Part shown: positions 1-64,000 of the stretch, in pieces
How positions within the stretch are numbered: the stretch's first letter is position 1
Layout of the letters: each line of letters starts with the position of its first letter
Source of the DNA: Microtetraspora sp. NBRC 13810
GTDB taxonomy: Bacteria > Actinomycetota > Actinomycetes > Streptosporangiales > Streptosporangiaceae
NCBI RefSeq assembly: GCF_030268685.1
Contig: NZ_BSRQ01000002.1
Span: 434,001-498,000 of the forward strand
Direction: 5' to 3'
Length of the DNA: 64,000 nucleotides
The notes under the pieces: model-generated
Told to the model about the DNA's origin: nothing
Database searches by the model: none
The model's input: the letters and a program-made list of their open reading frames with translations, nothing else
Position numbers and translations under genes: made by a program

Positions 1-20
1 CGCCGCGCGACGGCCGTCAC
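1..20 (-). CDS. Second sugar ABC permease, N-terminal tip only
   Basis: A GTG at 20-18 overlaps the TGA stop of the upstream permease by three bases (GTGA arrangement), the usual coupling inside importer operons. Only about six codons (M-T-A-V-A-R) lie in the window, so the product is inferred entirely from context: carbohydrate ABC operons normally carry two permeases (MalF- then MalG-like) behind the binding protein. Nothing in these 20 bases proves the family. Confidence 0.4.
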
Positions 21-907
21 GACTCCCGCCTCTCCCGGCGCACCGACCAGATGAGGTACGGCACGACGAAGACGGTCACGGACAGCACGATGTACGCGGC
101 GATGGTGGCCCCCTTGGCCGGGTCGTGGGAGTCGAAGACGGCGACCCACATGAAGACGGCGGGCACGTCGGTGACGACCTGCGTGCCGGCCACCGCGACG
201 ATCAGGTCGAAGACCTTGAGCGAGATGTGCCCCAGGATGATCAGCGCGGAGAGGGTCACCGGCCGCAGGAGGGGCAGCACGATGTGCCGGTAGACCTTCC
301 ACTCCGAGGCGCCGTCCACCCGGGCCGCCTCGCGCAGCTCATCGGGTACGCCCCGGAAGCCGGCCAAGAACAATGCCATGACATATCCGGACATCTGCCA
401 GACGGCCGGGATGGCCATCGCGGCCATCCCCCAGTCCGGGTCGCGGAACCACTGCCATTGCAGGAAGCCCAGGCCCAGCCCGTCGAGCAGCGCGTTCAGG
501 CCCACCGCGCGCTCGCCGGTGCCCGCGTTCATCAGCCAGCGCCACACGATGCCGGTCGCGACGAAGGAGATCGCCATCGGGAAGAGGTAGATCGCCCGGA
601 AGGTGCCCTCGCCCCTGATCCCGCGCTCCATCAGGAACGCCAGCAGCCAGCCCAGCAGCAGCGCGCCGCCCACGAAGACGAGCGTGAACACCACCGCGTG
701 CTCGACCGAGATGTGCCAGCGCGGCTGGTCCCACAGCTGCACGAAGTTGGTCAGGCCGACGAACCGCCCCTCCGAGATCTCGTCGTGCCGGTCCGTCATG
801 GCCACCTGGAGGTTCCAGCCCAGCATGCCGTACACGAAGATCGCGATGGCTGCGATCGAGGGCGAAAGCAGCAGCAGCCCCGGCAGCCACCTGCGCATGC
901 GAGTCAC
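17..907 (-). CDS. Carbohydrate ABC transporter permease (MalF/UgpA type)
   Basis: This 296-residue integral membrane protein forms one half of the channel of a sugar importer. Six hydrophobic segments are visible, the first at about residues 8-30. The permease EAA loop is seen as 'ELREAARVDGASEWKVYRHIVLPLLRP' spread over roughly residues 191-217; the A-A-x-x-D-G-A core is the site that contacts the ATPase. The N terminus is short, without a MalF-style extra domain. It lies 72 bp downstream of the binding-protein gene on the same strand and overlaps the next gene, so it is the middle gene of an operon. No ATPase gene is present in the window; many actinobacterial sugar importers share the MsiK ATPase encoded elsewhere. 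The substrate is unknown. Confidence 0.9.
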   Translation of the reverse strand: MTRMRRWLPGLLLLSPSIAAIAIFVYGMLGWNLQVAMTDRHDEISEGRFVGLTNFVQLWDQPRWHISVEHAVVFTLVFVGGALLLGWLLAFLMERGIRGEGTFRAIYLFPMAISFVATGIVWRWLMNAGTGERAVGLNALLDGLGLGFLQWQWFRDPDWGMAAMAIPAVWQMSGYVMALFLAGFRGVPDELREAARVDGASEWKVYRHIVLPLLRPVTLSALIILGHISLKVFDLIVAVAGTQVVTDVPAVFMWVAVFDSHDPAKGATIAAYIVLSVTVFVVPYLIWSVRRERRES

Positions 908-979
908 GCGAAGACTCCCCCCAACGGGAAACGGCGGTGCGAGGGCGCTCGCGGCGGGAGCGCCCTCGCACCGGTCAGG

Positions 980-2263
980 TCACTGGGCGTTGGCCGCCGC
1001 CGCGTCGGCGAGCGCCGCCTGGAGCGCCGCGACGTCCTGGCCCGCCTGGAACAGGCCGACCGCCTCGTTGATCGCGGCCAGCCAGGGCTGGTTCGCGACC
1101 ACGCCGTGCTGGATGGAGCCGACGAGCCTGTCCTCGCTCCAGTCCTTCAGCGCGTCCGCGAGGTAGTCGGTGTAGAGGGCGGGATCGGCGTCCTTGCGGG
1201 CCGGGATGGAGCCTTTCTTCGGGTTGAACGCGTCCTGCCCCTCCTTGCTGGCCGCCACCTTGAGCCAGGCCACGGCGCCGTCGCGGTTCTTCGCCCCCTT
1301 GGGCAGGGTGAAGCTGTCCGACAGCCACATGAAGGTGCCGTCCGTGCCCGGCGCGGGGGCCCAGTCGAAGTCCACCTTGGACTGCTTGCCCAGCCCGCCG
1401 TCCGGCGGGTTGTGGAAGAAGCCGTAGGCCCAGTCGCCCATGATGTTGAACGCGGCCTCGCCGTCGGCGACCTGCTTGGACGCGGGCTGCCAGTCGTCCT
1501 GCGGCGGACCCGCGTAGGACACGATGGTCTTGAAGTCGGTCAGCGCCCTGGTGATCTGGGGGGTGCTCCAGTCGGCGCCGGGCGCCCACAGCGCGGTGTA
1601 GGCGTCGGGGCCCAGGGAGCCGAGGAGCACGCTCTCCAGCAGGTGGGTGAGCGTCCACTCCGAGCCGATCGAGAGCGGGATCTTACCGGTGGCCTTGACC
1701 TTCTCCAGCGCGGCGACGAACTCCGGGATCGTCGCGGGCGGCCCGGCGACGCCGGCCTCCCTCAGCACGGAGGGGCTGAACCACAGCACGTTGGAGCGGT
1801 GGATGTTGACCGGCACCGAGTAGATCTGCCCGTTCACCGTGATCTGCTGGACGAGCTGGTCGGGGAAGACGCCCTTGAGCTTCAGCTCGTCGTAGAGGAA
1901 GTTGACCGGCTCCAGGTCGCCGGCCTTGATGTACCCCTGCAACTCGGCGCCCGCGTGGCCCTGGAAGGTGTCCGGCGGGGTGTCGGCCTGGAGCTTGGCC
2001 GCCAGCACCGCCCTCGCATTGTTGCCGGAACCGCCCGCCACCGCGGCGTCGAAGAACGTCAGGTCGGGATTCTGCTTCTCGAAGATCCCCCGCATCGCCT
2101 TCAGGCCGTCGGCCTCACCCGGGCCGGTCCACCAGGAGTAGACCTCGACCTGCCGGGAGGCCGACTCGCCACCGGTCGCGCCCTGGTCACCGCCGCCGCC
2201 ACCGCAGGCGGCGAGGGAGAGCAGGCCGACCAGGGCGACGGCCGGCATCCACCGTCGTCGCAT
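980..2263 (-). CDS. Extracellular sugar-binding lipoprotein of an ABC importer
   Basis: This 427-residue lipoprotein should capture a sugar or oligosaccharide outside the membrane and pass it to the adjacent permease. The start at 2263 is chosen because it gives a compact signal peptide (M-R-R-R-W then a hydrophobic run) ending in the lipobox L-A-A-C, followed by a glycine linker; an AAGGGATGG stretch sits upstream. The mature part has the family-1 solute-binding pattern, including 'YSWWTGPGEADGLKAM' and 'AAFNIMGDWAYGFF'. The frame stays open upstream to 2395, but that extension would place the signal peptide internally and would include the palindrome at 2339-2362, so it is rejected. The gene heads an operon with the downstream permeases and is likely controlled by a LacI-type repressor at that palindrome. 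The substrate is not predictable here. Confidence 0.92.
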   Translation of the reverse strand: MRRRWMPAVALVGLLSLAACGGGGGDQGATGGESASRQVEVYSWWTGPGEADGLKAMRGIFEKQNPDLTFFDAAVAGGSGNNARAVLAAKLQADTPPDTFQGHAGAELQGYIKAGDLEPVNFLYDELKLKGVFPDQLVQQITVNGQIYSVPVNIHRSNVLWFSPSVLREAGVAGPPATIPEFVAALEKVKATGKIPLSIGSEWTLTHLLESVLLGSLGPDAYTALWAPGADWSTPQITRALTDFKTIVSYAGPPQDDWQPASKQVADGEAAFNIMGDWAYGFFHNPPDGGLGKQSKVDFDWAPAPGTDGTFMWLSDSFTLPKGAKNRDGAVAWLKVAASKEGQDAFNPKKGSIPARKDADPALYTDYLADALKDWSEDRLVGSIQHGVVANQPWLAAINEAVGLFQAGQDVAALQAALADAAAANAQ

Positions 2264-2338
2264 CGATACCCATCCCTTCGGGTTGGAGTTCCACGGTTGC
2301 GTGAACGCGCGAAACGGCCCCCCGAGCGCCACCAGCAC

Positions 2339-2362
2339 GTAACTGACAGCGTTGTCAGTTAC
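2339..2362. promoter_or_regulatory. Perfect inverted repeat, likely LacI-family operator of the sugar importer
   Basis: The arms GTAACTGACA and TGTCAGTTAC are exact complements separated by GCGT. The core TGACAGCGTTGTCA resembles operators of actinobacterial LacI-family sugar repressors. It lies 76 bp upstream of the binding-protein start, where a promoter is expected. No LacI gene is in the window, so the regulator is inferred. Confidence 0.7.
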
Positions 2363-2430
2363 CCACTTGGCCCGACCGGTCGTCAAGGTGTGCACCGGTA
2401 ACGTCTGCGCAACCGATCTCCGCGGCGGTG

Positions 2431-3213
2431 TCAGAAGGAACGGGTGATCGAACCGTCCGTAAGTGCCGCGACCGTCACCCCGAAATCGTGCACCCCGCCG
2501 GCCAGCTCCGGGCCCGACATGCCCGGCGCGGCCACCACCAGCGCCCCTCTCATCAGGGCGAGGGCGACCAGGTCGGTGGTCGCCGCCCCGTCACCGGCCG
2601 GCACCGCGACCAGCACCACGTCGGACGTCTCCAGCCCGGCCACCGCGTCCACCTCGCGGATCCGGCCGAGCAGGTCGTGATGGGTCAGCCGGGCGCCGTC
2701 CGCGGACAGCAGCGCGGGGGCGGCCGGATCGAGCACCGGGAGCGGGGTGGGATCGAGGGCGAGCAGCTCGCCGAAGTCGAGGGTGTCCCGCGCCGGGCCG
2801 CGGCAGATCACCTGCCTGACCCGCGACCCTTCGGCCGCCGCCACCGCCGACTCCGCCAGGTCGGGCGTCGTGAAGAGCAGCCGGGCGTCCCAGCCGGTGA
2901 GCAGCCGCGCCGCCTCCTCACCACCCGTCCCCGGCGGGACCGACGCGGCGACGCCGCCCGCCGCGATCACCGCGTGCACCACCACGGTCTGCACCGCCAG
3001 CGAACTCACCCGCACCGCCGCCACCTGGCCCAGCCGCGCCCCGCGCCGGACCAGCCCGGACGCGGCCCGCCACACCTCGTCGGCGAGATCGCGGTAGCCG
3101 TACATCCGGCCCGCGCCGAGGTCGATCAGGGCGGGGCGGTCACCCCGCTCGTGGGCGTCGCCGAACACCGCCTCGGTGACCGTGCCCGCCACCGGCGAAG
3201 TGGTGCGTGTCAT
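2431..3213 (-). CDS. Truncated AMP-dependent synthetase/ligase-like protein
   Basis: This 260-residue protein resembles the N-terminal part of acyl-CoA synthetases (ANL superfamily). The opening 'DRPALIDLGAGRMYGYRDLADEVWRAASGLVRRGARLGQVAAV' pattern and the later 'LTHHDLLGRI' match the region around the adenylation P-loop. The expected T-S-G-T-T-G-x-P-K loop is missing: only 'LLSADGARLTHHDLL' is found there. The whole C-terminal half, including the lysine lid domain, is also absent (family members are about 500-600 residues). It is therefore unlikely to adenylate anything and may be a decayed gene or a repurposed domain. A TACCTT hexamer ends 7 nt before the ATG, which suggests a leaderless transcript. 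The neighbours give no pathway clue. Confidence 0.65.
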   Translation of the reverse strand: MTRTTSPVAGTVTEAVFGDAHERGDRPALIDLGAGRMYGYRDLADEVWRAASGLVRRGARLGQVAAVRVSSLAVQTVVVHAVIAAGGVAASVPPGTGGEEAARLLTGWDARLLFTTPDLAESAVAAAEGSRVRQVICRGPARDTLDFGELLALDPTPLPVLDPAAPALLSADGARLTHHDLLGRIREVDAVAGLETSDVVLVAVPAGDGAATTDLVALALMRGALVVAAPGMSGPELAGGVHDFGVTVAALTDGSITRSF

Positions 3214-3584
3214 GGAGCAGAAGGTAAGGCCGCCCGCCCTGCGTGGACATCGGCAGATGTATGTAAGCAGATGTGTATTCGGGGCGGGCCCGGACCGAAC
3301 GGCCCGGACCCGCTGTCACCCGCCCCCGCGATCTCGGCCTCCACCCCTCCGAGGACGCCTCGACCGCCGCGGGACGGGTGACGCCCCTGGGTGACCGCGG
3401 CGCCGGATCCCCCGGTGCGGAAACCCGCCCGCCGCCGGCCAGAGTAGCGGGAAGGCGAGGGAGCGTCGCCGCGATCACGAGGCCAACGTATGGCGGCGCC
3501 GGACCCGGGCACATGCGTCAGAGTGCGTAAGCACCCGTGTATCCCGCCGGCCCGCGAGGTGTGTAGGCCACCGGGCGGACGGGG
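3214..3584. other. Intergenic region with a direct repeat upstream of the ligase-like gene
   Basis: No convincing gene is seen. On the plus strand GCAGATGT occurs at 3253-3260 and again at 3267-3274 (14-bp period), just upstream of the leaderless promoter of the ligase-like gene, so a regulator site is possible. The remainder (about 3290-3584) is GC-rich spacer with short open frames on both strands that do not resemble proteins. Confidence 0.4.
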
Positions 3585-6068
3585 TCAGCGCCGGCGCCGC
3601 TCCAGCATCCAGGTGGCCACCTGTGTACGCGAGGAGAAGCCCAGCTTGGCGAGGATGTTCGCCACGTGCCGGGCGGCGGTGGCAGGGCTGATCACCAGCT
3701 CGTCGGCGATGCCCCTGTTGGTCAGGCCGCGGGCGATCAGCTCGGCGATCTCCAGCTCCCTGGCGGTGAGGCCGCTGCCCGGCGGGCGCGCCTCCTCCCG
3801 GACGACCGCCCCGCCGCCGGTCCCACCGCAGGTCCCGCCGCCCGTCCCGCCGCGTGCGCCCGTCAGCGTGCCGGAGAGCGCGTAGTCGATGGAGTGGCCG
3901 GCGGGCAGGCCCAGCCCCTCGCTCCACAGCTTGTTCACCATCGCCTCGCCCAGCTCGGCGCGGGCCGGGGCGAGCAGCTCCTCCAGCCTGCCCCCCTCGC
4001 CCGGCCCCGCCGGGTGCCCGGTGCGCTGCTGGATCGCCGTCGCCGCCGCGAGCAGCCGCACGGCCCGCGGCAGGTCCCCCTCGCGCCCGGCCAGCTCGGC
4101 GAACACCCTGATCAGCTCGGCGGCCCTGGCGTGCCGGCCGCGGCCCCTGCTGAGCCGCAGGCTCTCGCTCAGCCGCCGCCGCGCGGTGGCGTGGTCGCCG
4201 AGCGAGATCGCCACCCGGGCGAGCCCGGTCAGGCAGCGGATCCGCTCGCCCCGGTAGTCCAGCTCGGCCAGGAGCTCCTGCGCCTGCTCGTAGTGCGCGA
4301 GCGCCCCCGCGAGGTCGCCGCGCGCGTGCGCCACCTCGGCCAGGCCGATCACCGCCATCGCCATCGCCCAGGCGCGCGCGTCGCCCTGCCGTTCCAGCAC
4401 CTCGGCATAGCAGCGCGCCGCGTCGCGCAGCCGCCCCGCGCGCTGGGCGAGCATGCCCCTGGCATAGAGCGCGTAGCACTCCAGGTAGACGTCGCCGTCC
4501 GCCCGGGCCAGCGCGAGGGCCGCGCCGAGCGGGTCCTCCCCCGCGTCCGGATTGCCGGGATCGACCACCGCCGCCTGCACCAGCGCCAGCACCTCCCCGG
4601 TACGGCTGCCGCCCGCCCTGGAGTGCCGCAGCGCGGCGGCCGTCCAGTGCCGGGCCGAGACGAGGTCGCCGGAGAAGAAGTGCAGCTCGGCGCGGAGTGC
4701 CATGGCCTCCCCCGCCAGGCCCTCCGGCACGCCCTTGGCCTCGTCGAGCATCCGGTCGAGCAGCGGCGCCACGTCGTCGAACCTGCCGCTGCCGATCAGC
4801 GCCCAGCGCAGGTCGAGCAGCACCCGCAGGCCGCTCTCCACGTCGCCGGTCTCCACCGCCCACACCAGCGCGGTCCTGATGTTCGGCCGCACCGCGTCGA
4901 GCACCGCGAGCTGCCGCCGTACGGCGGGCCAGGTGTCGCGGGTGCGCTTGCCGATCAGCTCGCCGCACCTGCGGGCCAGCTCGCGGACGCAGCCGAGGTG
5001 CCTGCGGCGCAGCTCGTCCGCCTCGCCGCCGTCGGCCAGCCTGAGCCCGGCATACTCCCGGATCGTCTCCAGCATCCGGTAGCGGATCTCCCCCGCCACC
5101 TCGCCGTCCATGACGACCAGCGACTTGTCCACCAGCATGGCGAGCGTGCGCAGCACCTCCTCCCGCCGGACGCCCTCCCCCGCGCAGACCAGCTCGGCCA
5201 TCTCCAGAGTCCAGCCGCCGGTGAAGACGGCAAGGCGGCGCAGCAGCAGCCGCTCGGGCTCGCTGAGGGTCCGGTAGCTCCACTCCACGGTGGCGAGCAG
5301 GGTGCGCTGGCGAGCGGGAGCCGTACGGTCGCCGGAGGTCAGCAGCCGGAAACGGTCGCTCAGCCGCTCGCGGATCTGGGCGACGGACAGGTAGCGGGTC
5401 ATCGCGGCGGCGAGTTCGATGGCGAGCGGGATGCCCTCCAGCTCGGCGCACAGCTCCGCGATGCGCGCCACGTCCGCCTGGGTCCAGGTCAGGTCGGGGC
5501 GGGAGGCGCCGGCCCGGTCGAGGAAGAGTCGCACGGACTCGCTCGGCGTGCCCCCCGCGCCGTCGGCGAGAGCCTCGGCCGGCCCGAGGGCCAGCGGCGG
5601 CACCCGCCAGATGGACTCGCCGGGCACCCGCAGCGGCTCCCGGCTCGTGGCGAGGAGCACGACGTTCGGGCAGGTGGCGGTGACCCGGGAGCACAGCAGG
5701 GCGCACTCCTCGATGACGTGCTCGCAGTTGTCCACCACGAGCAGCAACCGGGCCTCGCCCAGCGCGGCCAGCAGCGCCTCCATGAACTCGCCCGAGCTCT
5801 CCGCGGTCACCTCCAGCGGGGCCGCGATCCGCTCGGCGAGCTGGCCGGGGTCGCTGAGGTCGGCCAGCTCGACCAGCCAGACCCCGTCGGGGAAACGGCC
5901 GGCCACCTGCCGCGCGAGGCGCAGGGCCAGCCGGGTCTTCCCGATGCCGCCGGCGCCGCAAAGAGTGATCATCCGGGTGGCCGTCATCAGATGAGCGAGC
6001 TCTTCGAGGTCGGACTCTCGCCCGACGAAGTCGTTGGGTTCGAGCGGGAGGTTGCTGTACGCGGTCAT
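3585..6068 (-). CDS. Large ATP-binding LuxR-family transcriptional regulator
   Basis: This 827-residue regulator combines a STAND/NB-ARC-like ATPase with a C-terminal LuxR helix-turn-helix. The Walker A loop GAGGIGKT is at residues 38-45, a Walker B-like 'LLLVVDN' at about 109-115, and the 'LLATSREPLRVPGE' sensor motif follows. A helical, TPR-like central region spans roughly 350-690. The C terminus has the LuxR signature 'LTARELEIAELIARGLTNRGIADEL' spread over about residues 765-790. A glycine/threonine-rich linker (about 735-755) built from GGT units joins the two parts. Such proteins switch on target genes after ATP-dependent assembly triggered by a ligand. It is divergent from the broken ABC exporter across 142 bp, so that transporter may once have been its target. 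No ligand can be inferred. Confidence 0.88.
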   Translation of the reverse strand: MTAYSNLPLEPNDFVGRESDLEELAHLMTATRMITLCGAGGIGKTRLALRLARQVAGRFPDGVWLVELADLSDPGQLAERIAAPLEVTAESSGEFMEALLAALGEARLLLVVDNCEHVIEECALLCSRVTATCPNVVLLATSREPLRVPGESIWRVPPLALGPAEALADGAGGTPSESVRLFLDRAGASRPDLTWTQADVARIAELCAELEGIPLAIELAAAMTRYLSVAQIRERLSDRFRLLTSGDRTAPARQRTLLATVEWSYRTLSEPERLLLRRLAVFTGGWTLEMAELVCAGEGVRREEVLRTLAMLVDKSLVVMDGEVAGEIRYRMLETIREYAGLRLADGGEADELRRRHLGCVRELARRCGELIGKRTRDTWPAVRRQLAVLDAVRPNIRTALVWAVETGDVESGLRVLLDLRWALIGSGRFDDVAPLLDRMLDEAKGVPEGLAGEAMALRAELHFFSGDLVSARHWTAAALRHSRAGGSRTGEVLALVQAAVVDPGNPDAGEDPLGAALALARADGDVYLECYALYARGMLAQRAGRLRDAARCYAEVLERQGDARAWAMAMAVIGLAEVAHARGDLAGALAHYEQAQELLAELDYRGERIRCLTGLARVAISLGDHATARRRLSESLRLSRGRGRHARAAELIRVFAELAGREGDLPRAVRLLAAATAIQQRTGHPAGPGEGGRLEELLAPARAELGEAMVNKLWSEGLGLPAGHSIDYALSGTLTGARGGTGGGTCGGTGGGAVVREEARPPGSGLTARELEIAELIARGLTNRGIADELVISPATAARHVANILAKLGFSSRTQVATWMLERRRR

Positions 6069-6210
6069 CAGCCCTCGGCGTGTGGCGGTTCAAGCCGTCA
6101 CGGAAAGTGTTACACCAATAAGCAGAGTGTGCCCACCCTCTGTCCGGTTTCGGTCCCGGCGTAAGTCACAACGATGGCGAACTGTCGGTGGCCGCGTTCA
6201 CACTGCGGGT

Positions 6211-7940
6211 ATGGCGGCTGATCTCACCCCCGGCACCGGCACCGACCGGCCTCCCCCGGAGAAGGCATCCGGAGGCGACGTCCCCGACCTCGCGGAGGTC
6301 AACGCGCCTGACTGGTTCGCCCACGCGGAGGACCTGTCGGGGACCGGCTTCCTCACCGTGGCCCGCAGGCTGCCCTTCCTCGTCGGGCACGCCGTGCGGA
6401 TGGCGTGGGGGGCGAGCCCGCGGGACACGACGCTGGCCATCGCGCTCAGCCTGTTCGGCGGCGTCTTCACCGCGTTCGGCCTGCTGGCCACGACCGGGGT
6501 GCTGGAGGCGCTCTTCAGCGCGGGGCCGACCCCCGACCGGGTGCGCGCCGCGGTGCCCGACCTGGTCCTGGTCGCGGTCGCGGCCATTCTGCGCAGTTCG
6601 TTGCAGGCCGGCGCGGGCTGGGCGCAGGCGCGGCTCGGGCCGCAGGTCAGCCGGGCCTCCGAGCGGCGGCTCTTCGGGCTGACCAGCCAGGTGGACCTGG
6701 TGTCCTTCGACGACCCGGAGTTCCACGACGAGTTGCAGCGTGCCCGGCTGCGCGGCATGGCGGTGGCCGACACGGTGGTGGACACCACGATCGACCTGCT
6801 CACCGGGGTGATCGGGCTCGCGGCCGTGGCCGGGGTGCTCGGCTTCCTGCACCCGCTGCTGCTGCCGCTGCTGGTCCTCGCGGTGCTGCCGGACGCGTGG
6901 GCGGCCGTCCGCGCCGCCCGGATGGGTTACGCCACCGACTACGCGCTGATCCCGGCCCGCCGCCGCAAGTGGATCATCACCGAGCTGATGGCCGACCGGC
7001 GCACGGCCGCCGAGACCCGCTCCTTCACCATGCGCGACTTCCTGCTCCGGCTGTACGACCGGGTCGCCGGCGCCGAGCAGGACGTCATGCTCGGCCTCGC
7101 CCGCAGGCAGACCGTGGCCCGGGTGGTGGGCGAGGCGCTGAGCGGGATCGGCACGCTCGCGGTGTTCGTCGCGCTCGGCGTGCTGCTCGCGACGGGCACC
7201 GTGCCGCTGGCGGTCGCGTCACCTTCGGTTACCCCGGCGCGGACCGCCCGGCGCTGCGCGGCGTGTCGATGCACATCGACCGCGGCGAGGTGGTCGCCCT
7301 GGTGGGGGAGAACGGCTCGGGCAAGACCACCCTCGCCAAGATCCTCTCCGCTCTGTACGAGCCGGACGAGGGCCGGGTCACCTGGGACGGCGCCGACCTC
7401 GCCACCATCGACCCGCACCGCCTGCGCACCCGCATCGCCGTGATCGCGCAGGACCACAGCCGCTGGCCGCTCACCGCCCAGCACAACATCACGATGGGCG
7501 ACGACAAGGGCGAGGCCGCACTGCTGGGCGCCGCCGAGGTCGCGGGCGCCGACCAGGTGGTCGCCGAGTTGCCCCACGGCTACGACACGCTGCTCGACCG
7601 GCGGTTCAAGAACGGCAAGGAGCTGTCCGGCGGACAGTGGCAGCGCATCGCGGTGGCCCGCGGCTTCCACCGGGACGCGCCGCTGCTGATCTGCGACGAG
7701 CCGACCGCCGCGCTGGACGCCCGGGCCGAGCACGCGCTGTTCGAGCGGATCAGGCGGCACGCCACGGGCCGCACGGTGCTGCTCATCACCCACCGCCTGG
7801 CCAGCGTCCGCTACGCCGACCGGATCTACGTGCTGGACCACGGCAAGGTCACCGAGCAGGGCACCCACCAGCAGCTCATGGCCCTCGGCGGCCTCTACGC
7901 CGAGCTGTACACCCTCCAGGCCAGCGCCTACGCCACCTGA
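6211..7940 (+). pseudogene. ABC exporter (fused TMD-NBD) broken by an internal deletion
   Basis: From 6211 an open frame encodes about 335 residues of a type I ABC exporter membrane domain, ending in 'GVLLATGTVPLAVA' at about 7218. The nucleotide-binding domain resumes in another frame at 7218 with 'VTFGYPGADRPALRGVSM'. It has Walker A GENGSGKTT, Q-loop 'IAQDHSRW', signature LSGGQWQRIAVARG, Walker B 'LLICDEPTAALD' and the H-loop, and ends at 7940. Family members carry roughly 70-90 more residues (the last transmembrane helix and the linker) between these points. The break is therefore a deletion of some 200-270 bp that also changes the frame, not a simple frameshift. Two separate products are conceivable, but a working transporter is not. 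It is divergent from the LuxR regulator. An assembly error at this spot cannot be excluded. Confidence 0.8.
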
Positions 7941-8105
7941 CCTTCAAAGAGCGGGTCCGCCGGAAATGTCGGTTACCTCTCCGCTACATTGATCTTGCAT
8001 CCGCATGAACCATGACCTACGAGATCGATGCGGTTCGGGAGGTTTCCGAATGGCTGCCGGAGAAGTGCCGGGAAGGCGACGCCACGCTGGACGGGGAGTC
8101 GACGG

Positions 8106-8426
8106 ATGACGGACGACGCCCAGGTCGACGCCCAGGTCATCGACGCCGCGGGCAGCCACGCCGCGGGGCGCGGCCTGCGACGCCTGGCGGAGGAACACGC
8201 GCAGTACAGGACGCAGATGGGCGGCCATCTCGACGGAGAGTCCCCGGTGCCCCATGAAGAGGTCGCCGGTCCCTACTTCGAGTGCCTCTCCGCGTTCATG
8301 GAGACCTGGGACGAGGTGACCGCGCAGCTCGGCTTCACCGGTGCGGGACAGATGGTCATGGCGGACAACGACGTCACCGCCGAGACCGCCAACGTCACGG
8401 GCATCGCCCATGTCATGGAGGCCTGA
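8106..8426 (+). CDS. Small ESX/WXG100-like protein of unknown function
   Basis: This 106-residue acidic, helical protein begins 'MTDDAQVDAQVIDAAG'. It shows the length and helix pattern of type VII (ESX) secretion-associated small proteins of the EspC/WXG100 kind; a tryptophan sits in 'METWDEVTAQLGF', but no strict W-x-G hairpin is seen. Its stop overlaps the ATG of the next gene by one base (TGATG), so the two are translationally coupled, as ESX substrate and partner often are. The family assignment is tentative. A short in-frame extension upstream to 8028 is possible but looks unlike protein. Confidence 0.55.
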   Translation: MTDDAQVDAQVIDAAGSHAAGRGLRRLAEEHAQYRTQMGGHLDGESPVPHEEVAGPYFECLSAFMETWDEVTAQLGFTGAGQMVMADNDVTAETANVTGIAHVMEA

Positions 8427-9502
8427 TGGGCGACGTGCTGGTGGACAGCGGTTACCGGCTGATGGGCCTGACGCGGATGCCGGACGTGCCCGGTGTCGCC
8501 CCGGCGGCCTCGTCCTGGGAGGGATCCGCCGGGGTGCAGCGGCAGATCGCCTCCGACGGCGGGTCCGTCCAGCGACTGGCCGCCGCGAACACCGGCCCGG
8601 CGGCCCACGCGGCGAGCGAACGCGTCTCGGGAGCCGGCGGAGTCCTCAGCCAGGCGGAGAGCCTGGCCAGGCAGGGCCACATCGCGGGCGGCGTGCTGCG
8701 GGTCGCCGGCGACCTGCACACCTGGGTCCGGTCGCACCTGGACCTGATCGCCGCGTACGGCGGCGGGCTCGCGGTGGGGACGCTGGCCAATCCCGCCTGG
8801 CGCGCCGCGATCCTCAGCAGGCTGGGCGGCATGGTCACCCGGGTCATCAGCTTGCTGCGGACCGGCATGCGGAAGATCGGCCAGATGTTCAGAGGTCTCA
8901 CCCAGCCGCTGCGGAAACCACGGTCCGCGCCCACCGCCCAGGAGAGCTATCAGGCGGCCGTCGCGTCACTGGCCCGGACACGGGCCAAGCTGGAGACGGA
9001 CGAGGCGGCGCTGCGCCGCGTGGCGAAGCCCTTGGAGCATGCGGTGCGAACTGTGCGGAAAGAGGCGAATGCGAGGTGGGAGCAAGACCTCGCGTACGAG
9101 GGATCCGCCTACGCCCGACGGCGGCTGGACAACCATATGTTCGACGTGTCCCTGCCGGACCACGTCCTTCTCCCCCCGCGTCAGCAGCGCGCCCTGGCCG
9201 AACTCGGCGCGAGCGACGACGTGGCACTGCTGCGCGCGGCCGGCAGGGAGCGGGAGGGAGTCGCCGGGCTCCCGGCGGAGCTGATGGAAGCCGAGCGCCA
9301 CATCAGAGCCGGGCAGCTCACCGGTTCACCGGGCATGGACGCCGCCCAGGCCACCCGGTTCGGGCAGCTCGGTGACGAGGCCGCCCACTTCCGCAGGCAG
9401 CGCCGGTTCCTGGACGACGAGATCGGCCAGGCGCTGGACGACCTCGACGGAAAGAAGGGGTGGCTCGGCGAGACCAGGACCTATTTCGCCCACCTTCCTT
9501 AG
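8426..9502 (+). CDS. Hypothetical helical protein, possible type VII secretion substrate
   Basis: This 358-residue protein is not recognised. Residues 1-100 are polar and alanine/glycine-rich. A moderately hydrophobic stretch, 'LIAAYGGGLAVGTLANPAWRAAIL', lies at about 106-129. The C-terminal two thirds are charged and probably helical, with coiled-coil-like runs such as 'SLARTRAKLETDEAALRRVAK'. It has no signal peptide. One-base coupling to the ESX-like gene upstream suggests that the two act together, perhaps as an ESX chaperone/substrate pair, but this rests on context. The stop codon TAG is the first bases of a 25-bp tandem repeat. Confidence 0.55.
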   Translation: MGDVLVDSGYRLMGLTRMPDVPGVAPAASSWEGSAGVQRQIASDGGSVQRLAAANTGPAAHAASERVSGAGGVLSQAESLARQGHIAGGVLRVAGDLHTWVRSHLDLIAAYGGGLAVGTLANPAWRAAILSRLGGMVTRVISLLRTGMRKIGQMFRGLTQPLRKPRSAPTAQESYQAAVASLARTRAKLETDEAALRRVAKPLEHAVRTVRKEANARWEQDLAYEGSAYARRRLDNHMFDVSLPDHVLLPPRQQRALAELGASDDVALLRAAGREREGVAGLPAELMEAERHIRAGQLTGSPGMDAAQATRFGQLGDEAAHFRRQRRFLDDEIGQALDDLDGKKGWLGETRTYFAHLP

Positions 9503-9550
9503 TACCTGGCACCCAGCCTGCCGGCAGTACCTGGTACCCAGCCTGCCGGC
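9501..9550. repeat. Two tandem copies of a 25-bp unit starting in a stop codon
   Basis: Units 9501-9525 and 9526-9550 differ at one base (c versus t at unit position 10). The first unit supplies the last two bases of the TAG stop of the preceding gene. The unit contains GCCTGCCGGC, a short GC-rich inverted stretch. Confidence 0.85.
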
Positions 9551-9676
9551 GACGGCCGATCCGGCCGCGTCCGCGGCGGGCGGAGAGTTCTCCGCGCGCC
9601 GGTGAGGTGGCCGCGCGCCGGGGCGGGGCTCGGCAGGCGGCGTGCCGGTGGACGGCCCCGGTCGGAGGGGCGGGCG

Positions 9677-10075
9677 TCAGGGCATGGTGGCGGACTCGTT
9701 CTGGCCGGCGGTCAGGCTCAGGACGCCGCGATACCAGTCGATCTTGTACTGGATCGCCGTCTGCTGTTGCCGCAGCAGGGCCACCTGTGCCTCGACCCGC
9801 CGGTCGTGCTCGGCCAGCAGTTCGATGCGGTCGGCGATCGTGTGCTCGCCGTCCCTGGTCAGCTGCGCGAATCTCAGCATCTCGGCGATCGGCATCCCGG
9901 TGTCGCGCAGGCACCTGACCATGCCGAGCCAGCCGAGGTCGTGTTCGGTGAACCGCCGTTGCCCCGCCGCGTTGCGGTTGATCGGTTCCAGCAGGCCGAT
10001 GCGCTCGTAGTAGCGCAACGTGTCCAGACTGAAGCCGGTTTCCTCCACCACTTGTCCTGGTGTGTACACACTCAT
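9677..10075 (-). CDS. MerR-family transcriptional regulator
   Basis: This 132-residue regulator has the MerR winged helix at its N terminus: 'YTPGQVVEETGFSLDTLRYYERIGLL' followed by 'RRFTEHDLGWLGMVRCLRDTGMPI'. A dimerising coiled coil covers about residues 75-118. No metal-binding cysteine pair is seen (the only Cys is in 'VRCLRD'), so it belongs to the TipA/YcnK-like group that senses organic or redox signals rather than metals. Its own promoter has the 19-bp-spaced MerR architecture and would produce a transcript starting at or next to the ATG, so it is probably autoregulated and leaderless. No target gene other than itself lies beside it. Confidence 0.9.
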   Translation of the reverse strand: MSVYTPGQVVEETGFSLDTLRYYERIGLLEPINRNAAGQRRFTEHDLGWLGMVRCLRDTGMPIAEMLRFAQLTRDGEHTIADRIELLAEHDRRVEAQVALLRQQQTAIQYKIDWYRGVLSLTAGQNESATMP

Positions 10076-10081
10076 AAGGCG

Positions 10082-10112
10082 AGGATCTCACCTGGAGTCG
10101 GCTCCAGGTCAA
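10082..10112 (-). promoter_or_regulatory. MerR-type promoter with operator inside a 19-bp spacer
   Basis: On the minus strand TTGACC (10112-10107) and GATCCT (10087-10082) are separated by exactly 19 bp. The perfect inverted repeat ACCTGGAG/CTCCAGGT (10090-10109, four-base centre) lies across the spacer. Overlong spacers corrected by DNA distortion are the hallmark of MerR-controlled promoters. The gene's ATG at 10075 lies 6 nt past the -10. Confidence 0.85.
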
Positions 10113-10139
10113 GGTGCTCGGGGAGCCCTAGACCATGCC

Positions 10140-10772
10140 CTAGACCTGGGGGAGACGGTCGGCGAGGTAGCGGCGGGCCAGCCGTTTGCACTCCTCGATC
10201 AGGGCGGGGTCGCCCTCGGGGGCGGCACGGAAGGCGAACTTCAGCACGGCTCCGGCCGCCTCGACGGTGACGAGCAGCGCGCGGTCGAGGTCGGCGCCGG
10301 CCGGGCCGCCGAGGAGCGCCCGCAGCCGGTCGGCCACCGCCGCGTCCTGCTCCCGCACCGCCTCGAACAGCCGCTCCCCGGCCCTGGTCACCGGATCGTC
10401 GCCGAGCGCGGCGCCGAGGTCGATGGCGCCGAATCCCGGCGTGTCGCGTTTCATCGCGGCGAACTCGTCGATCCCGAGGTCGGTCACGTCCGTCCAGTGC
10501 GCCGCGTCCGCCTCGGCCAGCCGGGCGATGAACCTGGCGAGGAGCAGTTCCAGGCTGCGTGCCGCGAGCGCCCGCACCAGCCCCTGCTTGTCGGGGAAGA
10601 ACTGGTAGAAGGTGCCGATCGGGACCCCGGCGCGGCGCGCCACCTCCTTGGTGGTCAGCGCGTCGAGTCCCACCTCGTCCAGCAACCGGGCGCACTCGTC
10701 CAGCATCCGCTCGACGCGTTCCACGCTGCGGCGTTGAGCCGGACGTCGACGCAGCGTCTCTCCGTTCGCCAT
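10140..10772 (-). CDS. TetR-family transcriptional regulator
   Basis: This is a 210-residue repressor. The helix-turn-helix is at about residues 32-60 ('LTTKEVARRAGVPIGTFYQFFPDKQGLVRAL'), followed by a variable, all-helical ligand domain. The start at 10772 is preferred over an open frame from 10826 because the longer version would run through the palindrome at 10813-10825. It is divergent from the beta-glucosidase gene, 71 bp away, with the palindrome between them. It most likely represses that gene and itself until a glycoside or metabolite binds; the ligand is unknown. Confidence 0.88.
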   Translation of the reverse strand: MANGETLRRRPAQRRSVERVERMLDECARLLDEVGLDALTTKEVARRAGVPIGTFYQFFPDKQGLVRALAARSLELLLARFIARLAEADAAHWTDVTDLGIDEFAAMKRDTPGFGAIDLGAALGDDPVTRAGERLFEAVREQDAAVADRLRALLGGPAGADLDRALLVTVEAAGAVLKFAFRAAPEGDPALIEECKRLARRYLADRLPQV

Positions 10773-10812
10773 CCTTCCATCATGCGCTCGCCCAGAAGGC
10801 CGGGCGCTAACA

Positions 10813-10825
10813 TGAGTAATACTCA
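10813..10825. promoter_or_regulatory. Palindromic operator between tetR and the beta-glucosidase gene
   Basis: TGAGTAATACTCA is a perfect odd palindrome (TGAGTA-A-TACTCA). It sits 18 bp before the beta-glucosidase ATG and 41 bp before the TetR start, where it could block both promoters. TetR-family operators are typically such short palindromes. Confidence 0.65.
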
Positions 10826-10843
10826 CAACACGGGAGACCGCCC

Positions 10844-12151
10844 ATGTTCCTCTGGGGAACGGCCACCGCCTCCTACCAGATCGAGGGCGCCGCCACGGCG
10901 GACGGCAAGGGTCCGTCCATCTGGGACACCTTCAGCCACCAGCCGGGCAGGATCAAGGACGGTCAGACCGGCGACCTGGCCTGTGACCACTACCACCGGT
11001 GGACCGAGGACGTCGCGCTGCTGGCCGACCTCGGCGCCGACTCCTACCGCTTCTCCCTCTCCTGGCCGCGGATCCAGCCGGACGGGCGCGGCGCGGTCAA
11101 CCGGGCCGGCCTTGACTTCTACGACCGGCTCGTGGACGCCCTGTGCGAGTGCGGGATCGTGCCGGCGGCGACGCTGTTCCACTGGGACCTGCCGCAGGCG
11201 CTGGAGGACGAGGGCGGCTGGCTCAACCGCAACACATCCGGATATTTCGCAGAATATGCGGCCAAGGTGGCTGATCGACTCAGCGACCGGGTGGGGCTGT
11301 GGATCACGCTCAACGAGCCGTTCGTGCACATGGCGTACGGCTACGCGCTCGGCCTGCACGCGCCCGGCCGGACGCTGCTCATCGACGCCCTGCCCGCCGC
11401 CCACCACCAGTTGCTCGGCCACGGCCTCGCCGTACAGGCGCTGCGCGCGCACGGCGCGGGGCAGGTGCTGATCACCAACAACTGCACCCCGGTGCGGCCC
11501 GCCTCGGACTCCCCCGCCGACCTGGCCGCCGCCGGCGCCTACGACACCCTGCACAACCGGCTGTTCAACGACCCCGTGCTGACCGGCTCCTATCCCGACA
11601 TGTCGGGGCTCGGCGTGTCCTCGATGCCCTTCGTCCTGGACGGCGACCTGGACGTCATCGCCGCCCCGCTCGACGGCCTGGGCGTCAACTACTACAACCC
11701 CACCCTGATCGCCGCCGCCGGCCCCGCGGCCGGGCTGCCGTTCGAGGCCGCCGAGCTCACCGGCCACCCGCGCACCGGTTTCGGCTGGCCGGTCGTCCCC
11801 GACGGCCTGCGCGAGCTGCTCGTCTCCCTCAAGGAGGGGTACGGCGAGAAACTGCCGCCGATCTACGTCACCGAGAACGGCTGCTCCTACCCCGACGTCC
11901 CCGGCGCGGACGGCGTGGTCGAGGACCTCGACCGGATCGACTACCTCGACGCGCACATCCAGGCGGTGGACGCCGCCATGGCGCAGGGGGTGGACGTGCG
12001 CGGCTACTACGTCTGGTCGCTGCTCGACAACTTCGAGTGGGCCGAGGGTTTCACCCAGCGGTTCGGCCTGGTGCACGTCGACTTCGCCAGCGGGCGGCGT
12101 ACTCCGAAGGCGTCCTACCACTGGCTGAAGCGCCACATAGCAGGCCGCTGA
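10844..12151 (+). CDS. Beta-glucosidase, glycoside hydrolase family 1
   Basis: This 435-residue cytoplasmic retaining beta-glycosidase should release glucose from cellobiose or other beta-glucosides. The GH1 acid/base glutamate is in TLNEPF (E158) and the nucleophile in VTENG (E344). The opening 'WGTATASYQIEGA' and 'LFHWDLPQAL' are also GH1 signatures. The length is normal for the family and no signal peptide is present, so the substrate must be imported first. A GGGAGA ribosome site lies 6 bp before the ATG. The gene is divergent from a TetR regulator with a shared palindrome and is followed by a strong hairpin. It is not in an operon with the sugar importer at the left end of the window, though both could serve plant-polysaccharide use. 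Confidence 0.95.
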   Translation: MFLWGTATASYQIEGAATADGKGPSIWDTFSHQPGRIKDGQTGDLACDHYHRWTEDVALLADLGADSYRFSLSWPRIQPDGRGAVNRAGLDFYDRLVDALCECGIVPAATLFHWDLPQALEDEGGWLNRNTSGYFAEYAAKVADRLSDRVGLWITLNEPFVHMAYGYALGLHAPGRTLLIDALPAAHHQLLGHGLAVQALRAHGAGQVLITNNCTPVRPASDSPADLAAAGAYDTLHNRLFNDPVLTGSYPDMSGLGVSSMPFVLDGDLDVIAAPLDGLGVNYYNPTLIAAAGPAAGLPFEAAELTGHPRTGFGWPVVPDGLRELLVSLKEGYGEKLPPIYVTENGCSYPDVPGADGVVEDLDRIDYLDAHIQAVDAAMAQGVDVRGYYVWSLLDNFEWAEGFTQRFGLVHVDFASGRRTPKASYHWLKRHIAGR

Positions 12152-12156
12152 CCAGC

Positions 12157-12185
12157 CCGGCCCGCCCGGGGTGCGGGCGGGCCGG
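12157..12185. terminator. Hairpin between convergent genes
   Basis: The 11-bp arms CCGGCCCGCCC and GGGCGGGCCGG are perfect complements with a 7-base loop, in the 44 bp between the beta-glucosidase and the EF-G-like gene. It can serve both strands; no T run follows, as is common in actinomycetes. Confidence 0.75.
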
Positions 12186-12195
12186 TCTCCGTGGG

Positions 12196-14235
12196 TCACC
12201 GGGGCGGCGCGGGGGCGTAGCCGGCCGGGCGGGTGGTGAACGTGCCGCGGCCCCGGGTACGGCTGCGCAGCCGGGTCGCGTAGCCGAACAGCTCTGCCAG
12301 CGGCACGGTGGCGGTGATCATCGTCGTGCCCTGCCGCGCCTCCGAGGCCGAGACCCGGCCACGCCGGGCCGCCAGGTCGCCCAGCACCCCGCCGACGGCG
12401 TCCTCCGGCACGGTGACCGTGACCTCGGCCACCGGTTCCAGCAACGCCATCACGCAGGCCCGCAGCGCCTCGCGCAGCGCGAACCGGCCGGCCGCGCGGA
12501 ACGCCATCTCCGAGGAGTCCTTGGGATGGGTCGCCCCGTCGGTCAGCGTGACCCGCAGACCGGTCACCGGATGGCCGCCGAGGGGACCCTCGGCCAGCGC
12601 GCTCCGGCAGCCCGCCGCCACCGCCCGGACGTACTCCTGCGGCACCCGGCCGCCGACGACGGCCGAGCCGAACACGAAGCCCTCCGCCAGCGGTTCGACG
12701 TCGAGCACCACATGGGCGAACTGGCCGGCGCCGCCGTCCTGCTTGACGTGCCGGTACAGCAGCCCGGACACGCCCCGGACCACCGTCTCCCGGTAGGTCA
12801 CCTGGGGCCGGCCGATGCCGACGTCCAGCCCGTGGACCCGGCGGATCTTCTCCACCGCGACCTCCAGATGCAGCTCCCCCATCCCGGACAGCAGCGTCTG
12901 ACCGGTCTCCGGGTGGGTCCGGACCGCCGTCGACGGATCCTCCTCGACCAGCCGGGCCAGCGCCGCCGCCAGCCGGTCGGCGTCGGTGCTCCGGCGCGCC
13001 TCGACCGCCACGGAGACCACCGGATCGGCCACGGCCGGCCGTTCGAGGACCAGCGGCGCGGCCGGCGCGCACAGCGTGGCGCCGGTGCGGGCCGCCTTCG
13101 GCCCGGCCACCGCGACGATGTCCCCGGCCGCCGCCAGGTCCACCTCGGTGTGCCGGTCGGCCTGCACCCGCAGGACGCGGCTGATCCGCTCGGTGCGCCC
13201 GGCGCCCGCGTCCAGCACGACGTCTCCCTTCCGCATCGTTCCCGAGTACACCCGCAGGTAGGTCAGCCGCCCGGTGGCGGTCGAGTTCACCTTGAACACG
13301 AGCGCGGCGAACGGCGCCGCCGGGTCGGCGGCGCGCTCCCGCACCTCGCCGTCGTGCCCGCCGGATACCGGCGGCATGTCCGCCGGCGAGGGCAGGTAGG
13401 CGACCACGGCGTCCAGCAGCGGCTCGATCCCGCGGTCGCGGTAGGCCGACCCGCACAGCACCACCACGCCCTCACCGCCGAGGGTCAGGTCGCGCAGCGC
13501 GGCGGCCAGAGTCGGCCCGGAGATCGCCGGCTCCGCGCAGTACTCCTCCAGCGCGCCCGGATGCAGCTCGGCCACCGTCTCCTCAAGCAGCCGGCGCCGC
13601 CGCTCCGCCTCCTCCCGCAGGTCCTCCGGCACCGGCCCCTCCTCCAAGCCGCCACGCCCTGCGGCCCAGACCAGGGACCGCATCCGCAGCAGATCCACCA
13701 CGCCGGTGAACCCGTCCTCCCGTCCGATCGGCAGCTGGACCACCAGCGGGACCACGCCCAACCGGTCGCGGATCGACGCGACGGCCGTGTCGAGGTCGGC
13801 GCCGGCCCGGTCCAGCTTGTTGACGAAGGCGATCCGCGGCACGCCGTGCCGGTCGGCCTGCCGCCACACCGCCTCGCTCTGCGGCTCGACCCCGGCGACG
13901 GCGTCGAAGACCGCGACCGCGCCGTCGAGCACCCGCAGCGCGCGCTCCACCTCGTCGGAGAAGTCCACGTGGCCCGGGGTGTCGATCAGATTGATCCGGT
14001 GGCCGTCCCAGGCGCAGCTCACCGCCGCGGCGAAGATGGTGATCCCACGATCGCGCTCCTGGGGGTCGAAGTCGGTGACGGTCGTCCCCTCGTGCACCTC
14101 GCCCTGTCTGCGGGTGGCGCCGGTGACGTGGAGGATCCGTTCGGTGACGGTGGTCTTGCCGGCGTCGACGTGGGCGAGGATGCCCAGGTTGCGGACGCCG
14201 GTCAGCGGGTTGTCGAGATGCACGTTGACACGCAC
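12196..14235 (-). CDS. fusA: Elongation factor G-like translational GTPase (second-copy type)
   Basis: This 679-residue GTPase has the EF-G domain order. G1 is AHVDAGKTT (21-29), followed by the switch region 'RDRGITI', G3 DTPGHVDF and G4 NKLD. Domain II has '[19 protein letters not shown]', domain IV '[19 protein letters not shown]', and a domain V follows. The start is GTG. The core fusA of actinomycetes lies between rpsG and tuf in the str operon; those neighbours are absent here and the sequence is divergent, so this is a paralogue (EF-G2 class). Paralogues may act in ribosome recycling or rescue, or as TetM-like protection factors; the sequence alone does not decide. It stands alone and downstream of a tRNA-like element on the same strand. 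The role is inferred. Confidence 0.88.
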
Positions 14236-14490
14236 GGTCCCATGTCCTTTCAGGACGCTGGTGACAGGACAGCGCGATTCCCTGACAGAACGGCAGGCGT
14301 GAATCCCGGTACGGCACCGGGCGACAGAGTCAGGGGTTCGTCACGGACGTCCCGCGCCGGCCGCGCAGCCGGCGCCGGGCAGCGACGAAGACACCAGAAT
14401 CACCTCATACCGCGACGGGGGGATGACGACAGCGATGCGATAACGCACGACCGGCTCCCCTCACTCGTCACAGGCGCGCTCTCCGCGCAG

Positions 14491-14571
14491 TGCTCCCGGC
14501 CGGATTCGAACCGGCGCCCGCCACCCCACCGCGGTGGGCGTGTGTGTCCTCGGCCGCTGGACCACGAGAGC
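14491..14571 (-). tRNA. tRNA-like gene with aberrant anticodon region (Glu-like body), probably degenerate
   Basis: On the minus strand an 81-nt segment has a full acceptor stem (GCTCTCG with CGGGAGC, one G-U pair), a D arm GTCC/GGAC with loop AGCGGCCGA, and a T arm GCCGG-TTCGAAT-CCGGC, plus discriminator A. These resemble tRNA-Glu. About 30 nt separate the D and T arms instead of the usual 22-23, and no normal anticodon arm forms directly after the D arm. One fold uses CCGCG/GGCGG (one mismatch) with loop GTGGGGT, giving a GGG anticodon but leaving about ten unpaired extra bases. An alternative is a CCACC/GGTGG stem whose loop lacks U33. It may be a pseudo-tRNA. CCA is not encoded. Confidence 0.6.
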
Positions 14572-14622
14572 GATGAGCCCGAGGCTACCGAAACCGAACC
14601 CGCGGCCTCACCCCGTTTTCCC

Positions 14623-14678
14623 GGCGACCGGCGACCGACGAACCGACGAACCGGGGAACCGGGGAACCGGCGAACCGG
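14623..14678. repeat. Seven degenerate 8-bp tandem units
   Basis: Units of the form (c/g)(g)aaccgg or (g)cgaccg(a) run head to tail between the tRNA-like element and the secreted-protein gene. The array starts about 50 bp past the tRNA 5' end and ends about 45 bp from the neighbouring stop codon. No coding function is seen. Confidence 0.75.
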
Positions 14679-14721
14679 GCCGTTCTCACCGGCCGAAAAG
14701 ACCGGTCCGTCTCACCGGCGG

Positions 14722-15633
14722 TTAGAAGACCGAGACGTGGACGTGGTCCCAGTGGTTCGCGGTGATGCCGCCGCGGTCGGACATGGGACGCCAGCCGGTG
14801 CCGGTGCGGACGTCGTAGTAGCGCTGTTTCCAGATGATGTACATGACGCCGACGCGGGCGCCGTTGTCGATGGCCCACTGGGCGAGGGCGTCGCCGCGTT
14901 CCATGTCGACGGCGCCGGGCATGCGGCCGCCGGCGCTCAGCATGAAGTCGCAGGCCCGGCCGCTGCCGTGGTCGCCGGGATCGCCGGGGCGCAGGCAGCC
15001 GTACCCGTAGGGCATGGGGTAGCTGCCGAGCACCAGGTTGCGCACGGAGACCATCCGGGAGGTCAGGCCGTCGGTGCCGCCGGGGGTCTGGAAGCCGTAC
15101 TTGGCGAGGAGCTTCTCGATGTCGCGGCGCTTGGACTTGAGCGTGGCGATCTCGTCCTTCAGCTCCTCGATCTTGCCGTCGGCTTCCTTCTTGGCCTTCT
15201 CCGACTCCTCGACGAGGAGCCTGATCTGCTCCAGCTTGCGGGCGCGCTCGCCGGCGAGGTGGGACATCGTGGCGGCGGTGCCGAGAACGGAGCCGGTGTC
15301 GGTGCCGAGGCCGAGGAGCCTGGCGGAGTCGAGGGTGCCGCCCATGTACGTGGTCTGCGCGTAGGTCGTCACCTCGCGCTCGGCGGCCCTGAGGGTGCGC
15401 TGGACCTTCGCGACGCGGTCGGTGGCCTTCTTGGCCTGGACGCGGACGTCCTCCAGGCTCTGCACCTGGCCGCGGTAGCGCTTGTTGAGCGAGGCGGCCT
15501 GCTTGGTGAGCTTGTCCAGCTCGGCCTGCGGGGTGGGCTTGGCCCGCTGCGCGGCGGACGCGCCGGCGAGGGTGGGGGACAGCAGCACGGCGGCGAGGGC
15601 GAGCGCCAGGGCTGCGGGGCGGCCTGCTCTCAC
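14722..15633 (-). CDS. Secreted coiled-coil protein with M15-like C-terminal domain
   Basis: This 303-residue exported protein has a signal peptide at about 1-28 (R-A-G-R-P then a hydrophobic run, cleavage near A-S-A-A). Residues 35-105 and 125-180 form two coiled coils, as in actinobacterial NlpC/RipA-type envelope proteins. The C-terminal domain (about 200-303) has 'YGCLRPGDPGDHGSGRACDF' with candidate zinc ligands H and D, and ends 'HWDHVHVSVF', an H-x-H pair. This is the pattern of the ARB_07466-like domain related to D,D-peptidases of family M15. It may remodel peptidoglycan, or bind to it if the site is incomplete. It stands alone. The domain assignment is from recollection of the motif order. 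Confidence 0.75.
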   Translation of the reverse strand: MRAGRPAALALALAAVLLSPTLAGASAAQRAKPTPQAELDKLTKQAASLNKRYRGQVQSLEDVRVQAKKATDRVAKVQRTLRAAEREVTTYAQTTYMGGTLDSARLLGLGTDTGSVLGTAATMSHLAGERARKLEQIRLLVEESEKAKKEADGKIEELKDEIATLKSKRRDIEKLLAKYGFQTPGGTDGLTSRMVSVRNLVLGSYPMPYGYGCLRPGDPGDHGSGRACDFMLSAGGRMPGAVDMERGDALAQWAIDNGARVGVMYIIWKQRYYDVRTGTGWRPMSDRGGITANHWDHVHVSVF

Positions 15634-15921
15634 GCGTCCCTCCCTCTGCCCCCACTGGTGCGGCCTGGTCGCACGGAACTATAGAAGGAGATCTTGGCGC
15701 CTGTCACCCGAATGATGGAACCCATGCACTCTTAATGAAGTTTCTCCCGGATGTGACGAGATAGAAGGCTAAGCGGAAAATGCCTACTTGCATTCGCGTT
15801 GGTAGAACATGATTCTGTGACTGGCGGATCCGGCCCTTGTGCGGCTCTCGCACCCGGGCGGAGACTGACCGAAACAACCAAGCACTAGTTCAAGACACCC
15901 CCCGCCCGACCAGGAGGAGAC

Positions 15922-17358
15922 ATGATCCAGCACGACCGGCTGTTCATCGGGGGCGACTGGGTCGCCCCCGCGGGCACCGCGACGATCGACGTGATCTCCC
16001 CGCACACGGAAGAGGTGGTCGGGCGGGTGCCGGACGGCACCCCCGCCGACATGGACCGCGCGGTGGCCGCGGCCCGCGAGGCGTTCGACCACGGCCCGTG
16101 GCCCAGGATGACCATGGCCGAGCGGGCCGCCGTGGTCGGCAGGCTGGCCGAGCTGTACGGCGAGCACCAGGCCGAGATGGCCGAGCTGATCACCGCCGAG
16201 ATGGGCTCCCCCATCACGTTCTCCCAGCTCGCCCAGGCTCCGCAGCCGCTCGGCATGCTGCGCTACTTCGCCGAGCTGGGAAGCGCCTTCGAGGTGGAGG
16301 ACCAGCGTCCCGGCCTGTTCGGCCCGGTCACCGTGCGCAGGGAGCCGGTCGGCGTGGTCGCGGCCGTCGTGCCGTGGAACGTGCCGCAGTTCGTCATCAT
16401 GACCAAGCTGGCCCCGGCCCTGATCGCCGGGTGCACCGTGGTGGTCAAGCCCGCGCCCGAGACGCCGCTCGACTCCTACCTGCTCGCCGACCTCGTCGCG
16501 CGGGCGGGCGTCCCCGCGGGCGTGGTGAACATCGTGGCCGCCGGCCGCGAGGCGGGCGAGCACCTGGTCTCCCACCCCGGCGTCGACAAGGTCGCCTTCA
16601 CCGGGTCCACCGCGGCCGGCCGCCGCATCGCGGCCATCTGCGGCGAGCAGCTCAAGCGGTGCAGCCTGGAACTGGGCGGCAAGTCCGCGGCGATCATCCT
16701 GGACGACTGCGACCTGCCCTCGGCGATGGGCTTCCTCTCCATGGCGTCACTGATGAACAACGGCCAGGCGTGCGTGGCCCAGACCCGCATCCTCGCCTCG
16801 CGCGGCAGGTACGACGAGGTGGTCCAGGCGATCGGCGAGATGGTGACCGGGCAGGTCGTGGGCGACCCCGCCGACCCCGGCACCGGCATCGGGCCGCTGG
16901 TCGCCAAGCGCCAGCAGGAGCGGGTCGAGGGCTACATCAGGATCGGCATCGACGAGGGCGCCAAGCCGGTCGTCGGCGGCCTCGGCCGGCCCTTCGACCG
17001 CGGCTGGTACGTCACGCCGACCGTCTTCGCCGGCGCCACCAACGACATGCGCATCGCCCGTGAGGAGATCTTCGGCCCGGTCCTCACCGTGATCCCCTAC
17101 GAGGACGAGGCCGACGCCGTACGGATCGCCAACGACAGCGAGTACGGCCTGGCCGGCTCGGTCTGGACGGCGGACGCCGAGCACGGCATGGACATCGCCC
17201 GCCAGGTCCGGGCCGGCACCTACGGCGTGAACATGATGAACACGCTGGACGCCGGGGTGCCCTTCGGCGGTTACAAGGCCAGCGGCCTCGGCCGTGAGCT
17301 GGGTCCCGAGGGGCTGGCCGCTTACCTGGAGTACAAGTCGATCGCCCGGCTGGGATGA
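15922..17358 (+). CDS. NAD(P)-dependent aldehyde dehydrogenase
   Basis: This 478-residue soluble enzyme oxidises an aldehyde to the acid. The catalytic cysteine C284 lies in NNGQAC and the general base E250 in LELGGK. The cofactor loop 'AFTGSTAAGRRI' and the 'PWNVPQF' motif, where N169 or its neighbour stabilises the oxyanion, are present. The length is normal. The start follows an excellent AGGAGGAG site. It stands alone, with 288 bp of non-coding DNA upstream and a strong terminator downstream. The aldehyde substrate cannot be named; the pattern fits the broad ALDH group used for aliphatic or steroid-derived aldehydes. Confidence 0.93.
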   Translation: MIQHDRLFIGGDWVAPAGTATIDVISPHTEEVVGRVPDGTPADMDRAVAAAREAFDHGPWPRMTMAERAAVVGRLAELYGEHQAEMAELITAEMGSPITFSQLAQAPQPLGMLRYFAELGSAFEVEDQRPGLFGPVTVRREPVGVVAAVVPWNVPQFVIMTKLAPALIAGCTVVVKPAPETPLDSYLLADLVARAGVPAGVVNIVAAGREAGEHLVSHPGVDKVAFTGSTAAGRRIAAICGEQLKRCSLELGGKSAAIILDDCDLPSAMGFLSMASLMNNGQACVAQTRILASRGRYDEVVQAIGEMVTGQVVGDPADPGTGIGPLVAKRQQERVEGYIRIGIDEGAKPVVGGLGRPFDRGWYVTPTVFAGATNDMRIAREEIFGPVLTVIPYEDEADAVRIANDSEYGLAGSVWTADAEHGMDIARQVRAGTYGVNMMNTLDAGVPFGGYKASGLGRELGPEGLAAYLEYKSIARLG

Positions 17359-17366
17359 GATGCGAG

Positions 17367-17397
17367 CGGCGCGCGGAGCCGGTGGCTCCGCGCGCCG
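17367..17397 (+). terminator. Terminator of the aldehyde dehydrogenase gene
   Basis: The 14-bp arms CGGCGCGCGGAGCC and GGCTCCGCGCGCCG are perfect complements with a GGT loop, starting 9 bp after the stop codon. No T run follows. Confidence 0.8.
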
Positions 17398-17566
17398 CGG
17401 GTGGACGGGCCGGCGCCCCTCCCCGCGTGCCCCCGCGACGCCGGGCTGCCGGCACCACCGAGGATGTCCTCCGGCACCGCGTACGAGCGGCTTCGCCGGT
17501 AATGGACATATCCCAGTGGATTCGTTCCATCCGCTGAAAGTAGACGCGCCCTGTCCGTCAGAAGTT

Positions 17567-17600
17567 CGGAGGCGGCGAAGAAAATTTTCCGCCGCCTCCG
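17567..17600 (-). terminator. Terminator of pta
   Basis: The 10-bp arms CGGAGGCGGC and GCCGCCTCCG are separated by a 14-base loop containing AAAATTTT, 8 bp beyond the pta stop on the minus strand. Confidence 0.7.
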
Positions 17601-17607
17601 TGGAACC

Positions 17608-19632
17608 TCAGAGCTCGATCCCCTGGGCCTGGATGCCGGTGACCGCGATCATGTTGACGATGTCGTCCACGGTCGCGTCCCTGGGCAGGTCGTTGACCGG
17701 CTGGCGGAGACCCTGGACCACCGGCCCCAGGGCCATCGCCTCGGGGAAGGCGCGGACGGCCTTGCAGGCGCTCTCGCAGATCTCCAGGTCCGGAAATATC
17801 AGGACCGTGGCCCGTCCGGCGACCGGCGACTCGGCCGCCGCCCCGGGCGGCGCGTCCGGATCGATCGCCGCGTCGTACCCCATCGGGCCCTCGACCAGCA
17901 GCCCGGGCGCGCGGCGGCGGGCGATCTCGGCCGCCTGGCGCACCCGCTCGACGTCGCCGCCCGCGCCCGCCGGGCCGCTGGAGTAGGAGAGCATCGCGAC
18001 CACCGGCTCGATCCCGAACCGCTCCGCCGTACGGGCGGACGTGATCGCGATGTCGGCCAGTTGGGAGGCGTCCGGCTCCGGGATCATCGAGCAGTCGCCG
18101 AAGAGCACCACCCGGTCCGCCAGGCAGGCGAAGACCACCGTGGAGACCGCGGTGCGTCCCCCCGCCGGCCTGATGAGCTGGAACGCCGGCGTGAGCGTGG
18201 CCGCCGTGGTGTGCGTCACCCCGGACACCATGCCGTGCGCCATGCCGCTGCTGACCATCATGGCGCCGAAGAAGTCGTGGTCGCCGAGCAGGTCGGCGGC
18301 CCTCCTGGTCGTCATGCCCTCGTCCTCGTGCAGCAGCGCGTACCGGTCGGCGAACGTGCTGGTGAGCGGCGAGGAGAGCGGGTCGATCACCCGGACGTCG
18401 TGCAGCGCCAGGTCGAGCGCGTAGATGCGGCGGCGGATCGGCTCGACCGGGCCGAGCAGGGTCAGCTCGGCGATGCCGCGCCGGACCACCAGGTCGGCGG
18501 CGCGCAGCACCCGTTCCTCCTGGCCCTCGGGCAGCACGATGTGCCTGCGGCCGGCCCTTCCCCGTTCGACGAGCATGTGCTCGAACATCTTGGAGGTGAT
18601 CCGCTCGGACCGGGCGGGCTCGATGTGACCGGCCAGTGTGTCCGCGTCCACGTGCGCGGCGAAGTGGCCGAGCGCGGCCTCGATCTTGCGGTGGTCGCCC
18701 GGCGTGATCCGTCCCTCCAGACCGGCCAGCAGGGCGGCGACCGAGAAGCTGTCCCCGCCGGCCGACAGCACCGGCATCTCGGGGGCCAGCCGGGCGGTGA
18801 GGGCGCGCACGTTCGACGCGGGCTTCTCGCCGAGCGTGAGCATCACCCCCGCCGGGCGGACCACCTGGGCCGAGTCCGAGGCCAGCGAGCCGAGCAGCAC
18901 GTCGGCCCGGTCCCCCGGCGTGACCACCATGTCGCCGTCCTTCAGGTGGTCGAGGAACACCGGCAGCGTCGCCCCGCCGAACACGAAGCCCAGCACGTCG
19001 CGCTGCATGCCGTCGTCGCCGCCCTGCACCAGGGTGGCCCTGGCCGCCGCCGCGACCTGTCGCACCGTGGGCGCGGCCAGCGACGGCTTCTCCGGGATGA
19101 CGAAGCAGCGCACGGGCGCCTGCGGATCGACCGGCACGTTCTGCGGCATCCGGTTGGCGATCAACGCCAGCACCGTGCAGCCGTGCCCGGTGAAGACCTC
19201 CCACGCCTCGCGCAGCGCGCTCGCGGTCTCGTCGGCGCGTCTGCCGCGCCCACCGGCCACCACGACCACCGGGGCGTCCAGCTCGGCCGCCAGGCGCGCG
19301 TTGAACGCCGCGTCCCGCCGCGCGTCGCCGAGCACCAGCATCGCGTCGCAGCCGTCGCCGGTGTCCTGGCAGCCCTTGGCCAGACGGGCGATCAGCTCGT
19401 CCGGGTGGGCCTGCGCGGCGTCCTGCGCCGTCGCACCGATGCCGTACCCGGCGAGCCGGTAGCGGCTGCGGATCAGCTCGACGTTTCGATCAGGACCTCC
19501 GTCCTCGGACGAGGTGATCGTCCGATATACCCCCACTCGCTCGGCCCGCCTGGACAGCAGCTCCATCATGCCTAGCTCGATGAGCTGCCGGCCGTGCCCC
19601 CGGCCGAGTCCCGCCACATAGATGCTTCGCAT
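17608..19632 (-). CDS. pta: Phosphate acetyltransferase, long three-domain form
   Basis: This 674-residue enzyme interconverts acetyl-CoA and acetyl phosphate. It has the long form: an N-terminal BioD-like P-loop domain (about 1-190), a DRTGG domain (about 215-330) and the catalytic PTA domain (about 350-674). The latter carries 'HIVLPEGQEERVLRAADLVVRRGIAELTLLG' and 'SYSSGPAGAG' with the family serine and arginine environment. The N-terminal nucleotide loop is degenerate (GLGRGHGRQ). It normally pairs with acetate kinase (ackA), which usually follows pta, but no ackA follows here: the next gene is a hydrolase on the same strand ending upstream, and the 3' side is a terminator. Acetyl phosphate made elsewhere could be shared. 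Confidence 0.93.
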   Translation of the reverse strand: MRSIYVAGLGRGHGRQLIELGMMELLSRRAERVGVYRTITSSEDGGPDRNVELIRSRYRLAGYGIGATAQDAAQAHPDELIARLAKGCQDTGDGCDAMLVLGDARRDAAFNARLAAELDAPVVVVAGGRGRRADETASALREAWEVFTGHGCTVLALIANRMPQNVPVDPQAPVRCFVIPEKPSLAAPTVRQVAAAARATLVQGGDDGMQRDVLGFVFGGATLPVFLDHLKDGDMVVTPGDRADVLLGSLASDSAQVVRPAGVMLTLGEKPASNVRALTARLAPEMPVLSAGGDSFSVAALLAGLEGRITPGDHRKIEAALGHFAAHVDADTLAGHIEPARSERITSKMFEHMLVERGRAGRRHIVLPEGQEERVLRAADLVVRRGIAELTLLGPVEPIRRRIYALDLALHDVRVIDPLSSPLTSTFADRYALLHEDEGMTTRRAADLLGDHDFFGAMMVSSGMAHGMVSGVTHTTAATLTPAFQLIRPAGGRTAVSTVVFACLADRVVLFGDCSMIPEPDASQLADIAITSARTAERFGIEPVVAMLSYSSGPAGAGGDVERVRQAAEIARRRAPGLLVEGPMGYDAAIDPDAPPGAAAESPVAGRATVLIFPDLEICESACKAVRAFPEAMALGPVVQGLRQPVNDLPRDATVDDIVNMIAVTGIQAQGIEL

Positions 19633-19709
19633 CGGCGTTCCCCCGCGCAGTCAAGGATTGACCACCTTCAGGATCACCCGGACGACTTGGTGGGAAGTGT
19701 CCGCATCGA

Positions 19710-20471
19710 TCAAGTGTCGGTAAGGGTTGTCCTGATCCAACGCCCGATTCGCCGGATGAGCTCCGGGGTCGCCGCCGTCTCGGCGTGCCCGAAGCCCGGC
19801 TCCACCCAGAGTTCCTTGGGCTGCTGGGCGCCCTGGTAGAGCTGGTGGGCGTGCTCCAGCGGGAAGAACGTGTCGGCGTCGCCGTGCACCACGAGCAGCG
19901 GGACGGGCGAGATGAGCGCGGCGGCCTCGTGCGGCGGGATGGGGATCGGGTCCCACGGGCTCGTGGTGATCCTGGTCCGCTTGACCACCCGCGCGGCGAA
20001 CCGGCCGAACGGCCGCTCGATCGCCCAGTGCACCTGCCGCATCGGCCTGGTGCCCCGGTAGTACCAGCGGGCCGGCGCGCTCACCGCCACCACGGCGTCC
20101 ACGCCCCCGTGCAGCCCCGCGTGCCGTACGGCGACCGCCCCGCCCATCGAGAAGCCCACCACGGCCACCCTCGGGTAACCGGTGACCTTGGCGTGCCGTA
20201 CGGCGGCGTCCAGGTCGAGGACCTCCAGGTCGCCCACGGTGGTCAGGCCGGTGGACCTGCCGTGGCCGCGGAAGTCGAAGCAGATCACGCCGCCGAAGCC
20301 GCTGAGCACGTGGGCGATGCGCCGGGTGGTGCGCTCCCGCCAGCCGCCGGTGAACCCGTGCCCGACCACGATGCCGACCTCGCCGCCGCCGCGCGCCGGC
20401 GTGTGCACCGCGTCGAGGCGGATGCCGTCCTTGGTACGCAGCGTCACCGGAAAATGCGGAGCGAGAGGCAT
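19710..20471 (-). CDS. Alpha/beta hydrolase
   Basis: This 253-residue cytoplasmic hydrolase has the triad in order: Ser in GFSMGG, Asp in HGDADTFFP and His in GFGHAE. The oxyanion motif HGFTGG is near residue 36. The start at 20471 is chosen because a TAGGCT -10 box ends 7 nt before this ATG on the minus strand, the leaderless spacing seen elsewhere in this window. An upstream TTG at 20528 would start upstream of that promoter. The substrate is unknown; the fold covers esterases, lipases and peptidases. It is 77 bp upstream of pta on the same strand and may be co-transcribed with it. Confidence 0.85.
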   Translation of the reverse strand: MPLAPHFPVTLRTKDGIRLDAVHTPARGGGEVGIVVGHGFTGGWRERTTRRIAHVLSGFGGVICFDFRGHGRSTGLTTVGDLEVLDLDAAVRHAKVTGYPRVAVVGFSMGGAVAVRHAGLHGGVDAVVAVSAPARWYYRGTRPMRQVHWAIERPFGRFAARVVKRTRITTSPWDPIPIPPHEAAALISPVPLLVVHGDADTFFPLEHAHQLYQGAQQPKELWVEPGFGHAETAATPELIRRIGRWIRTTLTDT

Positions 20472-20589
20472 GGGCACGAGCCTACGTGGGCGTCGTCGGC
20501 GCAGGTCGGCGGGGTCAATGTGGATCAATTAAAATGGTCCCGCCGCACAGTCCGGCGGCGGCCCCACGATCGCAGAGCGAGACTCCATC

Positions 20590-22443
<1,854 letters not shown>

Positions 22444-22453
22444 TCGTCCCGGC

Positions 22454-22494
22454 GGCCCGGTGAGCGTCCGCGCTCACCGGGCCGTCACGTTTTT
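22454..22494 (+). terminator. Intrinsic terminator of typA
   Basis: The 13-bp arms GGCCCGGTGAGCG and CGCTCACCGGGCC are perfect complements with a four-base loop. A TTTTT run follows 6 bp later (22490-22494). It is one of the few terminators here with a clear U tract. Confidence 0.9.
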
Positions 22495-22607
22495 CCCTGC
22501 GAGGTGTTACCGGATCTTCTTGCCACGGCGTGCCGTGAGTGTTTGCATGGGTCTGCACTCGGGGGGGATGGGGGTCGCCCCAACCTCTCTGAGAAGGAGT
22601 TCCGCCC

Positions 22608-23234
22608 GTGACCGAGGTCGCAGCGCCCGGTGCCCACCTTTCCCGGCTGATCCGTGACACCCCCGCCGCCGTGCTCGCCAAGAAGGTCTACGACGCCGAG
22701 GTGAACGCGCGGGTCGGCGCCGGCACCGAGCCGTGCTGGAAGCTGGAGCGGATGCAGTACTTCCGCGAGCCCGACGTGCCGAGCTGGGCCGCCGCCCGCG
22801 AGGGCGACTGGGCCCGGTCCCGCGCCCTGATCGACGGCATGCGCCCGGCGCTGCGGGCGCAGTCCGCCTCGCTGGCCAGGCTGCGCCGGGCCCGGATCGT
22901 CGAGCGGCCGGTCAGCCCCTACCTGCAGTGGGAGATGCACGTCTTCCTGGCCCGCACCGCCGCGGGGGAGACCGTCCGAGCCGTGGACGCCGCCGCCTTA
23001 TCCGGCGTCGAGGCGGACGGCCGGCTCCCCGAACAGCTCATCGTCGGCTCCGGCCTCATGTACGAGATCCTGTACGACGCCGCCGGGGAGCACACCGGCG
23101 CCCGCCGGATCGAAGCCCCCGGCGTCATCGAGGCCTGTACGGCCGAGCTGACCGCGATCTTCGCCATCGGCGAGCCGTTCTCCGCCTACTTCGCCCGGGA
23201 GATCGCCCCGCTTCCGCCGCCCGCCGGCTTCTGA
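22608..23234 (+). CDS. Conserved hypothetical protein, DUF6879-like
   Basis: This is a 208-residue soluble protein. The GTG start follows an AAGGAG site by about 11 bp. The sequence contains 'CWKLERMQYFREPDVPSWAAAREGDW' and 'YLQWEMHVFLARTAAGETVRAVD', separated by a helical arginine-rich segment. These resemble the actinomycete DUF6879 family, which often sits near XRE regulators in differentiation loci; no such regulator is adjacent here. No catalytic motif is recognised. Family naming is from memory and moderately certain. Confidence 0.7.
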   Translation: MTEVAAPGAHLSRLIRDTPAAVLAKKVYDAEVNARVGAGTEPCWKLERMQYFREPDVPSWAAAREGDWARSRALIDGMRPALRAQSASLARLRRARIVERPVSPYLQWEMHVFLARTAAGETVRAVDAAALSGVEADGRLPEQLIVGSGLMYEILYDAAGEHTGARRIEAPGVIEACTAELTAIFAIGEPFSAYFAREIAPLPPPAGF

Positions 23235-23238
23235 CCGC

Positions 23239-23871
23239 TCAGGGCTTGGCGTGGTCGGTGAGCCATTCGACCAGCGGGCGGAGCTCCCGCCAGGTGGCGC
23301 GGACCCGGGCCTGCACCTCCGGGGTGTACACCCACGGCTCGGGTTCGAAGCGCCGCCCGGCGTGCAGTGACCGGTGCCGCAGCAGCTCGATCCTGGGGTG
23401 GTCGGCGGGAAAGCCGCGCGGCCGGGTCTTGAGGCGGTCGCCCTCGATCGCGTGGCCCGCCGCGCGAAGCCCTTCGACGATCTTCTCCAGCGCCGGCCCG
23501 GTCAGCTCCTCGGCCACCGCGTCACGGAACCGGCCGAGCTGGTCACTCGACCCGGCGTAGAAGCCGGCGCCCGCGTAGATCCCCTCGGCGTCGAGCTGGA
23601 CGTAGTAGCCGGTGCCATCGAATACCGGGGCATAGAGACCTTGGTGCGTTTTGTACGGAGATTTGTCCTTGGCAAAACGTACATCCCGGTAGGGGCGGAA
23701 CAGGTGTGCCGTCCCGAACTCCGCGGTGAGCTCCTCCCCCAGCGCCACCATGGGAGCGCGCACGGCCTCCTCATAGGTCGTCCTGTGCCGGGTCCAGTAG
23801 GTCTTGGAGTTGTCCGCGGCCAGGCCCTCGTAGAAGACGAACGCCTCGTCGGGGAACCCGCTGAATGCCAT
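23239..23871 (-). CDS. DUF2461 domain protein
   Basis: This 210-residue protein matches the DUF2461/TIGR02453 family. It has the opening 'FSGFPDEAFVFYEGLAADNSKTYW', the central 'RFAKDKSPYKTHQG' and 'YYVQLDAEGIYAGAGFY', and the closing 'PRGFPADHPRIELLRHRSL'. The family is widespread and functionally uncharacterised. The gene converges on the DUF6879-like gene with only 4 bp between the stops, and lies 22 bp downstream of the deacetylase gene on the same strand, so the two may be co-transcribed. Confidence 0.88.
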   Translation of the reverse strand: MAFSGFPDEAFVFYEGLAADNSKTYWTRHRTTYEEAVRAPMVALGEELTAEFGTAHLFRPYRDVRFAKDKSPYKTHQGLYAPVFDGTGYYVQLDAEGIYAGAGFYAGSSDQLGRFRDAVAEELTGPALEKIVEGLRAAGHAIEGDRLKTRPRGFPADHPRIELLRHRSLHAGRRFEPEPWVYTPEVQARVRATWRELRPLVEWLTDHAKP

Positions 23872-23893
23872 GGGCTCATGCTCCCACGTGCGG

Positions 23894-24718
23894 TCACGGC
23901 TCCGGGTAGCGCCTGCCGGGCAGCATCGGCCGGGCGCCGAAGAGCTCGGTGACGGTGACGAAGGTGAACCCCCGGGCCGTGAGGTCGCGCAGGATCTCCG
24001 GCATCGCGTTGACGCTGGAGCGGTGGATGTCGTGCAGCAGCACGATGGAGCCCGCCCGCGCCCTGAGCGCGCGGCGCGCCACGATCTCCGGCCTCCGGTC
24101 CCGCCAGTCGAAGGTGTCCACGTCCCACAGCACCTGGGCGAGCCCTTCCCGCTCGGTCACCTCGCGCACCCGATCGTCGGTCGCCCCGTACGGCGGGCGC
24201 ATCAGCCGCATCCGCATCCCGGTCGCCCTGTGCACCGCGTGCGCGGTCCTGCGCAGTTCCTCCTCGATGCCGCGGCGGCTCAACCCGGTCAGCGCGGGGT
24301 GGTCCCAGGTGTGGTTGCCCAGCTCGTGCCCGTCGGTGACCATGCGCAGCAGCAGGTTCCAGCGCTCCGGGACGATCATCTCGCCCACGACGAAGAAGGT
24401 GGCCTTGGCGTGGTAGGCGGCCAGCATGTCCAGGAGCCGGCCGGTATGCTCACCCGGGCCGTCGTCGAAGGTGAGGGCGACGCACTTGAGCCGGCGGCAG
24501 TCGATCTGGCGGGCCCGGAAGACCCCGGTGGGCGGGCGGCGCATGGGCTGCTGGGCGCGCAGCCGGGCGGCCAGCTTCTGCCGCTCGACGTCCTCCGGCT
24601 TCCTGGGCGGCGTGGGCGCCGGAGCCGGGCGCGACCCACCCACCAGACCGCCGCATCCCGCGACGAGCTGCCCTGCTAAGAGAAGTGACACCCCCAGCGC
24701 CACAGCCCGGAACCGCAC
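23894..24718 (-). CDS. Polysaccharide deacetylase lipoprotein (NodB/CE4)
   Basis: This 274-residue secreted enzyme should remove N-acetyl groups from peptidoglycan or another cell-surface polysaccharide. The NodB motifs are visible: TFDDGP with the catalytic Asp, 'HELGNHTWDHP' (H-x3-H type metal ligands), 'RPPYGA' and 'DTFDWRD'. It ends with 'IVLLHDIH', the last catalytic His. A signal peptide ends in the lipobox L-V-A-G-C, so it is membrane-anchored. The GTG at 24718 is preferred because a GGGGGGA site precedes it by four bases; the frame is also open to a GTG at 24736. An arginine/lysine-rich segment at about 35-65 precedes the catalytic domain. Confidence 0.92.
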   Translation of the reverse strand: MRFRAVALGVSLLLAGQLVAGCGGLVGGSRPAPAPTPPRKPEDVERQKLAARLRAQQPMRRPPTGVFRARQIDCRRLKCVALTFDDGPGEHTGRLLDMLAAYHAKATFFVVGEMIVPERWNLLLRMVTDGHELGNHTWDHPALTGLSRRGIEEELRRTAHAVHRATGMRMRLMRPPYGATDDRVREVTEREGLAQVLWDVDTFDWRDRRPEIVARRALRARAGSIVLLHDIHRSSVNAMPEILRDLTARGFTFVTVTELFGARPMLPGRRYPEP

Positions 24719-24745
24719 GCATCCCCCCGAAGACACGGCGAGGGA

Positions 24746-25048
24746 TCACCGCCGGTCGGACACGTCCCCTCGCAGGATCCTGGCGAGATCCTCCCACCAG
24801 GGTGGAACATCGGCGCGCACCTCCGCATAGCGACGCGCCACGCGTAGAGCACATCCGACCGGGTCATTACCGAGATGGCTGCGCCGGACCGCCCCCTCCC
24901 GCCAGCGGTAGCAGCCGTCGCGGTAGCACACGACCAGCCCGACCCACACGGAGAGCGTGGCGTCGTCGCCTATCTCGTAGGCGTCGGCGACACCGAGGGC
25001 GGCCAACTCCACCCGGAGCTTGCCGATCGCCGCGCCCGCTTCGTTCAC
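24746..25048 (-). CDS. Hypothetical protein, 100 residues
   Basis: This is a short soluble protein with a GTG start. It contains 'LGVADAYEIGDDATLSVWVGLVV' followed by a cysteine/tyrosine-rich 'CYRDGCYRWREG' and a tryptophan pair near the C terminus ('PPWWEDLARIL'). The third-position GC bias is strong and the composition is protein-like, supporting a real gene. No family is recognised. It is 27 bp upstream of the deacetylase gene on the same strand and may be in its operon. Confidence 0.6.
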   Translation of the reverse strand: MNEAGAAIGKLRVELAALGVADAYEIGDDATLSVWVGLVVCYRDGCYRWREGAVRRSHLGNDPVGCALRVARRYAEVRADVPPWWEDLARILRGDVSDRR

Positions 25049-25224
25049 CCGTCACCCCCAGTGCACACGCACAAAGGGAATGTACCCACCATCTCTCCGG
25101 CCGATCAGACCGAGTCAGATCGAGTGGGTCGGGTTTGTTAGGGGCATACCCGGGCAGACGCGGCCGTTCTCGCCGCGACGGCACCCGGGCATCCCCGGCG
25201 ACGTGGCCGCGGGTCCGGATCTCC

Positions 25225-25308
25225 GGCGGGCCGCTCGGCGGGCCGCTCGGCGGGCCGCTCGGCGGGCCGCTCGGCGGTCCGCTCGGTGGTCCGCTCGGTG
25301 GTCCGCTA
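25225..25308. repeat. Seven-unit 12-bp tandem repeat ending on a stop codon
   Basis: There are seven contiguous 12-bp units. The first four are identical (ggcgggccgctc); the last three carry g/t changes. The seventh (25297-25308) ends in CTA, the complement of the TAG stop of the XRE-cupin gene. Read on the minus strand past that stop, the array would continue in frame as repeated E-R-(P/T)-(A/T). Confidence 0.9.
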
Positions 25309-25881
25309 GAGGTCCGGCGGCGTCATCGGCTCGGTGACGACCATCATCAGCCTGAGCTCCTCGTCGCCCTCGTTGGCGTAGCGGTGCGGGCGGTCGGCGC
25401 TGAACACCACGGCTTCGTCGGCGCCCACGACGTGGCTCTCGCCGTAGACCGTGAGCGTGAGGCGCCCGGTGAGCACGGTGAGCATCTCGCGGGTGCCCGG
25501 CGGGTGGGCGCCCCCGTCGTGGTGGTCGCCGGGCGCGATCCGCCAGTCCCACAGTTCCAGGATGGCCGGGGCGTCGGTGCCGACGAGCAGCCGCGCCGAC
25601 CCCTCGCCGTGCCGGAACTCGACGACGTCGGCGGCCCGCACGACCCGCACCACGGGCGTGTCGGCGACCTCCACCAGCCGGGCGACGGTCACGCCCAGCG
25701 CGTCGCCGATCCGGGCCAGCGTGGTCACGCTCGGGTTGGTACGGCCCTGTTCCACCTGGACGAGCATCCCGCGGCTGACCCCGGACCGCGCGGCCAGCTC
25801 GTCCAGCGTCATCCCGCGGTGGGCCCGCTGCGCCCGGACGTTGTTGGCGATGGCGGCGGTGAGCGTCCCCTGATCCGGCAT
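25306..25881 (-). CDS. XRE-family regulator with cupin sensor domain
   Basis: This is a 191-residue regulator. The helix-turn-helix at about 10-62 reads 'VRAQRAHRGMTLDELAARSGVSRGML' and 'NPSVTTLARIGDALGV'. A C-terminal cupin (about 105-185) has the 'HHDGGAHPPGTREMLTVLTGRLTLTV' and 'ADRPHRYANEGDEE' motifs. Such proteins sense a small metabolite through the cupin and typically repress a divergent transporter or catabolic gene. The gene is divergent from an EamA-type exporter across 84 bp, its most likely target. The stop codon lies at the edge of a 12-bp repeat array. Confidence 0.9.
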   Translation of the reverse strand: MPDQGTLTAAIANNVRAQRAHRGMTLDELAARSGVSRGMLVQVEQGRTNPSVTTLARIGDALGVTVARLVEVADTPVVRVVRAADVVEFRHGEGSARLLVGTDAPAILELWDWRIAPGDHHDGGAHPPGTREMLTVLTGRLTLTVYGESHVVGADEAVVFSADRPHRYANEGDEELRLMMVVTEPMTPPDL

Positions 25882-25965
25882 GAGTGCAGTGTAGTGAAAA
25901 GTATGTGCACTGTGTTGTACTCTCCATTGTACTACTGGTGCAATCAATTGAACTGGAGCCCCCCT

Positions 25966-26802
25966 GTGACCGCAGTGGTGCTGGCGACCGTGTGCGCGGT
26001 CGTCTACGGCACGGCCGACTTCTTCGGCGGCCTCGCCACCCGCAGATCCCGCGTGTTCGCCGTCGTGGTGCTCTCGCAGAGCGCCGGGATGGCGTTCGTG
26101 ATCGCGCTGCTCCCCCTGTTGCCCGGCGTGCCGTCCTGGGCGGGCGTGCTGTGGGGCATGTCGGCCGGTCTCGCCGGGGCCGCCGGGCTGCTGCTCTTCT
26201 ACTGGGCGCTGGCGAACGGCGTGATGTCGGTGGTGGCCCCCGCCACCGCGACCACCTCGGCGGCGCTGCCGGTGCTCTTCGGACTGGCCACCGGGGAGCG
26301 GCCCGAGCCGCTCGCGCTGGCCGGAGTGGTGATCGCGCTGCTGGCGGTGACGCTGGTGAGCCGCGACCCGGTCAGGAGCGCCTCGACCGGCACCGCCAGA
26401 CCGCTGATCGCCGCGCTCGCCTCCGGCGCCGGCTTCGGCGGCTTCTTCATCCTGCTCCACCAGGCTCCCGCCGACACCGGCATGTGGTCGCTGTTCGGGG
26501 CGCGGCTCGTCTCGATCAGCCTGGTGGCGCTGCTCGCGGTGTCCACCCGCCGGTCGCTGCGGCCGGGCCGGGGCACGCTGCGCGTCATCGTGGCCGCGGG
26601 CGTGCTCGACATGGCGGCCAACGTGCTCTACCTGTTCGCCGTGCAGCGCGGGCTGCTGAGCCTGGTCGCCGTGCTCGTCTCGCTCTACCCGGCGAGCACG
26701 TTGCTGCTGGCCAGGCACGTGCTCGGAGAGCGGCTGCACGCGCTCCAGGTGGCCGGCGTGGTCGCCGCGCTGGCCGCGGTCGGGCTGATCGCCGCCGCCT
26801 GA
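25966..26802 (+). CDS. EamA/DMT-family transporter
   Basis: This 278-residue inner-membrane protein has about ten transmembrane segments and two EamA repeats (about 2-130 and 145-278). It has the glycine-rich 'YGTADFFGGLATRRSR' opening and a closing 'YPASTLLLARHVLGERL' typical of the family. It probably exports an amino acid, nucleoside or other small metabolite. The GTG start follows TGGAGCC by about 8 bp. The intergenic DNA upstream contains TTGTACT twice (12-bp period, about 25912-25930), a possible site for the divergent XRE-cupin regulator. The substrate is unknown. Confidence 0.9.
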   Translation: MTAVVLATVCAVVYGTADFFGGLATRRSRVFAVVVLSQSAGMAFVIALLPLLPGVPSWAGVLWGMSAGLAGAAGLLLFYWALANGVMSVVAPATATTSAALPVLFGLATGERPEPLALAGVVIALLAVTLVSRDPVRSASTGTARPLIAALASGAGFGGFFILLHQAPADTGMWSLFGARLVSISLVALLAVSTRRSLRPGRGTLRVIVAAGVLDMAANVLYLFAVQRGLLSLVAVLVSLYPASTLLLARHVLGERLHALQVAGVVAALAAVGLIAAA

Positions 26803-26837
26803 GACGTTGTCATCCCCGCCGTGGGCTTGTTACGTTC

Positions 26838-27794
26838 ATGCGCGTGCAGCCCGAGCGGGCGTTCTTCGACCCAGAGTCGTTCGCGCACGTAGCCGCGATC
26901 TACGACTCCGATCAGACCTACCTGCACTCGGTGCTGCCCTTCGTCCGGCGGTCGCTCGACCACGGGCGCGACACCCTCGTCGTCGCGGGCAGGGACAAGC
27001 TGGGCCTGCTCTCGGCGGCGCTCGGCGACGACTTCGGGCGGATCGACCGGCGGATCGGCCCCACCTGGTACACCCATCCGGCACGCACCCTCACCGCCTA
27101 CCACGAGTACGCGGAGCCGTGGGCCAGGCGCGGCACGACGCTGATCGGCGAACCGGTGTGGGCCGGGCGGGACGAGCGTGACGTGCGCGAGTGGCTGCGC
27201 TACGAGTCGGCGATCAACCTGGCCTTCGCGGAGGCCCCGGTGCTCGTCCTGTGCCTGTACGACCGCGCCGCCACCCCCGCGGACGTGCTCGCGGAGACGG
27301 CCCGCACCCACCCCTGGTGTCTCGACGGCGACGGCCTGCGGCCCAGCGCGGACTATGTCCGGCCGGCCGACTACCGGCCCGCCGGGGACGGCGTGCCGTT
27401 CGCCGACCCGCCGCCCCGGGCGGCCGGGATGGCGTTCACCTCGCGGGACCTCGCCCGGCTGCGCAGGACGGTCGCGGACACCGCGCACGCGGCCGGCCTG
27501 GACCGGGACACCGCGGGGTCGCTGGTGCTGAGCGTCTCGGAGATCGCCGCCAACACCGTGGAGCACGGGGCGGGGCACGGAAGGCTGACGATCTGGACCG
27601 CGGGCCGCGAGCTGATCTGCGAGATCACCGACGAGTCCGGCAGGCTGGACGTGCCGCTGCCCGGCTACTTACCGCCCGGGCCGGCGTCTCCCAGGGGATA
27701 CGGGCTGTGGATCAGCCGCCAGCTCTGCGACCTGGTGGAGATCCGCACGGAGGGCGGGGTCCTGCGCGTGCGCCTGCACATGTACCTGCCGTGA
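26838..27794 (+). CDS. MEDS-domain sensor with RsbW-like ATPase (anti-sigma kinase type)
   Basis: This is a 318-residue cytoplasmic protein. The N-terminal half (about 10-165) matches MEDS domains ('SFAHVAAIYDSDQTYLHSVLPFVRRSL'), which sense or bind small ligands. The C-terminal part (about 195-318) is a HATPase_c_2 domain, with 'LVLSVSEIAANTVEHGAG' (N box) and 'DESGRLDVPLPG' followed by 'GYGLWISRQLCDLVEI' (G boxes). This pairing is typical of anti-sigma or anti-anti-sigma kinases in actinobacteria. TTGTCA (26807-26812) and TACGTT (26831-26836) with an 18-bp spacer point to a leaderless start at GTG 26844 rather than ATG 26838. It faces sigR tail to tail. Confidence 0.85.
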   Translation: MRVQPERAFFDPESFAHVAAIYDSDQTYLHSVLPFVRRSLDHGRDTLVVAGRDKLGLLSAALGDDFGRIDRRIGPTWYTHPARTLTAYHEYAEPWARRGTTLIGEPVWAGRDERDVREWLRYESAINLAFAEAPVLVLCLYDRAATPADVLAETARTHPWCLDGDGLRPSADYVRPADYRPAGDGVPFADPPPRAAGMAFTSRDLARLRRTVADTAHAAGLDRDTAGSLVLSVSEIAANTVEHGAGHGRLTIWTAGRELICEITDESGRLDVPLPGYLPPGPASPRGYGLWISRQLCDLVEIRTEGGVLRVRLHMYLP

Positions 27795-27824
27795 GGCCGA
27801 CTCAGGCCGACTCAGGCGGACTCA
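27795..27824. repeat. Three 10-bp tandem units between convergent stop codons
   Basis: ggccgactca occurs twice, then ggcggactca. The array begins right after the TGA of the MEDS gene and its last TCA is the complement of the sigR stop. Confidence 0.85.
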
Positions 27825-28415
27825 GGCGGCGGACGGCGCGGCGACGCGCACGGCGCCGACCTCGCGCGCGTACTCCTCCAGCATCGCCCGGAGCTGCCGG
27901 CGGCCACGGTGCAGCCGCGACATGACCGTGCCGATCGGGGTGCCCATGCGCTCGGCGATCTCCTTGTAGGGGAAACCCTCCACGTCGGCGAGGTAGACCG
28001 CTTCGCGGAAGTCCTGGGGCAGGGCGCGCAGCGCGTCCATCACGACGCCGTCGGGCAACTGGTCCAAAGCTTCGTTCTCGGCGGAGCGCAGGCCGGTGGA
28101 CATGTGCGACTCGGCGGCGGCGAGCTGCCAGTCCTCGATGTCCTCGGTCGCCGACAGCTTGGGCGAACGCTGGCGCTTGCGGTAGTCGTTGATGAAGTTG
28201 TTCGTCAGGATGCGGTGCAGCCACGCCTTGAGATTCGTCCCCTCGCGGAACTGGTGGTAGGACGTGAACGCCTTGGCCACGGTCTCCTGGACGAGATCTT
28301 CGGCGTCGGCCGAGTTACGGGTGAGACGCATGGCGGAGGCGTAAAGCTGAGCCGTCACCGGCACGACGTCACGCTCGAACCATGCCTGGCGCTGCTCTTC
28401 GCTTATAGAGATCAT
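27822..28415 (-). CDS. sigR: ECF sigma factor of the SigR/SigH group
   Basis: This 197-residue sigma factor should direct the thiol-oxidative (disulphide) stress response. Region 2 is '[57 protein letters not shown]', with the SigR-specific W-L-H-R-I-L-T-N-N. Region 4 is '[46 protein letters not shown]'. In relatives the redox-sensitive anti-sigma RsrA (HCC zinc motif) is encoded directly downstream; here there is no rsrA, and the sigma gene instead converges on a MEDS-ATPase gene. The frame is open for another 82 codons upstream (to 28661), which recalls the long sigmaR' isoform of Streptomyces, but no start or promoter for it is proven. Confidence 0.88.
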
Positions 28416-28880
28416 CCCAATCCCCCTCGTGCTCTTCCCCCCGCTACCCCGTCCGTACGCAACCATGACGGACCGTTGATCCTTCTGATGGCTTGTCTCA
28501 TGGTGACAGGGCATCGATAAACGCCCTGTTAAGAGTTCTGCCTGATCAGGGGGCTCCCAGCTCGCCGTGCCCGAGGCGGCAGTCGTCACGCCTACGGCCG
28601 GACAAGTCTCATTAGCGTAACACTCTTTACTCGATTGAGTGGAAAGTGTGGTCAGCATCACAGATCCTCGGCTAGTCCGGCCCGCACCGCCTGCCGCACG
28701 GCGCCCGATGACCCCCTTCCCTCGCCCGGCCGTGCGTGTCCGCTGCCCTCAGACGAGGGCGTTAACCCGTATCGATAGACGTGTGTGACCACCTACCCGG
28801 TTCACTCCGGCCGCGGGAGAAGACGCGCGAAAGGGCGCGCGTCCTCTTCCGGGACGCGCGCCCTCGGCGCGGGAGCGGGG
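28416..28880. other. 465-bp region upstream of sigR without a separate gene
   Basis: The minus-strand sigR frame stays open from 28415 to 28661 and could encode an N-terminal extension, though the predicted residues look unlike a domain. An imperfect 28-bp inverted repeat centred near 28634 (ACTC/GAGT around AATC) lies beyond that frame's end. 28700-28832 shows nothing recognisable. A terminator for the next gene lies at 28833-28863. Confidence 0.45.
28833..28863 (-). terminator. Terminator of the siderophore-binding protein gene
   Basis: The 12-bp arms GGGCGCGCGTCC and GGACGCGCGCCC are perfect complements with a 7-base loop, 17 bp past the stop codon. A competing overlapping hairpin (GAAGACGCGC type) adjoins it. 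Confidence 0.75.
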
Positions 28881-29888
28881 TCAGGCGGCCTTGGCCGGGT
28901 CCACCTGGAAGAAGCCGGCGATGTCGTCGAGCATCGACTGGGCGCCCAGAATGCCGCACGCGGTCATCCAGGTGATGTCGCTGACGTCGCGCTTCTCGCC
29001 CTTGAGCCGGTCCCAGAGCGGGTTGCTCACGAACTTCGCCTTAGGCGCCTCGGAGGACGGGTCGCCGTAGGTGGAGACGAAGATCTCGTCGGCGTCTAGC
29101 TGGGCGATGTTCTCCTGGCTGACGTCCACCGCGATCGTCTCGGTGGTGGTGGGCTGGCCTTCGGGGCGGGGGAAGCCGACGTCCTTGAGCACCAGCCCGG
29201 AGTAGGAGTTCTCCACGTAGAGCCGGACCGTCGGCTCGCCCGCGAAGCGCACGACGGAGATCGTGGGCAGCTTCCCGCCGTTCTTGTCCTTGATCTCCTG
29301 GCCGATCTTGGCCGCGCGGTCCTGGTACTCCTTGATCTTCTGCTCGGCGAGGTCCTCCTTGCCGATGGCCTGGCCCACGAGGCGCAGGTTGTCCTTCCAG
29401 ATGGCGCCGGTGGTCTCGCTGAAGACCGTGGGCGCGATCTGGGCCAGCTTGTCGTAGAGGGCCTCGTGCCGCACCTTGGCCGAGAGGATCAGGTCGGGCT
29501 TGAGCGCGATGATCTGCTCCAGGCTCGGCGCCTCCAGGGTGCCGACCGACGTGGCCTCCTTGCCGTACTGCGCCAGGTCGGGGCCGAGGTACTCGGGCAG
29601 CGCCTCGTGGATCGAGCGGTAGGTGGAGAAGCCCACCACGTTCGCGCCGAGGGCGAGCGCCGCGTCCACGAAGCTCTGGTCGAGCGCCACGATCCGCTTC
29701 GGCTCGGCCGGTACGGTGGTCTCGCCCATCGCGTGCTTGACCGTGCGCGGGAACGCCGCGCCGCCCGCGGCGGGGCTCGCGGTGGCGGGGCCGGCCGCCG
29801 GCGCGGGTTCGCTCGACCCGCATGCGGCAAGGCCGGTGGACAGCACGACCGCGGCCACGCCGAGCACCAGGGCTCGCAACGCTCTCAT
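28881..29888 (-). CDS. Iron-siderophore-binding lipoprotein (FecB/FhuD family)
   Basis: This 335-residue lipoprotein binds a ferric siderophore for ABC import. The signal peptide starts at MRALRALVLG (ATG 29888) and ends in the lipobox L-A-A-C. The mature protein has 'PKRIVALDQSFVDAALALGANVVGFS' and 'LKPDLILSAKVRHEALYDKLAQIAPTV', typical of class III binding proteins. The frame is open to 29927, but that extension would carry the iron box inside the gene. It is divergent from the two permeases and the ATPase that complete the importer, with a shared iron box between them. The siderophore is unknown; the sequence resembles the group for citrate- or hydroxamate-type ligands. Confidence 0.93.
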   Translation of the reverse strand: MRALRALVLGVAAVVLSTGLAACGSSEPAPAAGPATASPAAGGAAFPRTVKHAMGETTVPAEPKRIVALDQSFVDAALALGANVVGFSTYRSIHEALPEYLGPDLAQYGKEATSVGTLEAPSLEQIIALKPDLILSAKVRHEALYDKLAQIAPTVFSETTGAIWKDNLRLVGQAIGKEDLAEQKIKEYQDRAAKIGQEIKDKNGGKLPTISVVRFAGEPTVRLYVENSYSGLVLKDVGFPRPEGQPTTTETIAVDVSQENIAQLDADEIFVSTYGDPSSEAPKAKFVSNPLWDRLKGEKRDVSDITWMTACGILGAQSMLDDIAGFFQVDPAKAA

Positions 29889-29907
29889 GATGACCGTTCT
29901 CCTCAAA

Positions 29908-29946
29908 TCAGGTAAGGCTAACCTCATTAAGATTAGCTATACCTAA
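29908..29946. promoter_or_regulatory. Iron box (IdeR/DmdR1 type) plus an imperfect second site
   Basis: TCAGGTAAGGCTAACCTCA (29908-29926) matches the 19-bp actinobacterial iron-box consensus TTAGGTTAGGCTAACCTAA at 16 of 19 positions. A second, imperfect site TTAGCTATACCTAA lies at 29933-29946. Fe(II)-loaded IdeR/DmdR1 binding here would repress the divergent siderophore importer genes on both sides when iron is sufficient. Confidence 0.9.
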
Positions 29947-30024
29947 ACTGGCATACTTCTTGGGGTTCCGGCCAACACCAAAAGCCGTCAGGCAGCCGGC
30001 CGACACGAGAAGGGACGAACAGGG

Positions 30025-31077
30025 GTGAGCACCACCGCGTACGCGCCGCCCGGACGACTGCCCGGGGGAGTGCCCGCGATCCGGCGCCGCCGCGTCCTGG
30101 TGCTCCTCACGCTGGTCGCCGCCCTCGCCGTCGCCGCGCTGCTGAGCCTGACCCTCGGCACCAAGCCCGTCCCGCTCGGCGACACCTGGCACGCCCTCAC
30201 CGGCCCCACCGGCACCGAGAACGATCTGATCATCCGCTCACTGCGGGTGCCGCGGACCGCGCTCGGCGTGCTCGCCGGGATCGCGCTCGGCGTGGCCGGC
30301 GCGCTGATGCAGGGGCACACCAGGAACCCGCTGGCCGATCCCGGCCTGCTCGGGGTCACCCAGGGCGCGGCGTTCTTCATGGTGATCGGCATCGTAGCCT
30401 TCGGCGTGACCGATCTCTACGCCTATATCTGGTTCGGGCTGGCCGGGGCGCTGGTCGCCAGCGTGGGCGTCTTCGCGCTCGGCATGGCCGGCGGGCGCGG
30501 CGGCCCCACCCCGGTGACGCTGGCCCTGGCCGGCACCGCGGTGAGCGCCTTCCTCTACGCCCTCACCTCCGCCGTCGTCCTGCTCGACCAGCAGGCCATG
30601 GACGTCTTCCGGTTCTGGCAGGTGGGCGCCATCGCGGGCCGGGGCACCGCGATCGTCTGGCAGGTCCTGCCGTTCGTCGCCGCCGGGCTGCTGCTCGCCC
30701 TGATCAACGCGCCCGGCCTGAACGCCCTGTCCCTCGGCGAGGACGTCGCCCGCGCGCTCGGCCGGCACATCACCCTCACCCGCGTCGTCGGCGTGGCCGC
30801 GGTCACCCTGCTCACCGGGGCGGCCGTCGCCGCCTGCGGGGCCATCGCCTTCGTCGGCCTGATCGTCCCGCACCTCGTCCGGCCGCTGTCCGGCCCCGAC
30901 CAGCGCTGGCTGCTGCCGTACGCGGGGCTGCTGGGCGCGGCGCTGCTGCTCTTCGCCGACGTGATCGGGCGGCTGGTGGCGCCGCCCGGGGAACTGGAGG
31001 TGGGCGTGGTGCTCGCCCTGATCGGCGCGCCCTTCTTCGTCGCGCTGGTCCGCCGCAGGAAGCCGGTGCGCCTGTGA
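30025..31077 (+). CDS. Siderophore ABC importer permease 1 (FecCD family)
   Basis: This 350-residue permease has about ten transmembrane segments. FecCD signatures are present: '[43 protein letters not shown]' and the ATPase-contacting '[18 protein letters not shown]' with '[21 protein letters not shown]'. The GTG start follows an AAGGGACGAACAGGG leader. Its last codon overlaps the GTG of the next gene by 4 bp, so permease 1, permease 2 and the ATPase form one operon. It is iron-controlled through the box at 29908-29926. Confidence 0.94.
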
Positions 31078-32159
31078 GCACCCCCGCCGCCTCCGGCCGG
31101 GTGCGCGCGGGCACCCGGGCCGTCCGCCTCGCCTCGGCCTCCTGGCGGCTGCACCCGCGCGCCGTCGCGGTCACGATCACCGGGCTCGTGCTGCTCGCCC
31201 TGCTCATGGCGCTCAACATGCGCATCGGCGACATTCAGCTCAGCCTCGCCGACGTCCTGGCCGCGATCACCGGCGAGGGCCCCACCCACTTCGTCGTCAT
31301 GGAGCTGCGCCTGCCCAGGGCGCTGACCGGCGCGCTCGTCGGCGCCGCGCTCGGCCTGTCCGGCGCCATCACCCAGGCCATCGCCCGCAACCCGCTGGCC
31401 AGCCCCGACGTCCTCGGCGTGACCACCGGCGCCAGCGTCACCGTCGTCGCCGTCCTGGTCGCCAACGGCGCCATGTACGGCGGCGCCAGCGGCGCCCTCG
31501 CCGGCCTGGGCGTGCCCGCCACGGCCCTGCTCGGCGGCCTGGCCGGAGCGCTGATCGTCTACGCCTTCGCCTGGCGCAGGGGCCTGGACGGATACCGCCT
31601 GGTGCTGGTCGGCATCGGCGTGACCGCGGTGTTCACCAACGTGAAGTACTGGCTGCTCACCGTGGGCGACGTGGAGGACGCGGGCAAGGCCATGACCTGG
31701 ATCAGCGGGTCGCTGAACGGCCGCGGCTGGGAGCACGTGACACCGGTCGCGCTGGCGCTGGCCGTACTCGTCCCCGCGACGCTCTTCGGCACCCGGTCCC
31801 TGGGGGCGCTGCGGTTCGGCGACGACACGGTCACCGGGCTCGGCGTGCGGATGAACCTCGCCAGGGCGCTCATGCTGCTCGCCGCCGTGCTCCTCGCCGC
31901 CGTCGCCACCGCCGCGGCGGGGCCGATCGCGTTCGTCGCGCTGGCCGCCCCGCAGATCGCGCTCCGGCTCGCCGGCACGTCCCACCCGCCCCTCCTCGTC
32001 TCCGCGGTCGCCGGGGCCGTGCTGGCGAACGCCGCCGACCTGGTGGCGAGGACGCTCTTCGCCCCCGTCGAGCTCCCGGTGGGCGTCGTCACCGCCGTCC
32101 TGGGCGCCCCCTACCTCGTCTACCTTCTGATCCGCGTCCGCCGGGAGGCACGCTCATGA
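31074..32159 (+). CDS. Siderophore ABC importer permease 2 (FecCD family)
   Basis: This 361-residue partner permease has a longer N-terminal cytoplasmic part (about 1-35) before the first helix. It shows '[44 protein letters not shown]' and '[24 protein letters not shown]'. It forms a heterodimeric channel with permease 1. The gene overlaps its neighbours by 4 bp at the start (GTGA) and 4 bp at the end (ATGA), indicating translational coupling. Confidence 0.94.
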
Positions 32160-32944
32160 GACTGCAGGCAAGCGGTGTCCGGCTCGGGTACGGCGACCGG
32201 ATCATCGTGGACGGCCTCGATCTCGGCATCGAAGCGGGCACGGTCACCACGATCATCGGTCCCAACGGGTGCGGCAAGTCCACACTGCTGCGCGCGCTGG
32301 GCCGGCTGCTCAAACCGGCGGGCGGCGAGGTGCTGCTCGACGGCAAGCGGATCGACCGGATCCCCACCCGCGAGGTCGCCAAGATCCTCGGCGTGCTCCC
32401 CCAGGCTCCCGTCGCCCCCGAGGGGCTGACCGTGGCCGACCTGGTGGCGAGGGGCCGCCATCCGCACCAGACGTGGTACCGCCAGTGGTCCTCCGACGAC
32501 GAGTCCGCGGTGTCCGAGGCGCTGTCCATGACCGGGCTGCTCGACCTGGCCGACCGCCCGCTGGACGAGCTGTCCGGCGGCCAGCGGCAGCGCGCCTGGA
32601 TCTCGATGGCGCTGGCCCAGGGCACCGAGTTGCTGCTGCTCGACGAGCCGACGACCTTTCTCGACCTCGCCCACCAGGTCGAGGTGCTGGAGCTCGTCCG
32701 CCGCCTGCACGCCGAGGCCGGCCGCACCATCGTCATGGTGCTGCACGACCTCAACCTCGCCGCCCGCTACGCCGACCGCCTGGTCGCCATGCGCGCGGGC
32801 CGGGTCGTCGCGGCCGGCACCCCGCACGAGGTCCTCACCGAAGCCCTGCTCCGCGACGTCTTCGACCTGGACGCCAAGATCATCTCTGACCCGGTGGCCG
32901 GCACCCCCCTCGTCGTCCCCATCGGCATCCGCCCCTCCCCCTGA
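32156..32944 (+). CDS. Siderophore ABC importer ATPase (FecE/FepC family)
   Basis: This 262-residue ATPase powers siderophore import. Walker A is GPNGCGKST (about 36-44), the signature [11 protein letters not shown], and Walker [14 protein letters not shown] with the D-loop. The family-typical '[20 protein letters not shown]' supplies the switch histidine. The start ATG overlaps the stop of permease 2. It is the last gene of the operon; about 270 bp of GC-rich DNA follows before the Nudix gene. Confidence 0.95.
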
Positions 32945-33215
32945 CCCGGAGGGCGGCCCGCCCCCGGGCGCCCGCGTGCCGTCTCCGCGGTCGCCGCGGC
33001 GGCCGTCCCGGCCGGCACGAGGACCCCGGCGAGAACCGTGGCGAGGACCCCGGCGAGGACCGCGGCGAGCGGCGCACCGGCCACACGGCGGGCAATTTGT
33101 ACGATCATGCCGGAATCGTTGCCGCCGGCGGTGACCTCGGCGTGGCTGCGTGATGACCTTGAGGCGAGCGAATGGGGTCGCCCTCGCCGCCCGGCCCGTC
33201 CTAGTCTCCTGTCTC

Positions 33216-33734
33216 GTGACCGAGATCATCATGCGCCCCAGTGCCCGCGTCCTCCTCGCCGACCAGGACGACCGCATCCTGCTGTTCCGCGGCTCGGACG
33301 GCACCTGGTTCACCCCGGGCGGCGGACTCGACCCGGGAGAGCCGGTCGAGGTCGCGGCGGCCCGCGAGCTGCGCGAGGAGACCGGATACCTCGTCACGCC
33401 GGAGAACCTGGGCCGGGTCGTCGCCGTCGGGGCCGGGCACTGGCGGGGAGGCTGGGACGGCCTGCTCTACTACTCGGTGGAGTCGTACTTCTTCCTGCGG
33501 GTGACCGGGTTCACCGTGGACACGTCCGGGTTCACCGACCACGAGCGCCGCGACATCGGGGAGCACCGCTGGTGGAGCGTCGCCGACCTGCGGACCACCG
33601 GGGAGAACGTCGTGCCCTGGGGCCTCGTCGGCCTCCTGGAGCGGCTGCACGCCGGGCAGCCGCCGGCCGATCCGGTGCGGTTGCCCTGGCACCACCCGGA
33701 GTTCGCCCACCTGGCCGCGCCGGAGCCGCACTGA
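33216..33734 (+). CDS. Nudix hydrolase
   Basis: This 172-residue pyrophosphohydrolase has the Nudix box [20 protein letters not shown], followed by E-T-G-Y-L (about 36-58), i.e. the GX5EX7REUXEEXGU pattern complete with its metal-binding glutamates. The N-terminal '[20 protein letters not shown]' and C-terminal '[22 protein letters not shown]' are usual for small actinobacterial Nudix proteins that clean up nucleotides or sugar nucleotides. A TAGTCT box ends 8 nt before the GTG, so the message is probably leaderless. The true substrate is not predictable. Confidence 0.92.
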
Positions 33735-33774
33735 CCGGCGGGCGGGCCGGGAAGGCCGGCCCGCCGGGCACGCG

Positions 33775-34971
33775 TCAGTCGCCCAGCAGGGCGTCCACGA
33801 AGACCTCGGGATCGAAGGGGGCCAGATCGTCCGGCCCCTCGCCGAGGCCGACCAGCTTGACCGGGACGCCCAGCTCGCGCTGCACGGAGATGACGATGCC
33901 GCCCTTGGCGGTGCCGTCGAGCTTGGTCAGGGCGATGCCGGTGACGTCGACCACCTCGGCGAAGACCTGGGCCTGGCGCATGCCGTTCTGACCCGTGGTG
34001 GCGTCGAGGACGAGCAGGACCTCGTCCACCGTGGCCTTCTTCTCGATGACCCGCTTGACCTTGCCCAGCTCGTCCATCAGGCCGGTCTTGGTGTGCAGGC
34101 GGCCGGCGGTGTCCACGATGACGACGTCGACCTTGTCCTCGATGCCCTTGGCGGTGGCGTCGAAGGCGACCGAGGCCGGGTCGCCGCCCTCGGGGCCGCG
34201 CACCACGTCGGCGCCGACCCGCTCGCCCCAGGTCTGGAGCTGGTCGGCGGCGGCGGCGCGGAACGTGTCGGCCGCGCCGAGCAGGACCTTCTTGCCGTCG
34301 CCGATCAGGGATCTCGCCAGCTTGCCGGTGGTGGTGGTCTTGCCGGTGCCGTTGACCCCGACGACCAGCAGGACCGCCGGGCGCTCGCCGTGCGGCTTGG
34401 TGTGCAGGGTGCGGTCCAGGTCGGCGCCGATCTGGACGAGGAGCTGCTCGCGCAGCAGGCCCCGCACCTCCGACGGCGTGCGGCTGCCCAGCACCTTGAC
34501 CTTGGTGCGGAGCTCTTCGACCATCGTCTGGGTCGGCGCGACGCCCACGTCGGCCGAGATCAGGGTCTCCTCGATCTCCTCCCACACGTCGTCGTCGAGC
34601 CGGTCACGGGAGAGCAGGTCGAGCAGGCCCTTGCCCAGCGCGTTCTGGGAGCGGGCGAGGCGGGCGCGCAGCCGCACCATCCGCCCCGCGGACGGGGGCG
34701 GCACCTCGATCTCCGGTTTGAGGACCGGCGGCTCCACCGGCACCGCGGGCGGCGGCACGGTAGGCGGCGGCACGGTGGTGGTCGCCGCCTCTTCGGGGGC
34801 GGCGACGCCCTCCGCGGGCGCCTCCTTCTCCTTCGGGACCGGGTGGGTCTCGGGCGGCTGGACCGGTGGCGGCGCGGCCTTGCCACCCGGCCGGAACAGC
34901 AGGAAGAGTCCTCCCGCCGCCAGCAGGGCCACGACGACCACGATCACGATGATGCCGAGGTAACCATCCAC
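33775..34971 (-). CDS. ftsY: Signal recognition particle receptor FtsY
   Basis: This 398-residue SRP GTPase docks the ribosome-SRP complex at the membrane. The GTG at 34971 gives an N-terminal transmembrane segment ('[23 protein letters not shown]'), typical of actinobacterial FtsY. A proline/glutamate-rich linker follows to about residue 100, then the N domain. The G domain has [14 protein letters not shown] (G1), '[12 protein letters not shown]', DTAGR and TKLDG. It is 76 bp downstream of smc on the same strand, as in most actinobacteria. The ffh gene, which often follows, is not here; instead a Nudix gene and siderophore genes adjoin. Confidence 0.95.
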
Positions 34972-35047
34972 AGCGCTTAGTTTCCCAGACAAGCGCAAAT
35001 GCTCCGACCCGCCCCGCCTCTCCGGTGGAAACCCTTTTCCGGCAGCC

Positions 35048-38000
35048 TCAGGCGGATTCGCGCTCCCGCAGGCGCTGGCTGACCACGTGGGTGACGCCGT
35101 CGCCGCGCATCGAAACGCCGTAGAGCGCGTCGGCGATCTCCATGGTGCGCTTCTGGTGGGTGATCACGATGAGCTGGGAGCTGCGCCTGAGCTCTTCGAA
35201 AAGGGTGAGCAGCCGCTGGGTGTTGGTGTCGTCCAGGGCGGCCTCCACCTCGTCCATCACGTAGAACGGCGAGGGCCTGGCCTTGAAGATGGAGATCAGG
35301 AACGCCACGGCGGTCAGCGACCGCTCCCCGCCGGACAGCAGCGACAGCCGCTTGACCTTCTTGCCCGGCGGCCGGGCCTCCACCTCGACGCCGGTGGTCA
35401 GCATGTCGGCGGGGTCGGTGAGCAGCAGCCGCCCCTCACCGCCCGGGAACACCCTGGTGAAGATGGTCTCGAACTCGCGGGCGACGTCCTCGTAGGCGGC
35501 GGAGAACACCTGCTCGACCCGCTCGTCCACCTCCTTGACCACGGTCAGCAGGTCACGCCGGGTCTTCTTCAGGTCTTCGAGCTGGGAGGTGAGGAACGCG
35601 TGCCGCTCCTCCAGGGCCGCGAACTCCTCCAGGGCCAGCGGGTTGACCTTGCCGAGCTGGGCCATCTGCCGCTCGGCGACCTTGGCGCGCTTCTCCTGCT
35701 CGGCCCGCACGTAGGGCACCGGCTCCGGCTCGGCGGGCACCGGTACGGCGGGGCCGTACTCGGCCACCAGCGCCTCGCCCTCGACGCCGAACTCCTCGAC
35801 CGCCCGCGCCTCCAGTTGTTCCAGCCGCAGCCGCTGCTCGGTCCGCGCGACCTCGCTGCCGTGTGCCCGGTTGACCAGTTTGTCCAGCTCGGCGGTGAGC
35901 TCCCGCACCCGGAGCCTGGTCGCCTTCAGCGAGGTGTCGATCTCGCCCCTGGCCAGCTCGGCGTCGTCCCGCTCGGCGGCGGCTGCGGTGATCGAGGACT
36001 CCAGCACGGTCAGCACCCGATCGGCGCCGCGTACCACGGCCTGCGCGACGGCGGCCTGCCTGCGGCGGCGGGCCCGCTCGGCCGCCGCGCCCGCGCGATC
36101 GGCCCGCTCCCGCTCGGCGGCGCGGAGCAGCGCGTCGGCCCGGCCGGAGATGCCCCTGACCCGCTCCTCCGCCGTGCGCACGGCGAGCCGGGTCTCCAGC
36201 TCCGACTGCCTGGCGACCTCGCAGGTGGCCGCCAGCTCGTCGCGGATCTCGGTGGTCGGCTCCGGCTCGTGGTCCATCTCGGACTCGGCCCGCGCGAGGC
36301 GCTCCTCCAGCTCGGCCAGCCCGGCGACGTCGCGGTCGCGCGCCTCCTCGGCGGCGCGCACCCCCTGGGCCGTGCGGACGGTCTCGGCGCGGGCCGCCTC
36401 GGCGGCGGCGGCGAGCTGCGCCAGCCGCCTGGCCACGGCCGCCGCCTTCTGGTCGGAGTCGCGCTGCCTCGCCCGCACCTGGTCGAGCACGGCCTGCGCG
36501 GCGCTCACCCCGCTCTGCGCGGAGCTGACGCCGGACTGCGCCTCGGCGGCCCGCGCCTGGGCGGCCTCCACCGCGGCCTGCGCGGCGCGCTCGGCCTCGA
36601 TCGCCTCGTCCAGCCGCTCGCCGGTCAGCTCGGCGGTGGCCTCCGCCTCGCCGAGCGCGGTGACCGCCTCGTCGAGCACGGCGCGCCGCTGGAGCGCGGA
36701 GCCGCCGCCGTCCGCCGAGCCGCCCCGGACGACGTGCGCGCCGACCAGGTCACCGGCCCAGGTGACCGCCCGCAGCCCGGGGTGCGCCTCGGCGAGCGCC
36801 CTGGCGCCCGCGAGGTCGTCCACCACGACGACGTCGCCGAGCAGCGCGGTCACGGCCGGACGCAGGTTCTCGGGGACGGACACGAGATCCAGCGCCCACT
36901 CCCCGGCGACCGCGGGCCGGCGGTCGGCGGGGCGCGCGCCGGCGAGCCCGGTGGGCACCGGCCCGGTGAGGGCCGCCACGACGAGGCTGGACCGGCCGGC
37001 CTCCCGCTCCCGCAGGAACTCCACGGCGCCGACCGCCGCGGGCAGCGAGCCGACGGCCACCGCCTCGGCCGCGGCGCCCAGGGCGGCGGCGATCGCGGTC
37101 TCCGCGCCCTGCCTGACGGTCACCATCGTGGCCAGCGGGCCGAGCACGCCGGCGAGGCCGCCGGCGAGCAGCGCCGCCGCGCCGTCCACGCCCTGCCGCA
37201 GGCCCAGCTCCAGGGCCTCCTTGCGGGCCTGGAGCGCGGCGATCGCGCGCTGCGCCTCCTGGTCGGCGGCGCGCGCCGTGCCCACCGCGGACTTCGCCGC
37301 CGCGAGCGCGGCGCGCGGCCGCTCCACGTCCTGTCTCATCCGCTCGACCGCGGCCCTGGCGGCCTCGACGGCCTCCTTGGCCGTCTCGACCCGCTCCAGG
37401 GCCAGCTCCAGCTCCTCCGCCAGCGCGGGGTCGGCGCCGGGCTCCTGCGCCGCCTGGGCGTCGTGCTCCGCCTGCGCGTCGGCCGCCCGCTGCTCGGCGT
37501 CGGCGAGGGACCTGGTCAGACGGCCGATCTCCTCCTGCGCGGCGTTCGCCCTGCCGCGCACCGCGCCGACCTGCCCGCGCATCCTGGCGAGCTCCTCGCG
37601 CCTGGCCGCCGCGGCGCGGGACTCCGCGGCCAGCCTGCGCTCCTCGGCCGCCAGCGCCGCCTCGGCGGCGGAACGCCCGGCCACCGCGTGCTCCAGCATC
37701 TCCTGCGCGGAGGCGAGCTCCTCGGCGAGCTCCTCCTCCTGGGCGCGGATCTCACCCGCCTCCCGCTCGTAGTCCTCCGGGTCCCGGCCCCTGCGCTCGA
37801 CGGCCGCGGCGTCGGCGGCGTGCCGGTGGCGCTCGGCGGCCAGCCCGGACAGCCCGCGCAGCCGGTCGCGCAGCGAGGCCAGCCGGAAGTAGGTCTCCTG
37901 GGCGGACTTCAGCCGCGGCTGCGCGGCGCCCTCGGCCGCCTCAAGCTCGCTCTCCCGCAACTGGGACCGCTCCAGCTCGGACTCCACCTGTGTACGGCGG

Positions 38001-38758
38001 GCCAGCACGGCGGCCTCGTCGGCGGCCTCCCTGTGCAGGGTCTCGCGCAGCGTGATCACGTCGTCGGCGAGCAGCCGCAGCCGGGCGTCGCGCAGGTCGG
38101 CCTGGATGACGGCGGCCTTCCTGGCGATCTCGGCCTGCCGGCCCAGCGGCTTGAGCTGGCGGCGCAGCTCGGTGGCGAGGTCCTGGACGCGGGTCAGGTT
38201 GGCCTGCATCGCGTCCAGCTTGCGCAGGGCCTTCTCCTTGCGCTTGCGGTGCTTCAGGACGCCCGCGGCCTCCTCGATGAACGCCCTGCGCTCCTCGGGG
38301 CCCGCGTGCAGCACCGCGTCGAGCTGGCCCTGCCCCACGATGACGTGCATCTCACGGCCGATCCCGGAGTCCGACAGCAGCTCCTGGATGTCGAGCAGGC
38401 GGCAGGTGTCGCCGTTGATCGCATACTCGCTCTGGCCGGACCGGAACATCAGCCGGCTGATCGTGACCTCGGTGTAGTCGATCGGCAGCGCGCCGTCGGT
38501 GTTGTCGATGGTCAGGGTGACCTCGGCGCGGCCCAGCGGCGCCCGGGAGGACGTGCCCGCGAAGATCACGTCCTCCATCTTGCCGCCGCGCAGGGACTTG
38601 GCGCTGTGCTCGCCCATCACCCAGGCCAGCGCGTCCACCACGTTGGACTTGCCCGAGCCGTTGGGGCCCACCACGCAGGTGATGCCGGGCTCGAACTTCA
38701 GCGAGGTGGCCGACGCGAACGACTTGAAGCCGCGCAGGGTGAGGTTCTTGAGATACAC
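35048..38758 (-). CDS. smc: Chromosome segregation protein SMC
   Basis: This 1236-residue SMC ATPase extrudes DNA loops to organise and segregate the chromosome. Walker A GPNGSGKSN is near residue 32-40. Two long coiled-coil arms (about 170-510 and 675-1030) flank the hinge (about 520-650, 'GLRQGVDGAAALLAGGLAGVLG'). The C-terminal head has signature LLSGGERSLTAVAFL and Walker B 'FYVMDEVEAALDD'. The start is GTG. ScpA and ScpB are encoded elsewhere. The alanine- and glutamate-rich arms give very long mirror-image open frames on the opposite strand, which are not genes. Confidence 0.97.
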   Translation of the reverse strand: MYLKNLTLRGFKSFASATSLKFEPGITCVVGPNGSGKSNVVDALAWVMGEHSAKSLRGGKMEDVIFAGTSSRAPLGRAEVTLTIDNTDGALPIDYTEVTISRLMFRSGQSEYAINGDTCRLLDIQELLSDSGIGREMHVIVGQGQLDAVLHAGPEERRAFIEEAAGVLKHRKRKEKALRKLDAMQANLTRVQDLATELRRQLKPLGRQAEIARKAAVIQADLRDARLRLLADDVITLRETLHREAADEAAVLARRTQVESELERSQLRESELEAAEGAAQPRLKSAQETYFRLASLRDRLRGLSGLAAERHRHAADAAAVERRGRDPEDYEREAGEIRAQEEELAEELASAQEMLEHAVAGRSAAEAALAAEERRLAAESRAAAARREELARMRGQVGAVRGRANAAQEEIGRLTRSLADAEQRAADAQAEHDAQAAQEPGADPALAEELELALERVETAKEAVEAARAAVERMRQDVERPRAALAAAKSAVGTARAADQEAQRAIAALQARKEALELGLRQGVDGAAALLAGGLAGVLGPLATMVTVRQGAETAIAAALGAAAEAVAVGSLPAAVGAVEFLREREAGRSSLVVAALTGPVPTGLAGARPADRRPAVAGEWALDLVSVPENLRPAVTALLGDVVVVDDLAGARALAEAHPGLRAVTWAGDLVGAHVVRGGSADGGGSALQRRAVLDEAVTALGEAEATAELTGERLDEAIEAERAAQAAVEAAQARAAEAQSGVSSAQSGVSAAQAVLDQVRARQRDSDQKAAAVARRLAQLAAAAEAARAETVRTAQGVRAAEEARDRDVAGLAELEERLARAESEMDHEPEPTTEIRDELAATCEVARQSELETRLAVRTAEERVRGISGRADALLRAAERERADRAGAAAERARRRRQAAVAQAVVRGADRVLTVLESSITAAAAERDDAELARGEIDTSLKATRLRVRELTAELDKLVNRAHGSEVARTEQRLRLEQLEARAVEEFGVEGEALVAEYGPAVPVPAEPEPVPYVRAEQEKRAKVAERQMAQLGKVNPLALEEFAALEERHAFLTSQLEDLKKTRRDLLTVVKEVDERVEQVFSAAYEDVAREFETIFTRVFPGGEGRLLLTDPADMLTTGVEVEARPPGKKVKRLSLLSGGERSLTAVAFLISIFKARPSPFYVMDEVEAALDDTNTQRLLTLFEELRRSSQLIVITHQKRTMEIADALYGVSMRGDGVTHVVSQRLRERESA

Positions 38759-38867
38759 GGATCCGCGTCCCCTTCCCCGTCAGCGCACGGCCCGGGCGCC
38801 CCTGCCCATTGGGGCAGACTACCGTTCACGGGCGCGTGTCCGCTGGTACACGGGCGGGGAAACGATT

Positions 38868-38928
38868 GAGGCCCGTGGGTCACCACGGGCCTCGCACATG
38901 ACGAGGGACGCCTCCGCGAGGCGTCCCT
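38868..38928 (-). terminator. Two back-to-back hairpins between the coiled-coil gene and smc
   Basis: The first has 11-bp arms AGGGACGCCTC/GAGGCGTCCCT (38904-38928, loop CGC); the second has 11-bp arms GAGGCCCGTGG/CCACGGGCCTC (38868-38893, loop GTCA). Both are perfect and lie downstream of the small coiled-coil gene on the minus strand, so they end its message before smc starts. Confidence 0.85.
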
Positions 38929-38956
38929 GGACTATTTGATGATGCTTCCCGACCTC

Positions 38957-39151
38957 TCAGGTGAGGGCCGGCTCGCGATCCTGCAGACGGTTGAACGCCT
39001 CCTCCCGGCTTTGTGCCGAAAGAGCGTCGTTCTGTGCCTGGAGCCGGATGAGCTCTGCCTCCAGGTCTCGGATTCGCTGCTGGAGACGGCGCATTTCCGA
39101 GACCATCCGAGGGTCAGGACCGCCGACGTGGCCGAGTAGAGCCTTCGCCAT
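38957..39151 (-). CDS. Small conserved coiled-coil protein
   Basis: This 64-residue protein begins M-A-K-A-L-L-G-H-V-G-G-P-D-P-R, then forms a predicted coiled coil ('MVSEMRRLQQRIRDLEAELIRLQ', heptad pattern) for residues 16-45 and ends in a short polar tail. I recall proteins of this exact kind in Streptomyces and relatives as uncharacterised small genes near smc. Its position just upstream of smc invites a link to chromosome organisation, but there is no direct evidence. It is monocistronic: twin terminators separate it from smc. Confidence 0.8.
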   Translation of the reverse strand: MAKALLGHVGGPDPRMVSEMRRLQQRIRDLEAELIRLQAQNDALSAQSREEAFNRLQDREPALT

Positions 39152-39340
39152 GGTAAAGGGTCCTCCACGCTGAGTGACCAGACTGGTTCGCGCACTTCAT
39201 GCCGCGGGAGGGGTGCGCGTGGTTCCTATCAAGAGTCGCACCGGTGCTGAGGCCGGTCAAGTTGAACGCTCCGGCTAGATGCACCAGCGGGCACTCCCGA
39301 CATACAAATATACCTCATTTGGCGCGTTTAGGGGAAGCGG

Positions 39341-39628
39341 CTAGCGCTCCCGGAAACCGCTGAGGCCACCTCGCGCTTCTCCCCAGCGTTCCACCACTCC
39401 ATCGACCCGGCCCGGCGGGTCGCAACCGCGCAGGAGTTCGAGGAGCTTGACACAGGAGTCGCGAGACCCCTCGGCGACTATTTCCACCCGGCCGTCCGCG
39501 GTGTTCCTCGCCCATCCCAGCAGCCCGAGCTCCAGCGCCCGGGACCGCGTCCACCAGCGGAAACCCACGCCCTGCACCCGCCCGCGGACCCAGGCGGTGA
39601 GGCGGACGGGCGCCTCCTCCCCGGTCAC
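39341..39628 (-). CDS. acyP: Acylphosphatase
   Basis: This 95-residue enzyme hydrolyses acyl phosphates. It has the motif [13 protein letters not shown] with catalytic Arg, and '[20 protein letters not shown]' with catalytic Asn. The GTG at 39628 is chosen because its GTGA overlaps the mutM stop exactly (39625-39627), giving translational coupling. The frame is also open upstream to a TTG at 39655, which would overlap mutM by 31 bp. mutM-acylphosphatase-smc is a recurrent actinobacterial order. Confidence 0.9.
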
Positions 39629-40488
39629 GCCCGCGCCCTCGGCCGGGGTTGACAACGCGGGCAGCTATATGAGGATCGGTTCATGAACGGCTCCCTGATC
39701 ACCGGTGTCCCGCACCGCGAGCACGGCAGGTCGCGCCTGCCGTACACGGCGAGTGACCGGTCGAAGTAGCCGCTCTCGCCGTTGACGTTGACGTAGAGGC
39801 TGTCGAAGGACGTGCCGCCCTGCTCCAGCGCCTCGCCCAGCACGTCCCGAACCGCCGCCAGCAGCTCGCCGACCTTGGGCCGGGTGAGCCCGCCGGTCGG
39901 CCGGGCCCCGTGCAGCCTGGCCCGCCACAGCGACTCGTCGGCGTAGATGTTGCCCACGCCGCTGATCAGCGACTGGTCGAGCAGGGCGCGCTTGATCTCG
40001 GTCCGCCGCAGCCGCAGCCTGCGGGCGAAGTCGTCGTCGTCGAAGGCCGCCTCCAGCGGGTCGGCCGCGATGTGCGCGATCGGCGAGGGAACCGGCCTGT
40101 CGTGCCGTACGAGGGCGGTGACCAGGAGGTGGCCGAACGTGCGCTGGTCGACGAAGCGCAGGTCGGGACCGCCGTCGTCGAACCGGAGCCGGACCCGCAG
40201 ATGCTTCTCCTGCGGCGAGTCCGGCTCCACCACGAGCAGTTGCCCACTCATGCCCAGATGGGCCAGAAGAGCCTCCTCGCCGCCGTTCAGCGGCAGCCAG
40301 AGGTATTTACCCCGGCGCTCGGCCCGGCCGATCGTACGGCCCTCCAGGCGCGCGGCGAACTCGTCGGCGCCCGGCACGTGCCGCCGGACGGCACGCGGGT
40401 GGAGCACCTCGGCCTTGGCCACCGTACGACCGGCGACCCAGCGCTCAAGGCCCCGCCGGACCACCTCGACCTCTGGCAGCTCGGGCAT
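39625..40488 (-). CDS. mutM: Formamidopyrimidine-DNA glycosylase MutM
   Basis: This 287-residue base-excision repair enzyme removes 8-oxoguanine. The N terminus M-P-E-L-P-E-V-E carries the catalytic Pro2 and Glu3; a lysine in 'RGKYLWLPL' and '[12 protein letters not shown]' complete the helix-two-turn-helix core. The C-terminal zinc finger has C-S-R-C and C-P-R-C ('[25 protein letters not shown]'). The length is normal. It starts 6 bp after the rnc stop and overlaps the acylphosphatase start. Confidence 0.96.
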
Positions 40489-40494
40489 CGGGCC

Positions 40495-41307
40495 TCACCT
40501 GGCCGGCTGGCTCTGAACCGGGCTCTGGACGGACCCCTGGACAGGGCTCTGGCCGGGGCTCTGAACAGGGCCCTGGGCGGGGCTCTGGACCTGGTCGCGC
40601 AGCGCCCGGATGCGGGTCCACGCGGCCTCGGCCGCCTGCTGCTCCGCCTCCTTCTTGCTGCGCCCCGAACCGCTGCCGTAGTCCTCGCCGCCCACCCGCA
40701 CCACGGCGGTGAACGACTTGGCGTGGTCGGGACCGCTCTCGTCGACGTGGTACTCGGGCACGCCGAGCGTCTCGGAGGCGGTCAGCTCCTGCAGCGAGGT
40801 CTTCCAGTCCAGCCCGGCGCCCAGCGAGGCGGACCGGGTGATCAGCGGGTCGAACAGCGTGTGCACGACCCGGAACGCCTCGTCCAGCCCCTTGTCCACG
40901 TAGACCGTGCCGATCAGCGCCTCCAGGGTGTCGGCGAGGATCGAGGACTTGTCCCTGCCTCCCGTGCCCTCCTCGCCCCGGCCGAGCCGCAGGAACCTGC
41001 CGAGGTCCAGCGAGCGGGCCACGTCGGCGAGCGCGCGCATGTTGACCACCGCGGCGCGCAGCTTGGCGAGCTGCCCCTCGGGCAGGTCGGGGTGGTTGCG
41101 ATAGAGCGTGTCGGTCACGACGAGCCCCAGCACCGAGTCGCCGAGGAACTCCAGGCGCTCGTTGGTGGGCAGCCCGCCGTTCTCGTACGCGTAGGAGCGG
41201 TGCGTCAGCGCGCGCTCCAGCAGTGCGGCGTCCAGCCGCACCATCACGACCTTCTCAAGTTCGTCTCTGGCGACCTCGACGGCCACCGGTTTGGCACCTG
41301 CGCCCAC
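40495..41307 (-). CDS. rnc: Ribonuclease III with extra repetitive tail
   Basis: This 270-residue enzyme cleaves double-stranded RNA in rRNA maturation and mRNA control. The signature [12 protein letters not shown] holds the catalytic acidic residues. A second acidic cluster is at '[15 protein letters not shown]'. The double-stranded RNA-binding domain spans about 165-235 ('[23 protein letters not shown]'). Residues about 240-270 are a low-complexity tail of Q-S-P, Q-G-P and related units, encoded by degenerate 12-bp repeats around 40500-40595; such a tail is not needed for activity. The start is GTG. It lies in an operon-like run with mutM (6-bp gap). Confidence 0.95.
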
Positions 41308-41549
41308 GTTTCCTCCTCGGGCGGCTGATCCGACCGTGTGAACCCTCGCGACGCTCCGTCACGAGGAACGCGGTGGCGTGAGGGGGGAAACGAGCCAGTG
41401 CCCGAAGACGTGGTGGGCGCCGGGAGGATCACGTCGTGATCCCGGCGTCCACCACAGCCGCGGGCGTTCAGCCACCGCTTGCGCCGCCTGCGGTACGGCC
41501 GGCCGGATCCCTCAGAGGCTCCCGGCCGGCCGCCGCCCGGCTCGCGCGA

Positions 41550-41729
41550 TCAGGCCGAAGGCTCGATGACCTGACGGCGGTTGTAGGTGCCACAGCTCGG
41601 GCACGCCACGTGAGGCCGCTTGGGCTGCCGGCACTGCGGGCAGTCCACCAGCGCCACCGCGGCGGCCTTCCACTGCGCGCGGCGGGAGCGGGTGTTGCTC
41701 CGCGATGTTTTCCGCTTGGGGACGGCCAC
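41550..41729 (-). CDS. rpmF: 50S ribosomal protein L32
   Basis: This 59-residue protein starts at a GTG. The sequence opens [17 protein letters not shown] and contains two C-P-x-C pairs ('[19 protein letters not shown]'), the zinc-binding (C+) form of L32. Its start lies 1 bp from the DUF177 stop, the universal DUF177-rpmF arrangement, so the two are co-transcribed. The zinc-binding form may be replaced by a cysteine-free copy under zinc starvation in some actinomycetes; none is in this window. Confidence 0.95.
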
Positions 41730-41730
41730 G

Positions 41731-42303
41731 TCAGCCCTCCTGATCGTTGTCGTGTTCGCTTATCAGACCCTGCAGTCGCGCCCAGCGGGCGTCGACTTTG
41801 TCATGCCGGTGATCAGGGCCGGCGTCCGCCAGCCTGATCCCGCACTCCGTGCACAGGCCCGGGCAGTCATCCTGACAGACCGGGCTGAGCGGCAGTGCGA
41901 GCACCACCGCGTCACGGAAGGTCGGCTCGAGGTCGAGCAGGTCGCCGTCGAGGATCTGGTCGTCCTCTGCGGCGTCCTCCGCGGAGTAGAAGAAAAGCTC
42001 CTGGAACCCGGCCTCGATCTCCGAGGTCAGCGGCTCCAGACACCTCGCGCACTCCCCGCTCAGCGGGGCCCGCCCGGTGCCCGTGACGAGCACACCCTCC
42101 ATCACCGACTCAAGCCGGATGTCCAGCTCGACATCGGCGTCCTTGGGGACGCCGATCATGTCGACGCCGAGATTCTCCGGAGCCGGAAGAGACCGGACCA
42201 TCTGCCGCATCGATCCCGGTCGCCGACCCAGCTCATGGGTCGAGATCACCCAGGGGGCTCGGGGATCGAGGCTACGCAGAGTCATCCTGCTCTCATCAGG
42301 CAT
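41731..42303 (-). CDS. DUF177 (YceD-like) protein, rRNA-associated
   Basis: This is a 190-residue protein. The central '[25 protein letters not shown]' and C-terminal '[19 protein letters not shown]' are the DUF177 signatures with two cysteine pairs. The bacterial family is linked to 23S rRNA accumulation; plant homologues act in plastid rRNA processing. The gene is directly upstream of rpmF. The start may instead be the ATG at 42285 (M-T-L-R-S-L-D); neither start has a strong ribosome site. Confidence 0.92.
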
Positions 42304-42355
42304 GGCGAATCAACGCCGTCGTGCAAGGCCGAATAGAAAGAATACCAGCCGGGGG

Positions 42356-42832
42356 TCAGCCCCTGAGCCGCTCGACCAGGAGCTTGTGGATCAGGTCGGG
42401 CACCAGGCCGGACACATCCCCGCCGTAGCGGGTGATCTCCTTGATCCGGCTGGAGGACAGGAAGGAGTATTCCGGGTTCGTGGACATGAACAGCGTCTCC
42501 ACTCCGGACATCCGGTAGTTGAGCTGCGCCTGCTGCAACTCGTAGTCGAAGTCGCTGATCGCGCGCAGCCCCTTGACGATCGCGGGGATGCCGCGCTGCT
42601 TGCAGTAGTCCACGAGCAATCCGTGGAACTTGTCCACCCGGACGTTCCCGTACTCCTTGGTCACGGACTGGAGCATGTCGATGCGCTCCTCCACCGTGAA
42701 CAGGCTTTTCTTCTCGATGTTGATCAGAACGGCGACGACCACCTCGTCATACAGCCGGGACGCCCGGCCGATGATGTCCAGGTGGCCATTGGTCACAGGG
42801 TCGAACGACCCCGGGCAGACGACACGGCGCAA
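42356..42832 (-). CDS. coaD: Pantetheine-phosphate adenylyltransferase
   Basis: This 158-residue enzyme adenylates 4'-phosphopantetheine in the penultimate step of CoA synthesis. The nucleotidyltransferase motif 'PGSFDPVTNGHLDIIGRA' carries the T/H-x-G-H site, and 'YSFLSSSRIKEI' is the second motif (I/L-S-S-S). 'GLRAISDFDYELQQAQLN' is characteristic of CoaD. It sits between rsmD and DUF177 in the conserved block. Confidence 0.97.
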   Translation of the reverse strand: MRRVVCPGSFDPVTNGHLDIIGRASRLYDEVVVAVLINIEKKSLFTVEERIDMLQSVTKEYGNVRVDKFHGLLVDYCKQRGIPAIVKGLRAISDFDYELQQAQLNYRMSGVETLFMSTNPEYSFLSSSRIKEITRYGGDVSGLVPDLIHKLLVERLRG

Positions 42833-42847
42833 GGCGCACCCCCAGTT

Positions 42848-43417
42848 CTACGGGTTCCCGGCGGCGCGACCGTACCAAACGGCCGCTTCGCCATATCGAC
42901 GCACCCTCTCCTCTACGTACCCGGAGGGCCATTTAACGTCATTTCCCCGACTTTCCCGCTCAACCGCGATCAGTGCGTCCGCCGCGAGCCAGCCGTGGTC
43001 CCGCAACAGCTCCAGCACCTCGTTCACCCGCGCGTCGGTCACCGCGTACGGCGGGTCGGCGAACACGAAGTCGTACGGCGAGCCGCAGCCGCGGGCCAGC
43101 ACCCGCTCGACCTTGTCCGCGGCCAGCTCGGCGCCGGGCAGCCCCAGCGCGTCGATGTTGGCCCTGATCGTCCTCGCGGCCTTGGCGTCCGACTCGACCA
43201 GGAGCGCCGCGACCGCCCCCCTCGACAGCGCTTCGAGCCCGACCGCGCCCGATCCGGCGTACAGGTCCAGCACCCGCGTGCCGTCCAGCGGGCCGAGCAG
43301 CGAGCCCACCGTGGAGAAGATCCCCTCCCTGGCCCGGTCGCTCGTCGGCCGCGTGCCCTTGCCCGCCGGCACCGCCAGCCGCCTGCCACCGGCGCTTCCT
43401 GCGATCACCCGCGTCAT
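42848..43417 (-). CDS. rsmD: 16S rRNA (guanine966-N2)-methyltransferase RsmD
   Basis: This 189-residue SAM-dependent methyltransferase has 'RVIAGSAGGRRLAVPAGKGTRPTSDRAREGIFS', the SAM loop 'VLDLYAGSGAVGLEALSRGA', and the catalytic D-P-P-Y. The start at 43417 (M-T-R-V-I-A-G) is chosen; the frame is open to 43498 but that part has no family match. It is 15 bp upstream of coaD on the same strand; rsmD-coaD is a near-universal bacterial pair. Confidence 0.95.
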   Translation of the reverse strand: MTRVIAGSAGGRRLAVPAGKGTRPTSDRAREGIFSTVGSLLGPLDGTRVLDLYAGSGAVGLEALSRGAVAALLVESDAKAARTIRANIDALGLPGAELAADKVERVLARGCGSPYDFVFADPPYAVTDARVNEVLELLRDHGWLAADALIAVERESRGNDVKWPSGYVEERVRRYGEAAVWYGRAAGNP

Positions 43418-43650
43418 AGCCCCCATTATCGGGCGGATCCGCGCGGACTTCTCGGCTACTCCACGTTCTCCCCCGGTCACAGCTTCAAGAGTGAGCAAGG
43501 AGTGGCGAGGAATGTGTAAGGGTCGTTCACATCAGGGAGCCGGGCCCCCATGATGAGTTCTGCGGCCTTCAGGTGACCCAGGGGAAGGCCGGCCGGCGTG
43601 ATCGTGAGCCCTTCCGCACGCCGGTGCCCTCGGCACCTGACCCGAGGGTG

Positions 43651-43700
43651 GGGCCCAGCCGGGGACGGCATTCGGGGGGAGGCCGTCCCCGGCTGGGCCC
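43651..43700. terminator. Very strong inverted repeat between recG and rsmD
   Basis: Two perfect 19-bp arms (43651-43669 and 43682-43700) flank a 12-base loop. It lies 114 bp past the recG stop on the minus strand, and ends about 230 bp before rsmD. It most likely terminates recG, although the size is unusual and no T run follows on either side. The remaining DNA from 43418 to 43813 shows no gene apart from the 21-bp duplication at 43751-43792. Confidence 0.7.
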
Positions 43701-43750
43701 TGGTCACATCATGCGGCCAGGAGCCGGTGCGAGTCCCCCTCACGTTCTCA

Positions 43751-43792
43751 TTCGAGACCCCTTCGTGGCCTTTCGAGACCCCTTCGTGGCCT
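43751..43792. repeat. Perfect 21-bp tandem duplication just past recG
   Basis: Units 43751-43771 and 43772-43792 are identical. A minus-strand reading would give repeated G-H-E-G-V-S, but no gene is supported there. It sits 22 bp from the recG stop codon. Confidence 0.9.
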
Positions 43793-43813
43793 GCCCGCGA
43801 TCCCACGGGCCGC

Positions 43814-46000
43814 TCAGGTCTTCTCCAGGTAGCCCGCGCGCTCGTCGGCCACCAGCCGCTCGATCTCGGCGCGCAGCACCGGGTGGGCCTCGAACTCCGG
43901 GTCGGCCGCCAGGAGCTCGGCCGCCTCCTCCCGCGCCGCCGTGATGACGTCTTCGTCGCGCAGCAGTTGGAGCATCTTCAGCGACGACCTGCGGCCCGAC
44001 TGCGCCACGCCCAGCACGTCGCCCTCGCGCCGCTGCTCCAGATCGACCCGGGACAGCGCGAAGCCGTCGAGCGTCTCCGCCACCGCGTCGAGCCGCGCCC
44101 TGGCGGGGGTGGCCGGCAGCGAGTCGCTGACCAGCAGGCACAGGCCGGGGAGCCCGCCGCGGCCCACCCGCCCGCGCAGCTGGTGGAGCTGGGACACGCC
44201 GAAACGGTCGGCATCCATGATCACCATGACCGACGAGTTGGGCACGTCGACGCCCACCTCGATCACCGTGGTCGCCACCAGCACGTCGATCTCGCCCCTG
44301 GTGAAGGACCGCATCACCGCGTCCTTCTCCTCCGGCGCGAGCCGGCCGTGCAGCACCTCGACCCGCAGCCCGTGCAGGGGCCCCTCGGCCAGCATCGGCG
44401 CGACATCCGTCACGGCGAGCGGCGGCCGGCGGTCGCCGTCGGCCCCGACATCGGCCTCCAGGTCGCCCTCATCGCCCTCCTGGTCGCCGATCCGCGGGCA
44501 GACGACGTACGCCTGCCGCCCGAGCGCGATCTCCTCTCGCAGGCGCTCCCAGACGCGCTCCAGGTAGTGCGGCTTCTCGGCGGCCGGCACCACGTGCGTC
44601 GTGATCGGGGCGCGGCCCGAGGGGAGCTGGGAGAGCGTGGAGACCTCCAGGTCGCCGAAGACCGTCATCGCGACCGTGCGCGGGATGGGGGTCGCCGTCA
44701 TCACCAGCACGTGCGGACGGCCGCCGCCGCCCTTCTCACGCAGCGCGTCACGCTGCTCCACGCCGAACCTGTGCTGCTCGTCCACCACGACCAGGCCGAG
44801 GTCGGCGAACTGCACCCGGTCCTGGAGCACCGCGTGCGTGCCGACGACGATGCCCGCGGCCCCCGAGGCGGCGTCGAGCAGGGCCGAACGCCGCGCCGCC
44901 GCGCCCAGCGAACCGGTGAGCAGCGCCACGGCCGTGCCGCCGAACATGCCGCCGGTGGCGAGATCGCCCAGCATCGCGCTGATCGAGCGGTGATGCTGCT
45001 GGGCGAGCACCTCGGTCGGCGCCAGCAGCACGGCCTGGCCGCCCGCGTCCACCACCTGGAGCATCGCGCGCAGCGCCACCACCGTCTTGCCCGCGCCGAC
45101 CTCGCCCTGGAGCAGCCGGTGCATCGGGTGCGGGCTGGCCAGGTCGGCGGCGACCTCCTCGCCGACCTTCCGCTGCCCCTCGGTCAGGTCGAAGGGCAGC
45201 CGCCCGTCGAAGGCGGCGAGCAGCCCGTCGTCGCTGCGCGGGCGCGGCCTGGCCGGCCACGCCGCCGCCGCGGAACGCCGCCGCAGCAGCACCGCCTGGA
45301 GCAGGAACGCCTCGTCGAACTTCAGCCGGCCGCGCGCCCGGGTCACGTCGCCGAAGTCGCGGGGCCGGTGGATCGCCACCAGCGCCTCGGCCAGCCCCGG
45401 CAGCCGGTGCGCGGCCCGCAGCCCGGCGGGCAGCGGATCCTCCAGCGGGCCGAGCGTGTCGAGGATCATGCCCACGGCCCTGCGGATCACCCACGAGGTG
45501 AGGTCCTTGCCCGCCGGGTAGATCGGCACCGGCGCCGCCGCGAACTCCTCCGCCCCGGCGGACTCCCCCTCCTCCTCGAACAGCTCGTAGTCGGGCTGGG
45601 CCAACTGCCAGCGCGGCCGGTCGCCGCGCCCGAACATGCCGACCTTGCCGGCGAACATGCCGCGCCGCCCCGGCTTGAGCCTGGACTCCGCCGCGTGCGA
45701 CGCCTTGCCGAAGAACGACAGGTAGATCCGGTTGCGCCGGGCGTCGGCGACCTCGACCTCCAGCCAGGTGCCGCCCTTGTTGCGCATCGGCTTGCGCATC
45801 ACCCTGGCCACCTCGCCCACCACGGTGACGTGCTCGTCGACCTCCAGCGCGTCGATCGCGGTCAGCTCGCCGCGCTCGGCATAGCGCCGCGGGTAGTGCC
45901 GCAGCAGCTCGCCCACGGTACGCAGATCGAGCACGTCCTCCAGCAGCCCGGCCGTCTTACGGTCGAGCGCCGTGGACAGCGGCTCGTCAAAGCTCGTCAC
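43814..46000 (-). CDS. recG: ATP-dependent DNA helicase RecG
   Basis: This 728-residue helicase reverses stalled replication forks. An N-terminal wedge/OB domain spans about 1-230 ('DEHVTVVGEVARVM'). The helicase core has 'LLQGEVGAGKTVVALRAML' (motif I), 'LLAPTEVLAQQHH', DEQHRFGV (motif II, DEQH), 'MTATPIPRT', and the RecG-specific 'QLHQLRGRVGRGG'. The GTG at 46000 is chosen; the frame extends to 46042 without a good start. It is divergent from rpmB. The thiL-thiD-rpmB-recG-rsmD neighbourhood is typical of actinobacteria. Confidence 0.96.
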   Translation of the reverse strand: MTSFDEPLSTALDRKTAGLLEDVLDLRTVGELLRHYPRRYAERGELTAIDALEVDEHVTVVGEVARVMRKPMRNKGGTWLEVEVADARRNRIYLSFFGKASHAAESRLKPGRRGMFAGKVGMFGRGDRPRWQLAQPDYELFEEEGESAGAEEFAAAPVPIYPAGKDLTSWVIRRAVGMILDTLGPLEDPLPAGLRAAHRLPGLAEALVAIHRPRDFGDVTRARGRLKFDEAFLLQAVLLRRRSAAAAWPARPRPRSDDGLLAAFDGRLPFDLTEGQRKVGEEVAADLASPHPMHRLLQGEVGAGKTVVALRAMLQVVDAGGQAVLLAPTEVLAQQHHRSISAMLGDLATGGMFGGTAVALLTGSLGAAARRSALLDAASGAAGIVVGTHAVLQDRVQFADLGLVVVDEQHRFGVEQRDALREKGGGGRPHVLVMTATPIPRTVAMTVFGDLEVSTLSQLPSGRAPITTHVVPAAEKPHYLERVWERLREEIALGRQAYVVCPRIGDQEGDEGDLEADVGADGDRRPPLAVTDVAPMLAEGPLHGLRVEVLHGRLAPEEKDAVMRSFTRGEIDVLVATTVIEVGVDVPNSSVMVIMDADRFGVSQLHQLRGRVGRGGLPGLCLLVSDSLPATPARARLDAVAETLDGFALSRVDLEQRREGDVLGVAQSGRRSSLKMLQLLRDEDVITAAREEAAELLAADPEFEAHPVLRAEIERLVADERAGYLEKT

Positions 46001-46282
46001 GCCATCCAGTTTTACCCTGCGCGGCCGACAGATTCGCGCCACGTCCCGCCCGCGCCACGCCGATGATCAGCGCCGATCCCCCGGGGGATGAAGCGGCGGG
46101 CGCCGCCTATGCGCTACGGTGACTGGAGAGATTATCCTCTTCGCCTGTCCGGCGGGCTCGCGTGCGCGGGCATCGGTGGGCATCGGATATCCTCGTGTGG
46201 CTGGCCGGTTGTCCCGGCATGCCCGACGACCGTCCTCACTGGCTGAGGCTCGGGCTTATCGACTGATCTAAGGAGCGATACC

Positions 46283-46468
46283 GTGGCTTCCGTCTGCGAC
46301 GTCTGCGGCAAGGGGCCGACGTTCGGCAACAACATCTCGCACTCGCACCGCCGCACCCGCCGCCGCTGGAACCCCAACATCCAGACGGTCCGGGCCAAGA
46401 TCGGCGGCACCCCGAAGCGGCTGAACGTGTGCACCTCGTGCATCAAGGCGGGCAAGGTCGCCCGCTGA
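46283..46468 (+). CDS. rpmB: 50S ribosomal protein L28
   Basis: This 61-residue protein has a GTG start after an AAGGAG site. The sequence opens M-A-S-V-C-D-V-C-G-K-G-P and ends with the second cysteine pair 'NVCTSCIKAGKVAR', i.e. the zinc-binding form. 'SHRRTRRRWNPNIQ' is the conserved basic core. It is monocistronic, divergent from recG, and followed by a clear terminator. Confidence 0.97.
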   Translation: MASVCDVCGKGPTFGNNISHSHRRTRRRWNPNIQTVRAKIGGTPKRLNVCTSCIKAGKVAR

Positions 46469-46486
46469 CCCCAAGATCTTCCCAAG

Positions 46487-46518
46487 GACCCGGCGCCTCC
46501 CGAAGCGCCGGGTCTTTG
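46487..46518 (+). terminator. Terminator of rpmB
   Basis: The 10-bp arms GACCCGGCGC and GCGCCGGGTC are perfect complements with an 8-base loop, followed by TTTGCTTTG. It lies 19 bp past the stop. Confidence 0.88.
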
Positions 46519-46622
46519 CTTTGCACGTGATCGCCCACCGTGCTCGCGGAGGTCTGGCGGGGCGGGCGCGTCAAACCGGCTCGCCACGTCGCTCAAGCTC
46601 GCCTCATGAGCGCTGGGCCACC

Positions 46623-46783
46623 GCTCACAGGCCCACGTGTGCCGTCGTACCGGCCACCGTCCACCGGGCGCGTGGACACCACGGCGCGCCGCCGCCGGTC
46701 ACAGGCCCACGTGTGCCGTCGTACCGGCCACCGTCCACCGGGCGCGTGGACACCACGGCGCGCCGCCGCCGCTCACAGGCCCG
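46623..46783. repeat. 74-bp tandem repeat in a gene-free region
   Basis: Copies 46623-46696 and 46697-46770 differ at one base, and a third, partial copy follows from 46771. Each copy contains the small inverted repeat GTCCAC/GTGGAC. The period is not a multiple of three and no gene is supported in 46519-46858, so the array is non-coding. It lies between the rpmB terminator and the thiD stop codon. Confidence 0.9.
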
Positions 46784-46858
46784 CGCGGGCCGGGGCGGGG
46801 CCCTGTGAGCGGGTGTCCGATCCTCGGGGGTGGCCGGTAAGGGGGGCCGGTATGGGGG

Positions 46859-47653
46859 TCAGCGCCAGCGCCAGGCGTGGTCCACGGGGCCGATGCCTGC
46901 GCCGAGGGGGAAGCCGTGGGCGATGGCGCCGGTGACGTACTCCTTGGCCTTGCGGACGGCGGTGGGCACGTCCTCGCCCAGGGCGAGGTGGGAGGCGATC
47001 GCGGAGGCCAGGGTGCAGCCGGTGCCGTGAGTGTGGCGGTTGTCGTGGCGTCCGGCGGTGAGGAGGAACTCCTGGTCGCCGTCCGTGAGCAGGTCGACGG
47101 GCTCGCCGGGCAGATGGCCGCCCTTGATCAGCGCCCAGGTCGGGCCGAGGGCCAGGACGGCCTCGGCCGCCCGGCGCAGGCCGCGTTCGTCCTCGACCTT
47201 GACGCCGGTGAGCTGGGCGACCTCCCACAGGTTGGGGGTGGCCACGGTGGCGGTGGGGAGGAGGAGGGACTTGACGGTCTCGACCGCCTCGGCCGCCAGC
47301 AGCGTGTCGCCGTGCTTGGAGACGCCGACCGGATCCACCACGACGGGCGCGCCCGCCTGGGCGAGGACCCGCGCCACCGTTTCGACGAGGGCGGGCGAGG
47401 CGAGCATGCCCGTCTTGATCGCCTGGGCGCCGATGTCGCCGAGCACCGAGTCGAGCTGGGCGCGCACCGCCTCCGGCGGCAGTTCCCAGTAGCCCTGCAC
47501 GCCCAGCGAGTTCTGCGCGGTGACCGCGGCGATGACGCTCATGCCGTGTACGCCGAGCGCCAGCATGGTCTTGAGGTCGGCCTGGATGCCCGCGCCGCCG
47601 CCCGAGTCGGATCCGGCGACCGTCAGCACGAGAGGAGGGGTCGAAACCGTCAT
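46859..47653 (-). CDS. thiD: Hydroxymethylpyrimidine/phosphomethylpyrimidine kinase ThiD
   Basis: This 264-residue kinase phosphorylates HMP and HMP-P for the pyrimidine half of thiamine. Motifs: '[41 protein letters not shown]' at the N terminus, '[16 protein letters not shown]', '[12 protein letters not shown]', and the ATP-site H-T-H-G-T-G-C-T. The ATG at 47653 is chosen by homology; the frame is open to 47845 but the extension is a low-complexity artefact. No TPP riboswitch was recognised upstream. Confidence 0.95.
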
Positions 47654-48056
47654 GAACAACATCCAACCAAACGCGCTCCCCCTCCCCCCTCCCCCGCCCC
47701 GTCCCTCAACGGCACCGCCCGAGGACGGCACGCGACACACGGCACCACCCAGGGCGGTGGGCACGGCGCACAGCCCGGGACACAGCGCGGCCCGGCACGG
47801 AGCCGAGCGAGGCCGTGCCGGGATGGGCCAATGGACACGGCACACGACGACGCCCCGAAGACCAGGCGCGCAGCCCGGGACACAGCGCGGCCCGGAGCCG
47901 GGCGGGGCCGGATCGTGCCGGGGAGTCGCGGCGCCCCCGCTGCGGTGGAGGCGCCGCGACTGGTCCGGCGGTTCTGTAAGGAGGTGCCGGGGCCGGGCAG
48001 GGCGGGTGGGTCAGCTGGTCCTGCAGGAGGTGCCGGGGCCGGGCAGGGCGGGTGGG
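47654..48056. other. 400-bp gene-free region with duplicated blocks
   Basis: No gene is supported. A block at about 47768-47800 ('gcacagcccgggacacagcg' type) recurs at about 47868-47900. At 47979-48056 a 46-bp unit begins that repeats into the 3' end of the next gene. The region also carries a run of c-rich sequence near 47685-47700 close to thiD. Confidence 0.6.
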
Positions 48057-48083
48057 TCAGCTGGTCCTGCAGGAGGTGCCGGG
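47979..48083. repeat. 46-bp tandem repeat overlapping the end of the CBM2-like gene
   Basis: Unit 1 (47979-48024), unit 2 (48025-48070) and a partial third (from 48071) are near-identical. The third lies inside the coding region and the stop codon (48057-48059) lies in unit 2. The last seven codons of the gene, G-T-S-C-R-T-S-stop, are thus duplicated downstream of the stop. Confidence 0.88.
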
Positions 48084-50117
48084 GGCCGAGCAGGACGTGG
48101 GCGGCTTGGCCGTGCCGGTGGCGGTGAAGGTGATCACCACGTCCTTGCCGGCCCGGACCTTGGGGGCGTCGAGCACGAGCGTGGAGCCGCGCTGCTTCCA
48201 GGTGACGCCCTTGACGTCGCTGACCACGCCGCCGACCGGGATGCTCACCTCCGTGCCGGCCAGGTCGCTGCCGGAGTCGTTGGAGAGCACGATCGACGCC
48301 GTGTAGCTCGCGGGCTTGGCGCGGAGCAGGTCGAAGCCGATCTCGATGTCGATCGGCGGCCAGTGGGGGCCGTCGCCGTCGCCCGACGGACCGGACGTCG
48401 GTCGCGGCCCCTGCGGCTCCTGCGGGTCCCTCGTCGGCGGGCGCGGGCTGGCGGACGGTACGGAGGTGGGCGGGGCCGAGCTGGCGGGGGTGCCGATCTC
48501 GCCGTCCTCGGCGGGCGCGGAGGCGTCCAGCGGCTGTTGGACCGCGCCCTGCTGCGTGTCGTCGACATCCGGGGGCGGCGTCGCCTGGGACTCCATGTCG
48601 GGCCCGGTCTCGGCGCGCTCCTTGCGGGGTTTCGCGGGGGTCGTACGCTGCGGCGCGTCGGCCGGGGCGGAGATCGGGTCCGCGGGGGGCGCGGTGGAGT
48701 CGTCGGCCGTGGGCTGCTCCTCGGCGGGCTCCGACTCGGTCTCCTCGGGCAGGACGGGCTCATCGGTGTCGTCCGGCACGACCTGGTTCGGCCCCGTCGT
48801 GGCGCACGTCGTACCCCGGTCACACGCCAGCGGGGTCGCCTTCTCCGGCGAGCCGGACATCAGCTGCACGCCCGCCGCGGTCCCGCCGAGCAGGACGACC
48901 ACCGCGGCCGCGGAGAGGAGCATGGTACGGCTGCGCCGCCTGGCCGGGACGTCCAGCCCGGCGACCTCGGGATCGAGGAAGTCGCCGCCCGCCTCCGCCT
49001 TCGACGGCGGCTCGGTCCAGCCCGTTTCATGCAGGCCGGCGGCCTCGGCCGTACCCCGTCCCGCCCGGCCCGAGCCCGGAGCGGCACCGCGTCCGGCCGC
49101 CGGGGGCTCCTCCGGCGCGGCGCCGGTGCGGCTGGAGTAGACGAGCCGGTCGGTCGGCTGCACCTCCCAGGCCGGCGCCCACTGGTCGGTCGTCTCCCCC
49201 TCGCTCTCGTCGTCGAGCCCGGAGGCCGGCCCGGCGGGCGGAGGCGTGGCGCCCGCCGCGGAGACCGGCGCGGCCAACGGCCAGGCGGGTTCCCCCACGA
49301 GCTCGCCCGAAGGCCCGAGCGGCCACCCGCCCCCGGTCGCCGCCGGCGCGTCTCCCAGACTCCCCGCCCCGCGCTGACCGTCGAAACCGCCGAAGTCGTC
49401 CGCCCCACGCGCTCCGCCGTGCGGTCGTCCACCGGCATCCGTGTCGTCCGCCCCCCACGCACCACCGCCGTGCGTCCGTCCGGCGGTATCCGGGTCGTCC
49501 GTCCAGGCGGTCGGTTCGCCCCGCCCCCATGCCTGCGCCCCGGAGAACGCGGCGGGGCTGTCCCCCGCGTGCGGGTCGGGCCACTCGGCGGCCGGCCGGC
49601 CGGCGGTCTCACCCGGGGGCGTGGCCCGGCCGGGAGTGGCGGTCCACGGGCCGGTCAGGTCTCCGGGGGAGGTGGCACTCCACCGGTCCGCCGCCTCGTC
49701 GGAAGCGGCGGCCCACCCGCCCGCCGGCTCACCGGGCGCGGAAGCCTGGGAACCTGCCGGTTCGCCGGGCGTGAAGGCCCAGGAAGCCGCCGGTTCGCCG
49801 GACGCGGAGGCTCGGGAGCCCGGCGGGTCGCCGGGCGTGAGGTTCCAGGAGCCGGTCGTCTCCCCAGGTGTGGTGGTCCAGGAACCGGTCGTCTCCCCTG
49901 GTGTGGTGGCCCAGGGGCCGGTTGTCTCCCCGGGAGACTCGTCGTCGGCGGCCCGCCATTCGGCCGTCCACTCGGAGGCTTCGTCGTCAGAACGCCGGCG
50001 GTCTCCGGCGGGCTGTGGATCTGGCAGGCTCGCGCCAGGACGCGTCTCAGCCGCGCGCGGCCTGCGGCGACCGCGCCTGCGGCTGGGCTCCGATCCTTCT
50101 TCCCCGTGGCGGCCCAT
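48057..50117 (-). CDS. Membrane-anchored low-complexity protein with C-terminal CBM2-like domain
   Basis: This is a 686-residue protein. Residues 1-20 are basic; residues 55-135 carry about seven imperfect 11-14-residue repeats (T-P-G-E-T-T-G-S-W and relatives). The rest up to 390 is glycine/proline-rich and polar. A single transmembrane segment ('[23 protein letters not shown]') lies at about 398-420, with R-R-R-S-R before it, so the long N-terminal region is cytoplasmic. A Pro/Glu/Thr-rich extracellular linker follows, then a beta-sandwich-like domain at about 580-686 ('[60 protein letters not shown]') resembling bacterial cellulose-binding family 2. It may bind a wall or external polysaccharide. 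It stands between thiD and thiL without an obvious link to thiamine. Confidence 0.65.
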
Positions 50118-50215
50118 CACAGCCCTTCCCGTCGGAAATCATGGCCGCCCATCTTCATAACACTTGCTATACGCAATTGTCACAACGTTCACGTAAGTCT
50201 CAAGCGTTAACAAAG

Positions 50216-51253
50216 TCACTCTTTGAAGTGATCCCAGCCCGCACGACCCGGCGGACGGCCCCGCACGGTCACCTCCCGGCCCTCGCCGACCCGGCCGACG
50301 ACCAGCCATTCCGGCGGCAGCCGTACCTCCGGCGGGAAGGTCGCGGCCAGCGCGTGGTCCTCGCCGCCGGTGAGGATCCACTCCAGCGGGTCGGCGCCGA
50401 GGTGGGCGGCGGCGGCACTGAGCGGGGCGGAGGGCGTGAAGGCGTCCGGGTCGAGGTCGATCGAGACGCCGCTCGCCGCGCAGACATGGCCGAGGTCCTG
50501 GAGCAGGCCGTCGCTGACGTCGAGCATCGCGGTCGCGCCGAGCCGGGCCGCGCCGGGACCGCACGCGTACGGCGGGCGGGGGCACCGGTGCGCGTCCACC
50601 AGCCAGGCGAACGGGTCCGCCGTCTCCTCCGGCCCACCCACCGCGCCACCAGGACCACCGGCACCCACCGCGACCCCGGGCCCACCGGCCCCCGCCACGG
50701 CCCCGGAGGCACCGGGACCACCGGCCAGGAGCAGGGCCAGGCCGGCGGCGGAGGGGCCGAGGCGGCCGGCGACCGCCACGACGTCGCCGGGGCGGGCGCC
50801 GGAGCGGACGACCGGGGCGCGTCCGCCGAGGTCGCCCAGCGCGGTGACACCCAGCACGATGAGGTCGGAGCGGACCGTGTCGCCCCCGGCGACGGTGGCG
50901 CCGACCAGGGCGCACTCGTCACGGAAGCCGTCGGCCAGCGCGTCGATCCAGGTGGCCTCCAGGTCGGCGGGGACGCCGAGTCCCACCACGAGCCCGGTGG
51001 GGTCGGCGCCCATGGCGACGATGTCGGCGAGGTTCTGCGCTGCGGCTTTTCTCCCAATGTGGTACCCGCTGGACCAATCGCGACGGAAATGTCTACCCTC
51101 AAGTAACAAGTCCGTCGAGATGACAACCCGTCCGTCGGGCGCGCCGACCAGTGCGGCATCGTCCCCGGGGCCCAGCAGGACCGTCTCACCCTGGGGCAAG
51201 CGCCCAGCAATCCGCGCAACAACTCCGAATTCGCCGAGATCTCCGACTGTGAT
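50216..51253 (-). CDS. thiL: Thiamine-monophosphate kinase ThiL, apparent AUC start
   Basis: This 345-residue kinase makes thiamine diphosphate from thiamine monophosphate. Motifs are intact: 'VLLGPGDDAALVGAPDGRVVISTDLLLEGRHF', 'NLADIVAMGADPTGLVVGLGVP', 'GGDTVRSDLIVLGVTALG' and 'DVSDGLLQDLG'. The reading frame needs to begin at I-T-V-G-D-L-G-E-F-G. The only suitable position is an ATC at 51253, preceded by a perfect AGGAGGT site (6-base spacing) and a TACCCT -10 box at 51281-51276. No ATG, GTG or TTG is in frame nearby. A glycine/proline-rich insertion of about 30 residues ('GPGASGAVAGAGGPGVAVGA' and more) interrupts the protein after 'GLALLLAG'. It is divergent from the AsnC/RAM gene. Confidence 0.92.
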   Translation of the reverse strand: MTVGDLGEFGVVARIAGRLPQGETVLLGPGDDAALVGAPDGRVVISTDLLLEGRHFRRDWSSGYHIGRKAAAQNLADIVAMGADPTGLVVGLGVPADLEATWIDALADGFRDECALVGATVAGGDTVRSDLIVLGVTALGDLGGRAPVVRSGARPGDVVAVAGRLGPSAAGLALLLAGGPGASGAVAGAGGPGVAVGAGGPGGAVGGPEETADPFAWLVDAHRCPRPPYACGPGAARLGATAMLDVSDGLLQDLGHVCAASGVSIDLDPDAFTPSAPLSAAAAHLGADPLEWILTGGEDHALAATFPPEVRLPPEWLVVGRVGEGREVTVRGRPPGRAGWDHFKE

Positions 51254-51281
51254 GGTGCACCTCCTGTCGCAACACAGGGTA
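51254..51281 (-). promoter_or_regulatory. thiL promoter -10 box and ribosome-binding site deciding its start
   Basis: TACCCT (51281-51276) should set transcription start near 51268. The message would then carry only about 16 leader bases containing AGGAGGT (51265-51259), ending at ATC (51253-51251). An in-frame CTG lies inside the promoter itself and so cannot be the start. Confidence 0.65.
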
Positions 51282-51334
51282 CGGTGGCCCTTCGGCGCTG
51301 ATCCAATCCAGCTCTGCCCGCCCGGGAGGACGTG

Positions 51335-51568
51335 ATGGTGCAGGCCTACATCCTTATCCAGACCGAGGTCGGTAAAGCCGCGGGTGTGGCGCGTCAGATC
51401 GCCTCGATCCCCGGCGTCACCCAGGCCGAGGACGTCACGGGTCCCTACGACGTCATCGTGCGCACCCAGGCCAACAACGTCGACGAGCTGGGCAAGCTGG
51501 TGGTGGCCCAGATCCAGGCGGTCGAAGGGATCACGCGTACTCTCACGTGTCCCATCGTGCACATCTGA
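51335..51568 (+). CDS. Stand-alone AsnC/Lrp ligand-binding (RAM) domain protein
   Basis: This 77-residue protein consists of just the RAM fold of Lrp/AsnC regulators: 'VQAYILIQTEVGKAAGVARQIASIPGVTQAEDVTGPYDVIVRTQANNVDELGKLVVAQIQAVEGI'. No DNA-binding helix-turn-helix is present. Such single RAM domains bind amino acids and may co-assemble with full-length Lrp proteins. The ATG at 51335 is preferred (GGGAGGA site 6 bp upstream) over the GTG at 51332. It overlaps the DUF3515 gene by one base and is divergent from thiL, a common actinobacterial arrangement. Confidence 0.92.
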   Translation: MVQAYILIQTEVGKAAGVARQIASIPGVTQAEDVTGPYDVIVRTQANNVDELGKLVVAQIQAVEGITRTLTCPIVHI

Positions 51569-52011
51569 TGACTCGCAGGTTCGCCCTCGCCGCCGGGTCC
51601 GCGGCCCTGACCGCGCTGGCGCTCGCCGGTTGCGGCGGCGCCGTGCAGGTCGAGCCGCCGACCCCCGAGGGGACGACGGCGGCGGCCTGCGTGAAGCTGG
51701 ACGGATTGCTGCCGCGTTCCCTGGACGGGGTGGACCGGGTGGAGTCGACGCCCAAGTCGCCCTATGTGGCGGTCTGGGGCTCGGCGGAGATCGCGTTGCG
51801 GTGCGGGGTGCCGCGTCCGGTGACGATGGCCCCCACGGACCAGCTCACCGAGATCGACGGCGTGGGCTGGTTCCCCGACCCGCGCACCCCCACGCTGTTC
51901 ACGGCGGTCACCGGCGAGGGGTACGTCGAGGTGACGATCTCCCGCGAGCACACGCCGGGCAACGTCCTGGCCGACCTCTCCGGGCCGGTCAAGAAGGCCC
52001 TGCCCGGCTAG
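51568..52011 (+). CDS. DUF3515 lipoprotein
   Basis: This 147-residue lipoprotein starts with a TGATG overlap at the RAM gene. A signal peptide (M-T-R-R-F-A-L...) ends in the lipobox L-A-G-C. The mature domain ('CVKLDGLLPRSLDGVDRVESTP', 'VAVWGSAEIALRCGVPRP', 'VGWFPDP') matches DUF3515, an actinobacterial family of unknown function found next to thiL and ddl. Conserved cysteines suggest a disulphide. It converges on ddl with a 4-bp overlap. Confidence 0.9.
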   Translation: MTRRFALAAGSAALTALALAGCGGAVQVEPPTPEGTTAAACVKLDGLLPRSLDGVDRVESTPKSPYVAVWGSAEIALRCGVPRPVTMAPTDQLTEIDGVGWFPDPRTPTLFTAVTGEGYVEVTISREHTPGNVLADLSGPVKKALPG

Positions 52012-53105
52012 CGCAGCCCCTTGGGGCGGTGCAGGGCGAGCTGGATCAGGTGGTCCACCAGGCCCGCGTACGGCAGGCCGGTGGCCGCCCAGAGCTGCGG
52101 CGCCACCGACAGCGCGGTGAAACCCGGCATGGTGTTGATCTCGTTGACGACCAGGTCGCCGTCCGGGGTGTAGAAGAAGTCCACCCGGGACAGCCCTTCG
52201 CAGCCGAGCGCCTCGAAGGCCCGGACGGCCATGGCGCGCACCTTCTCGGCGACCTCGGCGGGCAGGTCGGCGGGGACCGCCAGCGACATCTGGCCTTCGT
52301 AGTACTTCGCGGCGAAGTCGAAGAACTCGTGGTCCTCGGCCGGCAGCACCTCTCCCGGCACGCTGGCGGACGGGGGCGCGTCGCCGAGCGACTCCAGCAC
52401 CGCGCACTCGACCTCGCGGCCCGCGATCGCCGCCTCGACCAGCACCTTCGGGTCGTGCCCGCGGGCGAACTCGACGGCCCGCTCCAACTCCTCCCGGTCG
52501 GACGCCTTGGAGATGCCCTGGCTGGACCCGGCCCTGGCGGGCTTGACGAACACCGGCCAGCCGAGCTCCTCGACCTCCTTGAGCACCCGCTCCCGCTCCA
52601 GCCGCCAGTCCCGGTCCCGGACCACCACGTACGGGCCGACCGGCAGCCCGGAGGCGGCCAGCACCACCTTCATGTACGCCTTGTCCATGCCCACGGCGCT
52701 GGCCAGCACCCCGGAGCCCACGTAGGGCACCCCGGCCATCTCCAGCAGGCCCTGGATGGTGCCGTCCTCGCCGAAGGGGCCGTGCAGCACGGGGAAGACC
52801 ACGTCCACCTTGCCGAGTTCGACCGGGATGCGGCCGGGCTCCATGGCCAGCAGCGCACCCTCTCCGGAGGGCAGGGCCAGCGCGGTGCCCGACTCGTCGA
52901 CCTCGGCCTCGATCGCGAAGCGCTGCTCACCCGAGGCGAGCACCCAGCGCCCGTCCTGGGCGATGCCCACCGGAACGACGTCGTATTTGGACCGGTCGAT
53001 CGCCTCCAGCACGCTTCCCGCCCCGACGAGGGAGACGGCATGCTCGGAGTTGCGGCCGCCGAAGACGATGGCGACTCGCGGCCGGGACTCGCGCTGTTCG
53101 TTCAT
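52008..53105 (-). CDS. ddl: D-alanine--D-alanine ligase
   Basis: This 365-residue ATP-grasp enzyme makes the D-Ala-D-Ala dipeptide of peptidoglycan. It has the N-terminal 'VAIVFGGRNSEHAVSLVGAGSVLEAI', the ATP-grasp lysine in 'WPVFVKPARAGSSQGISKA', and the 'SRVDFFYTPDGDLVVNEINTMPGFT' metal-binding end. Vancomycin-type D-Lac ligases carry other residues at the omega loop; this looks like the ordinary Ddl ('EFFDFAAKYYEGQ' type omega loop with K-Y-Y). A TAGATT box 8 nt before the ATG suggests a leaderless message. Confidence 0.96.
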   Translation of the reverse strand: MNEQRESRPRVAIVFGGRNSEHAVSLVGAGSVLEAIDRSKYDVVPVGIAQDGRWVLASGEQRFAIEAEVDESGTALALPSGEGALLAMEPGRIPVELGKVDVVFPVLHGPFGEDGTIQGLLEMAGVPYVGSGVLASAVGMDKAYMKVVLAASGLPVGPYVVVRDRDWRLERERVLKEVEELGWPVFVKPARAGSSQGISKASDREELERAVEFARGHDPKVLVEAAIAGREVECAVLESLGDAPPSASVPGEVLPAEDHEFFDFAAKYYEGQMSLAVPADLPAEVAEKVRAMAVRAFEALGCEGLSRVDFFYTPDGDLVVNEINTMPGFTALSVAPQLWAATGLPYAGLVDHLIQLALHRPKGLR

Positions 53106-53145
53106 GATGCCCGAATCTATCGCGTCTGGGCGGTCAATCCCGCTG

Positions 53146-54399
53146 TCAGGTGCGTGTCGGCCCCGCCACGCGCAGGGCGTCCAGTGCCCTGGTCACGTCG
53201 GCGATGAGGTCCTCGGCGTCCTCCAGGCCGATGGCGAAGCGCACGGCTCCCGCGTCCACGCCGGAGGCGGCGAGGGCCGCCTCGCCGAGCCTGCGGTGGG
53301 AGCTGGAGGCGACGTGCGCGGCCTTGGTGTGCGTGCCGCCGACCGAGGCCCCGACGCCGGCGAGGCGCAGGCCGTCGGCCAGGGTCATGCCGGCCTCGTA
53401 ACCGCCGTGCGGGGTGACCGTGACGCAGCCGCCGTACCTGGTGCCCTCGGGACCGGCGTCGAAGAGGCGGCGGGCCAGCTCGTTGCCGGGGTGTCCGGGC
53501 AGGCCCGGGTAGTCCACCTTGCGCACGGCCGGGTGCTTGGCGACGGAGGCGGCGAAGACCATCGCGGTGGAGCACATCCTGCGCACCCGCAGCGGCAGCG
53601 TCTCCAGGCCGCGGCGCAGCAGGTAAGCGTCGTCCGGGGAGAGCGAGCCCCCGGTGTCGACGCGTACCTCGCGCAGCTTGTCGATCAGGGCGGGGCGGCC
53701 GACGACGACGCCGCCGGTGGAGTCGTCGTGCCCGCCGAGGTACTTCGTCGCCGAGTGCAGGACGAGGTCGGCGCCGTGCTCCAGGGGACGGCAGACCACC
53801 GGGGTGGCGAAGGTGGAGTCCACCACGAGCACCGCGCCGGCGGCCCGGGCGAGCTGGTAGAGCCCGCGGATGTCGGTCACCGTCATGGTCGGGTCGGCCA
53901 GCGTCTCAGCGTAGATGATCTTCGTGCTGGACCGGATCGCGGCGTGCACCCTGGTCAGGTCGGAGTAGTCGACGAAGTCCGCCGTGACGCCGAACCGGCC
54001 GAGCACGTTGGTCAGCAGCGAGTAGGTCCCGTCGTACACGGGAGCGGGGGCCACGACGTGCGCGCCGGAGCGCAGGAAGGTCATGAAGACCGCGGTGACC
54101 GCGGCCATGCCGGACGCGAACGCCTGCCCGGCCACGTCCTCCGGGGCGGCGGCCCCCTCCAGCGAGGCCACCGCCGCGGCGAAGGAGGCGGTGGTCGGGT
54201 TGTCGATCCTGCTGTAGGCGTAGCCGGGCGCACGGCCGCCCAGCACGTCGGCGTAGTCCGCGGAGTTCTCGAAGGCCCAGGCGGCGTTGCGCCACACCGG
54301 CTGGCCGAGGGGGGTCTGCGCGGGCGGCTCGGCCACCGGGAGGTGCACCGAGCGGGTGTTCTCGCCGAATCTCCGGCGCATGCGTCGTGAACTCGTCAC
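53146..54399 (-). CDS. Cys/Met-metabolism PLP-dependent lyase (cystathionine gamma-lyase-like)
   Basis: This 417-residue enzyme of the transsulphuration family has the PLP lysine in S-A-T-K-Y-L-G-G. 'YSRIDNPT' and '[22 protein letters not shown]' are family signatures. It probably cleaves cystathionine or a related sulphur amino acid, or adds sulphide (O-acetylhomoserine type); the exact reaction is not readable. The GTG at 54399 overlaps the gpsA stop (GTGA), implying coupled translation; an ATG at 54381 is an alternative. It is the last gene of the plsC-gpsA-lyase run. Confidence 0.9.
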
Positions 54400-55403
54400 A
54401 CTCCGTACCGTTCCGGCTTGGGGGTCCGCGACATCAGCAGCATCGCGGCCTCGCTGGGAGTCATTCCGTCGTGCACCACACCCACCACGACCTCGGTGAT
54501 CGGCATCTCCACGTCATGCTTTCTGGCCAGTTCGAGCACCGACTCGCAGGACTTGACGCCTTCGGCGGTCTGCTTGGTCGCGGCCATGACCTCGGCCATG
54601 GTCATACCCCGGCCAAGATTCTCGCCGAAAGTGCGGTTCCGCGACAGTGGGGAGGCGCAAGTCGCCACGAGATCGCCCATTCCGGCCAGGCCGGCGAAGG
54701 TGTGCGGGTCGCAGCCGAGCGCCGCGCCCAGCCGGGCGATCTCGGCCAGCCCGCGGGTCGTCAGCATCGCCCGCGCGTTGTCGCCGAGCCCCATGCCGCT
54801 GGCCACGCCGACGGCGATCGCGATGACGTTCTTGACCGCGCCGCCCAGCTCGACGCCCACCACGTCGGGATTGGTGTACGGGCGGAACCTCGGCACGTGG
54901 CACGCCTCCTGGAGCCGCTCCACCACCCGCTCGTCCGTGCAGGCGACCACGGTCGCGGCGGGCTGGCGCTGGGCGATCTCCGGGGCCAGGTTGGGCCCGG
55001 AGATCACGGCGACCCGCTCGTCGGGCACCTCGGCCACCTCCTGGATGACCTCGCTCATCCGTTTGGTGGTGCCCAGCTCGATGCCCTTCATCAGGCTCAC
55101 CAGCACCGTGTCCGGCGCGATGTGCGGCGCCCAGGCCGCGAGGTTGCGCCGCAGCGTCTGCGAGGGCACCGCCAGCACCGCGAAGTCGGCACCGTCCAGC
55201 GCCTCGGCCGGGTCGGTGGTCGCCCGCAGGGAGGGCGGCAGCTCGATGCCCGGCAGGTAGTCGGGGTTCTCGTGCCGCCGGTTGACGGCGTCCACGCTCT
55301 CGGCCCTGCGGCCCCACAGCGTGGTCTGCGTCCCGGCCTCGGCGAGGATCATCGCGAACGTGGTGCCCCAGGAGCCGGTTCCGAAAACAGCAGCTTTGGT
55401 CAT
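54396..55403 (-). CDS. gpsA: Glycerol-3-phosphate dehydrogenase [NAD(P)+]
   Basis: This 335-residue enzyme reduces dihydroxyacetone phosphate to sn-glycerol-3-phosphate, the backbone of phospholipids. The cofactor loop is F-G-T-G-S-W-G-T, with '[22 protein letters not shown]' and '[28 protein letters not shown]' carrying the catalytic lysines. The ATG at 55403 follows a GAGGAA site. It lies between plsC (20 bp upstream) and the lyase on the same strand; gpsA-plsC pairing is common because PlsC uses the product line. Confidence 0.95.
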
Positions 55404-55423
55404 TTCCTCACCGTACGCCGAAC

Positions 55424-56161
55424 TCACTGGTCGGAGTGCTTTTCGGGGGCCTGCCCGGACTCCGAGTCGAAGGGCCGCGCGGGCGGCTGCTTTCCCCGGA
55501 GTTCGCCGAGCTGGACCGTGATCGCCGCCATGATGTCGGCCGTCGCCTCGTGCAGCACGTCACCGTCCGGCGACCGCCCCGCGTACCTGGACAGGTCCAC
55601 CGGCGGCCCGGCGAGCAACCGGAAAGTGGTCCGCGGGAAGAGCCTCGGCTTCTTCGACCCGTACGGCAGCAGCACCTGGGCCCCCCAGTGCGCCACCGGG
55701 ATCACCGGCGCCCCGGTGGCCAGCGCCAGCCTGGCCACGCCGGTCTTGCCGGTCATCGGCCACAGGTCGGGGTCGCGGGTGCAGGTGCCCTCGGGGTAGA
55801 AGACCACGCAGGCGCCCCCGCGCAACGCCTCCTCCGCGGCGCTGAGCGACCGGGCGGCGTCGCCGGTGCCCCGGTAGACCGGGATCGTGCGCAGCCAGGC
55901 GATGATCTTGCCGACCACCGGGACGCCGAAGACGCCGGACTTGGCGAGGAACACCGGCCACCGCCCGTTGTCGAACAGGAAGTGGGACACCAGCACCGGA
56001 TCGGTCCAGGACAGGTGGTTGGTCGCCACGATGACGCCGCCGGTGCGCGGCAGGTGCTCGCTCCCCCGCCAGTCACGCCTGGTGAACAACAGCATCAACG
56101 GCTTCATGATCCCAACAGCCACCGCTTCCCAGAAGCGGGATGGTCGACCGGGGCGGCTCAT
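55424..56161 (-). CDS. plsC: 1-acyl-sn-glycerol-3-phosphate acyltransferase
   Basis: This 245-residue membrane-associated enzyme adds the second fatty acid in phosphatidate synthesis. The HX4D motif is N-H-L-S-W-T-D and the substrate motif F-Y-P-E-G-T. The start at 56161 is chosen for its GGAGGA site 5 bp upstream. The C terminus has a polar tail rich in Pro, Glu and Ser. It is upstream of gpsA in the same operon and divergent from cofC. Confidence 0.93.
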
Positions 56162-56229
56162 CGGCTCCTCCAAGGCACGCGGCGGGCGCCCCAAGTCTCC
56201 CGGTTCGCCGCGGGGACTGTCGAGGCGCG

Positions 56230-56883
56230 ATGCTTAAGGTTATGCACGCAGCGGAGAATTCCGGCTGGTCCTTGGTGGTACCGGTCAAACCCCTGGTCGC
56301 CGCCAAGACCCGGCTGGCCGAGGCCGCGGGCGCCCACCGCGAGTCCCTGGCGGTGGCGGTCGCCTGCGACACGGTGGAGGCGGCGCTCGTCTGCCCGCGC
56401 GTGGCGCGGGTCGTGGTGGTCACCGCCGACCCGCTCGCCGCGCGCGAGCTGTCCGGCGTGGGAGCGCACGTGGTCGGCGATCCGGAGGCGGGCCTCAACG
56501 CCGCCCTCCGGCACGGCGCCGCCGAGGCCGTACGGCTGGCGCCGGACGATCCGGTCGGCGCGTTGCAGGCCGACCTGCCCGCGTTGCGGCCCGCCGAGCT
56601 GGATCTCGTGCTGGCCGCGGCGGCGGAGTTCGAGGTGTCGTTCCTGCCGGACGCGGCCGAGATCGGCACCACGTTCTACGGGACGCTGCCGGGCGTGCCG
56701 TTCCTGCCGGGGTTCGGCGGCGAGTCGCGGGCCAGGCATCTCGGCCGCGGCGCCAAGGAGCTGATCCTCGACGGCATCCCGTCGATGCGCCGCGACGTCG
56801 ACACCCCCGCCGACCTGGAGGCGGCCCTGGCGCTCGGGGTGGGGCCACGCACGGCCCTGGTGGCCGCGCTGATCAGCCGCTGA
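56230..56883 (+). CDS. cofC: CofC-type guanylyltransferase of coenzyme F420 synthesis
   Basis: This 217-residue nucleotidyltransferase activates 2-phospholactate or phosphoenolpyruvate with GTP for F420 synthesis. Motifs: 'VVPVKPLVAAKTRLA' (nucleotide site), 'VVVVTADPLAARELSGVGAHVVGDPEAGLNAALRHGAAEA', and 'GALQADLPAL' with the metal-binding acidic residues. The ATG at 56230 is used; an ATG at 56242 (M-H-A-A-E-N) is also possible. It is divergent from plsC across 68 bp. Other cof genes are not in the window. F420 supports many redox enzymes in actinomycetes. Confidence 0.92.
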   Translation: MLKVMHAAENSGWSLVVPVKPLVAAKTRLAEAAGAHRESLAVAVACDTVEAALVCPRVARVVVVTADPLAARELSGVGAHVVGDPEAGLNAALRHGAAEAVRLAPDDPVGALQADLPALRPAELDLVLAAAAEFEVSFLPDAAEIGTTFYGTLPGVPFLPGFGGESRARHLGRGAKELILDGIPSMRRDVDTPADLEAALALGVGPRTALVAALISR

Positions 56884-56904
56884 AACCCGGCCCACGCACC
56901 CGGA

Positions 56905-57038
56905 CGCCTCACGGACCGACGCTCGCACCCTGGCGCCTCACGGACCGACGCTCGCACCCGGGCGCCTCACGCCCGGACGCCTCGCGGGCGGGCGCCTCGC
57001 GGGCGGGCGCCTCGCGGGCGGGCGCCTCGCGGACCGAC
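56905..57038. repeat. Compound repeat downstream of cofC: 29-bp then 15-bp units
   Basis: A 29-bp unit (with gcctcacggaccgacgctcg) starts at 56905, 56934 and, partly, 56963. A 15-bp unit (gcctcgcgggcgggc) then starts at 56979, 56994, 57009 and 57024. Further partial copies extend to about 57068. It ends just before the leaderless promoter of the next gene. Confidence 0.85.
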
Positions 57039-57086
57039 ACCGCACACCCGGACGCCTCGCGGGCGGGCGCGGTTAGGGTGGCTTTC

Positions 57087-57299
57087 GTGCAGGCGACCGT
57101 GCGGAGTTTCGATCCGGCGACCCGATCGGGGTCGGTCTTCCTCGACGACGGGACGCAGGTCCCGTTCGACACCGCGGCCTTCGACGCCGGGCCGCTCCGG
57201 CTGCTGCGGTCCGGGCAGCGGGTCAACATCCTGGTGGACGGCGACGGCCGGATCACCGTGATCACGCTGTCCACGTTCCCGCTTCCCACGGAGACCTGA
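57087..57299 (+). CDS. Cold-shock-domain-like small protein
   Basis: This 70-residue protein matches the small CSD/OB-fold proteins found beside cofC/hup in actinomycetes: 'VRSFDPATRSGSVFLDDGTQVPFDTAAFDAGPLRLLRSGQRVNI'. It lacks the aromatic RNP1 pattern K-G-F-G-F-I of true CspA, so RNA binding is uncertain. A TAGGGT box (57074-57079) lies 7 nt before the GTG at 57087, indicating a leaderless message; a GTG at 57078 is in frame but lies inside that box. Confidence 0.8.
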   Translation: MQATVRSFDPATRSGSVFLDDGTQVPFDTAAFDAGPLRLLRSGQRVNILVDGDGRITVITLSTFPLPTET

Positions 57300-57312
57300 C
57301 GCCCGAATTAGG

Positions 57313-57357
57313 GGTGTCCGAAACACCGATCGCCCGGGTCCGCGGAGGACCCGGGCG
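57313..57357. terminator. Two hairpins between convergent genes
   Basis: The first is GGTGT/ACACC (57313-57327, small loop). The second is larger, CGCCCGGGTCC/GGACCCGGGCG (57331-57357, loop GCGGA). They lie in the 72 bp between the cold-shock-like gene and hup and can terminate both. Confidence 0.8.
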
Positions 57358-57371
57358 ACCACTCGGGAACG

Positions 57372-57671
57372 TTACTTCTTCTTCGCGGCCTTCTTGCCGC
57401 CGACGTTGACGACTTCCTTGAAGTCGGCGCCCGGGCGGAACCTCGGGGCCCAGCTCTCGTCCACCTTGATGGGCGCGCCGGTCGAAGGGTTCCTCGCCGT
57501 ACGGGAGGGCTTGTGCACCATCTCAAAGGCGCCGAATCCAGTGATGGAGACCTTGTCCCCGGCAGCGACCGCCTTCTGAATGGTTTCCAGCACGGCATTC
57601 ACGGCCTCGGTGGCCGTCTTCTTGTCGCCGACCCGATCCACGATGGCGTCGACGAGTTCCCGCTTGTTCAT
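57372..57671 (-). CDS. hup: HU-family DNA-binding protein
   Basis: This 99-residue nucleoid protein opens M-N-K-R-E-L-V-D-A-I-V and carries the HU core 'GFGAFEMVHKPSRTARNPSTG' with the beta-arm proline. It ends in a lysine-rich tail (G-G-K-K-A-A-K-K-K). It bends DNA and compacts the chromosome. It lies 97 bp downstream of the 93-residue hypothetical gene on the same strand. Confidence 0.97.
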   Translation of the reverse strand: MNKRELVDAIVDRVGDKKTATEAVNAVLETIQKAVAAGDKVSITGFGAFEMVHKPSRTARNPSTGAPIKVDESWAPRFRPGADFKEVVNVGGKKAAKKK

Positions 57672-57768
57672 CTCGGTTGCTCCCCCTCTAACGGATGGGG
57701 TTCCAGCACACCAGGCAACGGTTAGAAACCCCTTACCCGCTTGAAATTAGGGGACGAACGCCGAGGAC

Positions 57769-58050
57769 TCAATCACCACTAGCAATGTTTTGCCGACTGG
57801 GCGTGTCATATTCGGGGCCGTCCGGATCGCCGGGGAGCGCGTCCAGATCGTTCAGGAAGGCCGAGAGGCGGGTCGCGGCGTGCGGGATATCCCGCTTGGA
57901 GACCTCGCAGATCGCCAGCAGGCGCCGGGCGAATCGGGCGCGCTCGGCGGGGGAAACGGCCAGCGCGCGAACGCGGCGGTGCGCATCGCGCAACCGCCGC
58001 GCCAGCTCTTCGGGGCTCGCGGAATCTGTCAAACGGTTGTCGGCAGCCAT
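57769..58050 (-). CDS. Conserved hypothetical protein between leuD and hup
   Basis: This is a 93-residue charged, helical protein ('[58 protein letters not shown]'). The ATG at 58050 lies inside the 3' end of leuD (22-bp overlap), implying translational coupling. I recall similar small proteins in this leuD-hup interval in Streptomyces and relatives. Function unknown; the arginine-rich helices could bind nucleic acid, but there is no motif. Confidence 0.75.
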
Positions 58051-58616
58051 GACTGCCGACCATTCTCGTACTCCGAGATGTCGTCCTCCGCACGCAGGGT
58101 CAGCCCGATGTCGTCCAGGCCCTCCATCAGCCGCCAGCGGGTGTAGTCGTCGATCTCGAAGCCGGCCGCCTCGCCGGCCCACCTGACCTGGCGTTCCGCG
58201 AGGTCCACGGTCACCTCCAGGGCCGGGTCCGCCTCCACGGCGGCCTGGATGGCCTCGACGGTCTCACCGGGCAGCACCACGGGGAGCAGGCCCATCTTGG
58301 TGGAGTTGTTGCGGAAGATGTCCCCGAATCGGGCCGCGATCACGACGCGGAAGCCGTACTGCTGGAGCGCCCACACCGCGTGCTCGCGGGAGGAGCCGGT
58401 GCCGAAGTCGGGGCCGGAGACGAGGACGGAGGCGCCCTCGTAGGCCGGGTCGTTCAGGACGAAACCGGGGTCCTCCCGCCAGGCGGAGAAGAGCCCCTTC
58501 TCGAAGCCGGTGCGGCTGACCTGCTTGAGCCAGACGGCCGGGATGATCTGGTCGGTGTCGACGTTGCTGCGGCGCAGCGGGACCGCGCGCCCGGTGTGCG
58601 TGGTGAAGGCTTCCAT
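58029..58616 (-). CDS. leuD: 3-isopropylmalate dehydratase small subunit
   Basis: This 195-residue subunit works with LeuC in the second step of leucine synthesis. It has '[20 protein letters not shown]', the substrate loop '[17 protein letters not shown]' and '[18 protein letters not shown]'. It begins 12 bp after the leuC stop on the same strand. The 3' end overlaps the next gene. Confidence 0.96.
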
Positions 58617-58628
58617 GGCTGGCTCCTG

Positions 58629-60014
58629 TCAGAGGTCGGCGGGGGCGGTCAGGCGGCCGGTGACGGCCGTCGCGGCGGCGACCGCGGGCGAGACCAGGTG
58701 GGTGCGGCCCCCCTTGCCCTGCCTGCCCTCGAAGTTCCGGTTGGACGTGGAGGCGCTGCGCTCGCCGGGGGCGAGGGTGTCCGGGTTCATGCCCAGGCAC
58801 ATCGAACAGCCGGCCTCGCGCCACTCGGCGCCCGCCGCGCGGAACACGTCGTCCAGTCCTTCGGCCTCGGCGGCCTTCTTGACCTGCATCGACCCGGGGA
58901 CGATGAGGGTGCGGGTGACCACCGTGCGCCCGCGCAGGATCTCGGCGGCGGCGCGCAGGTCCTCGATCCTGCCGTTGGTGCACGAGCCGACGAAGACGGT
59001 GTCCACGGCCACCTCGCGCAGCGGCGTGCCCGCGCTGAGCCCCATGTAGGCGAGCGCGCGCTCGGCGGCGGAGCGGGCCACGGGGTCGTCGAACTCCTCG
59101 GGGCTCGGCACCACCGCGCCCAGCGGCACGCCCTGGCCCGGGTTGGTGCCCCAGGTGACGAACGGCGTGAGGGTGGAGGCGTCGATCTCGACAACCGTGT
59201 CGAAGACGGCGTCGTCGTCGGTGCGCAGCGACTTCCAGTACTCGACCGCGCGGTCCCACTCCTCGCCCTCGGGGGCGTGCGGGCGGCCCTTGAGGTAGGC
59301 GAACGTCGTCTCGTCCGGGGCGATCATGCCCGCCCGCGCCCCGGCCTCGATGGACATGTTGCAGACCGTCATCCGGCCTTCCATCGACAGCTTCCTGACG
59401 GCCTCGCCGCGGTATTCGACGATGTGGCCCTGGCCGCCGCCGGTGCCGATCTTGGCGATGATGGCGAGGATGAGGTCCTTGGCGGTCACGCCCACCGGGA
59501 GCTCGCCGGCGACCTCGATGGCCATCGTCTTCGGCCGGTAGGCGGGCAGCGTCTGGGTGGCCAGCACGTGCTCGACCTCGGAGGTGCCGATGCCGAACGC
59601 GATGCCGCCGAACGCGCCGTGCGTGGAGGTGTGAGAATCGCCACACACGATCGTCATGCCCGGCTGGGTGAGCCCGAACTGCGGCCCGATGATGTGCACG
59701 ACGCCCTGCCCGGCGTCGCCCATCGGGTGCAGCCTGATCCCGAACTCCGCGCAGTTCTTCCGCAGGGTCTCGACCTGGGTGCGGGAGACGGGGTCGCTGA
59801 TCGGGCCGAGCACGGTCGGCACGTTGTGGTCCTCGGTGGCGATGGTCAGCTCCGGCCTGCGCACCGGGCGCCCCGCCATGCGCAGGCCGTCGAACGCCTG
59901 CGGGCTGGTCACCTCGTGCACGAGGTGCAGGTCGATATAGAGCAGGTCGGGCTCTCCCTCCGCACGTCGCACGACGTGCTGCTCCCAGACCTTCTCGGCC
60001 AAAGTGCGGCCCAT
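58629..60014 (-). CDS. leuC: 3-isopropylmalate dehydratase large subunit
   Basis: This 461-residue 4Fe-4S isomerase is the LeuD partner. Iron-sulphur cysteines are visible in 'VGSCTNGRI' and '[11 protein letters not shown]', with a further cysteine in '[14 protein letters not shown]'. Fold hallmarks 'DHNVPT' and '[20 protein letters not shown]' are intact. The gene is divergent from the IclR regulator with a putative operator between them. Confidence 0.97.
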
Positions 60015-60077
60015 TGCCTTCGCCTCCCTATGCCTTCATCCTGCGATGCCGCGCCCCGTCTCCACGTGAACTTGCTT

Positions 60078-60092
60078 TCTCATATGGCGAGA
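60078..60092. promoter_or_regulatory. Likely NdgR/AreB operator between leuC and the IclR gene
   Basis: TCTCATATGGCGAGA has the symmetric TCTC/GAGA arms with a 7-base centre. It lies 64 bp from the leuC ATG and 16 bp from the IclR ATG at 60108. In Streptomyces and Amycolatopsis the divergent IclR protein binds here to control leuCD. An alternative ATG (60084) lies inside the site. Confidence 0.6.
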
Positions 60093-60107
60093 CGTCAGTA
60101 TCGGGTT

Positions 60108-60824
60108 ATGGACAACTCTAGCGGAGTCGGCGTACTCGACAAGGCCGTTCTGGTGCTCAATGCCCTGGAGGCCGGACCGGCTTCCCTGGCGCAGCTCGTG
60201 CAGGCGACCGGCCTGGCCCGGCCCACCGCGCACCGGCTGGCCGTGGCCCTGGAGCACCACAGGATCGTCACCCGCGACACGCAGGGCAGATTCGTGCTCG
60301 GCCCCCGGTTGTCCGAGTTGTCCACCGCGGCCGGCGAGGACCGGCTGCTCGCCGTGGCCACCCCGGTGCTGACCCATCTGCGCGACATCACGGGCGAGAG
60401 CGCCCAGCTCTACCGCCGCCAGGGTGACGAGCGGGTGTGCGTGGCCGCCGCCGAGCGGGCCAGCGGCCTGCGGGACACCGTACCGGTCGGCTCCGCGCTG
60501 CCGATGACCGCGGGTTCCGCCGCGCAGGTGCTGCTCGCCTGGGAGGAGCCCGACCGGCTGCACCGGGGGCTGCGCGGCGCGAAGTTCACCGCCGCCACCC
60601 TGGCCAGCGTGCGCAGGCGCGGCTGGGCGCACAGCGTGGGCGAGCGCGAGCAGGGCGTGGCGAGCGTCTCCGCGGCCATCCGCGGCCTCGGCGGCAAGGT
60701 GATCGCCGCAGTCTCCGTCTCAGGCCCGATCGAACGGCTCACCCGCACTCCCGGCCGGTTGCACGCCGCTCCCGTCGTCGCCGCGGCCGAACGCATCACC
60801 GAGTCGATGCGCCGGGCGAACTGA
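60108..60824 (+). CDS. ndgR: IclR-family regulator of leucine synthesis (NdgR/AreB/LtbR type)
   Basis: This is a 238-residue regulator. The N-terminal winged helix has 'GVLDKAVLVLNALEAGPASLAQLVQATGLARPTAHRLAVALEHHRI', and the C-terminal ligand domain includes 'GSALPMTAGSAAQVLLAW' and 'EREQGVASVSAAIRGLGGKVIAAVSVSGP'. In actinobacteria this protein sits divergent from leuCD and regulates leucine and other amino-acid genes, so the context makes the assignment firm. The start ATG at 60108 (M-D-N-S-S-G-V-G) fits the family; 60084 would extend into the operator. Confidence 0.92.
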   Translation: MDNSSGVGVLDKAVLVLNALEAGPASLAQLVQATGLARPTAHRLAVALEHHRIVTRDTQGRFVLGPRLSELSTAAGEDRLLAVATPVLTHLRDITGESAQLYRRQGDERVCVAAAERASGLRDTVPVGSALPMTAGSAAQVLLAWEEPDRLHRGLRGAKFTAATLASVRRRGWAHSVGEREQGVASVSAAIRGLGGKVIAAVSVSGPIERLTRTPGRLHAAPVVAAAERITESMRRAN

Positions 60825-60931
60825 CGCGCACGGGGCGGTGGGGACGTCCGGGACGCAGGGATGCGCGAAAGCCATGCCCCGACGAGGGATATGAGGGGCC
60901 GAGCACCCTTCGCTCCGACTAGCCTGGGCGG

Positions 60932-62671
60932 GTGACAGATCGCATCGAGGCAGCCGCCGCTGAGCTGCGTCCCCTGCTCCAAGAGTTCATCCTTTGGGCG
61001 CCTGAGCACGCGCCAGACAGCGATCCCGACCTGGTCGGCCATGCCGCCCTGTGGCATCGCCTGACCGCCTCCAACGACGTCGGCCGGTGGAGGCGTGCCG
61101 ATCTGCGCACCGTGCTTCTCGACCGCATGCCGCAGGTCGTCGAGGATCCCGACCGGGCCGCCGACGGCATGGTGCCCGCCGTGCGGGCCTACCTCGCCTT
61201 CCTGTCCGACACCGGCCGGCTCGCGAAGAGCTCCGACGCGATCGCCGACCTGCTGGCCGAGCTGGAGGAGATCGAGGACGACTTCGTCGAGGCGATGGAG
61301 GACGTCATCGCCGACGAGGACGAGCTGGACGAGGAGGAAGACGAGGAGGAGGACGAGGGCCTGGGCAGCTTCGAGCCGTTCGCCGACGACCTCGGCGACC
61401 TGCCCACGATCCGGCTCCGGCCAGACTCCGAGCTGGCCGTCGCCGCCCGCGCGGTGCCCCTGATCGCCACCGCCCGTGACCTCGCGGTCTGGGTCGGCGC
61501 CGAGCGCACCGTCGGCGAGGACAGCCTGCTCGACGACGAGGAGATCGTGCAGGCCCTGGCCGCCACCGGTCTCCCCCGTCCCGAGCGGTCCGGCGAGCCG
61601 CTCGCCCAGGCCGTCCCCGCCCTGTGGAACGTCTGGAACCTCGCGGTCGACCTGGAGTTCCTCACCCCCGTCGGTGACGACACGGTGAGCGTGGCCGAGG
61701 ACACCGCCGCCTGGCCGTTCGACAACGACGACGACGTGCTCGACGCCTGGATGCAGGGCCTGCACTCGATCGACTACGGCGACCCCGAGCTGGACGACGA
61801 CGAGATCACCCTGGCCCTGGCCGGGCTCACCCGGGCGTTCCTGGTCCGGCTGCTGCTCGCCGGCGCCCCCCGCCCGCTGGCCGAGCTGCGCGCCGAGCTG
61901 GCCGAGGCCGCCGCCGACCTCGACGACCTGGGCACGGAGGCGTGGGCCGCTGCGGAGGCCGCGTACGGTGACCCGCTGTCGCCCACGATCGAGTGGCTGA
62001 CCGGCTACGGCATGGTCGCGGTGGAGGACGACGTCGCACAGCTCACGCCGCTCGGCGTCGAAGGCGTCGTGCACCTGGTGGACGACGCGGACATCGAGGT
62101 GGACGCCCGGCCGGCGATCGACGCGATGACGGCGCTCGACCTGCTCTCCTTCAGCTCCGAGCTGCCCGAGGACGAGGCCGACGCCGAGTTCGAGGCGTGG
62201 ATGAAGCTGCGCGAGCCCGAGCGCGCGGCCCGCGAGCTGCTCCAGGCGGCGGCCGACGACGACGCCGACGCCCTGATCAGGGTCCAGGCGGCCAGCATGG
62301 TCGGCATGCTCGGCGAGGCGGCCGTGCCCGCGTGGCTGGAGGCGCTGGAGGAGCCGTCGCTGCGTCCCTACGCGGCCACCCACCTGACCCAGCTCGACGT
62401 CGACGACGCCCCCGAGCCGACCCAGGCGGACACCCACTGGCTGATCCTGGACATGTGGACCATCTCCGCCGGCCTGGGCCGCCAGGAGTTCGTCAGCAGC
62501 CTGCACGACATCGGCCCCGCGCCGCTGTCCAGCCTGCTGGAGATCATCTGGAAGGTGCCGCACCCGCATCTCGAGGAGCTGCTTGAGCTCATCTCCCAGG
62601 CCCACCCGGACCGCCAGGTGGGCAAGATCGCGAAGCGCGCCCTGTTCAAGGCCAGGTCCTCGGCCAACTGA
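60932..62671 (+). CDS. Large acidic conserved hypothetical protein
   Basis: This 579-residue soluble protein is rich in Asp and Glu. An acidic run (about residues 128-146, D-E-L-D-E-E-E-D-E-E-E-D-E) separates an N-terminal helical domain ('LLQEFILWAPEHAPDSDPDLVGHAALWHRL') from a long central and C-terminal region. The latter has paired-helix patterns resembling HEAT-type repeats ('LIRVQAASMVGMLGEAAVPAWLEAL', 'LHDIGPAPLSSLLEIIWKVPHPHLEELLELISQAHP'). No catalytic motif is seen. A TAGCCT box ends 6 nt before the GTG, indicating a leaderless message. It has the look of a scaffolding protein; function unknown. Confidence 0.75.
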   Translation: MTDRIEAAAAELRPLLQEFILWAPEHAPDSDPDLVGHAALWHRLTASNDVGRWRRADLRTVLLDRMPQVVEDPDRAADGMVPAVRAYLAFLSDTGRLAKSSDAIADLLAELEEIEDDFVEAMEDVIADEDELDEEEDEEEDEGLGSFEPFADDLGDLPTIRLRPDSELAVAARAVPLIATARDLAVWVGAERTVGEDSLLDDEEIVQALAATGLPRPERSGEPLAQAVPALWNVWNLAVDLEFLTPVGDDTVSVAEDTAAWPFDNDDDVLDAWMQGLHSIDYGDPELDDDEITLALAGLTRAFLVRLLLAGAPRPLAELRAELAEAAADLDDLGTEAWAAAEAAYGDPLSPTIEWLTGYGMVAVEDDVAQLTPLGVEGVVHLVDDADIEVDARPAIDAMTALDLLSFSSELPEDEADAEFEAWMKLREPERAARELLQAAADDDADALIRVQAASMVGMLGEAAVPAWLEALEEPSLRPYAATHLTQLDVDDAPEPTQADTHWLILDMWTISAGLGRQEFVSSLHDIGPAPLSSLLEIIWKVPHPHLEELLELISQAHPDRQVGKIAKRALFKARSSAN

Positions 62672-62698
62672 GCGCGCGGGCCCGTCGCCGGACGCCGT

Positions 62699-63709
62699 TC
62701 AGGCGGTCCGGGGGCGGGTCCGGTCGGCGGCCAGCAGCCACAGCAGATAGGCCCCGCCCAGGGCCCCGGTGACCAGGCCGACCGGGATCTGGAACGGCGC
62801 GAGGAGCCGCTGGGCCAGCAGGTCGGCGACGGCGAGCAGGCAGGCGCCCATGGCCATCGCGGCCACCGGGGCGATGCCGGGCGCGCGGGTGAGCCTGCGG
62901 GCGAGCTGGGGGGCGGCCAGTGCCATGAAGCCGATCGGCCCGGCGACGGCGATGGCGGCCCCGGTCAGCGCGACGCCGAGCAGCAGGACGGCGAGCCGGG
63001 TGCGGGCGAGGTTCACCCCGAGCGCGGCGGCGGTGTCGTCGCCCATCTCCATCAGGCGCAGCGGCCCGGCCGTGGCCAGCGCGGGCGGCACGAGCACGAG
63101 CAGGGCGAGCGCCAGCGGGGCGACCTGCGGCCAGGAGACGGCGTTGAGGCTGCCGTACAGCCACGTCTTGGCGTTCTCCGCGGCTTCCAGGTCGGCCCTG
63201 GTGATCAGATAGTCGTTGACCGAGGCGAGCATGGCTCCCACGGCGATGCCGACCAGGATGAGCCGGTTGCCGGTGCCGCCGCCGGTGAGCGTGAACAGGT
63301 AGACCACGGCGGCGGTGGCCAGCCCGCCGAGCAGCGAGCCCGCGCCCACGCCGAGGCCGCCCACGCCGGCGAAGAGCGCGACCAGCGCGCCGGTGGCCGA
63401 TCCGGTGGTGAATCCGACGATGTCGGGGCTGCCGAGCGGGTTGCGGGACAGGCTCTGGAACATCGCCCCGGACAGCCCGAGGGCGGCGCCGACCAGCACG
63501 GCCGCGGTGACCCTGGGCAGCCGCTGGCCGAGGACGATGAACCGGCCGGTCCCCGACCCGCCCCCGGTAAGCACGCCGAGCACCTGGCCCGCGCCGATCC
63601 GGTAGGTGCCGGTGAGGACGGTGACCGCGCACAGCAGCGCGCAGGCCGCCAGCAGGACGGCCACGACGATCGCGGGCCTCCTGGAGCGGCGCCGGGCGGG
63701 CCCGGTCAC
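62699..63709 (-). CDS. FecCD-family siderophore permease
   Basis: This 336-residue permease has about ten transmembrane helices. It has '[46 protein letters not shown]' and 'LMEMGDDTAAALGVNLARTR' with 'GPIGFMALAAPQLARRL', matching FepG-type subunits. Its GTG overlaps the stop of an upstream permease fragment (GTGA at 63709-63706), showing it was the second permease of an operon. No ATPase follows in the window. The partner permease and binding protein are only 3' fragments here. Confidence 0.9.
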   Translation of the reverse strand: MTGPARRRSRRPAIVVAVLLAACALLCAVTVLTGTYRIGAGQVLGVLTGGGSGTGRFIVLGQRLPRVTAAVLVGAALGLSGAMFQSLSRNPLGSPDIVGFTTGSATGALVALFAGVGGLGVGAGSLLGGLATAAVVYLFTLTGGGTGNRLILVGIAVGAMLASVNDYLITRADLEAAENAKTWLYGSLNAVSWPQVAPLALALLVLVPPALATAGPLRLMEMGDDTAAALGVNLARTRLAVLLLGVALTGAAIAVAGPIGFMALAAPQLARRLTRAPGIAPVAAMAMGACLLAVADLLAQRLLAPFQIPVGLVTGALGGAYLLWLLAADRTRPRTA

Positions 63710-63752
63710 GCGGTCCCGCCCCGGTGCCGGGTGACCAGCCAGAGGAGCACGC
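63706..63752 (-). pseudogene. 3' remnant of a FecCD permease
   Basis: The minus-strand frame ends with V-L-L-W-L-V-T-R-H-R-G-G-T-A-stop, a normal FecCD C terminus, coupled to the next permease by GTGA. Upstream of about 63752 the homology stops abruptly and the sequence is the 3' part of an unrelated plus-strand gene. So only about 15 codons of this permease remain. Confidence 0.65.
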
Positions 63753-64000
63753 AGGACGCCGGGCTCGGCCGACCGGGGAGCCAGCGGTTCGACGCGACCT
63801 CGCAGGACATCAGCAACGAACAGCTCGACCTGGCCGACGCCGACTGGATCTTCTCCGGGGTCCAGGGCGGCGCCGCCGCGGCCGGGACGCTGACCGGCGC
63901 CCCGCTGTGGCCGACGCTGACCGCCGTGGCGGGCGGGACCGCGATCCCGGTGGACGACGACATGTTCTACCTCAACGCCGGGCCCACGGCGGCGCTCGGC
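63731..64000 (+). pseudogene. 3' part of a siderophore-binding protein gene, truncated at its 5' side
   Basis: From about 63755 the plus strand encodes D-A-G-L-G-R-P-G-S-Q-R-F-D-A-T-S, then 'DISNEQLDLADADWIFSGVQGG' and 'VDDDMFYLNAGPTAALG', open to the window edge. This matches the C-terminal third of FecB-type binding proteins. There is no signal peptide or N-terminal lobe: upstream lies the permease remnant on the other strand. A GTG at 63731 could open the frame, but the product would lack half the ligand site. It continues past the window. Confidence 0.7.

Follow-up and report, generated by a model that had tools for sequence, protein, structure and literature searches.

Comparative Evidence for a Conserved AUC Start Codon of thiL in Microtetraspora and Related Actinomycetes

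The thiL Gene and Its Start Region

The window, by which we mean the whole stretch of 64,000 nucleotides that was analyzed, belongs to contig NZ_BSRQ01000002.1 of Microtetraspora sp. NBRC 13810. It carries thiL, the gene for thiamine-monophosphate kinase, on the minus strand (50216–51253; 345 codons and a stop codon). Translated from the ATC codon at 51253–51251, the protein scored above the curated thresholds of two ThiL models (NF004351, 421.6 bits, cut-off 324; TIGR01379, 257.5 bits, cut-off 184.15) and was the single ThiL match in the whole genome. The start region reads GACAGGAGGTGCACC-ATC-ACA-GTC-GGA-GAT-CTC, and the 21-mer AGGAGGTGCACCATCACAGTC was found once in the window with 0 copies expected. 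The neighboring gene is divergently oriented, has a canonical start and encodes an Lrp/AsnC ligand-binding domain (51332–51568, plus strand; PF01037, 48.4 bits). The intergenic stretch between the thiL start and this Lrp-like gene extends from 51254 to 51331. About 2.4 kb downstream of thiL lies thiD (46862–47845, minus strand; TIGR00097, 305 bits), so that two thiamine genes are located close together.

In accordance with the earlier note, no ATG, GTG or TTG was found in frame near the ATC. The 100 codons upstream contain none, and the nearest one is a GTG at a distance of 103 codons (51562), which sits within the Lrp-like gene of opposite orientation. Downstream, the first canonical codon in frame is the TTG of codon 19 (51199–51197), beyond the GEF motif, which was invariant in an alignment of 15 sequences. 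An in-frame CTG located eight codons 5′ of the ATC (51277–51275) indeed overlaps the promoter hexamer TACCCT (51281–51276), as had been proposed, and was rejected as a start codon.

The position of the N terminus was compared with solved ThiL structures. The alignment with 1vqv, ThiL from Aquifex, starts at residue 4 of both proteins, and an extension by three residues places residue 1 on the ATC; other solved ThiL chains start about three residues earlier or later than 1vqv. The ATC also coincides with the ATG of the Micromonospora locus L082, and a protein that begins there has its N terminus a few residues before GEF, as expected for ThiL. As a local control 30 out of 48 selected open reading frames of the window were scanned. 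Fourteen scored above a curated NCBIfam threshold; each of these contains a canonical codon in the span from −15 to +12 codons around the model N terminus, in contrast to thiL, where there is none. Little weight is to be placed on this control, since the span is wide enough for a canonical codon to occur frequently by chance and the FtsY model misses the N terminus. The weight consequently rests on the relatives.

Directly upstream of the start codon an AGGAGGT site (51265–51259) is followed by the bases GCACC and then by the ATC. The site described before was thus recovered, but its spacing is five bases and not six. The extended Shine-Dalgarno sequence AGGAGGTG (51265–51258, minus strand) matches over 8 nt the generally known sequence of the anti-Shine-Dalgarno tail. 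The hexamer TACCCT (51276–51281, minus strand) is a probable −10 element. A scan with the sigma-70 consensus found no thiL promoter; the assignment therefore rests on comparison, namely on CACCGTACCCTG, which is common to apparently leaderless GTG thiL genes elsewhere. From the spacing of seven bases in these homologues, a 5′ leader of about 15 nt (51254–51268) would result, compared to about 16 nt in the earlier note. Of 200 shuffled versions of the thiL start region, 187 fold better than the region itself (z = +1.35).

The Homologous Codon in Related Genomes

A ThiL match was obtained in 56 of 60 relatives. Thirty thiL loci, including that of the window, were read, and 19 of them have ATC at the homologous codon, mostly directly behind a Shine-Dalgarno sequence. 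Among 80 named thiL loci, over half of which are from Streptomyces, ATC was observed in 13. Named carriers are Nonomuraea, Sphaerisporangium, Acrocarpospora, Microbispora, Herbidospora and Actinomadura alba, together with three further MAGs.

A pattern with ATA, ATC or ATT (AUH) at the thiL codon matched in 155 of 297 genomes of the family and in 40 of 68 genera, with at least four of these genomes and two of these genera being false matches. On parsing, four matches (L188, L189, L220 and L221 in genomes G156, G255, G136 and G295) showed no thiL, and genera g37 and g67 leave the 40 because of this. Genus g26 is counted because of L190 (genome G025), probably a leaderless GTG gene. After removal of false and doubtful matches about 150 genomes and 37-38 genera remain. 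The corresponding pattern with ATG, GTG or TTG, which is 8 positions longer than the AUH pattern, matched in one of the 297 genomes (G069). All 29 rows of the core clade carry AUH. Among the matches listed, ATT was found in seven genomes of genus g24, and genus g16 has ATA in two genomes and ATC in one. At one locus of genus g24 (L182, genome G148) the codon is GTT, and a clear Shine-Dalgarno sequence is missing. The predominance of AUC over AUU and AUA says little, because AUC is the usual isoleucine codon in GC-rich genomes.

At precisely the position of the thiL AUC, an ATG or GTG occurs in Micromonospora and Dactylosporangium (ATG in the Micromonospora locus named above), and in Streptomyces an ATG or GTG start is located two codons earlier. 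A longer AUH pattern matched in 34 of 394 genomes across the class. Outside the family these include nine f16 genomes (12 sampled), all three of family f33 and one each of f9 and f12. Three f40 matches (L236-L238) were rejected, as their sequences read as rhodanese-like. In f16 not every case is secure, since canonical codons lie close upstream in L232 (ATG, two codons) and L023 (GTG, three codons). ATC was also seen in two families of the same order, in f3 (L030) and with less clarity in f2 (L196).

For a row-wise comparison 164 loci were parsed and 11 were not, three of which were recovered. Duplicates were then removed and the Streptomyces-type rows reduced to six, which left 119 rows, 68 of them AUH. 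In a weakly resolved tree of these 119 ThiL N-terminal parts, with L190 and L196 scored as AUH, parsimony requires 11 changes of the AUH character, and the starred branches force at least two. As judged by sequence comparison, the predicted AUH start of thiL is a feature kept throughout the clade and is present in other actinomycete families as well, and not the property of a single strain. Neither an ATG at the homologous codon nor a start shared farther upstream that would lengthen the N terminus, both named in the earlier note as findings that would speak against an AUC start, was found in the close family.

Searched for with a loose motif, the divergent Lrp-like neighbor was recognized in 75 of 76 examinable thiL rows, AUH or not. 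Between the thiL start site and a motif close to where the Lrp-like gene begins, there are 73-140 bases in 38 of 39 AUH rows (264 bases in the remaining one) and 64-303 bases in 36 non-AUH rows.

Shine-Dalgarno Strength and Early Codons

A five-base Shine-Dalgarno core is present in 63 of the 68 AUH rows, and in 46 of these 63 it is separated from the start codon by 5 nt. The median energy of the Shine-Dalgarno duplex is −13.15 kcal/mol for the 68 AUH rows versus −8.65 kcal/mol for 44 canonical rows. In a second comparison without L190, L196 and nine leaderless-type rows, the medians are −13.2 (66 rows) and −9.0 kcal/mol (35 rows); both comparisons are uncorrected for kinship. A correction for kinship leaves a single well-supported independent pair, which is too few for relating Shine-Dalgarno strength to start class.

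The first nine codons, ATC ACA GTC GGA GAT CTC GGC GAA TTC (51227–51253, minus strand), are conserved in the 29 core-clade rows. Mean codon identity in these rows is 0.89 for the first eight scored codons (within codons 1-9) and 0.82 over codons 2-12, compared with 0.63 farther on. The early codons are thus unusually constant at synonymous sites, and their third positions contain less G and C. To some extent this constancy may serve the divergent Lrp-like gene or its promoter instead of thiL.

Proposed Initiation at AUC and Alternative Explanations

In the Microtetraspora genome infC also has ATC at the place of the start codon. It is located behind AGGAGGT in the context CTAGGAGGTCCC-ATC-AGC. 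An infC match was found in 43 of 46 genomes, and in all 30 infC loci that were read, including the genome's own, ATC occupies this place. All 60 tRNA matches of the genome were examined for initiator-type features, which we take to be an unpaired first base and a GGG/CCC anticodon stem. Two initiator-type tRNAs were identified, both with the anticodon CAU, and the single Ile-GAU tRNA is of the elongator type. One weak match (L208) has no clear anticodon. Within the window a weak tRNA-like match of 39.5 bits was noticed at 14491–14571 (minus strand), for which ARAGORN gave no clear identity (anticodon 'cacc').

We propose that the ordinary initiator tRNA reads the thiL AUC. The first two bases would pair with the CAU anticodon, and the third codon base would form a C-C mismatch. 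In the passages on start-codon pairing with CAU drawn on here, AUU is among the cases and AUC is not. The near-perfect Shine-Dalgarno sequence, four to five bases upstream, would hold the 30S subunit at the AUC, and together with the short, weakly structured leader it would make the weak codon usable. Since IF3 rejects third-base mismatches, ThiL output should be low and would increase under scarce or relaxed IF3, similar to what is seen for infC and Streptomyces sigR (GUC). Such a start might benefit the control of TPP synthesis. Taken as a whole, this explanation by a CAU initiator, Shine-Dalgarno compensation and discrimination by IF3 appears likely to us. The narrower proposition that IF3 actually limits the thiL start in the cell we consider somewhat more probable than not. 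A TPP riboswitch (RF00059) was not found upstream of thiL; the four of this genome are located on contigs C10, C12, C24 and C25, and thiL is on C2.

The strongest competitor, although we regard it as clearly the less probable one, accepts AUC as the true start and denies a regulatory role. Little ThiL might be needed, the strong Shine-Dalgarno sequence might suffice, and the codon might have been kept by descent, which alone would yield the uniformity of the core clade. However, AUC, AUU and AUA interchange, yet a canonical codon was matched in just one of the 297 family genomes, though AUG differs by a single base and is the stronger start. Under drift alone, changes to AUG, GUG or UUG should have occurred more often.

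A quite improbable alternative is that translation starts at a canonical codon farther upstream and that the AUC is an ordinary internal isoleucine codon. The frame in the window is open up to the GTG 103 codons upstream, but that codon is part of the divergent Lrp-like gene. Among the 68 AUH rows, 32 have a canonical in-frame codon within 12 codons upstream; in 14 such a codon is farther off, and in two none occurs before the edge of the stretch. In the other 20 rows, however, an in-frame stop codon precedes any canonical start. These rows carry 19 genus labels and represent at least 18 genera, since g33 and Herbidospora probably denote the same genus. In two of them the stop lies two codons upstream of the ATC (AGG TAA GAC ATC in L179, TGA GAG ATC in L224), and L162 and L170 read TAG GGG TGT GCC ATC. 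In these 20 rows, as in the window, the only plausible start is none of ATG, GTG and TTG.

The 32 near codons themselves were inspected by eye. Eighteen fall in a −10-like hexamer or at most seven bases away from it and three inside the Shine-Dalgarno sequence, which assigns 21 to the promoter-like stretch or the Shine-Dalgarno sequence. With spacing of the leaderless type, transcription would begin downstream of the 18. This spacing is known from Nocardiopsis-like genera, in which the CACCGTACCCTG promoter core is followed by seven bases and a leaderless-looking GTG. The remaining 11 near codons are candidate starts (L023, L174, L183, L184, L187, L190, L196, L219, L228, L232 and L234). L190 resembles a leaderless GTG gene and fits an upstream start, as L196 (ATG six codons upstream) and L232 perhaps do, both of which are ambiguous. 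The stop codons provide the strongest evidence, at the level of sequence, that AUC is the thiL start. The comparative support for the AUC start suggested earlier is strong, given ATC, ATT or ATA in the relatives and stops upstream, and we consider it very likely that thiL starts at this codon.

In the Nocardiopsis-like loci (L007, L024, L025, L028, L109, L192, L193, L197 and L198) a leaderless thiL mRNA seems to be made. Their GTG follows TACCCT or a similar hexamer after about seven bases, and the promoter core is that of the AUC genes.

Three further explanations were rejected. Reading of AUC as a start by a dedicated initiator tRNA or through a deviating genetic code would account for ATC at both infC and thiL; with both initiator-type tRNAs carrying CAU and the Ile-GAU tRNA being an elongator, it is very improbable. 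Equally improbable is a start at the GTG overlapping the Shine-Dalgarno sequence followed by a frameshift, as this GTG is out of frame, forms part of the Shine-Dalgarno sequence in the window and is missing from that of the ATC relatives L008, L018, L019 and L030. An error for ATG in the draft assembly (114 contigs) is practically negligible, because the same codon class occurs in many independently sequenced genomes.

Comparison with Known Noncanonical Start Codons

In thiL, an AUH start is retained by a metabolic gene across nearly 40 genera and is almost never replaced by AUG, which indicates that such genes can be found by comparison. Gene callers restricted to ATG, GTG and TTG should place the ThiL start wrongly in AUH genomes. 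Besides sigR, thiL would be the second candidate IF3 target in actinomycetes. More tentatively, and with less than even confidence, one may think of an actinomycete IF3 regulon of infC (AUC), thiL (AUC, AUU or AUA) and sigR (GUC or GUU), in which the kept third-base mismatch would let 30S fidelity set both the last step of TPP synthesis and a thiol-stress sigma factor.

Experimental characterization is available for very few bacterial genes that start with a codon other than NTG, as is also stated by Feeney et al. 2017 (PMC5472188). The earlier note had referred mainly to the AUU of infC for such starts. This has to be corrected, since the same article gives ATC for Streptomyces infC and GTC for Streptomyces sigR, the latter repressed by IF3. 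The word thiL is absent from the main text of that article. Literature text searches, in a collection with few subscription papers, returned no report of an unusual thiL start; one of them was swamped by unrelated papers and is weak evidence of absence.

The best sigR homologue of the Microtetraspora genome (L256, G000:C2:726766-727326, outside the window) reads AAGGGGGTG GGT CAG GTT; set beside Streptomyces sigR, its start may be the GTT and not the Shine-Dalgarno GTG. A second sigma factor of the SigH/SigR family within the window (27825–28661, minus strand; TIGR02947, 299 bits) has an ordinary ATG at the model N terminus.

The AUC genes share the CACCGTACCCTG promoter core with the leaderless-type GTG thiL of the Nocardiopsis-like genera, which is the same gene but has neither leader nor Shine-Dalgarno sequence, its GTG following seven bases after the −10 element. 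In E. coli, pcnB is a non-autoregulatory gene limited by its AUU start. It resembles thiL in combining an AUH start with the lack of autoregulation, and differs in gene and phylum. With infC (AUU in E. coli, AUC in Streptomyces; PMC5472188) thiL shares a conserved AUH codon behind a GGAGG-type Shine-Dalgarno sequence. In contrast, infC is autoregulated by its own product, whereas ThiL is a metabolic enzyme without a known role in initiation. The likeness to sigR extends to the identical AGGAGGTG with an unused internal GTG, to conservation throughout a clade and to an occasional variant of the third base, GTT in sigR and ATT or ATA in thiL (PMC5472188). The sigR codon is GUC, and stop-codon scanning, N-terminal sequencing and work with infC alleles established its use (PMC5472188); the thiL start is predicted from sequence comparison. 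In our best reading thiL is a newly recognized, conserved member of the class of noncanonical start codons to which infC and sigR belong and which IF3 discriminates, and its control by IF3 would follow the same principle.
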